A stretch of DNA of 41,683 nucleotides from Rhodothermus sp. (lineage in GTDB: Bacteria; Bacteroidota; Rhodothermia; Rhodothermales; Rhodothermaceae), in NCBI GenBank assembly GCA_015487635.1, contig WFPM01000035.1, forward strand, positions 1 through 41,683, given 5' to 3'. The translations under genes were made by a program, and so were the position numbers. Numbering within the stretch: the stretch's first letter is position 1; every line of letters starts with the position of its first letter. The notes beneath the pieces were generated by a model. It worked only from the letters and a program-made list of their open reading frames with translations. It searched no databases and was not told where the DNA came from. Positions 1 through 41,683 of the stretch are shown piece after piece.

Positions 1-1113
1 ACCGAACTGGGCGCTGTAGCGCGTCAGGGGCGCGACGGGCAACAGGCCCCACCAGGTAACCACGTACACGAGCAGTCCAAGCACGAAGGGCAGCGCGGCC
101 AGCAGGTAGTAGCGGGCCAGGGGATGCGCGCGACGATGGGCCTGCCAGGCTACTCCGAAGCCGAGCAGGGCGGCCATCAGAGCGGCCAGGGCAGCGATCT
201 GTTCGGCCAGCACCCAGTAGCCGAACAGGCCCAGCAGGGCAGGGAGTGCCAGCAGGGCCATCAACAGGTGCAGCAGCCGATGGTAGATCGGCGCATAGCG
301 TGACGTTTCCAGAAAAGAAACTGTAAAGCCCAGGTAGCCGAGTCCGGCTCCCAGCAGCAGATAAAAGTCGATCGCGTGGGGGTAGGCGCGGTTGATGGGC
401 CAGAACAGATCGGCTAGATAGCCCGAGGCCGAAAGCCAGAACAGCGCCAGCAGGGCCGTCAGCATGACGTAGTACAGGTAGCTGCGCTCGCGCACCGCCA
501 GAAACAGAAACAGATTGTAAAGCGCCATGGCCAGCAGCCCCGACAGCAACCCCTGCACCACGCGATGTGCACGTTCGGCTGCCAGGGCTTCGTCGATCGG
601 GTGCAGCCGGATCGGCACCGGCACGCCCGGCGAGACGTAGCTGACAAAGTTGTGCCGGACGCGCAGGTACAGGTGATGTGGCACGTCGGGCGAGAGATGC
701 AGCGAAAGGTAGGGCGGACGGAAGGTGGCGATGTCGCGCATCCGGGGCGGCACCCGAAAGCCGGTGTGCAGCGTGTCGCGAGGTGGCAGACGGCCGTCCA
801 CCAGCACGTAGCCGGTTACCTGATCGGCCGGAATCTCGACCAGCCAGTGCGAGCGTCCCGGTGCGGCGACCAGCTTCAGCCGGAACCAGTACGTCCCGGG
901 CGGTAGATCGGGCGTCAGACGGGCCGACGAACGCCAGGCGTCGGATTGAAGGACCCGGGCAAGTGTTAGTGTATCGGTGGGGTCGATGAGCAGGGCAGCG
1001 TAGGGCTCCGTTACCGTTATGATGCCGGCATGGTCAAGGCGAAGAACAGAAGGCTGGGTCGTATCACCTGAGGGCAGTAGGAGGAGCAACAACAGAATGG
1101 GGACGGGCGGCAT
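1..1113 (-). CDS. 7TMR-DISM membrane sensor protein, N-terminal part (runs off left edge)
   Basis: The minus-strand frame is open from ATG at 1113 to the window edge (371 codons, no stop), so the C-terminus is missing. The first ~20 residues are a hydrophobic leader (ILLLLLLPSG). Residues ~50-190 look like the periplasmic 7TMR-DISMED2 sensor domain: TYWFRLKL, then LYLRVRHN. From about residue 195 there is a run of membrane helices with the typical 7TMR-DISM opening (LLSGLLAMALYNLFLFLAVR, then SYLYYVMLTALLALFW). Proteins of this class usually end in a histidine kinase, GGDEF or other signalling output domain, but that part lies outside the window, so the output is unknown. A purine-rich GGGAGA precedes the ATG by about 10 bases. 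It is transcribed away from the RluA gene, with 122 bp between the two starts. Confidence 0.85.
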   Translation of the reverse strand, partial: MPPVPILLLLLLLPSGDTTQPSVLRLDHAGIITVTEPYAALLIDPTDTLTLARVLQSDAWRSSARLTPDLPPGTYWFRLKLVAAPGRSHWLVEIPADQVTGYVLVDGRLPPRDTLHTGFRVPPRMRDIATFRPPYLSLHLSPDVPHHLYLRVRHNFVSYVSPGVPVPIRLHPIDEALAAERAHRVVQGLLSGLLAMALYNLFLFLAVRERSYLYYVMLTALLALFWLSASGYLADLFWPINRAYPHAIDFYLLLGAGLGYLGFTVSFLETSRYAPIYHRLLHLLMALLALPALLGLFGYWVLAEQIAALAALMAALLGFGVAWQAHRRAHPLARYYLLAALPFVLGLLVYVVTWWGLLPVAPLTRYSAQFG

Positions 1114-1235
1114 TTGACGCACATCTCCCGCCAGGGTACCGGCTTTCGTTCGCGAATACACCTGCTACCCGCAACCGAAACGGAAGGTTCTCGTTGATGT
1201 CTGTCGAGCGAAAATCCGGAAGGGAAAGCAAAGCT

Positions 1236-1964
1236 ATGCTGGAGGTTGCGGAACTCCCTGTGCTGTACTTGGACAATCATCTGCTGGTCATCAACAAGCC
1301 GTCGGGATTGCGCAGTCAGGGCGATCGGAGCGGGGCGCCGACCGTGCTTTCGCTGGGCAAGGCGCTGATCAAGGAGCGCTTCAACAAGCCCGGGAACGTC
1401 TATCTGGGGTTGGTGCATCGGCTGGATGCGCCGGTGTCGGGCGTGATGGTACTGGCCCGTACGTCCAAGGCGGCTGCCCGGCTGATGCAGCAGTTCCGGG
1501 AACGCACGGTGGAAAAGGTGTACCTGGCGCTGGTGGAAGGCGAGCTGGAAGGCAGCGGCACCTGGGAGGATTTCATTGCGCCGGCCCGCGACCACATGCG
1601 CTTGGTGCTCGAAGATCATCCCTGGGGCAAGCGGGCCATCCTGCACTGGGAAGCGCTCATGACGCGCAACGGCCTGACGCTCATGCGCCTGGTGCCCGAA
1701 ACCGGCCGCAAGCACCAGATCCGGGTGCAACTGGCCTTCCGAGGCTATCCCATCCTCGGCGACCGGCGCTACCGGGCGCGTCGCTGGCTGGCACCCGGAC
1801 AGATGGCACTGCACGCCTGGAAGCTGGCGCTCACGCATCCGACCCGCCGCGAGCGCATGCAGTGGACGGCGCCCGTACCGTCGTTCTGGGACAAAGCCTT
1901 CCGGCTGCGCGTCGATCGCCTGCTGGCCTATCTGGAAGCTTCCGGTCCCGAAGGTATCCGGTAG
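1236..1964 (+). CDS. RluA-family RNA pseudouridine synthase
   Basis: It converts uridine to pseudouridine in rRNA or tRNA. The catalytic motif HRLD lies at residues 61-64 (Asp64 would be the nucleophile), followed by the family's SGVMVLARTSKAA. Residues 8-25 (PVLYLDNHLLVINKPSGL) are the usual start of the catalytic domain, and GRKHQIRVQLAFRGYPILGD near residue 165 is the conserved C-terminal motif. No S4 domain is visible, so it is closer to the short RluA/RluC-like stand-alone forms than to RluD. The length of 242 residues is normal. I chose the ATG at 1236 because GGAAGGGAAAG precedes it and the protein then begins at the domain; TTG 1194 and ATG 1197 in the same frame would add 13-14 poorly conserved residues. 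The target base cannot be told from the sequence. The 3' end overlaps a small opposite-strand gene by 37 bp. Confidence 0.9.
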   Translation: MLEVAELPVLYLDNHLLVINKPSGLRSQGDRSGAPTVLSLGKALIKERFNKPGNVYLGLVHRLDAPVSGVMVLARTSKAAARLMQQFRERTVEKVYLALVEGELEGSGTWEDFIAPARDHMRLVLEDHPWGKRAILHWEALMTRNGLTLMRLVPETGRKHQIRVQLAFRGYPILGDRRYRARRWLAPGQMALHAWKLALTHPTRRERMQWTAPVPSFWDKAFRLRVDRLLAYLEASGPEGIR

Positions 1965-2239
1965 CCTTTCACTTCCTCGGCGCAGACGGCGGGGGCCGGT
2001 ACGACGCAGACCTCTTCGTCGCGAAACGGATCGACCACAATGGGGATATGCTGATAGGTCTCAAAACGACCGGCGCCGCGCTGGAACTGCCGCCCGATCG
2101 CCTTGCAAAGCCGTCGATAGGCCGTTCGCCCCACCAGAATGTAGCAGGCTTCGTGCCCGGCTTCCTGCAGCTGTCGCAGGCTGTCGTGAATGAACGGCAG
2201 CATTTCGTCGTCGCCCGGCGTATATTCCAGAACCGTCAT
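1928..2239 (-). CDS. small protein of unknown function (103 aa)
   Basis: I do not recognise this family. The frame from ATG 2239 to TAG 1928 has normal amino-acid make-up, with amphipathic segments (LPFIHDSLRQLQEAG), an acidic N-terminus (EYTPGDDE) and an ordered-looking hydrophobic C-terminal part (HIPIVVDPFRDEEVCVVPAP). Its codons use G/C in third position like the neighbours. A longer frame extends upstream to 2668, but that part only mirrors hemF and is not counted. AGGTTGGGG just before the ATG may serve as a weak ribosome site. It fills the otherwise empty space between the RluA gene and hemF, runs divergent from hemF, and overlaps the RluA 3' end by 37 bp. No signal peptide, membrane segment or metal motif is visible. 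It is probably a cytoplasmic conserved hypothetical. Confidence 0.6.
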   Translation of the reverse strand: MTVLEYTPGDDEMLPFIHDSLRQLQEAGHEACYILVGRTAYRRLCKAIGRQFQRGAGRFETYQHIPIVVDPFRDEEVCVVPAPAVCAEEVKGYRIPSGPEASR

Positions 2240-2320
2240 AGGCCCCAACCTGTGTGTTGTATGATGGACGATCATGCCCGCGTCAATCGGTTGCGCGAAG
2301 AGCCACGCACCGATATTCCG

Positions 2321-3241
2321 ATGGCGCGTCGCGTGCAGCGCTTCGTCGAAGCGCTGCAGCGGCACATCTGCAAGGCCATAGAAGACGTTGACGGCGCCGC
2401 ACAGTTTCGGCGGGATCCCTGGAATTATCGCGAAGGCGGTGGGGGGCTGACCTGCGTGCTGGAAAACGGTGCTGTCTTCGAAAAGGCGGGCGTCAACACG
2501 TCGGCCATCTGGGGACGGCTCTCGGAGCGGGCGGCCCGTGCCATCGGCGTGAATCCCGGCCCGTTCTTCGCCACGGGCCTTTCGCTGGTCATTCACCCGC
2601 GCTCGCCTTACGTGCCCAGTGTCCACGCCAACTTCCGCTACTTTGCGCTGGGTGAAGACCTGTTTCACCCGGAGGATCAGTGGTTCGGGGGTGGCGCCGA
2701 CCTAACTCCTTACTATCCTTTTCTGGAGGACGTACAACACTTTCACCGTGTCTGGAAGGATGTATGCGACCGACATCCGGGCGTGGCCGACTATGCGCGC
2801 TTCAAGGCGGCCTGCGACGCGTATTTCTACCTGCCGCATCGGGGCGAGATGCGCGGTGTAGGCGGCATTTTCTACGACTACCTGCGCGACGATCCTGAAG
2901 GGGCGTTTTTCTTCACCCGGGAGGCTGGCCGCGCCTTTCTGCGCTCGTACCTGCCCATCGTCGAGCGCCGCAAGGATATACCCTTCGGTGAGCGCGAACG
3001 GCATTTTCAGCTCCTGCGACGTGGCCGCTACGTGGAGTTTAACCTGATCTACGATCGAGGCACGCGCTTCGGATTGGAGTCGAACGGCCGTACCGAAAGC
3101 ATCCTGATGAGCCTGCCGCCCGAGGTGCGCTGGCAGTACGACTGGCGTCCTGTGCCCGGCTCGCCCGAAGAGGCCGCGCTCTGGTTCTTTCAGCCGCGCG
3201 ACTGGCTGGCGCTGACCGAGGCCGACGTGCCGCAGCCGTAG
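2321..3241 (+). CDS. hemF: oxygen-dependent coproporphyrinogen III oxidase
   Basis: HemF oxidatively decarboxylates coproporphyrinogen III to protoporphyrinogen IX with O2, a late step of heme synthesis, so it implies aerobic growth. The family pattern is complete: WNYREGGGGLTCVLENG near the N-terminus, VFEKAGVN, the glycine-rich FGGGADLTPYYPF, GVGGIFYDY, and RYVEFNLIYDRGTRFGL near the C-terminus. Length from ATG 2321 is 306 residues, close to the usual ~300. In-frame ATGs at 2261 and 2264 would add about 20 non-conserved residues and leave only 21 bp to the divergent small gene; none of the starts has a good ribosome site, so the start is uncertain. Other heme genes (hemH, hemL) lie 5-6 kb away, but this gene seems to be transcribed alone. 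Confidence 0.93.
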   Translation: MARRVQRFVEALQRHICKAIEDVDGAAQFRRDPWNYREGGGGLTCVLENGAVFEKAGVNTSAIWGRLSERAARAIGVNPGPFFATGLSLVIHPRSPYVPSVHANFRYFALGEDLFHPEDQWFGGGADLTPYYPFLEDVQHFHRVWKDVCDRHPGVADYARFKAACDAYFYLPHRGEMRGVGGIFYDYLRDDPEGAFFFTREAGRAFLRSYLPIVERRKDIPFGERERHFQLLRRGRYVEFNLIYDRGTRFGLESNGRTESILMSLPPEVRWQYDWRPVPGSPEEAALWFFQPRDWLALTEADVPQP

Positions 3242-3356
3242 CCTGTCTGTTTTTGAATTCTCTGCACGCTGCGCTGGCTATTAACAATCTGGCTACAATT
3301 TGCTAACTTATGGCTGGTCCTGACAGGCCGTAGTGTTGCTTTGAAGGCAGGCGTTC

Positions 3357-4292
3357 ATGCAAGGGACGACGGAAGCACAGCACGCCTGGCGCACGCCGGA
3401 GATAGAAGAGCCGACCAACCGGTATTTCATTCATCCGCTGAGCTGGGCGCTGGTGCAGCGGCTGGCGCGCTGGGGCGTGCATCCCAACACGGTCTCGCTG
3501 GTGGGGCTGGCTCTGGGCGCCGGCGCTGCGGTGGCCTACTATCACTATTCCATCTGGTGGGCCTGCGTGCTGGGCTTTCTGCTGATGATCGGCTGGCACG
3601 TTATGGACGGTGCCGACGGCCAGCTGGCCCGTCTTACCGGCCGCACCTCTGAGATCGGCAAGGTGCTCGACGGCCTGTGCGACCACGGTACCTTCGTACT
3701 GATCTACATCAGCCTGGCGCTGGCAACCTATCCATCGGCGGGCTGGATCGCCTGGGCGCTGGCCGTGCTGGCCGGCGTCAGCCATATCGTGCAGGCCAGC
3801 GCCTACGAATTTCAGCGGCAGTCCTACGACTACTGGGTACACAATAAGCAGAACGCGCGGCCGGTCACGCCCGAAGCCTTTCGTGCAACGCTGGCCGAAA
3901 AGCGCGGATTGGCCCGATGGATGGGGCAACTCTATCTGGTCTATCTGCGCGTGCAGTACGGCGTGGGCGCGGCCGACCTGGAGCTGATGGGACTGCTGGA
4001 GGAGGCGCTGGAAAAGTTCGCCTATCCCGAGAAGGCCCGGCAGATGTACCGCTACGTGCACCGGCCACTGGTGCGCCGCTGGGCGATCATGAGCTCGAAC
4101 TATCGCACGCTGGCCATTTTCATCGCCTGCCTGTACGGCAAACCGCTGGCTTTTTTTGTGTTCGAACTGGTCGTGCTCAACCTGATCTTTCTGCTGCTGG
4201 TCGTGCAGCTGCGAATCCGGAACCGGCGCTTCCGATTGTGGTTGCGCCGCCATCTGGAAGGAAAGCCGGCAGATGCCTGGCTGCAACGGTAA
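3357..4292 (+). CDS. CDP-alcohol phosphotransferase, probable CDP-inositol-dependent inositol phospholipid synthase
   Basis: This is an integral membrane enzyme with the CDP-alcohol phosphotransferase signature D-G-x2-A-R-x8-G-x3-D-x3-D intact: D87, G88, A91, R92, G101, D105 and D109, preceded by D84. Several hydrophobic segments surround it (about 48-82, 112-145 and 250-285). It is the first gene of a compact operon with inositol-1-phosphate synthase and a CTP:inositol-phosphate cytidylyltransferase. This context suggests that it takes CDP-inositol, and not CDP-diacylglycerol, as the donor. From memory, R. marinus has been shown to make a dialkylether glycerophosphoinositol by this unusual route. 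The alternative, di-myo-inositol-phosphate phosphate synthase as in hyperthermophiles, cannot be ruled out by sequence alone. GAAGGCAGG sits 6-7 bases before the ATG. At 311 residues it is longer than minimal family members, with extra soluble residues at about 155-235. Confidence 0.85.
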   Translation: MQGTTEAQHAWRTPEIEEPTNRYFIHPLSWALVQRLARWGVHPNTVSLVGLALGAGAAVAYYHYSIWWACVLGFLLMIGWHVMDGADGQLARLTGRTSEIGKVLDGLCDHGTFVLIYISLALATYPSAGWIAWALAVLAGVSHIVQASAYEFQRQSYDYWVHNKQNARPVTPEAFRATLAEKRGLARWMGQLYLVYLRVQYGVGAADLELMGLLEEALEKFAYPEKARQMYRYVHRPLVRRWAIMSSNYRTLAIFIACLYGKPLAFFVFELVVLNLIFLLLVVQLRIRNRRFRLWLRRHLEGKPADAWLQR

Positions 4293-4322
4293 TTCATTCA
4301 CCATCCTGAACCGAAATTATCC

Positions 4323-5651
4323 ATGAGCGAAGCTGTTTCGATTGCCCCCCCGGAGGGCAAGTTGCTGGTGCTCACGCCGGGCCTGGGGGCCGTGGCGACC
4401 ACCTTCATTGCGGGCGTCGAGGCGGTTCGTCAGGGGCGTGCCCGGCCCTACGGATCGCTGACGCAATTGCAGACGATCCGGCTGGGCCGCCGCTCGGCCG
4501 GACGTAACCCGCTGATCAAGGAGTTTCTACCGCTGGCCGAACTCGACGACCTGGTTTTTGGCGCCTGGGATATCTTCCCGGACGACGCCTACGAGGCGGC
4601 CATGCGCGCGCAGGTGCTCGAAGAGCGCGACCTGAAACCGCTCGAAGACTTCCTGCGCACGATTCGACCCATGCCGGCCGCCTTCGACCGTCAGTATGTG
4701 CGTCGGCTCGACGGGCCCAACGTCAAAAAGGCCCGCACGAAGAAGGAGCTGGCCGAGATGCTCCGCGAGGACATCCGGCGCACAATCGAAGAGACCGGCG
4801 CTACCCGGGCCATCATGATCTGGTGTGGCTCGACCGAGGTGTACACGCGCCCGTCGGACTGCCACCGCTCGATCGAGGCCTTCGAGGCGGGCCTGGAGGC
4901 CAACGATCCGTCGATCACGCCTTCGCAGCTCTATGCCTACGCGGCCATCATGGAAGGTGTGCCCTATGCCAACGGGGCACCGAACCTGTCGGCCGATGTG
5001 CCCGCCCTTGAGCAACTGGCCGAGGAAAAAGGTGTGCCCATCGCCGGTAAGGACTTCAAGACCGGCCAGACCATGCTCAAAACGGTGGTGGCGCCGGCCT
5101 TCAAGATGCGCATGCTGGGCGTGCGAGGCTGGTTCTCGACAAACATCCTGGGCAACCGCGACGGCGAGGTGCTCGACGACATCGACAGCTTCCGCGCCAA
5201 GGAGGTGACCAAGTCGGGCGTGCTTGACACGATTCTGCAGCCCGACCTGTATCCGGAGCTCTATGGTAACCTCTACCACAAGGTGCGGATCAACTTCTAC
5301 CCGCCGCGCGGCGACGCCAAGGAAAGCTGGGACAACATCGACATTTTCGGCTGGATGGGCTACCCGATGCAGATCAAGATCAACTTCCTGTGTCGGGACT
5401 CCATCTTGGCCGCGCCGATCGTGCTGGATCTGGCGCTGTTTCTGGATCTGGCCGCGCGGGCCGGCCTCAAGGGCATTCAGGAGTGGCTCTCGTTCTACTT
5501 CAAGAGCCCGCATGTGCAGGAAGGCCACGTGCCCGAGCACGACCTGTTCATCCAGCACATCCGGCTGAAGAACACGCTGCGCGTGCTGGGCGGCGAGTCG
5601 CCCATCACGCATCTGTCCGAAGAGTTTGAGTTGTACGAGAACCTGAGATGA
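4323..5651 (+). CDS. ino1: inositol-1-phosphate synthase (MIPS)
   Basis: It isomerises glucose 6-phosphate to L-myo-inositol 1-phosphate using bound NAD+. Residues ~14-28 hold the nucleotide-binding loop (LLVLTPGLGAVATTF). Further family marks are WCGSTEVY, FEAGLEANDPSITPSQLYAY, PIAGKDFKTGQTMLKTVVAP and WFSTNILGNRDGEVL; the last two supply active-site lysine, asparagine and aspartate residues in known enzymes. The 442-residue length fits the actinobacterial/archaeal-size group rather than the longer eukaryotic one. It follows the CDP-alcohol phosphotransferase by 30 bp, and its TGA overlaps the ATG of the cytidylyltransferase by 4 bp, so the three products are probably co-translated. It would supply the inositol phosphate that the next enzyme activates with CTP. 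Confidence 0.95.
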   Translation: MSEAVSIAPPEGKLLVLTPGLGAVATTFIAGVEAVRQGRARPYGSLTQLQTIRLGRRSAGRNPLIKEFLPLAELDDLVFGAWDIFPDDAYEAAMRAQVLEERDLKPLEDFLRTIRPMPAAFDRQYVRRLDGPNVKKARTKKELAEMLREDIRRTIEETGATRAIMIWCGSTEVYTRPSDCHRSIEAFEAGLEANDPSITPSQLYAYAAIMEGVPYANGAPNLSADVPALEQLAEEKGVPIAGKDFKTGQTMLKTVVAPAFKMRMLGVRGWFSTNILGNRDGEVLDDIDSFRAKEVTKSGVLDTILQPDLYPELYGNLYHKVRINFYPPRGDAKESWDNIDIFGWMGYPMQIKINFLCRDSILAAPIVLDLALFLDLAARAGLKGIQEWLSFYFKSPHVQEGHVPEHDLFIQHIRLKNTLRVLGGESPITHLSEEFELYENLR

Positions 5652-6403
5652 TTCAGAATGGCGCAGGACCCCGGACGGGCATCGTGCTGGCGGCCGGGCT
5701 GGGCTCGCGGCTGGCCGGTGCCCGCCCGGGGTTTCAATTGAAACCCCTGACACCGGTGGCCGGCATGCCGCTGATTCTGCGTACGTTGCGCAGTGTGGCG
5801 CTGGCCGGCTGTCGGGAAGTGGTCATTGTCGTGGGCTACCACGGCGAGGAGGTGCAGGAGGCGGTCCGTCGGCACTACCGGGGGCCGCTCCGGGTGCACT
5901 TCGCCCACAACCCGCACTACGAACTGCAGAACGGCCTGTCGGTGCTGGCCGCGCGACCGTACGTGAAGGAGGAGCCCTTTCTGCTCACCATGGCCGATCA
6001 CGTGCTGGGGGACGAACTCATGGCCCTGGTGCGCACGCATCGGCCCCCGGAAGATGGCGCCACGCTGCTGGTGGACTACCGCATCGATCAGATTTTCGAC
6101 CTGGACGATGCCACCAAGGTGCGCGTCGAGGACGGCTGGATCGTGGACATCGGCAAGCACCTGACCGACTTCAACGCCATCGACACGGGCGTCTTCGTCT
6201 GCACCTTTGCGCTGATGGAGGCGCTGGAGGCCGTCTACCGGGAGCAGGGCGACGCATCGCTCTCCGACGGCGTGCGCCGACTGGCCTGCGTCCACCGCAT
6301 GGCCGCGCTCGACATCGGCGACGGCTTCTGGCAGGACGTCGACACGCCCGAGATGCTCGCCTACGCCGAACGCCGCCTGCTGGAAATGGCCCGATCTGGA
6401 TAA
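5648..6403 (+). CDS. nucleotidyltransferase, probable CTP:inositol-1-phosphate cytidylyltransferase
   Basis: A 251-residue sugar-nucleotide-transferase fold protein. GIVLAAGLGSRL at residues 11-22 is the NTP-binding loop. LKPLTPVAGMPLI contains the usual lysine and PL motif, and TMADHVLGDELM contains the metal-binding aspartate. Sequence alone would allow several sugar-phosphate substrates. Its position, overlapping the inositol-1-phosphate synthase stop by 4 bp and sharing an operon with a CDP-alcohol phosphotransferase, points to CDP-inositol formation. In archaeal and Thermotoga di-myo-inositol phosphate pathways a similar domain is often fused to the transferase; here the two activities are on separate genes. 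It is the last gene of its operon, followed at once by a rho-independent terminator. Confidence 0.85.
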   Translation: MIQNGAGPRTGIVLAAGLGSRLAGARPGFQLKPLTPVAGMPLILRTLRSVALAGCREVVIVVGYHGEEVQEAVRRHYRGPLRVHFAHNPHYELQNGLSVLAARPYVKEEPFLLTMADHVLGDELMALVRTHRPPEDGATLLVDYRIDQIFDLDDATKVRVEDGWIVDIGKHLTDFNAIDTGVFVCTFALMEALEAVYREQGDASLSDGVRRLACVHRMAALDIGDGFWQDVDTPEMLAYAERRLLEMARSG

Positions 6404-6438
6404 AAAAAGGGCGGGACGAATCGGGTCCCGCCCTTTTT
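6404..6438. terminator. bidirectional rho-independent terminator
   Basis: GGGCGGGAC at 6409-6417 pairs perfectly with GTCCCGCCC at 6425-6433 around a 7-base loop. Five A residues lie to the left and five T residues to the right, so the hairpin can stop transcripts from both sides. It separates the inositol operon (plus) from the convergent pckA (minus) and starts directly after the cytidylyltransferase stop codon. Confidence 0.92.
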
Positions 6439-6456
6439 CTGTCAGAATACTTCCGC

Positions 6457-8061
6457 TCAGACGTTGACCACACGTGGGCCGGCTTCGGCCACTTCGCGGG
6501 AGCACCCGGCGCGATACTTCTCGAAGTTCTGCGCAAACAGCCGCGCCAGCCGATCGGCCATCTCGTCGTAGGCCGCCGGATCGCTCCAGGTGTTGCGCGG
6601 CTGCAGGATCTCCTCCGGCACGCCCGGGCAGCGGGTGGGGATGGCAAAGCCGAAGCGTTCATCCACCACGGTGGGCGCCTCGGCGAGCGTGCCGTCGTGG
6701 ATGGCGTCGATGATGGCCCGGGTATGGGCCAGCTTGATGCGGTGCCCCACGCCGTAGGGGCCGCCGGTCAGCCCGGTGTTGATCAGCCAGGCCTGCGTGT
6801 TGTGACGCCGCATGCGCTCGGCCAGCATCTCGGCATATTTGAACGGATGCCACACCAGGAAGGCGGCGCCGAAGCAGGCCGAGAACGTGGCCTGCGGTTC
6901 GGTCACACCCACTTCGGTACCGGCCACCTTGGCCGTGTAGCCGCTGATGAAGTGATACATCGCCTGCTCGGGCGTGAGGCGGGCCACCGGCGGCAACACG
7001 CCGAACGCATCGTAGGCCAGAAAGATGATGTTACGTGGGTGGCCGCCCATGCAGGGAATCTTGGCGTTCTCGATGAACTCGATGGGGTAAGAGGCACGGG
7101 TGTTCTCCGTAATGGAGGCGTCGGCGTAGTCCACCTCGCGCGTCTCCGGATCGAATACAACGTTTTCGAGTACGGTCCCAAACCGGATTGCGTTGTAGAT
7201 CTGCGGCTCCCCTTCGGGCGAAAGGTTGATCACCTTGGCGTAGCAGCCGCCTTCGATGTTGAAGATGCCCTCGTCCGTCCAGCAGTGCTCGTCATCGCCA
7301 ATCAGGCGGCGTTTGGGATCGGCCGAGAGGGTCGTTTTGCCCGTGCCCGACAGCCCGAAAAACAGCGTTACGTCGCCGTCCGGCCCTTCGTTGGCCGAGC
7401 AGTGCATCGAGAGCACGCCGCGGAGCGGCATCAGGTAATTCATCACGGTGAAAATGCCCTTCTTCATCTCCCCGGCGTACTCCGTGCCGAGGATCACCAT
7501 TTCACCCCGCTCGAAAGAGAGATCGACGCTCGTCTTCGAGGTCATGTGGGAGGTGTAACGGTTGGCCGGGAAGCGCCCCGCATTGAAGATCACGTAGTCC
7601 GGCTCGCCGAACTGCGCCAGCTCTTCCCGGGTGGGACGAATCAGCATGTTGTGCATGAAGAGGGCGTGGTAGGGGCGTTCGCAGATCACCCGCACCTTGA
7701 TGCGGTAGGTGGGATCCCAGCCGGCAAAACCATCGACTACGTAGAGGCGATCCCGGGTATTCAGGTAGTCAAGGGCCCGTTCACGGTTGATCAGAAACGT
7801 GTGCTCATCAAGCGGGATGTTGATAGGGCCCCACCAGATGTTTTCTTGGCTCTCTGGATGTTCGACGATGCGCTTGTCGGCCGGGCTGCGTCCCGTTTTG
7901 GCTCCGGAGGTGCAGGCCAGCGCCCCGCTGCTGACGATGGCCGACCGGGCATCGTAGCGCACCGCCTCTTCATAGAGCACGGCAGGTGAGGGATTCCGCA
8001 ACACGTATGGTACGTGCAGGCCGTAAGCTTTCAGATCCATCGTGGTGTTCATTTTTGACAT
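6457..8061 (-). CDS. pckA: phosphoenolpyruvate carboxykinase (ATP)
   Basis: It interconverts oxaloacetate + ATP and PEP + CO2 + ADP, the entry step of gluconeogenesis. The P-loop [16 protein letters not shown] lies at residues ~234-249, with the kinase-2-like LIGDDEHCW downstream. [14 protein letters not shown] near residue 53 and [13 protein letters not shown] near residue 192 are substrate- and metal-site motifs of the ATP-dependent family. [20 protein letters not shown] and [13 protein letters not shown] complete the pattern. At 534 residues it has the typical size. It is monocistronic, convergent with the inositol operon and divergent from hemH. Two 16-bp palindromes lie 30-85 bp upstream of its start and are candidate operators. 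The start MSKMNTT is assumed; a second ATG four codons in is possible. Confidence 0.96.
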
Positions 8062-8090
8062 GAATTCAAAGCGTTGCCCTGCTTTTCTTG

Positions 8091-8106
8091 TTATGCTTAA
8101 GCATAA
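8091..8106. promoter_or_regulatory. 16-bp perfect palindrome between pckA and hemH
   Basis: TTATGCTTAAGCATAA reads the same on both strands. It lies 30 bp upstream of the pckA start and 155 bp upstream of hemH. The short perfect AT-rich form without a loop fits a dimeric repressor or activator site better than a terminator. The factor is unknown. Confidence 0.5.
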
Positions 8107-8127
8107 GGAAAACGCTCCCGATTGTTG

Positions 8128-8143
8128 TTAAACATATGTTTAA
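8128..8143. promoter_or_regulatory. second 16-bp perfect palindrome between pckA and hemH
   Basis: TTAAACATATGTTTAA is a second perfect palindrome, centred 37 bp from the first but with a different half-site. It contains TATGTTTA, one mismatch from the Bacteroidota -7 box TAnnTTTG on either strand, so it could be both an operator and a promoter core. A looser inverted repeat follows directly (AGAATC 8143-8148, GATTCT 8154-8159). Confidence 0.5.
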
Positions 8144-8260
8144 GAATCCCTGAGATTCTATAAGATCGTCGGGCTTGTACGAAACTTCAAGCAGAAAGCG
8201 GAACTGACAGTTGTCGTCTGGCTCTAAACCCGAAGTTGCCAAACAGCAGAAGGTGAGGTC

Positions 8261-9592
8261 ATGACGCCTCGGCAGTTTCTGAAGCACTACCGATACGACG
8301 AACGGCTGGTTCGCGGCGGGTATTTTCCTTTGGCGCCGCTTACGGTCGATCCCGGGGAGACGGTTGGCGTGGTTCTGCTCAACCTGGGCGGGCCCGAACG
8401 CGTGGAAGAAGTGGAGCCCTTTCTGTACAACCTGTTCATGGATCCGGCCATCATCGACATCCCTCTGAAAGGCATTGCCCGCCACTGGCTCTGCCGTCTG
8501 ATTGCCCGGCTGCGTGCTAAGAAGGTGGGTAAAGATTATGAGATGATCGGAGGTGGTTCGCCGCTGAACCGGCTGACGCGAGAGCAGGCGCAGGCGCTGG
8601 AGCGGCTGCTGAACCGGCGCTTCGGGCAACCGGCCGGCGTGCACTTCCGCACCTATATCGCCATGCGCTACTGGCACCCGCTCAGCGAGGAAGCAGCCGC
8701 GCAGATGCAGGCCGAAGGAGTAGACAAGGTGGTGTTGTTGCCGCTCTATCCGCAGTATTCCAAGACGACCACCGGTTCGTCGTTGCTCTACTGGTGGACG
8801 TTGGAGCAGACGGGCGAAATTCCACGCTGGCCTACCACTTACGTGTACGAATACGCAGCGCATCCCAAATACATTCAGGCCATCAGCGAGCGGATCGACG
8901 AGGCGCTGCAGCGCTTTCCGAAGAACGTACGCTCCGAAGTACACCTGGTCTTCAGTGCGCACGGCACGCCGCTGGTCGAGATGAAGGAGCGGCGCGACCC
9001 ATACTGCTGCCTGATCCACTCCACGGTGGATCGGGTGATGGCCTACCGAAAGCATGACCTGCCTTACCACGTGTCGTTTCAGAGCAAGGTGGGGCCGGGT
9101 GAGTGGCTGACGCCGAGCACGCCCGACAAGCTGGCCGAGCTGGCGCAACAGGGCGTGCAGGCCGTGCTGATGGTGCCGGTGGCGTTCGTGACTGACCATA
9201 TCGAAACTTCCTTCGAGCTGGACATCGAAGTGCGGGAAGAGGCCGAGCAGTTCGGCATTACCCATTACGAAGTGATGCCGGCGCTGAATTGCCATCCACT
9301 GTTCATCGAGGCGCTGGCCGAGGTGACTGTGGCGCAGCTCCGGCTGCCGGTACCACCGGAGACGGCCGGTGTGGCAGGAGATGGGGCGCCGGCCAAGACG
9401 CCTTATCCGATCCGTCCGCTTGACGAACTGCCCCGCTACCATCCGCGCGTGCGCAAGACGCGTTGCCATCAGTGCGAGCACATCACCGAGGCGCGATGCT
9501 GGATTCCCTCGGAGTGTGAGCCAGCGTCTGAGAACGCCGAAAGCACGGCACCGCCGAAGCCTTCTGTTCACTCCAAACGGCCTGCCTCGTAA
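8261..9592 (+). CDS. hemH: ferrochelatase with four-cysteine C-terminal tail
   Basis: It inserts Fe2+ into protoporphyrin IX to give heme. Family marks are VVLLNLGGPE near residue 46, the catalytic histidine in FSAHGTP, and FVTDHIETSFELDIE with the active-site glutamate. YEMIGGGSPLN and LPLYPQYSKTTTGS are also typical. The core ends near residue 370. After a proline-rich linker there is a tail with C402, C405, C413 and C419 (C-x2-C-x7-C-x5-C), then a Ser/Pro/Lys-rich end. Some bacterial and animal ferrochelatases carry a C-terminal [2Fe-2S] cluster; whether this tail does the same or binds zinc is inference. The first ~40 residues before the core are also extra. The 443-residue length exceeds the usual 310-370. 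AAGGTGAGG precedes the ATG. hemL follows after 6 bp, so the two are probably co-transcribed. Confidence 0.95.
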   Translation: MTPRQFLKHYRYDERLVRGGYFPLAPLTVDPGETVGVVLLNLGGPERVEEVEPFLYNLFMDPAIIDIPLKGIARHWLCRLIARLRAKKVGKDYEMIGGGSPLNRLTREQAQALERLLNRRFGQPAGVHFRTYIAMRYWHPLSEEAAAQMQAEGVDKVVLLPLYPQYSKTTTGSSLLYWWTLEQTGEIPRWPTTYVYEYAAHPKYIQAISERIDEALQRFPKNVRSEVHLVFSAHGTPLVEMKERRDPYCCLIHSTVDRVMAYRKHDLPYHVSFQSKVGPGEWLTPSTPDKLAELAQQGVQAVLMVPVAFVTDHIETSFELDIEVREEAEQFGITHYEVMPALNCHPLFIEALAEVTVAQLRLPVPPETAGVAGDGAPAKTPYPIRPLDELPRYHPRVRKTRCHQCEHITEARCWIPSECEPASENAESTAPPKPSVHSKRPAS

Positions 9593-9598
9593 GGAGCG

Positions 9599-10912
9599 AT
9601 GCAGCTATCGCGCAGTCAGGCGCTTTTCGAGCGGGCCCAACGGGTTATCCCGGGCGGCGTCAATTCGCCGGTTCGTGCCTTCGGCAGCGTAGGAGGGACG
9701 CCGCCGTTCATCGCGCGGGCGCAGGGCGCCTACATCGAAGACGTTGACGGCAACCGCTACATCGACTACGTCGGCTCCTGGGGGCCGATGCTCTTCGGGC
9801 ACGCCGATCCCGACGTGGTGCGGGCCATTCAGGAAGCGGCTGCACATTCCCCTTCTTTCGGCGCACCCACCGAGCTGGAAGTGCGCGTGGCCGAACTCAT
9901 CTGTGAGCTGGTGCCGTCGATCGAAATGGTGCGGCTGGTCAACTCGGGCACCGAGGCGACCATGAGCGCCGTGCGCCTGGCCCGTGCCTACACGGGGCGT
10001 CCCAAGATCATCAAGTTCGAAGGGCACTACCACGGGCACGCCGACTTTTTCCTGATCGCGGCTGGAAGTGGAGCGCTCACCTATGGCCGTCCCAACTCGC
10101 CGGGGGTGACACCGGGCACGGCGCAGGATACGCTGTTGGCCCGCTTCAACGATCTACAGCACGTCGAACAACTGGTGGAAGCCAACGCGGGCGAAGTGGC
10201 CGCCGTCATTCTGGAGCCGGTGGCCGGCAACATGGGCTGCGTGCCGCCGGAGCCGGGCTTTCTGGAAGGATTGCGGGCGCTCTGCAACCGGCACGGCATC
10301 CTGCTTATCTTCGACGAGGTGATGACGGGCTTTCGGGTGGCACGAGGCGGGGCACAGGAGCGCTACGGTGTGCTGCCCGATCTGACCACCCTCGGCAAGG
10401 TGATCGGCGGCGGGCTCCCGGTGGGGGCCTACGGCGGGCGGCGTGAGATTATGGAGTACGTTGCGCCGAAAGGGTCTGTCTATCAGGCCGGCACGCTCTC
10501 GGGCAACCCACTGGCCATGGCCGCTGGCTATGCCGTGCTGCGCAAGATCGCCGACACGCCGGATCTATATGAGCGGCTGGAGCGCTTTGGCGCCGCGTTA
10601 GAGGAGGGTGTCCGTGAAAATCTGAAAGGGCTGGGGCTGGACCTGTACTTCACGCGCGTGGGCGCCATGGCCACGCTGTTCTTCACGCCGGAGCGCGTCG
10701 TGGACTACGAGACGGCCCGCCGCTGCGACACCCGGCGCTTCGCCCGCTACTTCCATGCCATGCTGGAAGAGGGCGTTTACCTGCCGCCGTCTCAGTTCGA
10801 GGCGTTCTTCTTCTCGACGGCCCACGGCGAGCGCGAGTTGGAGCAGACGCTCAGCGCCCAGCGCCGGGCGCTTGCGCGCGCTTGCGCCGACGACGGCGCC
10901 GACGCGGCGTAA
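9599..10912 (+). CDS. hemL: glutamate-1-semialdehyde 2,1-aminomutase
   Basis: A PLP enzyme that makes 5-aminolevulinate from glutamate 1-semialdehyde, the C5 route to tetrapyrroles. VIPGGVNSPVRAF near residue 16 is diagnostic of HemL among class-III aminotransferases. NSGTEATMSAVRLARAYTGR, FEGHYHGHAD, LIFDEVMTGFR and TTLGKVIGGGLPVGAYGG follow in order; the lysine in the last motif binds PLP. At 437 residues it is standard. AAGGAG lies just before the ATG, and hemH ends 6 bp upstream, so the operon couples the first committed and the last step of heme synthesis. The last 62 bp overlap the 3' end of the convergent RNase R gene, and no terminator separates them. Confidence 0.96.
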   Translation: MQLSRSQALFERAQRVIPGGVNSPVRAFGSVGGTPPFIARAQGAYIEDVDGNRYIDYVGSWGPMLFGHADPDVVRAIQEAAAHSPSFGAPTELEVRVAELICELVPSIEMVRLVNSGTEATMSAVRLARAYTGRPKIIKFEGHYHGHADFFLIAAGSGALTYGRPNSPGVTPGTAQDTLLARFNDLQHVEQLVEANAGEVAAVILEPVAGNMGCVPPEPGFLEGLRALCNRHGILLIFDEVMTGFRVARGGAQERYGVLPDLTTLGKVIGGGLPVGAYGGRREIMEYVAPKGSVYQAGTLSGNPLAMAAGYAVLRKIADTPDLYERLERFGAALEEGVRENLKGLGLDLYFTRVGAMATLFFTPERVVDYETARRCDTRRFARYFHAMLEEGVYLPPSQFEAFFFSTAHGERELEQTLSAQRRALARACADDGADAA

Positions 10913-13151
10913 CTGCCTCGCCGTCGGTCGCAGGCTCCACAAAGCGCAGATCGATTTGCCGCGTGGCCGGATCGGCCCGCACGACCACGACCTCAACCAC
11001 GTCGCCCGGACGGTACCGTTTGCCGGAGTACAGGCCGCGCAGCGTGTAGCGCCGCTCGTCGTACTCGTAGTAGTCGTCGCCCATGTCACGCACGTGCACC
11101 AGGCCCTCAACCAGCACGTCTTCGAGTTCGACGAATACGCCGAAGTTCGTCACGCTGCTGACCACACCCCGGAAGCGCTCGCCCACGTGCTGCTGCATGT
11201 ACTGCACCTGCTTGAGGCGGACCGAATCGCGCTCGGCCTCTTCGGCGGCCCGCTCGCGCTCGGAACAATGCCGACAACGGGCCTCCAGTTCGTCGGCATC
11301 AACGGCCGGGACTTTTTCCGCCTTCTTCTGGTATCGCTTGAGCAGTCGATGAACCATCAGGTCCGGATAGCGCCGGATGGGGCTGGTGAAGTGCGTGTAG
11401 AAATCGAACGCTAGCCCGTAATGGCCGATGTTCTGCGTCGAGTAGCGGGCTTTGGCCATAGCCCGCAGCGCGGCCTCTTCGATGACCGGCTCTTCGGGCG
11501 TGCCCTGCACGTGCTGGAGCAGCTCGTTGAGCGCTTTCGAGGAGACGGTGCCGTCCTCGGTCAGCTCCAGATGGTAGCCGAAGACACGCACGTACTGGGC
11601 CAACTGGCGGATTTTCTCGGCGTCGGGCCGGTCGTGAATGCGGTAGACGAAAGGCGGCGCTTCGGTCCGCTTGCCGATCATTTCGGCCACCAGCCGATTG
11701 GCCAGCAGCATGAATTCCTCGATGAGTTGATGGGCGGCCAACCGCTCTTTTCGGTAGATACGGATCGGGTTACCGGCCTCGTCCAGTTCGACTTTTACTT
11801 CAGGTAGATCGAAATCGATGGCGCCGGCTTGCATGCGGGCTTTGCGGAGCTTCTGGGCCAGTTCGTGGGCCAGGCGTACCGACTCGGCCAGCGGATGATC
11901 GGCGCCGTCGATGATGGCCTGAGCTTCTTCGTAAGTGAAGCGCTGGCGCGAGTGGATGACGGTCTCGCGGATCTGGTAGCGCACGATCCGGGCCGAGGGC
12001 GTCAGCTCCATGAGTACCGAGTAGGTCAGTTTGTCTTCGCCCGGCCGCAGCGAGCAGACCTGGTTGGAGAGTTTTTCGGGAAGCATGGGGATCACGCGAT
12101 CCACGAGATAGACGCTTGTGCCGCGCTGATAGGCTTCTTCGTCGAGAGCGGAGCCGGGGCGTACGTAGTAGCTGACGTCCGCGATATGGACGCCGACTTC
12201 GATGTGGCCGTTGGGCAAGCGCCGCAGGTGTAGCGCATCGTCGAAATCCTTGGCGTCGGAGGGGTCGATCGTAAAGACCTCTCGGTCGCGCAGGTCCAAG
12301 CGGCGACGGTATTCACGCGCGGGAATGGTGTCCGGGATGCGCTCGGCTTCTTTGAGCACGGCCTCGGGGAAGCCGGTGCGCACGTCCTTGCTGAGCGCCA
12401 GGGCCAGCACCTGTACACGTGGGTCGCTGGCCGGACCGAGCACTTCGAGCACACGTCCCTCGGGCGAGGCCTTGGGATCGTCGAAGCGATCGATGGAGAC
12501 CACCACCTTGTCGCCGGCACGGGCGCCGCTGAAGGCCTCGCGGGGCACGTAGATGTCGCGGGTCAGACGTGGATCGTCGGGCACCACAAAGGCAAAAGTC
12601 CCGCGGGGGTAGAACGTCCCGACAGCGCGTGTCCGGCGGCGTTCCAGCACTTTGAGTACCTCGCCTTCCCGGCGGCGGTCGCCGCGGGCTGGTGCAGCCA
12701 GCCCTACCAGCACGCGGTCACCGTCGAGCGCCGTGCCCATGTGGGCTTCGCCAATGTAGATGTCCTCGTCTTCCTGCCCTTCGATTTCCACAAAGCCATA
12801 GCCCCGCGGATGCACGCGCAGGATACCCTCCACGCGATAGGGGCGGCGCTCGTAGGTGTAACGCCCTCCCTTGACGCGGGCGACCAGGTGCTGATGCTCC
12901 AGCTCTGAAAGGACCTCCCAGAAACGCTGATAGGCTTCGTAATCGCGTAGATCCAGGAGTTTGGCCAGTTCTTTCGGGCGAAACGCCTTATGCGCATTGT
13001 TGCGCAAAAGCGAAAGGATCGCCCGCCGGATCTGCAGCCGGGTGGGCAGACGCTTTTTGTGGGAGGTTTTTGTTTGTTTCCGGGAGGATTTTTTACGGCG
13101 TGCCAAGGATGCTCGCAGATGTCGATTTTCGGGATTAGCGATGCTGTTCAA
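10851..13151 (-). CDS. rnr: ribonuclease R
   Basis: A processive 3'-5' exoribonuclease that degrades structured RNA. Order of parts: a lysine/arginine-rich N-terminus (residues 14-38), a winged-helix-like segment (~40-100), cold-shock domains (GILRVHPRGYGFVEIEGQ near 109, then VGTFYPRGTFAFVVPDD), the RNB catalytic domain with DPSDAKDFDDAL at 296-307 (D296, D302, D304 and D305 are the metal ligands), and a C-terminal S1 domain (RFRGVVSSVTNFGVFVELED). A run of about eight basic residues lies close to the end. At 766 residues the length is normal. The start is a TTG at 13151 inside the last codons of the TamB-like gene (17-bp overlap). No ATG is near; a second in-frame TTG at 13106 is an alternative. 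It is the third gene of an aroB-tamB-rnr string. Confidence 0.94.
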   Translation of the reverse strand: MNSIANPENRHLRASLARRKKSSRKQTKTSHKKRLPTRLQIRRAILSLLRNNAHKAFRPKELAKLLDLRDYEAYQRFWEVLSELEHQHLVARVKGGRYTYERRPYRVEGILRVHPRGYGFVEIEGQEDEDIYIGEAHMGTALDGDRVLVGLAAPARGDRRREGEVLKVLERRRTRAVGTFYPRGTFAFVVPDDPRLTRDIYVPREAFSGARAGDKVVVSIDRFDDPKASPEGRVLEVLGPASDPRVQVLALALSKDVRTGFPEAVLKEAERIPDTIPAREYRRRLDLRDREVFTIDPSDAKDFDDALHLRRLPNGHIEVGVHIADVSYYVRPGSALDEEAYQRGTSVYLVDRVIPMLPEKLSNQVCSLRPGEDKLTYSVLMELTPSARIVRYQIRETVIHSRQRFTYEEAQAIIDGADHPLAESVRLAHELAQKLRKARMQAGAIDFDLPEVKVELDEAGNPIRIYRKERLAAHQLIEEFMLLANRLVAEMIGKRTEAPPFVYRIHDRPDAEKIRQLAQYVRVFGYHLELTEDGTVSSKALNELLQHVQGTPEEPVIEEAALRAMAKARYSTQNIGHYGLAFDFYTHFTSPIRRYPDLMVHRLLKRYQKKAEKVPAVDADELEARCRHCSERERAAEEAERDSVRLKQVQYMQQHVGERFRGVVSSVTNFGVFVELEDVLVEGLVHVRDMGDDYYEYDERRYTLRGLYSGKRYRPGDVVEVVVVRADPATRQIDLRFVEPATDGEAVTPRRRRRRRKRAQAPGAGR

Positions 13152-16100
13152 CGTTGGCCTGCTCCGAGTTGTTGCCGGCGCGGGTCAGCGGCGGGGGCTC
13201 CGGAGCGGAGCGATCCGGAATCAGCCAGCCGAAAAGTCGATCCAGCAGGCGACGCCAGGTGGGGAAAGCGGTCTGGTACGAAAGGCCGGCGCCCGTGACG
13301 CTGGTCAGCGTGTAGTCGTTGAGCACGTCATCCTCGCGCCGGTAGAAGACCTGTACGGAGACGCTAGGCGTCAGCCGCACTTCGACGACGAATTCGCCCA
13401 GTAGATTCTGCTGGCCCGCGGCGGCGCTTTCGCCGCGATAGACCCCCTGGCCACGAATGATCAGGCGTTCGTTCAGCAGCCGCAGCGCCACCCCGTAGGT
13501 GACGTCCAGGCGCTGAGCGCCTTCACCCTGCACGCCCAGCAGCAGATCGACGTTGGGCAGCACCTGACTCAGGTAGCGATTGAGCTGGCTGGCGATGAGC
13601 TGCGAGAGGCTGTTGAAGGCAAGCTGGTTGCCCGACGAGGTGAGCGTCCCTGGATCGGTGCGTTCGGTGGTGAGCAGGAAAGAGTTGGTGAGCAGTACGC
13701 TCGTGGCGTACTCGGCGGCTCGTTCAGGCTGGTTGAGCAGCGCCTCCAGCCCTTCGTAGCTGGCCAGCGGCTCGTTGATCGCACGGTCGATGGCCAGACG
13801 CAGGCTGACCTGGGGGGCCTCGACCCGTCCGGTAATGCGCATCTGTACGATCAGCGGAATCAGACCGGTGTCCTGGCCCAGGGCACCTGGAAGACCCGCC
13901 CGCGAAGCCCGGGTGCGATAGGCCGCCTGCAGGTCAAGCCGGGCGTTGATAGGATCGCCATCCCAGGTGATCGTACCGCCTTCGATCAGAAAGCGCCGGA
14001 CAAAAATCTCGCCGGCCGTGAACAGATAGTCGCCTTCCGTGACGTCCAGTTGTCCGAAGGCCTGGAAGACGCCTTCCTGGCGGATGATCTGCAGGCGGCC
14101 GCTCCCTCGTGCATTGATTACGTCGCCCAGTAGCGGGTCGATCACCAGCCGTACGGTAGTGCCCTGCGGTGCCAGCAGGTTCAGGTCCAGATCCAGCCCG
14201 TCCAGGAAGGGCCGTTCGCCCGGGGGACGCCGGGCCAGCAGGTTGGCGCGACGCTGTGGACGCTCCGGAATGCGGCCGGTCGAGTCGGCAAAGATGATGA
14301 ATGCTTCGTCCGCTTCGGTGCCGCTTTCGGCCAGCGGGATGTAGATCTCGCTTTCCGGCAGCACTTCGGCGTCGGCCGTCTGCAGCAGCGCCCCGTAAAG
14401 GGGACCGCTGAGCGAAAACGTCCCGCGGCCCCAGATCTTTCCGTAGAACGGCAGTGCGCGACTGTAGGGAACGTTCATGATCTGCAGCCCTTCCAAGCGG
14501 GCCGTCAGGTCAAAGGAAAAGAAACGGTATTCGTTGAAAAAGATGCGGCCGTCGACGCGGGCCTGGCCGCCCGTCGGGTCCTCAAGGCGTACGTTCTCCA
14601 GCATGAACCCTGTCGCATCCACCGACACCGGCCCTTCGATCCGGTAGTGCAGGTTGAATTGAGGAATGTCGAAAGCGCCGGCATGGAGTTGCATGGCCGC
14701 GTTGAAGATCGGGCGCCGGAACGTGCCCGTGATGCGGCCACGTCCGGCAAAGTAACCCTGCACGTTGGCGATCAGGTCGGGAAAGATGTAGGTGAAGAAG
14801 AACGCGTCGGCATGTGTGGTCTCCAGACGCAGGTCGAGCTGGCCGGCGTCGTCGGACGAAGGGAGCAGAACCGTTCCGAACAGGTGCAGTCGATTGGCGG
14901 CGCCGATGGTGGTATCCGGGTCCAGACGGGCGTCCAGCGCGATCTGCGGAGAACCCGGCACGTAATGGCTGACCAGGCGCAACGTCCCCAGCGAATGTCG
15001 GTCGTAGCGCAGTCGATTGACGTGCAGGAACCCGGCCAACTGCGGGGTTCCGAAAGCGCTGACCAGACTGAGTCGGCCTTCCAGTTGGCCGCTGAGCCTA
15101 CGGGCGCGACCCAGTGCCCGGGTGAGTTCTTCGAGGGCAATGCTACGTAGTGTTACGTAAGTCGTATCGGTCACCTGGGCGGAGAGCATGCCCTCCAGTT
15201 CGATTTCGCCGGCGATCGTGTCGGCGGCGGGCCGATTGCGCAGGAGCAGCGAATGGAGTACGGCGGCGTCGGCATACAGGTCGATGCGGGCCGGCTGCGT
15301 CAGTTGCCAGCGATAGTCCCGGACCTGCCAGTAGAATTCCTGCAGCGTCAGGCGATTGAAGCGATCCAGCAGGTCCAGCGTGGCGGTCAGCCGCAACGTC
15401 TCGCCGGTAGTATCCGAAGGCTGGCTGCTCAGGCTGAGCTGGGCACCTTCTGGCAGCAAGTGGCCCACCAGACGAATCCGCCGGAGCTGCCGCAGACGGG
15501 CACTCTGCCACTCGAACAGGGCAACCAGTGAGCGATCGACACGGGGGCCGGTGGCCATCTGTAGCCGTCCGTGTACGTCTTCCTGGTACAACGCGCCCAC
15601 CTGGAGTGTATCGGCCTGCCATGCCAGTGCGAGTTGGAGCGTGTCTGTGCTGGCCCGTGCCCATAGGGTGGCCCTCAGGTCGGTTCGGATCGAGGGTAAC
15701 CCGGCCAGCGGATACAACCACTCAAGCCGACGCACCTGCAGGTGCCCCTGAAGAAACGAAAGCGGCAGACGAGCAGCCGGGGCGGGAACCTCAAAGGGAC
15801 GAGGGGCTCGGTAGAAAGGTTTTTCGATCTGACGGTGAATTGCTGCAGCAAAGGCATACTGCCAGTGCCGCACGAGCGGCACAAGCCGATCGGGCGTCAG
15901 GTGGCCGTGCAGCTCCGCTTCGATCAGGTCTCCCGAGATCCTTAGTCGATGCTGCATGGAATCCGTAGGGATTAGTGTCAGCCGGACCGAAGCGGGAGCA
16001 AGTTGCCAGGATTGATCGGTACGTCGGGTGTAGGAGGAATCGATCCGCAAGTGGGCGGTGGCCATCAGACGCGACCAGCCGGTGCCGGTGCCCTCCAGCG

Positions 16101-17715
16101 AGAGGGTGGCGTCGATGCGGGTCTGCAGCGTGTCGGGGTGCAGATACGGACCCAGATCGAATCGACGGGCCACGGCTTGGATCCAGAAGCGGGCGCTGTC
16201 GGGATCAGATCGGTAGAAGGCAGTAGCCGTCAGGCTACCATCCTGCTGGGGGAGTGAGAACGCGGCCCAGAAGCGAGATCCGTTTCGCTGCAGGGTGAAA
16301 AGCAGCGAGTCATTCGCACTGCCGCCGAATGGCAGGGGATCCAGGCGGAGATGCAGATCGAATTGCCGGACGCCCCGGCCGTGCACTTCGGCGAGGCCGT
16401 TGAGTGGAATGGACGGCGAACCGCCTTTCCGCAGTCGGGCGGGCTGCACGTTGCGCAACTGCAGGTGGGCCTCGTAGGCCGGTACATCTTCGGAAGGTTT
16501 CCGTACGATCCGGAACGGCCCTTCCAGCGTTCCGGGCAGGCCACGCAGGCGTACGCTTCCTTCCAGACGGCGAAGCGTCGGGCCTGAAGCCAGGTGCATC
16601 AGGCCGCGTGCTTGCGCGCGAAGGATCAGCGGAGCAGTGGTCTGCAGAGAGGCGGGAAGCGGAAGCGTCGGCCAGAGCTGGGCCAGCTTGGCCGTTTGCA
16701 GGCCGGTACCGGTCGCAAGCAGATCGAAATCCAGCGAGTCGGGCAGCCCCAGCAATGTTCCTTCCAGGCGCAGGCGGCCGGCGGTGGAGGCCAGTTCCAG
16801 GCGCTCCAGCACAAGGCCATTGATTGTGCCGTGCAGCCGTCCGGTCACCTCGGCGGGATAGCGAATGGGAAGACCGGGTAGCAGGCGGTGGAGTTCTGCA
16901 AAATCGATGGTGCCGGTTTCCAGTTCGATCTGCAGAGCGGATTCGGCAAACGGCGTGCGTGGAATGAACTGGCCGCTGAGCGCCAGCAGAGTGTTGCCCA
17001 GGGCCAGTTCCAGCCGGGGCAGGTGCCATCGGCCCTCCTGGTAGAAAAGCTGACCAGATAGATAGTGCAGGTGCTGGGAAGGACGGGAAAGATGTGCGTC
17101 GAACCGGAGCAAATCGAGCAGCAACCGGTCCGGATGATATTCCAGCGTGGCCTGTAGCGTCAGACTGTCGAGGCGCGCTCGGGTAAAATCAAAAACCTGC
17201 TGTCGCCGCACCATTTCAGGAGGAGGCCCGGTGCGATCCGTCTGAACGGTGCCGTCGTGCAGGTAGAGCTCGGCAACGGTCAACCCCCAGCGCACATCGG
17301 AGGACCTGCCGGTGGTATCCCGCCATTGCGAGAAATTCCATCGGCCGTTCTCGTAATGCAGGAAAAGGCGGGGGCGGAACAGTTCCACGCGCCGAAAGGC
17401 CAGCGTATGGCTGAGGAGCATCCGCCAGGAAGGGCGCAGTGCTACCGAATCGACGTCCAGCAGCAAACGGCCATCCGGTGCGTAGAGGCGCACGCGGGTA
17501 GCGTACAGGCCGCGCACCAGGTCGCCGTCCAGGCGCTCGATCTGAAGCTGGCCGCCCAGATGAGCCTGAAAGGCCGCTTCCAGTTGTGCGCGCACGAAGT
17601 CGCGTCCGGCGCGTGTGCGGGTCAGCGCCACAAAGAGCACCAATCCGGCGGCCAGCACACCGGCCGTCAGCACCAGCAATCGACGGGCGATATGTCCGAG
17701 CGCACGTACGGGCAA
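13135..17715 (-). CDS. TamB-like translocation/assembly module protein (DUF490)
   Basis: A 1526-residue protein with one membrane anchor near the N-terminus (LLVLTAGVLAAGLVLFVAL, residues ~13-31) and an otherwise periplasmic, beta-rich body made of repeated short amphipathic strands. AsmA-like features follow the anchor (RVRLYAPDGRLLLDVDSVAL, then WRMLLSHTLAFRRVELFRP). The last ~350 residues have the TamB/DUF490 character: GSGRLQIIRQEGVFQAFGQL, then GEYLFTAGEIFVRRFLIEGG-type strands and DLLLGVQGEGAQRLDVTYGV. Family members bridge the inner and outer membranes and are linked to lipid transport or outer-membrane protein assembly; the role here is inferred. The start is 18 bp downstream of the aroB stop, and the end overlaps the RNase R start. 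The TamA partner is not in this window. Confidence 0.85.
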   Translation of the reverse strand: MPVRALGHIARRLLVLTAGVLAAGLVLFVALTRTRAGRDFVRAQLEAAFQAHLGGQLQIERLDGDLVRGLYATRVRLYAPDGRLLLDVDSVALRPSWRMLLSHTLAFRRVELFRPRLFLHYENGRWNFSQWRDTTGRSSDVRWGLTVAELYLHDGTVQTDRTGPPPEMVRRQQVFDFTRARLDSLTLQATLEYHPDRLLLDLLRFDAHLSRPSQHLHYLSGQLFYQEGRWHLPRLELALGNTLLALSGQFIPRTPFAESALQIELETGTIDFAELHRLLPGLPIRYPAEVTGRLHGTINGLVLERLELASTAGRLRLEGTLLGLPDSLDFDLLATGTGLQTAKLAQLWPTLPLPASLQTTAPLILRAQARGLMHLASGPTLRRLEGSVRLRGLPGTLEGPFRIVRKPSEDVPAYEAHLQLRNVQPARLRKGGSPSIPLNGLAEVHGRGVRQFDLHLRLDPLPFGGSANDSLLFTLQRNGSRFWAAFSLPQQDGSLTATAFYRSDPDSARFWIQAVARRFDLGPYLHPDTLQTRIDATLSLEGTGTGWSRLMATAHLRIDSSYTRRTDQSWQLAPASVRLTLIPTDSMQHRLRISGDLIEAELHGHLTPDRLVPLVRHWQYAFAAAIHRQIEKPFYRAPRPFEVPAPAARLPLSFLQGHLQVRRLEWLYPLAGLPSIRTDLRATLWARASTDTLQLALAWQADTLQVGALYQEDVHGRLQMATGPRVDRSLVALFEWQSARLRQLRRIRLVGHLLPEGAQLSLSSQPSDTTGETLRLTATLDLLDRFNRLTLQEFYWQVRDYRWQLTQPARIDLYADAAVLHSLLLRNRPAADTIAGEIELEGMLSAQVTDTTYVTLRSIALEELTRALGRARRLSGQLEGRLSLVSAFGTPQLAGFLHVNRLRYDRHSLGTLRLVSHYVPGSPQIALDARLDPDTTIGAANRLHLFGTVLLPSSDDAGQLDLRLETTHADAFFFTYIFPDLIANVQGYFAGRGRITGTFRRPIFNAAMQLHAGAFDIPQFNLHYRIEGPVSVDATGFMLENVRLEDPTGGQARVDGRIFFNEYRFFSFDLTARLEGLQIMNVPYSRALPFYGKIWGRGTFSLSGPLYGALLQTADAEVLPESEIYIPLAESGTEADEAFIIFADSTGRIPERPQRRANLLARRPPGERPFLDGLDLDLNLLAPQGTTVRLVIDPLLGDVINARGSGRLQIIRQEGVFQAFGQLDVTEGDYLFTAGEIFVRRFLIEGGTITWDGDPINARLDLQAAYRTRASRAGLPGALGQDTGLIPLIVQMRITGRVEAPQVSLRLAIDRAINEPLASYEGLEALLNQPERAAEYATSVLLTNSFLLTTERTDPGTLTSSGNQLAFNSLSQLIASQLNRYLSQVLPNVDLLLGVQGEGAQRLDVTYGVALRLLNERLIIRGQGVYRGESAAAGQQNLLGEFVVEVRLTPSVSVQVFYRREDDVLNDYTLTSVTGAGLSYQTAFPTWRRLLDRLFGWLIPDRSAPEPPPLTRAGNNSEQANVEQHR

Positions 17716-17733
17716 GGTAGGGCAGAAGGTGTT

Positions 17734-18858
17734 TCAGAGATTCACGGCCGTCCGGTGGCTTTCCAGCACAAACTGCCAGGCGTCCCGCAGTTCGGCTTCG
17801 CTTACATCGTCGGTCACGTAGGCTTCGCCCAGACGACGCAGCAGTACGAAGCGCAGCCGTCCGGCCCGCGCTTTTTTGTCCACCTGCATGGCTGCGCGCA
17901 GCGCCTTGAAGTCCAGCGTATCGGGCGATCCGGGCACCGGCAACCGCTGCAGCAGCGTGCGGATGCGGTCAACGGGCAACTCAGGGTGCCGCCGGTGTGA
18001 CAGCCAGAGGGCGGCCAGCATGCCCAGCGCGACGGCTTCGCCGTGCGTGAAATGCCCGTAGCCGGCCACGCGCTCAATGGCATGGCCGAACGTATGGCCA
18101 AAGTTCAGAATCGCCCGCAATCCGGCCTCGCGTTCATCCTGCATGACGACCCGGATCTTGACGGCGGCCGCCTGGCCGATCAGTCCCGGAAGTAGCGCCG
18201 CCTTGCGTTGCAGGACGTCCGTCCAGCGCTCCTCCAGCAGCGCAAACAGGGTCGGATCGCCGATCAGTGCATGCTTGACCACTTCAACCAGGCCACTGGT
18301 CCACTCGCGCTCAGGCAGTGTCTGCAGCAACGACGGATCGGCAAACACGAGCACCGGTTGGTGAAAGGCGCCGATCAGGTTCTTGCCACGGGCGTGGTTG
18401 ATGCCGGTCTTGCCGCCGATAGCGCTGTCGACCTGGGCGATCAACGTGGTGGGCACCTGCACGAGCGGCAATCCACGCAGCAGCGTAGCCGCAGCGAAGC
18501 CTGCCAGATCGCCGATCACGCCACCACCGAAGGCCAGCACGGGCGTTCGGCGGTCGATGCCCCAGCTCAGCGCCTCGTCATAGATGCGTTCCAGGTAAGG
18601 CAGCGCCTTGGTGGGCTCGCCCGGAGGGAGGATCAGCACGCGGGGCATCCAGCCCGCCGCCTCCAGCGTCGTCCGGAGCGGCTCCAGGTGCAGACGGGCT
18701 ACGTTTTCGTCGGTCACCAGCAACAGGCGGCCGCGGCGCAGCCCGACGCGTTCAAGCCACGCCGTAAGCACCGCCAGCGATTCGATCACGACCGGATAGC
18801 ACCGGTCGCCCGGAAGCTCTACGTAATGGACCACGACGACGGTTTGCGGGTTATCCAA
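17734..18858 (-). CDS. aroB: 3-dehydroquinate synthase
   Basis: It converts DAHP to 3-dehydroquinate, step two of the shikimate pathway, with NAD+ and a divalent metal. GGGVIGDLAGFAAATLLRG and VPTTLIAQVDSAIGGKTGIN form the NAD/substrate site, and LNFGHTFGHAIE holds metal-binding histidines. I placed the start at TTG 18858, which gives 374 residues and the expected N-terminus (VVVVHYVELPGDRCYPVVIE). The frame stays open to ATG 18984, but that would run into the divergent methyltransferase gene and add about 40 residues without family character. It is the first gene of the aroB-tamB-rnr group, with 56 bp to the divergent mnmM start, so both promoters must lie in that short gap. Confidence 0.94.
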   Translation of the reverse strand: MDNPQTVVVVHYVELPGDRCYPVVIESLAVLTAWLERVGLRRGRLLLVTDENVARLHLEPLRTTLEAAGWMPRVLILPPGEPTKALPYLERIYDEALSWGIDRRTPVLAFGGGVIGDLAGFAAATLLRGLPLVQVPTTLIAQVDSAIGGKTGINHARGKNLIGAFHQPVLVFADPSLLQTLPEREWTSGLVEVVKHALIGDPTLFALLEERWTDVLQRKAALLPGLIGQAAAVKIRVVMQDEREAGLRAILNFGHTFGHAIERVAGYGHFTHGEAVALGMLAALWLSHRRHPELPVDRIRTLLQRLPVPGSPDTLDFKALRAAMQVDKKARAGRLRFVLLRRLGEAYVTDDVSEAELRDAWQFVLESHRTAVNL

Positions 18859-18914
18859 TGCGTTCCGTTTAGAAAACCCACCAGCGGGGCGGCTGGTCCC
18901 GCAATTTAGCGTAA

Positions 18915-19523
18915 ATGCAGGGCAGTTCGACAGATCGGCCATTTTTTCTTGAAGGAACGGCGCTGGCACACCGGATCGTGGCATCCGTCCTGCAACCGGG
19001 CGAAGTGGCCGTCGATGCCACCGTAGGGAACGGACACGACACGCTGTTTCTGGCTCGGCAGGTGGGACCGCAGGGGCACGTGTATGGCTTCGACGTGCAG
19101 GAAGAAGCGCTGGCGCGGACGCGTCGGCGTCTGGAGGAGGCCGGGCTGCATGAACGCGTCACGCTGCTGCGGAGGGGACACGAATACATGACCGAATCGG
19201 TGCCGGCGACGTGGCACGGACGCATCGGGGCGGTCCTGTTCAACCTGGGCTATCTGCCGGGCGGAAGCGATCGCTCCTGCATCACGCGGCCGGAAACTAC
19301 GCTGCCCGCCCTTGACGCAGCGTTGCGTCTGCTTCGCCCCGGCGGCGTGCTGACCGTGGTGGCCTATCGAGGACACCCGGGCGGGGCCGAGGAGGCCGAA
19401 GCTGTACGGCAATGGGCCGAAACGCTCGATCCCGACCGATTCGTGGCTGCCCGTTATGCCTTCTGCAACCGCCGTCGACCGGCCCCGGAATTGTTCGTAG
19501 TAGTTCGGGGCACAGCGGGTTAA
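18915..19523 (+). CDS. mnmM: class I SAM-dependent methyltransferase, MnmM/YtqB type
   Basis: A 202-residue methyltransferase of the family once called rRNA methylase-like (YtqB). Members were later shown to methylate the wobble-uridine modification nm5s2U34 in tRNA. The SAM-binding motif I is VDATVGNGHDTLFLA (residues ~32-46), with the acidic motif II in VYGFDVQEEALARTR. FNLGYLPGGD followed by TRPETTLPALDAALRLLRPG is characteristic of this family. The C-terminal FCNRRRPAPELFVV also fits. It is cytoplasmic with no membrane segment. It is divergent from aroB, and its stop codon overlaps by 3 bp the stop of the convergent T9SS-cargo gene. The substrate assignment rests on family membership. Confidence 0.85.
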   Translation: MQGSSTDRPFFLEGTALAHRIVASVLQPGEVAVDATVGNGHDTLFLARQVGPQGHVYGFDVQEEALARTRRRLEEAGLHERVTLLRRGHEYMTESVPATWHGRIGAVLFNLGYLPGGSDRSCITRPETTLPALDAALRLLRPGGVLTVVAYRGHPGGAEEAEAVRQWAETLDPDRFVAARYAFCNRRRPAPELFVVVRGTAG

Positions 19524-20704
19524 CGCACCACGACCAGCCGGCGCGTCCATTGCTGCGGGCCGGCCTCGATCCGGAGCAGATACAGGCCGGCCGGCCAGGT
19601 ATGCGCGTCGATGGACACGGGGTGCGTGCCCGAAGGCAGCAGCCCGTCAAACGGCCGCGCCACTTCCTGGCCCAGCAGGTTGTAGATGCGCACGGAAACC
19701 GGCTGTGGCGACGGAAGCGTCAGCGTCAGTGTAGCCCGCGTGCGGATCGGGTTGGGGTAGGGACCGCGCAGGACCATCGTCGGCGCATTCGGAAGCGGCT
19801 CACCCGCTACCGGTCGAAGTGTCGAGACGCTGTAGTAGGCCCCACTCGGCACCTGGGCGATAACGGGCGGGAAGCTCTGGGAGACTGAGAGCGTGGTAGC
19901 GATTTCAGCCTGGACAATCTCGGCCGGATTGGCCTGCAACCAGTCTGCAGAGAGCCACATGTAGCTGATAAAAATGTCCAGCGGCTGGTTGAAGCCGGTC
20001 ACGCCGCTGACGCGCACTGTACGCTTCACCCGCAACGTCTGCCGTGAGCCAGCGGGCGTGATCAGCGTCCCGTAGCCGTCCACCGTCCAGAAAATCTGCA
20101 GCGTGGCATTCTGCAGCAGGTCCCGGTATTGTTCGTAGGTTGCGATGGCCGTGCTGTCGCCGGTAAGGGCGGTCAGAAATTGCGCAATCACCTCCAGATT
20201 GGAAGAGGGCGATGAGGGCCACTGCCAGCTCGTCTCGTAAGTCAGCGGAAACTTCAGCCAGGGAAACGGCTCGGGCAAGACCAGCGTCGAGTCACCGGCG
20301 GCCAGGCCGTAGTAGTAGTTGCCGTCGTCCTGAAGCAGGCTCCCGTAGATGTAGGCGCCGAGCAGCACGGCATGATCCGCGTCGGTGAACACGTCGGCCC
20401 CCGGTAGGGTCCGCTCGTAGGGAAGGTAGGGCACCGAAGACGTAACCGGTGTCTGGAAGTTTAACCCCGTGAAATCCCAGGTCTGCGAAGGCCCGCTTTT
20501 ATCAATTAAAGCCTGTAGGGCCTGGCGCGTCTGGGCCTGCTCGTCCTGCGTGTCGCCAAAATCGACATTGTAGCTGGTGCTGCTGTAGGCTTTTCCGATC
20601 AGCACCTGGTAATTATCCGCATTCAGCGTAAACGGCTGCTGAGCCTGCGACGCCAGCGCCGTCGCAACGGCGAGCATCGCGCTCAGCAAAAAGCTGCGAC
20701 GCAT
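19520..20704 (-). CDS. secreted protein with T9SS type A C-terminal sorting domain
   Basis: A 394-residue exported protein of unknown function. Residues 1-21 are a clean signal peptide ending in ASQAQ. The central part (~25-310) is rich in Thr, Gln and aromatics and resembles Bacteroidota surface proteins, but I recognise no catalytic motif. The last ~80 residues are a typical type IX secretion sorting domain: GPYPNPIRTRATLTLTLPS, VRIYNLLGQEVARPFDG, GLYLLRIEAG and a terminal RRLVVVR. Such domains direct proteins through the T9SS to the outside and are usually cleaved. The gene stands alone. On its upstream side TATATTTA is a weak -7 match, divergent from the NRDE gene. Confidence 0.88.
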   Translation of the reverse strand: MRRSFLLSAMLAVATALASQAQQPFTLNADNYQVLIGKAYSSTSYNVDFGDTQDEQAQTRQALQALIDKSGPSQTWDFTGLNFQTPVTSSVPYLPYERTLPGADVFTDADHAVLLGAYIYGSLLQDDGNYYYGLAAGDSTLVLPEPFPWLKFPLTYETSWQWPSSPSSNLEVIAQFLTALTGDSTAIATYEQYRDLLQNATLQIFWTVDGYGTLITPAGSRQTLRVKRTVRVSGVTGFNQPLDIFISYMWLSADWLQANPAEIVQAEIATTLSVSQSFPPVIAQVPSGAYYSVSTLRPVAGEPLPNAPTMVLRGPYPNPIRTRATLTLTLPSPQPVSVRIYNLLGQEVARPFDGLLPSGTHPVSIDAHTWPAGLYLLRIEAGPQQWTRRLVVVR

Positions 20705-20729
20705 AGCTGTTTCGAGAATCGCTTGTTGT

Positions 20730-20737
20730 TATGTTTG
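20730..20737 (+). promoter_or_regulatory. candidate -7 promoter box for the NRDE gene
   Basis: TATGTTTG matches the Bacteroidota -7 consensus TAnnTTTG exactly and lies 39 bp before the ATG at 20777. A clear TTG -33 element at the ideal 19-21 bp spacing is not seen; TGTTTC at 20709-20714 is the nearest weak match. Confidence 0.45.
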
Positions 20738-20776
20738 CGCTAAATATACATCGGCTTACCTAAACAAAAAAGTACA

Positions 20777-21547
20777 ATGTGCCTGGTACTCTGGGCTTAT
20801 CAACAGCATCCGAAGTATCGGTTGGTGCTGGCTGCCAATCGGGACGAGTTCTACGCACGGCCGTCGGCGCCCGCACATCGGTGGCCGGAGGCGCCCGAAG
20901 TGCTGGCCGGCCGCGACCTGGAAGCGTGGGGAACCTGGCTGGGCGTTTCTGAACGGGGACGCCTGGCACTGGTGACGAACTATCGGGAGCCGGATCGCCG
21001 GGCGGCCGGTCGGCGCTCGCGCGGGTTGCTGACGCGCGATTTTCTGCTGAGCAGCGAGCCGCCCGGCGCCTATCTTGAACGCGTGCTGGCCGAGGGGAAT
21101 GCCTACAACGGCTTTAACCTGCTCGTGGGCGATACCGAGACGCTGGCGTACGGATCAAATCGGAAGGATGGGGTCGAGGTGCTGGCGCCCGGCCTCTATG
21201 GCCTGAGCAACCATCTGCTGGGTACCCGCTGGCCCAAGGTGTATCGCGGACTGGAGCATTTCGAACAACTTTTGCAGATCGATGCGATCGATCCGGAGGC
21301 GCTGCTGGCGCTGCTGGCCGATCGCACGCCGGCCCCGGATGAAACGCTGCCGCAGACCGGTCTGGGATACGAGTGGGAACGCCGGCTGTCTGCCATCTTT
21401 GTGGTAACCTCCCTGTATGGCACGCGCAGCTCGACCGTACTACTCTGGGCATGGGACGGTACGCTGACCTTTGCCGAGCGCACCTATGGGCCGGGCGGCC
21501 GTTCGCTCGAGACTCGCTGCTACCAGTTGAAATGCCCGGCATCTTGA
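20777..21547 (+). CDS. NRDE (TANGO2-like) family protein
   Basis: A 256-residue protein of the NRDE/TANGO2 family. After the initiator Met the second residue is Cys, as expected for an N-terminal-nucleophile fold. The name-giving motif is in LVLAANRDEFYARP (residues 16-29), followed by WGTWLGVSERGRLALVTNYR. VYNGFNLLVG-like and GLYGLSNHLLGTRWPKV segments, and FVVTSLYGTRSSTVLLW near the end, are also family marks. Human TANGO2 is linked to heme/lipid handling and mitochondrial disease, but the bacterial role is unknown. It is cytoplasmic with no signal. It appears to have its own promoter (20730-20737). Confidence 0.88.
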   Translation: MCLVLWAYQQHPKYRLVLAANRDEFYARPSAPAHRWPEAPEVLAGRDLEAWGTWLGVSERGRLALVTNYREPDRRAAGRRSRGLLTRDFLLSSEPPGAYLERVLAEGNAYNGFNLLVGDTETLAYGSNRKDGVEVLAPGLYGLSNHLLGTRWPKVYRGLEHFEQLLQIDAIDPEALLALLADRTPAPDETLPQTGLGYEWERRLSAIFVVTSLYGTRSSTVLLWAWDGTLTFAERTYGPGGRSLETRCYQLKCPAS

Positions 21548-21584
21548 GCAACGGACCACCAGGCAAAACAAAACCGCGCCTTCG

Positions 21585-21604
21585 TTGCATGAACGATCAT
21601 GCAA
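21585..21604. repeat. inverted repeat upstream of sixA
   Basis: TTGCATGA (21585-21592) pairs perfectly with TCATGCAA (21597-21604) across the 4-base spacer ACGA. It lies between the NRDE gene stop and sixA, about 75 bp before the sixA ATG. No T-run follows on the plus strand, so an operator is more likely than a terminator; the factor is unknown. Confidence 0.4.
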
Positions 21605-21679
21605 TGCCCGGAATACGATTGTTTTTCAGTTTCGGTAGATCCGAATACGCAGGATTTGCGCACCATAAATGATTGCACT

Positions 21680-22168
21680 ATGCGACTCTGCTTGTTGCGT
21701 CATGCCGAAGCGCATCCGGCCGTGCCCGGCCAGCCCGACGCCGAGCGTTCGCTCACCGAAGTCGGTCAGCAGGTGGCCCGTCAGATGGGAGAGGCGCTGC
21801 GACGCATCCGACTGGCACCGGGCGCCATCTACACCAGCCCGTACCGTCGCGCGGTGCAGACGGCCCAGGCCGTGGCCGAAGCGCTGGGCGTGCCTGTCGT
21901 CGAAGACCGGCTGCTGGCCCCGGGGTGCGGACCGGCCGACTTGGAAACGCTTATCCAGGCCTACGCGCCGGGCGAAACCGTGCTTGTCGTGGGCCATCAG
22001 CCCGACTTCGGCGAGCTGGTGCGCTGGCTGACCGGCGCTGCCATCCGGCTGCCGGCCGGTGGCCTGGCTGTCGTCGAGACGCCGGCACTTCGGGAACGGG
22101 CCGGGACGCTCCACGGCCTGTATGATCCGGACTGGCTGGCGGCTGTCATGACAGGTGAGGCCGATTAA
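21680..22168 (+). CDS. sixA: histidine phosphatase, SixA family
   Basis: A 162-residue phosphohistidine phosphatase-type enzyme of the histidine phosphatase superfamily. LLRHAEAHP at residues 5-13 holds the catalytic R7-H8 pair, YTSPYRRAVQTAQAVAEALG contains the second arginine region, and VLVVGHQPDF holds the second histidine H106. The length matches E. coli SixA (161). In E. coli SixA acts on phosphohistidine of the nitrogen PTS or ArcB; the target here is unknown. ATG 21680 gives the expected MRLCLLRH start; an in-frame start at 21599 would add 27 non-conserved residues. It is followed by 119 bp before nirK. Confidence 0.88.
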   Translation: MRLCLLRHAEAHPAVPGQPDAERSLTEVGQQVARQMGEALRRIRLAPGAIYTSPYRRAVQTAQAVAEALGVPVVEDRLLAPGCGPADLETLIQAYAPGETVLVVGHQPDFGELVRWLTGAAIRLPAGGLAVVETPALRERAGTLHGLYDPDWLAAVMTGEAD

Positions 22169-22250
22169 CAAACGTTTCGCCGGACCTTGGCCGGCATTTC
22201 ACCGGGTCTCCTTTCTGATTTTATTTGGATAAAGTACTATTTAGTCAAAA

Positions 22251-22269
22251 TTGGTGTTGTCACCAACAA
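22251..22269. promoter_or_regulatory. inverted repeat in the nirK leader, candidate operator
   Basis: TTGGTG (22251-22256) and CACCAA (22261-22266) are a perfect inverted repeat with a 4-base spacer. Offset by six bases, TTGT-N5-ACAA (22257-22269) forms a second symmetric site. It lies 20-37 bp before the nirK ATG. The position and the TTG..CAA form would suit a Crp/Fnr-type or NO-responsive factor, but the canonical TTGAT-N4-ATCAA is not present. Confidence 0.4.
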
Positions 22270-22287
22270 CCAAACCTGCAACGTGCT

Positions 22288-23355
22288 ATGAAAGCCAGTT
22301 CGCGTCGTGACTTTCTGAAAGGCTTGGGTGTGGCCGCCGCCGGTGGATTGATCACTTCGTCGGGGCTGTCGCTGGAAGCCGAAGGCCGCAGTCGTTCCGG
22401 TCGGATTGTTACGGGGCCCATGGGGCGTCGCGTCGAGCGCGTGGCCGCCGATCCCGCCGACATTCCGCCACCGATCCATCGGGACTGGCCCATCACGCAC
22501 GACATCACGCTGCGCGTCGAGGAGGTCGTGGCCGAAATCGAACCGGGCGTGACCTTCAACTTCATGACCTATAACGGGCAGATTCCCGGCCCCATGATCC
22601 GTGTGCGGCAGGGCGATGTGGTCAACCTGACCATCGAGAATCCATCGTCGAACCGCCTGCCGCACAACGTGGATTTCCACGCCGTTTACGGTCCGGGAGG
22701 TGGGGCCGCGCATACGCTGGTGGCGCCCGGTCAGTCGAAGACGATCCGTTTCCGCTGCCTCTATCCGGGCGCTTTCGTGTACCACTGTGCCGTGCCCGAT
22801 CTGGACTACCACATCGCCAGCGGCATGTTCGGGATGATTCTCGTCGAGCCACCGGAGGGGTTGCCGCCGGTGGATCGGGAGTTCTACCTGGGCCAGCATG
22901 AGCTCTACACCGACAAGCAGCCGGGCGAGCCGGGGCATCACAACTTTGATTTCGAGAAACTCTTCGAAGAGAAACCCACCTACGTGCTCTTCAACGGTGC
23001 CAAGTACGGCCTGACGGCCGATCGCTACGGCGCCATGAAGGCGAAGGTGGGCGAGACGGTGCGGATTTTCCTGGCGGTCGGTGGCCCGAATGTGACGAGC
23101 AACTTCCACCCGATCGGCAATGTGCTCTCCTATGTCTGGCGGGAGGGAGCGATTCTGAACAACCCCGAACGCAACGCCCAGACCGTGGCTGTCCCGCCGG
23201 GAAGTTGTGGCATCTTTCACATGCGACTGCCGGTGCCCGGTCCGGTTAAGCTCGTCGACCACGCGCTCACGCGCGTGGCGCGCAAGGGGCTGCTGGCCGT
23301 GCTGGAGGTGGAAGGGCCCGAGCAGCCGGACATCTACAACCCCAATCCTGCCTGA
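22288..23355 (+). CDS. nirK: copper-containing nitrite reductase (NO-forming)
   Basis: A periplasmic two-cupredoxin-domain enzyme that reduces nitrite to NO. It starts with a Tat signal (SRRDFLKG at residues 5-12, then a hydrophobic stretch). All ligands are visible. Type 1 Cu: H126, C167, H175, M180. Type 2 Cu: H131, H166 and H325. Catalytic D129 and H274 (with I276) are also kept. The motifs are LPHNVDFHAVYGPGGG, GAFVYHCAVPDLDYHIASGM and SNFHPIGN. At 355 residues it is of normal length without an extra cytochrome or cupredoxin domain. ATG 22288 gives the Tat start; an in-frame TTG at 22225 adds a non-signal extension and is rejected. A cupredoxin gene follows after 26 bp and is the likely electron donor. 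Confidence 0.93.
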   Translation: MKASSRRDFLKGLGVAAAGGLITSSGLSLEAEGRSRSGRIVTGPMGRRVERVAADPADIPPPIHRDWPITHDITLRVEEVVAEIEPGVTFNFMTYNGQIPGPMIRVRQGDVVNLTIENPSSNRLPHNVDFHAVYGPGGGAAHTLVAPGQSKTIRFRCLYPGAFVYHCAVPDLDYHIASGMFGMILVEPPEGLPPVDREFYLGQHELYTDKQPGEPGHHNFDFEKLFEEKPTYVLFNGAKYGLTADRYGAMKAKVGETVRIFLAVGGPNVTSNFHPIGNVLSYVWREGAILNNPERNAQTVAVPPGSCGIFHMRLPVPGPVKLVDHALTRVARKGLLAVLEVEGPEQPDIYNPNPA

Positions 23356-23381
23356 CCCCTGGAACTAAGGAGGAAGCAACC

Positions 23382-23825
23382 ATGATGCGTCGTAGCCTGT
23401 TATTGCTGGGCCTGGTGCTGGTGGCTCTTCGGGCTCAGGCCGAGCCGGTCAGAGAAATCGTGATCGAGCCGGTTGGCGACGAGCTGAAGTTCAAGGTGAC
23501 CGAGTTCACGGTCGCGCCGGGCGAGACCGTGCGGCTCATCTTCAAGAACACGGCGAAGGTGATGCCGCACAACGTGGTCGTGCTGAACACCGACAGCCCG
23601 AGCGTTGTGAACCGGGTAGGCACGGCCGCCATCTCGGCCCCGGACTACGTGCCGGACGATCCGGCCATCCTGGCCTACACGAAGGTGGCCCAGCCCGGTG
23701 AGACCGTGGAGGTAACCTTCAAGGCGCCCGACAAACCCGGTCGCTACCGTTACATCTGCACCTTCCCCGGACACTACACCCTGATGCAGGGCGTGATGGT
23801 CGTCTCCGGAAAGGCAACCAGTTGA
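23382..23825 (+). CDS. azurin/plastocyanin-like cupredoxin
   Basis: A 147-residue exported blue-copper protein. Residues 1-20 form a signal peptide (LLLLGLVLVALRAQA). The type 1 copper ligands are H63 (VMPHNVVVL), C126 (YICTFPG), H131 (GHYTLM) and M135, spaced C-x4-H-x3-M as in azurin/auracyanin-like proteins. It follows nirK by 26 bp with a strong ribosome site (AAGGAGGAAG) before a double ATG (23382/23385). The context makes it the probable electron carrier to nitrite reductase. A rho-independent terminator follows. Confidence 0.92.
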   Translation: MMRRSLLLLGLVLVALRAQAEPVREIVIEPVGDELKFKVTEFTVAPGETVRLIFKNTAKVMPHNVVVLNTDSPSVVNRVGTAAISAPDYVPDDPAILAYTKVAQPGETVEVTFKAPDKPGRYRYICTFPGHYTLMQGVMVVSGKATS

Positions 23826-23859
23826 TGGGGGAGGTGCACGCCTGAGCGATCAGGCGGGA

Positions 23860-23893
23860 GGGCGGGCGCTTTGGCGTCCGCCCTTTTTCTTTT
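23860..23893 (+). terminator. rho-independent terminator after nirK-cupredoxin
   Basis: GGGCGGGCGC (23860-23869) pairs with GCGTCCGCCC (23874-23883), with one G-U pair and a TTTG loop. TTTTTCTTTTT follows. It ends the nirK operon 35 bp after the cupredoxin stop. Confidence 0.9.
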
Positions 23894-23980
23894 TGCTGTA
23901 AGGAGCACAAGCCGCCGCCAATGGGAAACGCCGGACAAACGCGGGCATATCAGGAATAACCAGGGGCAAAAGCACAGGCC

Positions 23981-24556
23981 ATGGCCGAGCCGGTTACACG
24001 CTATCGGTTCACGGTAGAGGAGTTTCACCGGATGGGTGAGGTGGGTATTTTTCGGGAGGATGATCGTCTGGAGTTGATCGAAGGCGAACTGGTCCGAATG
24101 AGTCCTGTCGGAAGCCGTCACGCCGCCTGTGTCAAGCGGCTGGTCGATCTTTTCCTGCCGCTGCAGGCCAGCCGCAGGGTATTGCTCGGCGTTCAGGATC
24201 CCGTGCGTCTGGATGATCGGACGGAGGTGTATCCGGACGTGTCGTTGTTGCGGTGGCGGGCGGACTACTATGCGTCGGGGCATCCGGGCCCGGAGGCGGT
24301 GTTGCTGGTGGTGGAGGTATCGGAGACATCGCTGGCTTACGATCGTGAGGTGAAGGTGCCGCTTTATGCGCGGGCGGGGGTGCCGGAGGTGTGGGTGGTA
24401 GATGTGGAGGGGCAGGCGTTGTGGGTGCACCGGAGGCTGGCGAGGGAAGCGTACCGGGAGGTTGGGCACCTGGAGGTCGGGGAGGAAGTGGCGCCACAGG
24501 CGTTTCCAGAGCATCGGCTGCGGGTACAGGACATCCTGGGGATTTCAGGAAAATGA
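23981..24556 (+). CDS. Uma2-family (DUF820) putative restriction endonuclease-fold protein
   Basis: A 191-residue protein of the Uma2 family, a PD-(D/E)xK nuclease-fold group that is abundant in thermophiles and cyanobacteria and whose role is unclear. TRYRFTVEEFHRMGEVGIF and DRLELIEGELVRMSPVGSRH are the N-terminal family marks. The nuclease-like core is seen in EVYPDVSLLRW, LLVVEVSETSLAYDREVK (E-x-S/K region) and LYARAGVPEVWVVDVEG. The second half uses many GTG/GGT/TTG codons and is more G-rich than the neighbours, which may reflect transfer. The last three residues before the stop come from the junction with a decayed second copy (24541-24612), so the natural C-terminus may have been changed. 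The gene stands alone. Confidence 0.87.
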   Translation: MAEPVTRYRFTVEEFHRMGEVGIFREDDRLELIEGELVRMSPVGSRHAACVKRLVDLFLPLQASRRVLLGVQDPVRLDDRTEVYPDVSLLRWRADYYASGHPGPEAVLLVVEVSETSLAYDREVKVPLYARAGVPEVWVVDVEGQALWVHRRLAREAYREVGHLEVGEEVAPQAFPEHRLRVQDILGISGK

Positions 24557-24612
24557 TCGCCTGGAACGGATCGCAGGCGAGCCGGTCAGGATGAGCCCGG
24601 TCGAATGTTTCA
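24541..24612 (+). pseudogene. remnant of a second Uma2 gene (N-terminal fragment)
   Basis: Read in a frame shifted from the intact Uma2 gene, this stretch gives FQENDRLERIAGEPVRMSPV. This closely matches FREDDRLELIEGELVRMSPV from residues ~24-43 of the intact protein, and the DNA agrees at most positions. Nothing before or after it in the fragment matches. It abuts and partly forms the 3' end of the intact gene, so it looks like the scar of a tandem duplication followed by deletion. It is too short to be functional. Confidence 0.65.
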
Positions 24613-24636
24613 GGGCCAGTGTTGCAGCGATTCCGG

Positions 24637-25725
24637 CTATTTAACGGCCACGGCGGCGCTGGTGGGACCTGTAAGCGGCATGACGTACGTTTCGCGAAAG
24701 CCCAGGTGGCGGGCCCAACGGTCGAAGTCGGCGCCGGTGTAGTCGAACCCGTCGCCCAGCTCGATTAACATGTTCAGCGACATGAGCAGGCCGAAGGCAT
24801 TTTCCCGGCGCTCGTCGTCAATGATGTTCTCGATGGCTATCAGTACTCCGCCTTCCGGAAGTGCCCGGTATGCCTTGTCCATCAAAAGCAGTTTGCGGTC
24901 CAGATTCCAGTCGTGCAGGATGTTGCCCATCGTGATCACATCCGCTTCAGGAAAATCGTCTTCAAAGAAATCACCGCTCAGCACGGTGATGTGCTCGGTC
25001 AGGCCATGTCGGGCGATGTTTTCCCGGGCAATGGGGGCCACCGCCGGTAGGTCGAACGTATAGCAGGCCAGGTACGGATGTCGGCGGGCCACTTCGATGC
25101 AGAGCGATCCGCTAGCGCCGCCCATGTCGCACAGCGTACGGTACGGGGAGAAATCGAACCGTTCCGCCAGCGCAATGAAATTGACGCGCTGGACACTGCT
25201 CATGGCCTCGATAAACTGCCGGAGCTTTTCTGGATCGCTGTAGAGCGTTTCAAACAGGTCCCCGTTTGTCTCGCTCTGCGCTTGACCGGTCTGCAACGCG
25301 GTTTCCAGGTGGCTCCAGGCCTCGTATAGCCGATCGTTGGCCATCTCCAGAATGCCTCCCAGATAGGCCGGACTGGACCGGTCTAGGAAATGGGCGGTTT
25401 CCGCCGTGTTGCGGTAACGGGCCCGTGGACCGGTACCATCGCGTTCGAGCAGATGCAGCGCAACGAGAGCATCCAGAAAGTCCCAGATGGCCCGTTCATG
25501 CAGCCCCAGTCGTCGGCCGATTTCGTGGCCGGTCAACGCCTGGTCGTGCAGTGTTGAGAACAGATCAAGTTTGATGGCTGCCAGCAGTGTTTTCGAAGCC
25601 CAGAATCCCATGCCAACCTGCATGATGTGCGCCGGGGTAGGTGCCGATGCTATGATGGCCTCCGATATTGGTAGGCACGCGTTTATGCCCGTGGATGGAA
25701 GAAATCGCCTGTCCAGCAAAGCCAT
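24637..25725 (-). CDS. SAM-dependent O-methyltransferase (plant OMT/ASMT-like)
   Basis: A 362-residue small-molecule methyltransferase with the two-domain build of the acetylserotonin/hydroxyindole O-methyltransferase family. Residues ~35-110 are a winged-helix dimerisation domain (LLAAIKLDLFSTL, LTGHEIGRRLGLHERAIWDF, LVALHLLERDG). The catalytic domain has motif I in LCDMGGASGSLCIEVARRHP (~205-224), CYTFDLP and ITMGNILHDWN, in which the His of HDW is the usual catalytic base. GGVLIAIENIIDDER follows. The substrate is not evident; pigments, quinones or secondary metabolites are options. No partner biosynthetic genes are adjacent. The first 30 residues before HIMQVGMGFWASK are poorly conserved, so an internal start is possible. 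Confidence 0.88.
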   Translation of the reverse strand: MALLDRRFLPSTGINACLPISEAIIASAPTPAHIMQVGMGFWASKTLLAAIKLDLFSTLHDQALTGHEIGRRLGLHERAIWDFLDALVALHLLERDGTGPRARYRNTAETAHFLDRSSPAYLGGILEMANDRLYEAWSHLETALQTGQAQSETNGDLFETLYSDPEKLRQFIEAMSSVQRVNFIALAERFDFSPYRTLCDMGGASGSLCIEVARRHPYLACYTFDLPAVAPIARENIARHGLTEHITVLSGDFFEDDFPEADVITMGNILHDWNLDRKLLLMDKAYRALPEGGVLIAIENIIDDERRENAFGLLMSLNMLIELGDGFDYTGADFDRWARHLGFRETYVMPLTGPTSAAVAVK

Positions 25726-25858
25726 GAGACGTCGCCTTCAGACGGGCGCATGCAGCAGCTCGGGCCACTGCATCACGCAACAAGGTACGAAATAAAAACG
25801 GAAATATGTGAAAACAATGAGAAGATCGGGAGGATGCGTCTGGTTTCGTAGAAGGAGA

Positions 25859-26989
25859 TCAGGCAGGGTACTGGGCAGGAGTCAGCGTTTCCATTCGTTT
25901 TTGTGCGTGGCGACGGCCGGCTTCGGTCAGGTGGACCACGCGGCCTTCAAGGCGCAGCCAGCCGCGTCGCTGGCCTTCTTCCAGGATGCGGGCAAATTTT
26001 TCGTCGGTCCAGTTCAGGTGAAGAGGCAATGTGGCGCGATGGCGTTCGGCCGTTGCCTCCGGCCGGTGCTCGTGGTGCAGCAGATGAAGCAAAAGCAGGT
26101 CCAGCGCAAAGTCGCGCTGTTGCCGACGATGACGACGCCAGCGGGCCAGCAGGCCGGTCTCCGGAGCCAGCAGCCAGACCAGGCAGAACAGCGTGCCCAC
26201 CATGGTGGCCATCGATCCGGCGATCGACACGTCCAGGAGGCGGGCTATGCCGTAGCCCGGCACGGCACTCAGCACGCCGAAAAGCAGGCTCCCTGCCAGG
26301 TAGGTCGGCATCCGACGGGCCAGCAGGAGGGTAGCGGCCGGCGGACCGATCATCAGCGCGATGACCAGAATGGCGCCCACTGCATGAAAGGCAGCCACCA
26401 CCGTTACGGCCACGACGCCCATCAGGAGGTAATGCAGCAGCACGGGGCGGAAACCCAGCACGGCCGCCGTGGCCGCATCGAACGTCGCCAGCACCAGTTC
26501 TTTGTAGAGCAGCCGGATCAGCAATGCGTTGATCAGCAGGAGGCCGGCCATGGTCCAGAGCGCGCGCGGGCCGAGGTCGATTCCGCGCCAGGTCAGCCGA
26601 TCGAACGGCACGAAGGCTAGCTCGCCCAGCAGCACGGCGTCGGTGTCCAGATGCACCTGGCCTGCAAAGCGGGCAATCAGCAGTACACCCACGCTGAACA
26701 GCGCCGGGAAGACCAGCCCGATGGCCGTGTCCTCACGAAGCCGACCAGTTTTTTCCAGCAGTTCGATCAGGTAGACCGTGAGCAACCCCGAAGCTCCGGC
26801 CATCACGAGCAGCAGCGGATGCTGCAGGTTTTCGGTAAGAAAGAACCCGAGCACGATCCCGGGCAGCACCGCGTGGCTGATGGCGTCGCTGACGAGGCTC
26901 AGGCGGCGCAGCACGAGAAAGGCGCCGGGCAGCGCACACGCGGCCGCCGTCAGCATGGCTACCAGCAGGATTTCGAGGGCTGGACTCAT
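25859..26989 (-). CDS. metal ABC transporter permease with C-terminal winged-helix-like tail
   Basis: A 376-residue ABC-3-family permease for divalent metal uptake (ZnuB/TroC type). Residues ~1-275 hold about eight or nine hydrophobic segments with typical motifs (LSLVSDAISHAVLPGIVLGF near the N-terminus, then AVGAILVIALMIGPPAAT). The last ~100 residues are soluble, start with a basic patch (RWRRHRRQQRDF), and carry a helix-turn-helix-like segment with a wing (WTDEKFARILEEGQRRGWLR, then VHLTEAGRRHAQKRM). This resembles the HTH of DtxR or PadR proteins. Similar fusions are known in TroC/TroD-type permeases, but their role is unclear. Its start overlaps the stop of the preceding permease by 4 bp. 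It is the last gene of the operon; 133 bp without recognisable signals separate it from the methyltransferase. Confidence 0.9.
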   Translation of the reverse strand: MSPALEILLVAMLTAAACALPGAFLVLRRLSLVSDAISHAVLPGIVLGFFLTENLQHPLLLVMAGASGLLTVYLIELLEKTGRLREDTAIGLVFPALFSVGVLLIARFAGQVHLDTDAVLLGELAFVPFDRLTWRGIDLGPRALWTMAGLLLINALLIRLLYKELVLATFDAATAAVLGFRPVLLHYLLMGVVAVTVVAAFHAVGAILVIALMIGPPAATLLLARRMPTYLAGSLLFGVLSAVPGYGIARLLDVSIAGSMATMVGTLFCLVWLLAPETGLLARWRRHRRQQRDFALDLLLLHLLHHEHRPEATAERHRATLPLHLNWTDEKFARILEEGQRRGWLRLEGRVVHLTEAGRRHAQKRMETLTPAQYPA

Positions 26990-28053
26990 GGCGTGTGGGG
27001 TGGACGTTCGGTAAGTTGCCAGCCCTGATCCGGCATGTACCGGACCTGCCCGCGTCGCTCCAGATCGCGCAGGATGGCTTCGACGGGGACGTCGGTGCCC
27101 AGTGCCGCCTGGATGGTGGCCGTGGGATGCGGATGCTCCGCGTCCGGATGGTGACGCGCCAACTCCTGAAGGACGGCCATCAAGGCCTGGCGGGCGGTCT
27201 CACGGGCCCGCCGTCGCCGAATGTATTGCCAGAGCAGGCCTCGTGCCGGGGCGACCAGCACCGACAGCAGGGCGAGCGCGGTCAGCAGCAGCACGATGAG
27301 GGGACCGGTGGGAAGTCGGGGCGCGAGGCTGCTAATCCAGGCGCCCAGCGCGCCGCTCAGCAGCCCGAACAATCCGGCCAGCAACAACACGCGACCGTAC
27401 CGACTGCTCCACTGACGGGCAGCCGCCGCTGGCGCCACGATCACGGCACTCATCAGCACGACGCCCACCGTCTGGAGTCCGATCACGATGGCCATTACGA
27501 GTAGTACGATCAGCAGCGTCTGCAGGCGGCGCACCGGAAGCCCCAGCGTCGCCGCATAGGCTTCGTCGAACAACACGAGCTGGATTTCCTTCCAGAAGGC
27601 CAGCACCAGCACGAAGGCCAGCAGGCCGGCTGCGGCCATAACGAGCAGATCTTCCCGGAGCAGCGTGGCTGCCTGTCCGAAGAGAAAGCGATCCAGCCCC
27701 GCCTGCGCCGCGCCGGCCATGTGCTGGGCGGCCGAAAGCAGCACCACGCCAAGGCCGAAAAAGACGGCCAGGGCCATCCCCAGGGCTGCGTCGAAGCGAA
27801 TGCGCGTCGTGCGCAGGATGGCCTGCACCCATAGCAGGGCCAGCGTGCCGCTGACGGCCGCGCCGAGCTGCAGGACCACCGGGGCCTTCGAGCCGCTGAG
27901 CAGAAAAGCCAGCACGATGCCCGGAAGCGCCGCGTGGGCGACGGCGTCTCCGATCAGTCCCTGGCGTCGGAGCACGGCCAGCGTGCCCAGCGCGCCGGAA
28001 ATCAGCCCGAGCAGGGCCGCTCCGGTCATCACAATACGTAGCGTGAAGTCCAT
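26986..28053 (-). CDS. metal ABC transporter permease with C-terminal helical tail
   Basis: A 355-residue ABC-3-family permease, the partner of the next permease in a heterodimeric channel. Hydrophobic segments fill residues ~5-270. LIGDAVAHAALPGIVLAFLL near residue 35 and VGVVLMSAVIVAPAAAARQW near 215 are family marks. The last ~80 residues are cytoplasmic and begin with RRRRARETARQ. They contain TIQAALGTDVPVEAILRDLE and RRGQVRYMPDQGWQLTE, consistent with a small winged helix. It sits 2 bp after the ATPase gene and overlaps the following permease by 4 bp, so it is translated in a tight series with them. Confidence 0.9.
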   Translation of the reverse strand: MDFTLRIVMTGAALLGLISGALGTLAVLRRQGLIGDAVAHAALPGIVLAFLLSGSKAPVVLQLGAAVSGTLALLWVQAILRTTRIRFDAALGMALAVFFGLGVVLLSAAQHMAGAAQAGLDRFLFGQAATLLREDLLVMAAAGLLAFVLVLAFWKEIQLVLFDEAYAATLGLPVRRLQTLLIVLLVMAIVIGLQTVGVVLMSAVIVAPAAAARQWSSRYGRVLLLAGLFGLLSGALGAWISSLAPRLPTGPLIVLLLTALALLSVLVAPARGLLWQYIRRRRARETARQALMAVLQELARHHPDAEHPHPTATIQAALGTDVPVEAILRDLERRGQVRYMPDQGWQLTERPPHTP

Positions 28054-28055
28054 GG

Positions 28056-28799
28056 CTATGCCGGGTTCACCGTGGGGGCCGGAACCACCATGCGGCCGCC
28101 GTAGGTGCGCCGCAGATTTTCAGGGGTGAAGGCTTCGGCCACCGGCCCGCAGGCGATGCACTGGACGTTCAGCAATACCACCCAGTCGAAGTATTCGGCC
28201 ACGGTGGACAGGTCGTGGTGCACCACCACAATGGTTTTGCCCTGCTGCTTGAGCCAGCGCAGCACGTCGAGCAGCGTGGCCTCGGTAGGGGCGTCCACCC
28301 CCTGAAACGGCTCGTCGAGCAGGTAAATCTCTGCTTCCTGAGCCAGCGCGCGGGCCAGCAACACGCGCTGTTGCTGGCCACCGGAGAGCTGTCCGATCGG
28401 TCGGTCCGACAGTTCGGCCATTCCGACGCGTTCGAGCGCTGCGCGCGCCCGTGCGCGTTCGGCCATGCCGGGACGACGCAGCCAGCCTACGCGCCCGTAG
28501 GTGCCCATCAGCGCCACGTCGAACACGGTCGCAGGAAAGTCCCAGTCCAGTTCAGCCCGCTGGGGCACATAGGCCACCAGGCGTTCTCGGGCGCGAAACG
28601 GCCGGCCCCGCACCCGGATGCGCCCGGCGGCCGGCCGCACAATCCCCAGCACGGCCTTGAGCAGCGTGCTTTTGCCGGCGCCGTTGGGTCCGACGATTGC
28701 CGTCATCTGGCCGGTTGGAATCGCCGCGTCCACGTCCCAGAGCACCGGCTGCTGCTGGTAGGCAACGGTCAGATCTTCGATTTCAATGGCCCACTTCAT
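28056..28799 (-). CDS. metal ABC transporter ATP-binding protein
   Basis: The ATPase of the metal importer, 247 residues. Walker A is GPNGAGKST near residue 38, the signature is LSGGQQQR, Walker B is [12 protein letters not shown], and the H-loop is [29 protein letters not shown] between them is typical of Mn/Zn/Fe importers (TroB/MntB/ZnuC). I took ATG 28799, which overlaps the binding-protein stop as ATGA. The frame runs open far upstream to 29828, but that part only mirrors the binding-protein gene. Substrate choice cannot be told from the ATPase. Confidence 0.94.
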
Positions 28800-29743
28800 G
28801 GCGCTGCTGTTTCGAGGAGAGCTTCGACAATCGTGTCGATGTTGGTGCGGATCATGCCCGTATAGGTGCCGGCCGGCGAGTCCGGGTCGCCCAGCGCGTC
28901 GGAATAGAGTGGCCCCGCCAGCCGCACCGAAAAGCCACGCGCAGCCACGGCTTCCTGCAACGCCCGCAGGTAGCGTTCCGGCACGGAGCTTTCCACGAAG
29001 ATGGCCGGCACACGACGGGCTACAATGAATTCGGCCAGTTGCTGGACGTCGGCCGCACCGGCTTCGGAAGCCGTCGAGACGCCCAGCAGGCCGTGCACTT
29101 CCCAGCCGTAGGCATCGCCGAAGTAGCGGAAGGCGTCGTGCGAGGTGATCAGCACACGCCGCTCCGGTGGCAGCAGGGCAGAGCGACGGCGCACGTAGGC
29201 GTCGATGCTGTCCAGCTCGGCCAGATAGGCGGTAAGCCGGCCCCGGAAGAACGTGGCCCGCGCCGTGTCCATGCGGGTCATCGTTTCGGCCACGCAGCGG
29301 GCCGCAAATTGCCAGAGATGCACGTCCATCCACACGTGCGGGTCGTAGACCCCTCCGTAGCCGGAGGCGCGCAGCCGCAGGCTGTCGGGTACGCACTCGG
29401 CCACGGCCAGCGTTTGCCGTCCCAGTGCACGCATGCGCTCGAAGACCTCGGTCATCTTGCCTTCCAGGTGCAGGCCGTTGTAGAGCACAAGGTCGGCCTG
29501 CTGCATGCGGGCCACGTCGCCCTCGCTGGCGCGATAAAGGTGGGGGTCGATGCCCGGTCCCATAAGCGCGGTTACTTCCACCGCCTCGCCGCCAAGTTGG
29601 CGGGCCAGATCGGCCACAATCGTGGTGGTGGCTACGATGCGCAGCCGCCCGTCGGTTCGGGACGGGGTGGCCTGGCATCCTACCAGCACCAATAGAACGA
29701 CGGCGGCACAGCCGCTCAGGAGGAAACTTCTTCGACAGCCCAT
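28796..29743 (-). CDS. metal ABC transporter substrate-binding lipoprotein (TroA/ZnuA family)
   Basis: A 315-residue binding protein with a lipobox (VLLVLVGC, Cys at about residue 23) after a hydrophobic signal. Metal ligands in order: His in [12 protein letters not shown], His in [10 protein letters not shown], His in [11 protein letters not shown] and Asp in [12 protein letters not shown]. The H-H-H-D set is TroA/zinc-like, whereas Mn-specific PsaA/MntC proteins usually have Glu at the third place. There is no His-rich loop of the ZnuA type. So the metal could be Zn, Mn or Fe; the adjacent MntR-type regulator favours Mn. The start at ATG 29743 overlaps the regulator's 3' end by 28 bp, and the end overlaps the ATPase start by 4 bp. 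Confidence 0.92.
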
Positions 29744-30372
29744 ATGGCGTCGGCAAGTTCTCGGGGAAGGAGAAAGCGTTCCTCGCCCACAGCGAGGCGG
29801 ACGCCCGAAGCGGTGTGTTCGAGCACATGTACGCGCGTGCCCGGGCGCAATGACAAGCGCGCCAGCAGATTCAGTGTATCGGGGTCCTGAGCCCGGACGC
29901 GAACGATCCGGGCAACGGCGCCCACCGGCAGCAGCGGCATAGGACGGCCCGGCTCGATGGCCGGAAACGTCAGCTCCGGCGTGGGGATCGGGTCGCCATG
30001 CGGGTCCCGCTCGGGATGCCCCAACCATTCCGCCATGCGGGCTTCGAGACGCTCGCTGATCACGTGCTCCAGCCGTTCGGCTTCGTCGTGCACCTCGTGC
30101 CAGTCGAAACCCAGCGCTTCGGCCAGGAAGGTTTCGATCAGCCGATGGTGCCGCAGCAGCTCGAGGGCGATTTTGCGGCCAGCTTCGGTCAACCGTGCAC
30201 CCTGATAGGGCCGATAGTCCACCAGCCCCATCGCCGCCAGCTTCTGCAACATGCCCGTCACCGAAGCCGGGCGCACACCCAATCGTTCGGCCAGCGCCGT
30301 CGTCGAGACCGGCTCGCCCTCGCCCAGCAGAAAAATCTGCTTCAGATAGTCTTCCTGTGCTTCGGACAGCAT
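29716..30372 (-). CDS. mntR: DtxR/MntR-family metal-dependent regulator
   Basis: A 218-residue repressor. Residues 1-65 form the winged helix ([13 protein letters not shown], then [20 protein letters not shown]). Residues ~70-130 form the dimer/metal domain ([14 protein letters not shown], then [14 protein letters not shown]). [12 protein letters not shown] is the usual DtxR link, and residues ~150-215 form an SH3-like FeoA domain. D8, the helical His, Glu and the E-x2-E-H triad are kept. Position 11 is Lys, not the MntR Glu, and the DtxR Cys102 place is Glu, so the metal site is a mix that leans toward Mn. It is the first gene of the transporter operon. A matching operator lies in its promoter, so it probably represses itself and the importer when metal is plentiful. 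Confidence 0.92.
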
Positions 30373-30403
30373 TTTTTAGGTGATGAATTATTTTGATCGA
30401 ATC

Positions 30404-30434
30404 ACAATTTAGCTTATCCTAAAAACAAAAGCAA
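30404..30434 (-). promoter_or_regulatory. candidate promoter of the mntR-metal transporter operon
   Basis: On the minus strand TTG (30434-30432) is followed after exactly 20 bp by TAAATTGT (30411-30404), two mismatches from the Bacteroidota -7 box TAnnTTTG. The -7 box is about 31 bp before the mntR ATG. The spacing is ideal for a sigma-70-type promoter of this phylum. Confidence 0.5.
30408..30423. promoter_or_regulatory. DtxR/MntR-type operator
   Basis: TTTAGCTTATCCTAAA is symmetric in its outer arms (TTTAG/CTAAA) and centre (TA), like the TTTAGG-N4-CCTAAA type of DtxR/MntR/SirR operators. It overlaps the -7 box and the spacer of the mntR promoter, where bound repressor would block polymerase. 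Confidence 0.6.
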
Positions 30435-30435
30435 G

Positions 30436-30467
30436 CCAAAAAAGAACGCCTCCCGCGTGGGAGGCGT
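30436..30467 (-). terminator. rho-independent terminator facing left
   Basis: ACGCCTCCC (30446-30454) and GGGAGGCGT (30459-30467) form a perfect 9-bp stem with a 4-base loop. On the minus strand the stem is followed by TTCTTTTTT; on the plus strand no T-run follows. It therefore stops transcripts coming from the right, i.e. from the SerA-like gene or from an RNA within 30468-30803. Confidence 0.88.
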
Positions 30468-30803
30468 CTGCTGCATCGCTACCCGGAAGCCTTGTTTTCT
30501 CTTGTATCTCGATGGACAGAAATCAAGCATGAGCGTCGGTGGCCCCCTGATGCCCTCACAGGCCTTTCAGGCCCGCCCCTTCTGCCAAAGGGATCGTTTG
30601 CAGGAAAAGGAGGCAGGGGGAAGGTGCTTCTGGGCGTTTAAGGTACCGTTGCGTGAGCCTGTCGCGGCCACAGTGGTGCCCTTCGCTTTGTGTCTTACTG
30701 CGAATACGCGTTTGTCGTGCGTCACGGAGACATACGCCAGACGCAATGGCGCCGTATCGAAACGGCACGTTGCTGCATGCGGGGCTAAGACCCGAGCGAC
30801 GGT
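30468..30803. other. 336-bp stretch without a recognised gene
   Basis: It lies between the SerA-like stop and the leftward terminator. Short frames exist on both strands (for example 30556-30768 minus, 70 codons), but none has a ribosome site or family character. Possible local stems are seen (AGGCCTTTCAGGCC near 30560). I looked for the conserved cores of RNase P RNA, tmRNA and SRP RNA and did not find them. It may be a long 3' untranslated region or hold an unknown small RNA. Confidence 0.5.
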
Positions 30804-32156
30804 CTACTCGTCGTTGCCGTTGGCGGGCACGTAGAACTGGCGGATGGCCCGGATGGCCGTCGGATCGCCCGAAATGCGCCGTGCCGTCTCGACAATATGC
30901 AGCAGTTGTTCCTGAGAGAGCGGTTTGTCGATAGCGCTTACCTCGTAGGCGAACCCGTAGCGGCTGAAGTCCCGGTGACTCGACTGCAGGTTGCTGGCGC
31001 CGGCCTCGTAGATGGCATCGCTGATGGCCTTCTTCGTACCACGGGCGTCGCTGTGCGCGACGCTGAGCACCCAGTAGGGCGGCTCGGCCTCGACGCCGAT
31101 CACCTGGCCCGGGCTGAATACCGTGTCGCGTACGGTACCGTATCGGTTGAACAGGTGGGCGGTGCCGGCCACGTAGGCGGCGATACGGGGTTGTGCCTCT
31201 TCGGTAGCCGCGCCGATGTGCGGGGTGCAGACGATCTCCGGAATGCCGGCATACGGATTGTGCCAGGGCTCGTCTTTGCTAGCCGGTTCTTCAGGATAGA
31301 CGTCCACGGCGGCCGCCTGCACGTGCCCTTCGCGCACGGCCCGAATCAGATCCTCCGGCTCGTGGATGAAGCCGCGGGCCGCATTGATGAAAATACGTGG
31401 GCTGTGGGGACCACGGTCCGCGCCGAGCTGGGCAAAGTGCTCGTAGGTGATCAGGTTGCAGTTCGAGCGGCCCCGGTGGTCTTCGGCCGAGACGTGCACT
31501 GTCACGAAGTCGGCCACGCGGAACGCCTCGGTCAGCGTCCGGCACGCCTTCCAGCCCAGCGTCACGCCCACCTCGCGGGCCACTTCGCGATTGTCATAGA
31601 AGTAAACCTCCATGCCGAACTTCTCGGCCATCTGGGCCACCTGCTTGCCGATATTGCCCAGGCCAATGATGGCGATCGTCTTGCCCAGCAGTTCGTAGCG
31701 TTTGCGGTTGTCTTTGGTCCAGATGTGCCGGTGGGCGGCCTCGTTGGCCTGGAAGACCCGGCGCGCCAGGCAAATCATCTCGCCGAAGACCAGCTCGACC
31801 ACCGAACGTGCGTTGCTGATGGGGTCGTTCATCACCATGACCCCTTCCCGCGCACAGGCCTCTTTGTCTACCGAGTCGTCGCCGATGCAGCAGAGGATTA
31901 CGGCGGCCAGATTCTCCGAGGCCCGGAGTATGCGCTCGTCTACGATGAAGCGACTCCGTTTGAAGAGCAGGTCATGCTGGCCTTCTTTCAACCGTGCGAT
32001 CACCGCCTCGGGGTTCTGCGCCACCGCGTCGGGCAGTCGCTCCGGCTCGATCCCCTGCGCGCGCAGGTAGTCGTCCAGACTCGGATCCGGATGCTCCAGA
32101 ATGAGCGCTTTTTCAAACTGCTCGTTCAGAAAACGGACGCCGTCGATTTTAGGCAT
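30804..32156 (-). CDS. serA: D-3-phosphoglycerate dehydrogenase-like 2-hydroxyacid dehydrogenase
   Basis: A 450-residue NAD-dependent dehydrogenase, most like SerA, which oxidises 3-phosphoglycerate in serine synthesis. The Rossmann motif is IIGLGNIGKQVAQMAEKFGM with the NAD-selecting acid in VYFYDN. Catalytic residues are the Arg in FINAARGFI, the Glu in DVYPEEP and the His in CTPHIGAATEEAQ. The usual HIGGSTxEAQ is altered to HIGAATEEAQ. The last ~75 residues form an ACT-like domain (PYWVLSVAHSDARGTKKAI...), the place of serine feedback in SerA. It is slightly longer than E. coli SerA (410). It stands alone, divergent from the TetR gene, with about 100 bp before that gene's promoter. Some annotations might call it only a D-isomer-specific 2-hydroxyacid dehydrogenase. 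Confidence 0.85.
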   Translation of the reverse strand: MPKIDGVRFLNEQFEKALILEHPDPSLDDYLRAQGIEPERLPDAVAQNPEAVIARLKEGQHDLLFKRSRFIVDERILRASENLAAVILCCIGDDSVDKEACAREGVMVMNDPISNARSVVELVFGEMICLARRVFQANEAAHRHIWTKDNRKRYELLGKTIAIIGLGNIGKQVAQMAEKFGMEVYFYDNREVAREVGVTLGWKACRTLTEAFRVADFVTVHVSAEDHRGRSNCNLITYEHFAQLGADRGPHSPRIFINAARGFIHEPEDLIRAVREGHVQAAAVDVYPEEPASKDEPWHNPYAGIPEIVCTPHIGAATEEAQPRIAAYVAGTAHLFNRYGTVRDTVFSPGQVIGVEAEPPYWVLSVAHSDARGTKKAISDAIYEAGASNLQSSHRDFSRYGFAYEVSAIDKPLSQEQLLHIVETARRISGDPTAIRAIRQFYVPANGNDE

Positions 32157-32257
32157 GGAACCGTGATCCGGAATTGTATCTGGTTCTTCAACGCAGGGAA
32201 TGTAGTAAGGGTGCGCGATGATGCATAGCGGCCGACGAACAGGAAGCGCTTCTTTTC

Positions 32258-32288
32258 TTGATTTATCATCTGATTCGGTTTATTTTTG
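32258..32288 (+). promoter_or_regulatory. promoter of the TetR/beta-oxidation operon
   Basis: TTG (32258-32260), a 20-bp spacer and TATTTTTG (32281-32288) match the Bacteroidota -33/-7 promoter pattern exactly. The predicted start site (about 32294-32297) falls inside the palindrome at 32290-32303. This also shows that an open frame beginning at 32258 cannot be translated from this transcript. Confidence 0.65.
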
Positions 32289-32289
32289 A

Positions 32290-32303
32290 TGAACGATCGT
32301 TCA
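32290..32303. promoter_or_regulatory. TetR-type operator
   Basis: TGAACGATCGTTCA is a perfect 14-bp palindrome directly after the -7 box and over the likely start site, 20 bp before the chosen TetR start codon. Its form, TGAA..TTCA, resembles operators of TetR-type FadR regulators of fatty-acid degradation in Thermus and Bacillus. Confidence 0.7.
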
Positions 32304-32323
32304 ATCTTTCATGCAGTACCACC

Positions 32324-32947
32324 TTGCGTCGTCACGATCTGCAGGAAGCCATCCTGGAAGCCGCCCAGTACCTGCTGATCCGTGAAGGGTACGGCAGCCT
32401 GACGATGCGTCGCATTGCGCAGCGGGCCGGTTGCAGCGTGGGAAGTCTTTATCTCTATTTTGACAGTAAAGAAGGACTGCTCTTTGCACTGATGGATCGG
32501 GCGCAGGAGCGGCTGGCCGAGCGCTTTTTCGATCCGCAGATCCAGACGATCGACGCCCCTCGTGAGCGGTTGCAGGCACTGGCGCGAGCCTACGTGGATT
32601 TCGGGCTGACCTATCCCGAATCCTACGAGATTCTGTTCATACTGCACCCGCGCGAGCTGGCCTCATACCCCGAGGAGCGGATGCAGCGGGCTTACCGGCT
32701 GCTGGATCCCATCGTGGAGGCGATCGAAGACTACGTGCGCCGACACGACCTGGAAATGCCCGACATCCGCGTGGCAGCCGTGTCGTTCTGGAGCGCCCTC
32801 CACGGAATCGTCAGCCTGCTGCTGGCCGGACGCCTGGCCCGGCTCCGGCTCGAGGTGGATCACGAGGCGCTGATCGAACACGCCATCCGCCAGGCTATTG
32901 GCGGACTCTGTCGGCTGATGCGGCGCAAGGACAACCGGAAGACCTAA
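32324..32947 (+). CDS. TetR-family regulator, FadR-like
   Basis: A 207-residue TetR-family repressor. The N-terminal HTH is clear: LQEAILEAAQYLLIREGYGS, LTMRRIAQRAGCSVGSLYLY and FDSKEGLLFALM. The C-terminal ligand domain (AFRAYVDFGLTYPESYEILF-like, then VSFWSALHGIVSLLLAGRL) is of the TetR_C type common in fatty-acid regulators. I chose TTG 32324 because the frame's earlier start (32258) lies upstream of the probable transcription start; no good ribosome site is present, so this is uncertain. Downstream genes are thiolase, FadB-type enzyme and thioesterase, so acyl-CoA is the likely inducer. It probably controls itself and the whole operon through the 14-bp palindrome. The MBL gene starts directly after its stop. 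Confidence 0.88.
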   Translation: MRRHDLQEAILEAAQYLLIREGYGSLTMRRIAQRAGCSVGSLYLYFDSKEGLLFALMDRAQERLAERFFDPQIQTIDAPRERLQALARAYVDFGLTYPESYEILFILHPRELASYPEERMQRAYRLLDPIVEAIEDYVRRHDLEMPDIRVAAVSFWSALHGIVSLLLAGRLARLRLEVDHEALIEHAIRQAIGGLCRLMRRKDNRKT

Positions 32948-33868
32948 ATGATGGGGGACCAGGAGCTGCACTATCTGGATCTGAACTACTTGGGCACAGA
33001 CCGGCTCATCGCCTGTGCCGTGCTGGAGGCGCCCGAAGGGTTGCTGCTGGTGGATCCGGGCCCGACTTCGACGCTGGACAACCTGAAGGCCGGGCTCCGG
33101 GAAGCGGGCGCTTCGCTGGCCGACGTGCGGACGCTGCTGCTCACACACATTCACCTGGACCATGCCGGCGCGGCCGGAAGCATCGCAGCCGAGGCACCGC
33201 ACGTGCAGGTGTACGTCCACCGCATCGGGGCACCCCATCTGGTGGATCCGAGCCGCCTGCTGGCCAGCGCCCGTCGCCTCTACGGCGAGCTGATGGAGCC
33301 ACTCTGGGGGGCCGTGCTGCCGGTGCCCGAACGCCAGATCGTGGCGCTGGAAGGGGACGAGACAATCCGTCCGGGCGGCCGCGTGCTGGAAGTGGCCTAC
33401 ACGCCGGGTCACGCCGTGCACCACGTCAGCTTCTTCGACCCGGACACCGGCATGGCGTTCGTGGGCGATACGGCTGGCATGCAGATCACCGGCACGCGTT
33501 GCGTGCTGCCCGTGGCGCCGCCCCCCGATATTCAGGTGGAAGCCTGGCACGAAAGCCTCGAGCGCATAGCCCGCTGGCAACCCCGAAGACTCTTTGTCAC
33601 GCACTTCGGGCCTTCGGACGACCCCGAAGCGCACCTGGCGCAGATGGCCCGCCGGCTCGACGCCATGGCCGGCACCGTACGGCATTCGCTCGACACCGAA
33701 GGCGACGATGTGCAGCGGGCCGAGGCGTTTCATGATCAGGTCATGGCCGAACTCCGGGAATGCCTGCAGGACGAGGCGCTGGCGTCTCGCTACGAACAGT
33801 TCGGCCAGCCGCGAGCTAGCTGGTTTGGCCTGGCCCGCTACTGGCGCCGCAAGCTGGTGCAGGGTTGA
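32948..33868 (+). CDS. MBL-fold metallo-hydrolase
   Basis: A 306-residue metallo-beta-lactamase-fold hydrolase. The zinc motif H-x-H-x-D-H is at residues 67-72 (TLLLTHIHLDHAG). Further ligands are the His in YTPGHAVHHVSFF, the Asp in AFVGDTAGM and the His in LFVTHFGPSDD, so both metal sites seem complete. The C-terminal ~70 residues are helical and family-specific. The substrate is unknown; in an operon of acyl-CoA enzymes a thioester or lactone hydrolase is plausible. The start is directly at the TetR stop (TAAATG), with an alternative second ATG at 32951. Confidence 0.87.
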   Translation: MMGDQELHYLDLNYLGTDRLIACAVLEAPEGLLLVDPGPTSTLDNLKAGLREAGASLADVRTLLLTHIHLDHAGAAGSIAAEAPHVQVYVHRIGAPHLVDPSRLLASARRLYGELMEPLWGAVLPVPERQIVALEGDETIRPGGRVLEVAYTPGHAVHHVSFFDPDTGMAFVGDTAGMQITGTRCVLPVAPPPDIQVEAWHESLERIARWQPRRLFVTHFGPSDDPEAHLAQMARRLDAMAGTVRHSLDTEGDDVQRAEAFHDQVMAELRECLQDEALASRYEQFGQPRASWFGLARYWRRKLVQG

Positions 33869-33877
33869 GTAGAAAAA

Positions 33878-34900
33878 ATGTTGTTCAGACCGGATATGCT
33901 GCTACCGAAAACCTATCGCAAACTGGTGGCCCGGCGGCTGTCCCCGCATTTCCGGGAGGCTGCCGAGATCGTTGAAGTGCCGACGCCGCGGCCCGGTCCC
34001 GGCGAACTGCTGATCCGCAACCGGTTTGCCGGGGTGAATGCGACCGACGTCAACATCACGGCGGGCCGCTACCGTTCCGCCATGACGCCGCCGTTCGACT
34101 TGGGCGCCGAGGCGGTAGGGGAGGTGGTGGCCGTAGGGGAGGGCGTCCGGGACTTCCGTCCGGGCGATCCGGTGGGGACGATCAAGCTGGGCGGCGGTTA
34201 TGCCGAGTACCAGATCGTGCCGGCCAAGCATGCCATCCCGGTACCGGAAGTCTCGGCCGAAGTGGTGAGCCTGCTGGTCAGCGGCCTGACGGCTTCGATC
34301 TCTCTGCAGGAGGTGGCCCGCATCCGCGCTGGCGAAAAGGTGCTGGTGACGGCCGCCGCCGGCGGGACCGGCCAGTACGCGGTGCAACTGGCCCACATGA
34401 CCGGCTGCACGGTGATCGGCACCTGTGGTTCGGAAGAGAAAGCCGCACTGCTCCGGGAGCTGGGGTGCGATCGTGTGATCAACTATCGGGAGGAGGACGT
34501 GGCCCGCGTGCTCCGGGAAGAATTCCCGGACGGGGTGGATGTGGTTTACGAAAGCGTGGGCGGTGAGCTGTTCGATCTGTGCCTGGAGGCGCTGGCGCGG
34601 CACGGCCGGCTGCTCTGCATCGGATTCATCAGCGAATATCTGACCGGTCCACAGCCCGTGGCCCGCCCGCGCATCTATACCCGCCTGATCCCGAAATCGG
34701 CCTCGGTACACGGCTTTTTCCTGCCACACTTTGTCGCGCATTTTCGCACGCATTTGCCCCGGCTGTTCCAGCTCTATCGGAGCGGGAAGCTGCGGGTGGC
34801 TATCGATCCCACCCCCTTCGAAGGACTGGAGTCGGTGGCGGATGCTGTCGAGCATCTGCACGCCGGCCGCAACGTCGGCAAGGTGGTGGTCCGCCTTTAA
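33878..34900 (+). CDS. zinc-free MDR oxidoreductase, PTGR3/ZADH2-like
   Basis: A 340-residue medium-chain dehydrogenase/reductase of the quinone-oxidoreductase/enoyl-reductase branch. KTYRKLVARRLSPHFREAAE near residue 10, followed by NRFAGVNATDVNITAGRY, closely resembles animal ZADH2/PTGR3, which reduces 15-keto prostaglandins (an enone). The cofactor loop is VLVTAAAGGTGQYAVQLAH with CGSEEKAALLRELGCDRVIN after it, suggesting NADPH. Zinc-binding cysteines of alcohol dehydrogenases are absent. It may reduce enoyl or keto groups of lipid intermediates. Two in-frame ATGs (33878, 33896) are possible. It stands 9 bp after the MBL gene and 15 bp before the thiolase. Confidence 0.87.
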   Translation: MLFRPDMLLPKTYRKLVARRLSPHFREAAEIVEVPTPRPGPGELLIRNRFAGVNATDVNITAGRYRSAMTPPFDLGAEAVGEVVAVGEGVRDFRPGDPVGTIKLGGGYAEYQIVPAKHAIPVPEVSAEVVSLLVSGLTASISLQEVARIRAGEKVLVTAAAGGTGQYAVQLAHMTGCTVIGTCGSEEKAALLRELGCDRVINYREEDVARVLREEFPDGVDVVYESVGGELFDLCLEALARHGRLLCIGFISEYLTGPQPVARPRIYTRLIPKSASVHGFFLPHFVAHFRTHLPRLFQLYRSGKLRVAIDPTPFEGLESVADAVEHLHAGRNVGKVVVRL

Positions 34901-34915
34901 CCAGTCGATCCGACC

Positions 34916-36130
34916 ATGGCCCGCGAAGCCTACGTTTTCGATGCGATCCGCACGCCCCGCGGACGGGGCAAGACGACCGGATCGCTTTACGAGGTCAAGC
35001 CCATCGACCTGCTCACCACGCTCTTTGCCGAGCTCAAGCGGCGCCACGATCTGGATACGTCGCAGGTGGACGACGTCATCCTGGGGTGCGTGACGCCCAT
35101 CGGGGAGCAGGGCGGCAACATCGCCAAGACGGCCGCGCTCTATGCCGGATGGGACCTGTCGGTGCCGGGCGTGCAGATCAACCGCTTCTGCGCCTCCGGT
35201 CTCGATGCCGTCAACCTAGCCGCTATGAAGGTGCGCTCCGGCTGGGAAGACCTGGTGGTGGCTGGCGGTGTCGAGTCGATGTCGCGGGTGCCGATGGGCT
35301 CGGACGGCGGTCCCATGATGCTGGACCCGGCCGTCAGCATGAAGATCGGTTTTGTGCCGCAGGGCATCGGCGCGGACCTGATCGCCACGATCGAGGGCTT
35401 CACGCGCGAAGACGTCGATCGCTACGCGCTCTGCTCGCAGCAACGGGCTGCCCATGCCCGGGCCAACGGCTACTTCAAGTCGATCGTGCCCGTGCGCGAC
35501 CAGAACGGCCTGGTGGTGCTGGCCAAGGACGAACACATCCGGCCCGATACGACGCTTGAGGCGCTGGCCGCGTTGCCGCCGGCCTTCGAGATGATGGGCG
35601 CCATGGGCTTCGACGACGTGGCGCTGCAGAAGTACGTCACCGTCGAGCGCATCAACCATGTGCACACGGCAGGCAATTCGTCGGGCATCGTCGACGGAGC
35701 CGCGCTCGTCCTGATCGGCTCGAAGGAAAAGGGCGAGGCGCTGGGGCTGAAGCCGCGGGCGCGGATCGTCTCGGCCGCGCTGGTGGGCACCGAGCCCACG
35801 ATCATGCTGACCGGACCGGCGCCGGCCTCGAAAAAAGCGCTTCAGAAAGCGGGCATGACGCTCGACGACATCGACCTGATCGAGGTCAACGAGGCCTTCG
35901 CCGCGGTGGTGCTCAAGTTCATGCGCGATATGGGGCTGGAAGACGAAGGGCCCGAGCGCGTGAACGTGAACGGCGGCGCCATCGCGATGGGCCATCCGCT
36001 GGGTGCCACGGGCGCCATGCTGCTGGGCACGGCGCTTGATGAGTTGGAGCGGCGTGACCTTTCGACCGCCCTGATTACGCTGTGCGTGGGCGGCGGCATG
36101 GGCATCGCCACGATCATCGAACGGGTATGA
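34916..36130 (+). CDS. fadA: acetyl-CoA C-acyltransferase (thiolase)
   Basis: A 404-residue thiolase, the last step of beta-oxidation. The nucleophile is C92 ([13 protein letters not shown]). The catalytic His360 is in [15 protein letters not shown], and the second Cys390 is in [26 protein letters not shown] supplies the NEAF motif. The position next to an FadB-type gene makes the degradative role more likely than acetoacetyl-CoA synthesis. Its stop overlaps the next start as ATGA, so it should be translationally coupled to FadB and the two products may form a complex. Confidence 0.94.
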
Positions 36131-38289
36131 CGACCATGACTGAACAGAGGCAACCGGCTATTCGCTACGAGCGCAACGCCGACGGGATCGTCACGCTGAC
36201 GATGGACATGCCGGGGCGCTCGGCGAACGTGATCAATGAAGTGCTGGCCGAAGCGCTGGCGGCCGCTCTCGATCGGCTGGAACAAGAAAAAGACGCCATA
36301 AGCGGCGTGATTCTGACTTCGGCCAAGTCCACGTTTCTGGCCGGGGCCGATCTGGAAGGATTGCTGGCGTTGCGCGATCCGGCCGAGACGTTCCGCCGCG
36401 CCGAGCAATTCAAGGCGCTGCTCCGGCGCCTGGAGATGCTGGGGCGTCCCGTGGTGGCCGCCATTAACGGGACGGCGCTCGGTGGCGGCATGGAACTGGC
36501 ACTGGCCTGCCACCGGCGCATCGTACGCGATGATCCATCCATCCGGCTGGGCTTCCCGGAGGTGACGCTCGGCCTGATTCCCGGAGGGGGCGGCATCACC
36601 CGGCTGGTGCGGCTGCTGGGGCTGGAGGCGGCGCACCCTTACCTGATCGAAGGCCGCCACGTATCGCCTCGCGAGGCGCTTGCGGCGGGTCTGGTGCACG
36701 AACTGGCCGAAAGCAATGAAGCGCTGCTGGAAAAGGCCCGCGCCTGGATCCTTTCGCGTCCGGATCCCACGCAACCCTGGGATCGGCCGGACTACCGGAT
36801 GCCCGGCGGGGATCCCCGCCATCCGCGCATGATGCAGATGCTGGCCGTGGCGCCGGCCATGCTCCGCAAGCAGACCTGGGGCAACTACCCGGCACCCGAG
36901 GCCATCTTGAGCGCCGCCGTCGAAGGCGCACTCGTGACGTTCGACACGGCCAGCCGCATCGAGTCGCGCTACTTCGCCCGCGTGGCCACCGGCCAGGTGG
37001 CGAAGAATATGATCCAGACGTTCTGGTTTCAGCTCAACGAGATCAACAGGGGGCGCAGCCGTCCGGCCGGAATTCCGTCCACCGATACGAAGAAAGTTGG
37101 CGTGCTCGGGGCCGGCCTGATGGGTCATGGCATCGCCTACGTGACGGCCCTGGCAGGCATGGAGGTGGTGCTGAAGGACCTGACGCTGGAAAAGGCCGAG
37201 GCCGGCAAGGCCCGCATTGCGAAGCTGCTCGACGAACGCGTGGCGAAGGGACGTCTCTCGCCCGAAGAGAAGCAGGCCGTGCTCGACCGCATCCGCACGA
37301 CCGACCGCGTCGAAGACCTGGCCGGGTGCGATCTGGTGATCGAGGCGGTCTTCGAAAACCGGGAGATCAAAGCGCAGGTCATCCGAGAAACCGAGACGGT
37401 ACTGCCCGAAGACGCCGTTTTCGGCTCGAACACTTCGACGCTCCCCATCACCAGCCTGGCCGCCTATTCCCGGCGCCCGCACCGGTTCGTGGGCATTCAC
37501 TTCTTCTCACCGGTGCATCGCATGCGCCTGGTGGAGCTGATTCGCGGACGCCAGACCTCCGACGAAGCGCTGGCAAAGGCGTTCGACTACGTACGCAAAA
37601 TCGGCAAGACGCCGATCGTGGTGAACGACCGCCGCGGCTTCTACACGTCGCGCGTCTTCGGCACCTACCTGAACGAAGGGCTGGCGCTGCTGGCCGAAGG
37701 GCAGCATCCGCGCGCCATCGAGGTGGCAGGCCGCCAGGCGGGTATGCCCATCGGACCGCTGGCCGTGGCCGATGAGGTGAGCCTGCAGCTCATGCAGCAC
37801 ATCCGCGAGCAGACGGAAAAAGACCTGGCCGCCGAGGGCAAAACGCTCCCGCCGCATCCGGCCTATCGGGTGCTCGACGTGATGGTGCGCGAGCATGGCC
37901 GGCTCGGCAAGGCGCACGGTGCGGGCTTCTACGAGTATCCGAAAGACGGCCCCAAATACCTGTGGCCGGAGTTGCGACGGCTCTTCCCGCCGCAGGGTGA
38001 GCCGCTGCCGCAGCAGGAGATGATCGACCGCCTGCTGTTTGTGCAGGCGCTGGAGACCGTACGCTGTCTGGACGAAGGCGTGCTGACCTCGGTGGCCGAC
38101 GCCAACATCGGGAGCGTCTTCGGCTGGGGTTTTGCGCCGTTTCACGGGGGTACGCTCCAGTTCATCAACGCCTACGGCCTGGAGCGCTTTGTGGCACGGG
38201 CCGAAGCGCTGGCCGCGCGCTATGGCGAACGGTTCATGCCGCCGGAGCGTCTTCGCGACATGGCCCGCCGGGGTGAAGTGTTTGTCTGA
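36127..38289 (+). CDS. fadB: fatty-acid oxidation multifunctional enzyme (enoyl-CoA hydratase / 3-hydroxyacyl-CoA dehydrogenase)
   Basis: A 720-residue FadB/FadJ-type fusion. Residues ~10-300 are enoyl-CoA hydratase: [20 protein letters not shown] gives the oxyanion hole and [16 protein letters not shown] the catalytic glutamate. The hydroxyacyl-CoA dehydrogenase starts near residue 322 with [16 protein letters not shown] (NAD site), then [11 protein letters not shown] and [15 protein letters not shown] with the catalytic His. The C-terminal helical half includes [22 protein letters not shown] 36127 overlaps the thiolase stop by 4 bp. An earlier in-frame start at 36082 lies within the thiolase and is not used. 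No acyl-CoA dehydrogenase or ligase is in the operon, so those steps must be encoded elsewhere. Confidence 0.95.
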
Positions 38290-38303
38290 AATCCTGCAGA
38301 AAT

Positions 38304-38741
38304 ATGGCAACCACGACGATCTGGAAACAACCGGCCACGCTGGACGACCTGAACCGGATGACCGAGGGCAACATGCTGGGACACCTGGGCATCCGGTTCG
38401 TGGAGATCGGTGACGACTATCTGGTGGCCACGATGCCCGTCGATCACCGCACGCAACAGCCGTTCGGGTTGCTGCACGGTGGGGCCTCGGTGGCGCTGGC
38501 CGAGTCGATGGGAAGCGTCGGCTCCCACCTGTGCATCGACGTGGCGCGCTACTACTGTGTGGGGCTGGAGATCAACGCGAACCACATCCGCGCGGTGCGT
38601 TCCGGTCAGGTGAAGGGGGTGGCCCGGCCGCTCCACATCGGCCGTCGGACGCAGGTGTGGGACATCCGCATTTACGACGAACAGGAACGGCTCGTGTGCG
38701 TCAGCCGTCTGACGCTGGCCGTCTTGCCCTATCAGGAATAA
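38304..38741 (+). CDS. PaaI-type hotdog-fold thioesterase
   Basis: A 145-residue acyl-CoA thioesterase of the PaaI/YdiI/MenI group. The hotdog motif GLLHGGASVALAESMGSVGS has the HGG and the catalytic Glu. VGLEINANHIRAVRSGQVKG forms the central strand pair. It probably acts as a tetramer or hexamer in the cytoplasm and releases CoA from stalled acyl-CoA intermediates. The strong E-x-x-G-S-x-G-S form is closer to YdiI/MenI than to PaaI, so the substrate is open. It is the last metabolic gene in the TetR-controlled operon, with 14 bp to FadB before it and 4 bp to the MntA gene after it. Confidence 0.9.
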   Translation: MATTTIWKQPATLDDLNRMTEGNMLGHLGIRFVEIGDDYLVATMPVDHRTQQPFGLLHGGASVALAESMGSVGSHLCIDVARYYCVGLEINANHIRAVRSGQVKGVARPLHIGRRTQVWDIRIYDEQERLVCVSRLTLAVLPYQE

Positions 38742-38745
38742 AGCT

Positions 38746-39036
38746 ATGCGGCTTCGGGCGCAGGACAGGGAACGCATCAAGCAGATTGCCCGCGAGGTGT
38801 TCGGCCCCGGCACGCGGGTGTTTCTGTTAGGGAGCCGCGTCGACCCCCACCGAAAGGGCGGCGATGTGGACCTTTACGTGATCCCGGCCGTGCGCGAAAA
38901 TCTTTTCGATCGTAAGTTGACCTTCCTAGCCCGCCTGAAGCGGCAGCTCGGCGATCGAAAGATCGATGTGGTGCTGGCCGAAGATCCTGCCCGGCCCATT
39001 GAACAGGTGGCCCTGCAGGAGGGCATTGAGCTATGA
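38746..39036 (+). CDS. mntA: MNT-domain nucleotidyltransferase antitoxin (MntA-like)
   Basis: A 96-residue minimal nucleotidyltransferase. G29-S30 and the D40-x-D42 pair (LLGSRVDPHRKGGDVDLYV) are the active-site motif GS-x9-D-x-D, and D74 in KIDVVLA is the third carboxylate. The next gene encodes an HEPN protein. In the studied MntA-HepT systems MntA adds AMP units to a tyrosine of HepT and silences it. All catalytic residues are present, so the enzyme should be active. Its end overlaps the HEPN start by 4 bp. CAGGAA before the ATG is a fair ribosome site. Only 4 bp separate it from the thioesterase gene, so it may share that operon's transcript. Confidence 0.9.
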   Translation: MRLRAQDRERIKQIAREVFGPGTRVFLLGSRVDPHRKGGDVDLYVIPAVRENLFDRKLTFLARLKRQLGDRKIDVVLAEDPARPIEQVALQEGIEL

Positions 39037-39515
39037 AGGCGCTGGCCCAGGCGAAGGCACGTTTCGAAGCGTATGTGCGCGAGATGGAGCGGCACCTCCA
39101 GCGCCTTCGGTATGCCTGGACGCAGCTTGGCGGGCCGCGCCCGCTCACGGAGCAGGCGGTGAGCGCATTGCTGGCGCAACCATCACAGGTCGCGCTGCTG
39201 GATCAGATTGTTTATCGCTTCGCAAAAATGCAGGATGCGCTGGGGCGTATGTTTCGCTGGTGGCTGTATCTCAAAGGGGAGCCCGTCGAGTCGATGTCGA
39301 TGATCGACATGGTAAATCAGGCCGCAAGGCTTGGCCTGCCCATTGATGAAGAGACCTGGTTCAAGCTCCGTGCGTTGCGCAAGGTGCTGGCGCATGAATA
39401 CGAGGAAGAGCCCGCTTCGATAGCGCAGATGCTGAGTCAAATTGCGGTGGCGCAGGAGACGCTGGTCCAACTGTTTGAAGCTATGAAACGCGACCGGGGC
39501 GTTTCGGCGCCGTAG
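39033..39515 (+). CDS. hepT: HEPN-domain ribonuclease toxin (HepT-like)
   Basis: A 160-residue all-helical HEPN protein. The motif R116-x4-H121-x-Y123 (LRKVLAHEYEEEP) is the RNase site of HepT toxins, and Y123 is the tyrosine that MntA-type enzymes AMPylate. The conserved upstream helix (LLDQIVYRFAKMQDALGRMF) also fits. It is overlapped by 4 bp with MntA, so toxin and antitoxin should be made together. The antitoxin-first order is seen here. HepT toxins cut tRNA or mRNA when free; the target is not known. 40 bp without a clear terminator follow before the next gene. Confidence 0.88.
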   Translation: MKALAQAKARFEAYVREMERHLQRLRYAWTQLGGPRPLTEQAVSALLAQPSQVALLDQIVYRFAKMQDALGRMFRWWLYLKGEPVESMSMIDMVNQAARLGLPIDEETWFKLRALRKVLAHEYEEEPASIAQMLSQIAVAQETLVQLFEAMKRDRGVSAP

Positions 39516-39555
39516 GTTTGCGTGTTGTTTCTGCAATCCAGAAGCCGAGAAAATC

Positions 39556-40749
39556 ATGATGCAGGAGGCCTCGTTGCCCGGAGCTTCGCCCGGCATGCAG
39601 CGCCAGCTGCAGATCTACCTGAGCGGGCTGGCCGGTGAAAAGCCGTCGTTTCCTATTGCCATTGAGGCGCTGGAGGCGCAGGCGCGCAAGGTGTTGCGGC
39701 CCGAGGCCGCAGCCTATCTGTTCGGTGGGGCGGGTGGTGAGGAGACGGTGCGGGCCAATCGGGAGGCATTCCGCCGCTGGCGGCTGGTACCGCGCATGCT
39801 CCGGGGCGTGGGAACGCGCGACCTGAGCGTGGAACTGCTGGGACGCCGGTTTCCGGCGCCCGTGCTGCTGGCGCCCATCGGCGTGCAGGGCATGCTGCAC
39901 CCGGAGGGCGAACTGGCCGTGGCGCGGGCGGCCGCCGCCGTGGGCGTGCCGTTCGTGCTGAGCACGGTTTCGTCACAGCCCCTCGAAGCGGTGGCCGAGG
40001 CGATGGGTACGGCGCCGCGCTGGTTTCAGCTCTACTGGAGCCGGGATCCGGAGCTGACCCTCAGCCTGATCCGCCGGGCCGAGGCGGCCGGCTACGAAGC
40101 GCTCGTCGTGACGCTCGACACAACGCTGCTGGCCTGGCGCGAACAGGACCTGGCGCACGCCTACCTGCCGTTTCTGCAGGGCGAAGGGCTGGCAAACTAT
40201 TTCACCGATCCAGTCTTCCGAAGCCGGCTCGATGAGCCGCCCGAGGCCAATCCGACGGCCGCTATCCTGACGTTTGCCCGCGTGTTTTCCAACCCGGACC
40301 TGACCTGGGACGATCTGGCTTTTCTGCAGGAGAACACCCGGCTGCCGATTCTGCTGAAGGGGATCCTGCACCTGGACGATGCCCGGCGGGCGGCCGAGGC
40401 GGGCGTGGCCGGGGTGATCGTCTCGAACCACGGCGGCCGTCAGGTGGACGGCGCGATTGCCGCGCTTGAGGCGCTGCCGGCCGTGGTGGAGGCGGTGGGG
40501 GACCGGCTGACCGTGCTGTTCGACAGCGGTATCCGACGGGCGGCCGATGTGCTCAAGGCGATGGCGCTGGGGGCCCGGGCCGTGTTGCTGGGGCGGCCCT
40601 ACGCGTGCGGGCTGGCCGTGGGGGGCGAAGCCGGCGTACGCTTCGTGCTGGAAAACCTGCTGGCCGAACTCGACCTGGCGCTGGGCCTGCTCGGCTGCCG
40701 AAGCTGGGACGAGGTGGACCGCTCGGTGTTGTATAATGCGGCCGTTTAA
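39556..40749 (+). CDS. FMN-dependent alpha-hydroxy acid oxidase, lactate 2-monooxygenase-like
   Basis: A 397-residue FMN enzyme of the lactate oxidase family. PVLLAPIGVQGMLHPEGELA near residue 95, STVSSQPLEAVAEAMG, FQLYWSRDPELTLSLIRRAE and GVIVSNHGGRQVDGAIAALE (catalytic His and Arg) are in order. LAWREQDLAHAYLPFLQGEG followed by ANYFTDPVFR is a mark of mycobacterial lactate 2-monooxygenase and separates it from LldD. The expected activity is L-lactate to acetate + CO2 + H2O, or oxidation of a related 2-hydroxy acid. The protein begins with a double Met (39556/39559). It stands after the toxin-antitoxin pair and may be a separate unit, though no promoter was found. Confidence 0.88.
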   Translation: MMQEASLPGASPGMQRQLQIYLSGLAGEKPSFPIAIEALEAQARKVLRPEAAAYLFGGAGGEETVRANREAFRRWRLVPRMLRGVGTRDLSVELLGRRFPAPVLLAPIGVQGMLHPEGELAVARAAAAVGVPFVLSTVSSQPLEAVAEAMGTAPRWFQLYWSRDPELTLSLIRRAEAAGYEALVVTLDTTLLAWREQDLAHAYLPFLQGEGLANYFTDPVFRSRLDEPPEANPTAAILTFARVFSNPDLTWDDLAFLQENTRLPILLKGILHLDDARRAAEAGVAGVIVSNHGGRQVDGAIAALEALPAVVEAVGDRLTVLFDSGIRRAADVLKAMALGARAVLLGRPYACGLAVGGEAGVRFVLENLLAELDLALGLLGCRSWDEVDRSVLYNAAV

Positions 40750-41071
40750 GCGACATGCCGAGATGTATTGCTATCTTACGGCAACGCTTACCCGTGTCGC
40801 AGGGTTTACGCTGTCCGAATTTGTGCAAAGCAGAGGGCAGATGGCCGGGTGGCTAGGGAAACGAAGGACATGTCGCGCTGAACGGCATTACGGATGAAGT
40901 CAGCGTTACCTTCATAGGATCTTCCTTATCTACCGGCTTGCTGCTCGCCCTGCGCCTGAGCCACCATAATGCCTGCGCCGATCTGGCCTTTTGATCCGGA
41001 GGGGATGAAAGCTTTCTCTTCGCCGAACCTGTCTTCCTTTTCGTCGAACTTCAGAGCCTGTCGAAGCAGCC
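40750..41071 (+). other. 322-bp intergenic stretch, nothing recognised
   Basis: No open frame with a ribosome site and family character is present. No strong hairpin with a T-run, tRNA, or known riboswitch core was seen. It contains GAGCCTGTCGAAG (41054-41066), which resembles half of a short repeat found between genes in many bacteria, but no second half is present. Confidence 0.4.
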
Positions 41072-41683
41072 ATGCGCGCGTCTATCTACTGGCTGAGCGT
41101 GGGCCTGCTGGCCCTGACGCTGACGGGATGCGAGCCGTCCCTGGTGGGCGAGTTGCCCCGGGAGGCGGCCCTGCCGGTTGAGGGCACGACGCCGTTGCCG
41201 GGCCTGGCGGCAGGCGCGGTAGAAAACGGCGTTGCGGTGCAGCAGGAGCTGGCCGATCGCGCGGCGGTGCTGGCCTGGCTGCAGCGGGTGCGTGCGCGGC
41301 TGGGGGTGCCGTATGTGGCGTTTGTGAGCTGGTGGGACGGCCGGGGGCGCTATCGGTACCGGTACGTGGCCCTGCGGGTGCCGGCGCGGTGGGTGGCCGA
41401 AAGTCAGGGACGGGTGCAGGTGTTCTGGTACCGAGGGCAGACGAAGGCAGGTCGGGTGCAGCGGATGGTGGCGGCGTGGGTGCCGGATCATGCGGGGGTG
41501 CGGCGGGTGCTGGCCCGCTGGGTGGGCTGGCGTCATCCGCGGGGCAAGGGGAAGGGCTTGGCGGCGGCTTACATTGCCGATGAGTGTGAGGCAAGCGGGG
41601 CCACGTCGATCGTGTACGTGCCGGCGTGTGGGTGTTTTTGGTTTGAGGCGTTGGAGGTGGTGTGTTCGGCCGAGGGGGGAGGC
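41072..41683 (+). CDS. lipoprotein of unknown function (runs off right edge)
   Basis: The frame from ATG 41072 stays open to the edge (204 codons). A signal with lipobox LTLTGC puts the lipidated Cys near residue 20. The mature part has a mixed region (RAAVLAWLQRVRARLGVPYV, then SWWDGRGRYRYRYVALRVP) and then a Cys-containing stretch (DECEAS, PACGCFWFE, VVCSAEGGG) with four cysteines in about 30 residues. I do not recognise the family. The reading frame uses many GTG, GCG and TGT codons and is strongly G-rich toward the edge, unlike most genes here. It could be a surface or periplasmic protein with disulfides or a metal site. No ribosome site is strong. Confidence 0.7.
   Translation, partial: MRASIYWLSVGLLALTLTGCEPSLVGELPREAALPVEGTTPLPGLAAGAVENGVAVQQELADRAAVLAWLQRVRARLGVPYVAFVSWWDGRGRYRYRYVALRVPARWVAESQGRVQVFWYRGQTKAGRVQRMVAAWVPDHAGVRRVLARWVGWRHPRGKGKGLAAAYIADECEASGATSIVYVPACGCFWFEALEVVCSAEGGG

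Follow-up and report, generated by a model that had tools for sequence, protein, structure and literature searches.

Rhodothermus marinus reportedly makes a dialkylether glycerophosphoinositol by a CDP-inositol-dependent synthesis, in work by Jorge, Borges and Santos in 2015; its abstract is said to place the alkyl ethers on glycerol and to give a lipid of 810 Da. CDP-inositol chemistry is also found in the archaeal IPCT/DIPPS enzyme (4mnd/2xme) that makes the solute di-myo-inositol phosphate (DIP), where IPCT stands for CTP:inositol-1-phosphate cytidylyltransferase. The PIP synthase route of mycobacteria and Bacteroides thetaiotaomicron likewise has a PF01066 enzyme and takes its inositol phosphate from myo-inositol-1-phosphate synthase (MIPS), but there it is the lipid that is activated, and a PIP phosphatase is needed, according to Heaver et al. 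2022 (PMC9246714). The same authors put forward CDP-inositol as the donor for a second, putative inositol lipid cluster in Bacteroides vulgatus and Prevotella, which contains an MIPS, an NTP transferase, a CDP-alcohol phosphatidyltransferase and a HAD hydrolase suggested to hand the head group on to ceramide.

The locus studied here lies in a 41,683-nucleotide stretch of Rhodothermus sp. DNA (hereafter the window), from the same genus as the 2015 system, and comprises three open reading frames on one strand:

3357-4292, forward strand: P1, CDP-alcohol phosphotransferase (311 aa, ATG...TAA), proposed CDP-inositol:lipid phosphoinositol transferase
4323-5651, forward strand: P2, MIPS (442 aa, ATG...TGA), putative supplier of L-myo-inositol-1-phosphate
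5648-6403, forward strand: P3, IPCT-like protein (251 aa, ATG...TAA)
5648-5651, forward strand: ATGA stop/start overlap of P2 and P3 (4 bp)

A gap of 30 bp separates P1 from P2. The reading frames and their family matches bear out the trio that the first-pass annotation had placed at 3357-6403 (a CDP-alcohol phosphotransferase, an MIPS and a separate cytidylyltransferase), including its 4-bp overlap. The locus thus has the linkage of MIPS, IPCT and CDP-alcohol phosphotransferase by which an operon for CDP-inositol lipid synthesis can be recognised. It resembles the cluster of Heaver et al. in gene types and proposed logic, but has no HAD hydrolase among its three genes; it differs from IPCT/DIPPS in encoding two separate proteins, and from the PIP synthase route in the linked head-group cytidylyltransferase.

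We read the trio, with a probability of about 0.85, as an operon for an inositol phospholipid whose synthesis would follow Kennedy-like lines, with activation of the head group rather than of the lipid. Inositol is very likely the head group and CDP-inositol the donor; the substrates given here for the individual enzymes are those that we infer. P2 would cyclise glucose-6-phosphate to L-myo-inositol-1-phosphate (the 1D-3-phosphate), P3 would convert this and CTP to CDP-inositol and pyrophosphate, and P1, in the membrane, would use CDP-inositol to place inositol-1-phosphate on a lipid hydroxyl, with release of CMP. Such a route would have no phosphatidylinositol-phosphate intermediate and require no phosphatase. 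Its stereochemistry also follows from the route: the expected head group would be L-1- (D-3-) phosphoinositol, opposite to that of ordinary PI.

For P2, profile searches gave scores above cut-off for both MIPS domains (PF07994, 309.6 bits; PF01658, 108.5 bits), and its best PDB match is inositol-3-phosphate synthase 7nwr (E 7.1e-164). P3 matches PF12804 (58.1 bits) and PF00483 (44.3 bits), and scores 133.7 bits against the IPCT part of NF041135, whose cut-off of 580 is set for the bifunctional protein; P1 and P3 are not fused. Its closest solved relatives are two Archaeoglobus IPCT sequences (4mnd/2xme; 89.6 and 89.5 bits, E about 2e-24), followed by 4jd0 (60.6 bits). A family profile of 19 P3 proteins from trio loci matched 2xme (127 bits, positions 1-232 of 238), 4mnd (125.5 bits) and 4jd0 (100.9 bits) over nearly their full length, whereas the phosphocholine cytidylyltransferase 1jyk scored 53.9 bits and only in its N-terminal half. 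R21, K32, D117 and D232, which we take to be the catalytic residues of IPCT, are invariant among the 19 proteins, and P3 keeps the GxGxR, lysine and acidic motif residues together with full-length similarity to proven IPCTs. P3 is therefore IPCT-like over its full length, and predicted from this to form CDP-inositol.

P1 belongs to PF01066 (E 6.3e-12, 46.6 bits, cut-off 22) and carries the complete motif D84-xx-D87-G88-xx-A91-R92-x8-G101-xxx-D105-xxx-D109. The first-pass annotation was right to call this motif intact, although its version lacked the first aspartate (D84). D84, D87, G101, D105 and D109 are invariant across 36 aligned P1-family sequences. At the level of function the matches are distant: the top NCBIfam match is archaetidylinositol-phosphate synthase (54.4 bits, cut-off 180), PIP synthase scores 39.9 bits (cut-off 170) and the IPCT/DIPPS fusion profile NF041135 30 bits (cut-off 580). 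The P1-family profile scored 43.2 bits with AF2299, 31.7 with CEPT1, 28.6 with CHPT1, 27.8 with a CDP-diacylglycerol-inositol enzyme and 25 with DIPPS, a spread too narrow to decide between DIPPS and the lipid enzymes. The two best NCBIfam matches, both below cut-off, are users of a CDP-lipid, which we counted against a CDP-inositol donor. Four other PF01066 proteins of the same genome (C203, C52, C110, C91) were considered as the synthase and set aside; they are 29-35 % identical to P1 over 58-126 aa and had, by eye, no IPCT-like neighbour in the lists of reading frames.

The trio is conserved. It occurs in 7/7 Rhodothermus genomes (97.7, 99.5 and 96.8 % identity for P1, P2 and P3 in genome G167) and in six other Rhodothermia. 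A close P1 (at least 44 % identity) is encoded in 16 class genomes, the window's own included, and 13 of them keep the P1-P2-P3 order, so the arrangement is not due to chance; at the other three loci (L042, L046, L049), relatives of P2 and P3 were absent from the 10-19 kb examined. Of the 13 trio loci, 12 share the 4-bp overlap, namely the window and 11 relatives in which gene starts were chosen by script, and L047 has an overlap of 1 bp. P1 itself is found at E 1e-10 in only 32 of 244 class genomes. Relatives of P1 were also compared at 80 named loci, mostly of Alphaproteobacteria, with neighbours counted within 8 kb; 58 of these have an IPCT relative. This relative is co-stranded with P1 and less than 1.8 kb away in 45 of the 58, while in 13 it is either on the opposite strand or separated from P1 by over 2.5 kb; it was not found in the stretch examined at the remaining 22. 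Both IPCT and MIPS accompany P1 at 52 of the 80 loci, many of them alphaproteobacterial, and related trios occur in acetic acid bacteria, e.g., Gluconacetobacter and Acetobacter. The MIPS is of the long type, as in the window, at 10 of these 52 loci and of a short type at 42 (one short-type protein scored 421.6 bits against TIGR03450, cut-off 638). That a single kind of P1/P3 pair is accompanied by MIPS of two subfamilies argues for inositol. In L043, L044 and L058-L065 (and the duplicates L067/L068) a PLD-like protein is encoded near P1; it was discarded as a conserved partner, having no match in the 7 Rhodothermus genomes in a search run without a positive control.

These data bear on three other accounts of the trio. 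P1 could be an ordinary PIP-synthase-type enzyme that joins CDP-diacylglycerol to inositol phosphate, with P3 serving another purpose. The identity of its top NCBIfam matches speaks for this, but both scores are far below their cut-offs and the recurrent pairing of P1 with an IPCT relative speaks against it, and we consider it quite unlikely. Nor is the product likely to be DIP. The archaeal DIP enzyme has an IPCT half to which P3 is homologous, but P1 is no nearer to the DIPPS half than to lipid enzymes, and related trios are found in acetic acid bacteria, which are not known for DIP. R. marinus is also said to lack it, a point that we counted against this very improbable product. It is similarly hard to credit that P3 activates a different phospho-alcohol, such as choline, glycerate or aminoethylphosphonate. 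The cytidylyltransferase family is versatile (PMC12275187 describes CpgD, whose top structural match is the T. maritima IPCT, as a phosphoglycerate cytidylyltransferase), and at L060 a distantly related P1 of family f16 lies beside genes that by eye resemble phosphonate synthesis. However, MIPS accompanies P1 and IPCT in the window and at the 52 named loci, and the full-length similarity of P3 is highest to IPCTs. The CDP-inositol route to an inositol lipid, as first proposed for this locus, is supported by the full-length likeness of P3 to IPCT, the lack of special closeness of P1 to the DIP synthase, and the company of an MIPS, which belongs to the operon here, lies close to P1/P3 in other phyla and comes from two subfamilies.

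The lipid acceptor is less clear. Our first choice, by a modest preference, is dialkylether glycerol, in line with the report on R. marinus; dihydroceramide comes second as a tentative candidate, diacylglycerol is last and rather unlikely, and more than one acceptor may be in use. The gene set had been thought to point to an ether-linked backbone, but the genomes lend this no support: PcrB is absent, PF01869 and PF02913 are found only in proteins of the wrong size, and genes like those for serine palmitoyltransferase (SPT), CerS and CerR are present. PcrB/GGGPS (PF01884) was matched in 0/7 Rhodothermus genomes by a profile search that matched 7/14 control genomes (5 above cut-off), and archaeal-type ether lipids were rejected on this result. 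PF01869 occurs in the 7 genomes only in a frame of 315-318 aa, and PF02913, the family of alkyl-DHAP-synthase-type proteins, only in one of 979-999 aa, both unlike known ether enzymes. No known ether-lipid route (PlsA/Ger-type with PF01869, PF02913 type, PcrB/GGGPS) was thus recognised in these genomes by a search that covered PlsA through its activation domains; PlsA homologues without the activation domain exist, according to PMC13274423. The ether backbone is taken from the 2015 R. marinus paper only. The naming of R. marinus as the organism with reported CDP-inositol lipid synthesis agrees with PMC10667739, where the title of Jorge et al. 2015 is cited and Rhodothermus is named as one of the diether-glycerol producers.

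P1 could instead, or also, make inositol phosphorylceramide from CDP-inositol, with dihydroceramide supplied by SPT, ceramide synthase and ceramide reductase encoded elsewhere in its genome. An SPT-like gene is present in 7/7 Rhodothermus genomes; its product is closest in the PDB to SPT 8guh/3a2b (412 bits, against 249.5 for cysteate acyltransferase) but falls below the NCBIfam cut-off (501.2 of 640 bits). In the window's genome, the other two matches of this search score above cut-off as glycine acetyltransferase and BioF. In all 7 genomes the SPT match is followed, at a distance of 43-64 bp, by a match to a GNAT that shares 40-41 % identity with a ceramide-synthase-like protein from a proteobacterial locus, and a CerR-like protein (33-37 % identity) is encoded as well; the GNAT is a putative ceramide synthase and the CerR-like epimerase a putative ceramide reductase. 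SPT and/or a ceramide-synthase-like GNAT lies within 8 kb at 25 of the 80 named P1 loci, 19 of them with the whole trio, and the SPT of L078 exceeds its curated cut-off (661.2 bits, 500). The computed masses are 809.578 for C36:0 dihydroceramide phosphoinositol ([M+H]+ 810.585) and 810.599 for di-C17-alkylglycerol phosphoinositol, next to the reported 810 Da. The absence of recognised ether-lipid enzymes also counts in favour of ceramide. Against a ceramide acceptor stand the alkyl ethers on glycerol reported in the 2015 abstract and the lack of any SPT or CerS relative in the Rhodothermia trio stretches examined (6-19 kb). In the P1 tree, moreover, the sequences in a sphingolipid context fall apart from Rhodothermia: they make up 23 of the 37 rows of a group of proteobacterial sequences, and the pair L115/L122 is placed separately. 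This 100-row tree leaves out partial sequences (L050, L055, L059, L064) and loci sharing a genome with others (L066-L070, L072, L089), and G172 is absent because its loci are among the latter. Co-occurrence was rejected as evidence for ceramide: a ceramide-synthase-like gene is present in 240/244 class genomes and P1 in only 32, so their distributions do not match.

The core finding, a CDP-inositol route in Rhodothermus, was reportedly described already in the 2015 work, which makes the present result a correct rediscovery. We know of no difference from that system; what is added here, namely that Rhodothermus carries sphingolipid genes and that no ether-lipid enzymes were recognised in it, reopens the question of the acceptor and raises that of the source of the reported ether backbone. 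It is possible, if doubtful, that P1 and its relatives in Rhodothermus, many Alphaproteobacteria and other bacteria act as CDP-inositol:ceramide phosphoinositol transferases, or accept glycerolipids as well as ceramide. The literature searched contained no CDP-inositol route to sphingolipids except the proposal in PMC9246714. If the ceramide reading were true, inositol phosphorylceramide would be made with neither phosphatidylinositol nor an AUR1-type enzyme; several proteobacterial loci would elaborate the product with a glycosyltransferase and a PIG-L-like deacetylase, as a bacterial counterpart of glycosyl inositol phosphorylceramides; and the "810 Da ether lipid" of R. marinus would deserve re-examination for nitrogen. 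The P1-IPCT-MIPS module beside sphingolipid genes offers a concrete and cheap experimental handle on whether, across widely differing bacteria, one head-group-activating module leads to inositol glycerolipids, to inositol sphingolipids or to both.

The three genes described as an operon by the first-pass annotation were re-found with their coordinates, families and catalytic motif:

3357-4292, + strand: P1, 311 aa, CDP-alcohol phosphotransferase
4323-5651, + strand: P2, 442 aa, myo-inositol-1-phosphate synthase (MIPS)
5648-6403, + strand: P3, 251 aa, nucleotidyltransferase

The trio (3357-6403) runs head to tail on the + strand, with a gap of 30 bp between P1 and P2 and an overlap of 4 bp (ATGA) between P2 and P3. 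Residues 84-109 of P1 form the complete catalytic motif of CDP-alcohol phosphotransferases, and the PDB entry nearest to P2 is 7nwr (E 7.1e-164). In a PDB sequence search, the best solved relatives of P3 are 4mnd (89.6 bits) and 2xme (89.5 bits), the CTP:inositol-1-phosphate cytidylyltransferases (IPCTs) of Archaeoglobus; 4jd0 comes next with 60.6 bits. When 19 P3 proteins of trio loci are combined into a profile, it matches 2xme, 4mnd and 4jd0 over nearly their full length (127, 125.5 and 100.9 bits), versus 53.9 bits and the N-terminal half for the phosphocholine cytidylyltransferase 1jyk. PMC12275187 identifies 4jd0 as the IPCT of Thermotoga maritima. With IPCTs as its closest solved relatives, P3 does appear to be a separate cytidylyltransferase of the inositol-phosphate type, as had been proposed. 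Heme genes surround the trio: a ferrochelatase close by (8261-9592) and, recognised by eye, a putative coproporphyrinogen oxidase and glutamate-1-semialdehyde aminomutase (2300-3241, 9599-10912).

We consider it very likely (probability about 0.85) that the trio encodes a CDP-inositol route to an inositol lipid; the activities, the lipid structure and the head-group stereochemistry are what we infer from the genes. The route is already known for the genus, having reportedly been described for R. marinus in 2015.

The source genome measures 3.03 Mb and is 92.6 % complete. P1 has a match at E 1e-10 in 32 of the 244 genomes of the class Rhodothermia. Together with the window's own genome, 16 of the 32 have a close P1 (at least 44 % identity, counting the partial G172 sequence with 52 % over 222 residues), and the other 16 a distant one (24-34 %). 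The order P1-P2-P3 is found in 13 of the 16 genomes with a close P1, namely all seven Rhodothermus, four of family f11 and two of family f21, and 12 of these 13 loci share the 4-bp P2/P3 overlap, with start codons picked by script. The trio of genome G167 is 97.7/99.5/96.8 % identical to that of the window (P1/P2/P3), and the P1 of another Rhodothermus sp. (JALSJJ010000168.1, the G170 locus) is 84 % identical. Three loci with a close P1 (L042, L046, L049) have no P2 or P3 relative within the 10-19 kb fetched around it. A sample of 395 genomes from the phylum includes 44 in which P1 is matched at E 1e-12, and the close ones are from Rhodothermus and f21. Loci L051-L057, whose P1 relatives are 27-31 % identical, have no cytidylyltransferase or MIPS relative within the fetched stretches.

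A scan of named genomes found 133 P1 relatives. The best 80 of the 133 were retained, seven of them being loci that the class search had also yielded, and come from Rhodothermia, Kapabacteria, many Alphaproteobacteria (including Gluconacetobacter, Acidocella, Nitrospirillum and Emcibacter), some Gammaproteobacteria and one Geothrix MAG. Neighbours were searched with tblastn within 8 kb of P1 where the contig permitted, with a threshold of 60 bits for IPCT. Among these best 80 of 133, an IPCT relative lies near P1 in 58 loci, and both IPCT and MIPS in 52, the MIPS being of the long type seen in the window in 10 and of a short type in 42 (one such protein reaches 421.6 bits against TIGR03450, whose cut-off is 638). 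P1 shares its strand with the IPCT gene at a distance of under 1.8 kb in 45 of these 58 loci; the IPCT of the remaining 13 is on the opposite strand or lies beyond 2.5 kb. Our best argument for inositol as the head group is that two MIPS subfamilies adjoin one P1/P3 pair.

Other gene sets accompany some of the relatives. Distant relatives of P1 and of IPCT in loci L058 (6295-11789) and L059 are joined by a MIPS of the short type, a PLD-like gene and, by eye, a PimA-like glycosyltransferase, perhaps for mannosylated inositol lipids. In L060-L063 and L065, distant P1 relatives occur beside genes for a nucleotidyltransferase, a PLD-like protein and a glycosyltransferase, and L060 also has a putative aminoethylphosphonate transaminase and phosphonopyruvate decarboxylase (by eye); these loci perhaps serve phosphonolipid synthesis. 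The protein at L091:14883-16250 has a weak match to NTP_transf_3, at 20.4 bits under a cut-off of 27, and a region of the CDP-alcohol phosphotransferase family, at 26 bits over a cut-off of 22. It and its relatives (L073, L075, L077, L083, L087, L088, L092, L100 and others) occur in loci where P1 lacks an IPCT, and in Emcibacter-type loci its gene is preceded by that of a putative PLP decarboxylase (by eye). The window's genome holds a fifth PF01066 protein (G000:C203, L168:6553-7434; 293 aa, 33.7 bits), which shares 29 % identity with P1 across 126 aa and has no NCBIfam match at 1e-10.

The proposal of a CDP-inositol route to an ether lipid is supported for the activation of the inositol head group, given the IPCT-like P3 and the MIPS linkage; the gene content does not support its ether-linked acceptor. 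A profile search found PF01884 in none of the seven Rhodothermus genomes, and PF01869 and PF02913 once in each of the seven, in frames of 315-318 and 979-999 aa, respectively. PF02913 is the domain of alkyl-DHAP synthases, which have about 600 aa, unlike the frame of 979-999 aa. PMC13274423 describes Ger and PlsA as proteins with either one or two activation domains of the PF01869 type, and also reports homologues that lack the domain. An ether-forming enzyme of a novel kind, or a PlsA relative lacking the activation domain, is compatible with these searches.

The phosphoinositol could also be received by a ceramide. All seven Rhodothermus genomes carry, away from the trio, a serine palmitoyltransferase (SPT)-like gene followed by a relative of the ceramide-synthase-like GNAT found near a proteobacterial P1 (40-41 % identity; matches 43-64 bp apart; L164:9260-11696 on G000:C73 and the same pair in six further genomes), as well as a CerR-like protein (33-37 %). 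We assume the putative names ceramide synthase for the GNAT and CerR for the epimerase after the Caulobacter pathway. According to PMC11334938, genes for SPT, bCerS and CerR are frequently clustered, but not in Bacteroidota. The SPT-like protein is closest in the PDB to 8guh/3a2b (412 bits, versus 249.5 for cysteate acyltransferase), and its 501.2 bits to the NCBIfam SPT model are below the cut-off of 640. It is not simply a glycine acetyltransferase or BioF, because the two further SPT-query matches of the window's genome exceed the cut-offs for these. With this gene set, Rhodothermus appears able to make dihydroceramide. Directly upstream of the pair in L164 lies a glycosyltransferase resembling MJ1255/VC2487, at 152.2 bits against a cut-off of 195.9. 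Among the best 80 of 133 named loci, an SPT relative (at least 200 bits) lies within 8 kb of P1 in 21 and a ceramide-synthase-like GNAT (at least 80 bits) in 13; one or both occur in 25, of which 19 have the whole trio too, and a fatty acyl-AMP ligase (at least 200 bits) is near P1 in 14. One of these SPTs exceeds the curated cut-off (661.2 bits vs 500).

Against a ceramide acceptor, the R. marinus lipid described in 2015 reportedly carries its alkyl chains in ether linkage to glycerol, with a mass of 810 Da. Moreover, no SPT or ceramide synthase relative occurs in any Rhodothermia trio stretch fetched (6-19 kb), and the window's contig C35 has neither an SPT nor a GNAT match. A ceramide-synthase-like gene says little, because 240 of the 244 class genomes carry one. 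The P1 tree also places sphingolipid-context sequences apart from those of Rhodothermia, which group with two Bacteroidota and one Kapabacteria (18 rows, 96/95); the former lie in a 37-row group (23 rows with that context), which also holds Geothrix, and in the pair L115/L122, whose placement may be a long-branch effect, as the tree program warned. The computed masses nearly coincide: 810.599 Da for di-C17-alkylglycerol phosphoinositol and 809.578 Da for C36:0 phosphoinositol dihydroceramide (e.g., C19 base and C17 acyl), with [M+H]+ at 810.585. This coincidence is worth checking; the nitrogen rule separates the two, and we do not claim from it that the published assignment is in error.

MIPS-IPCT-P1 occurs in one stretch with SPT, a GT4 glycosyltransferase (family assigned by a Pfam run on the member in L101) and a putative PIG-L-like protein (by eye) in L085, L095-L097, L105, L109, L120, L126, L132, L135 and L137, with LptF/LptG-like genes (by eye) in between. 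This arrangement looks like a locus for glycosylated inositol phosphorylceramide.
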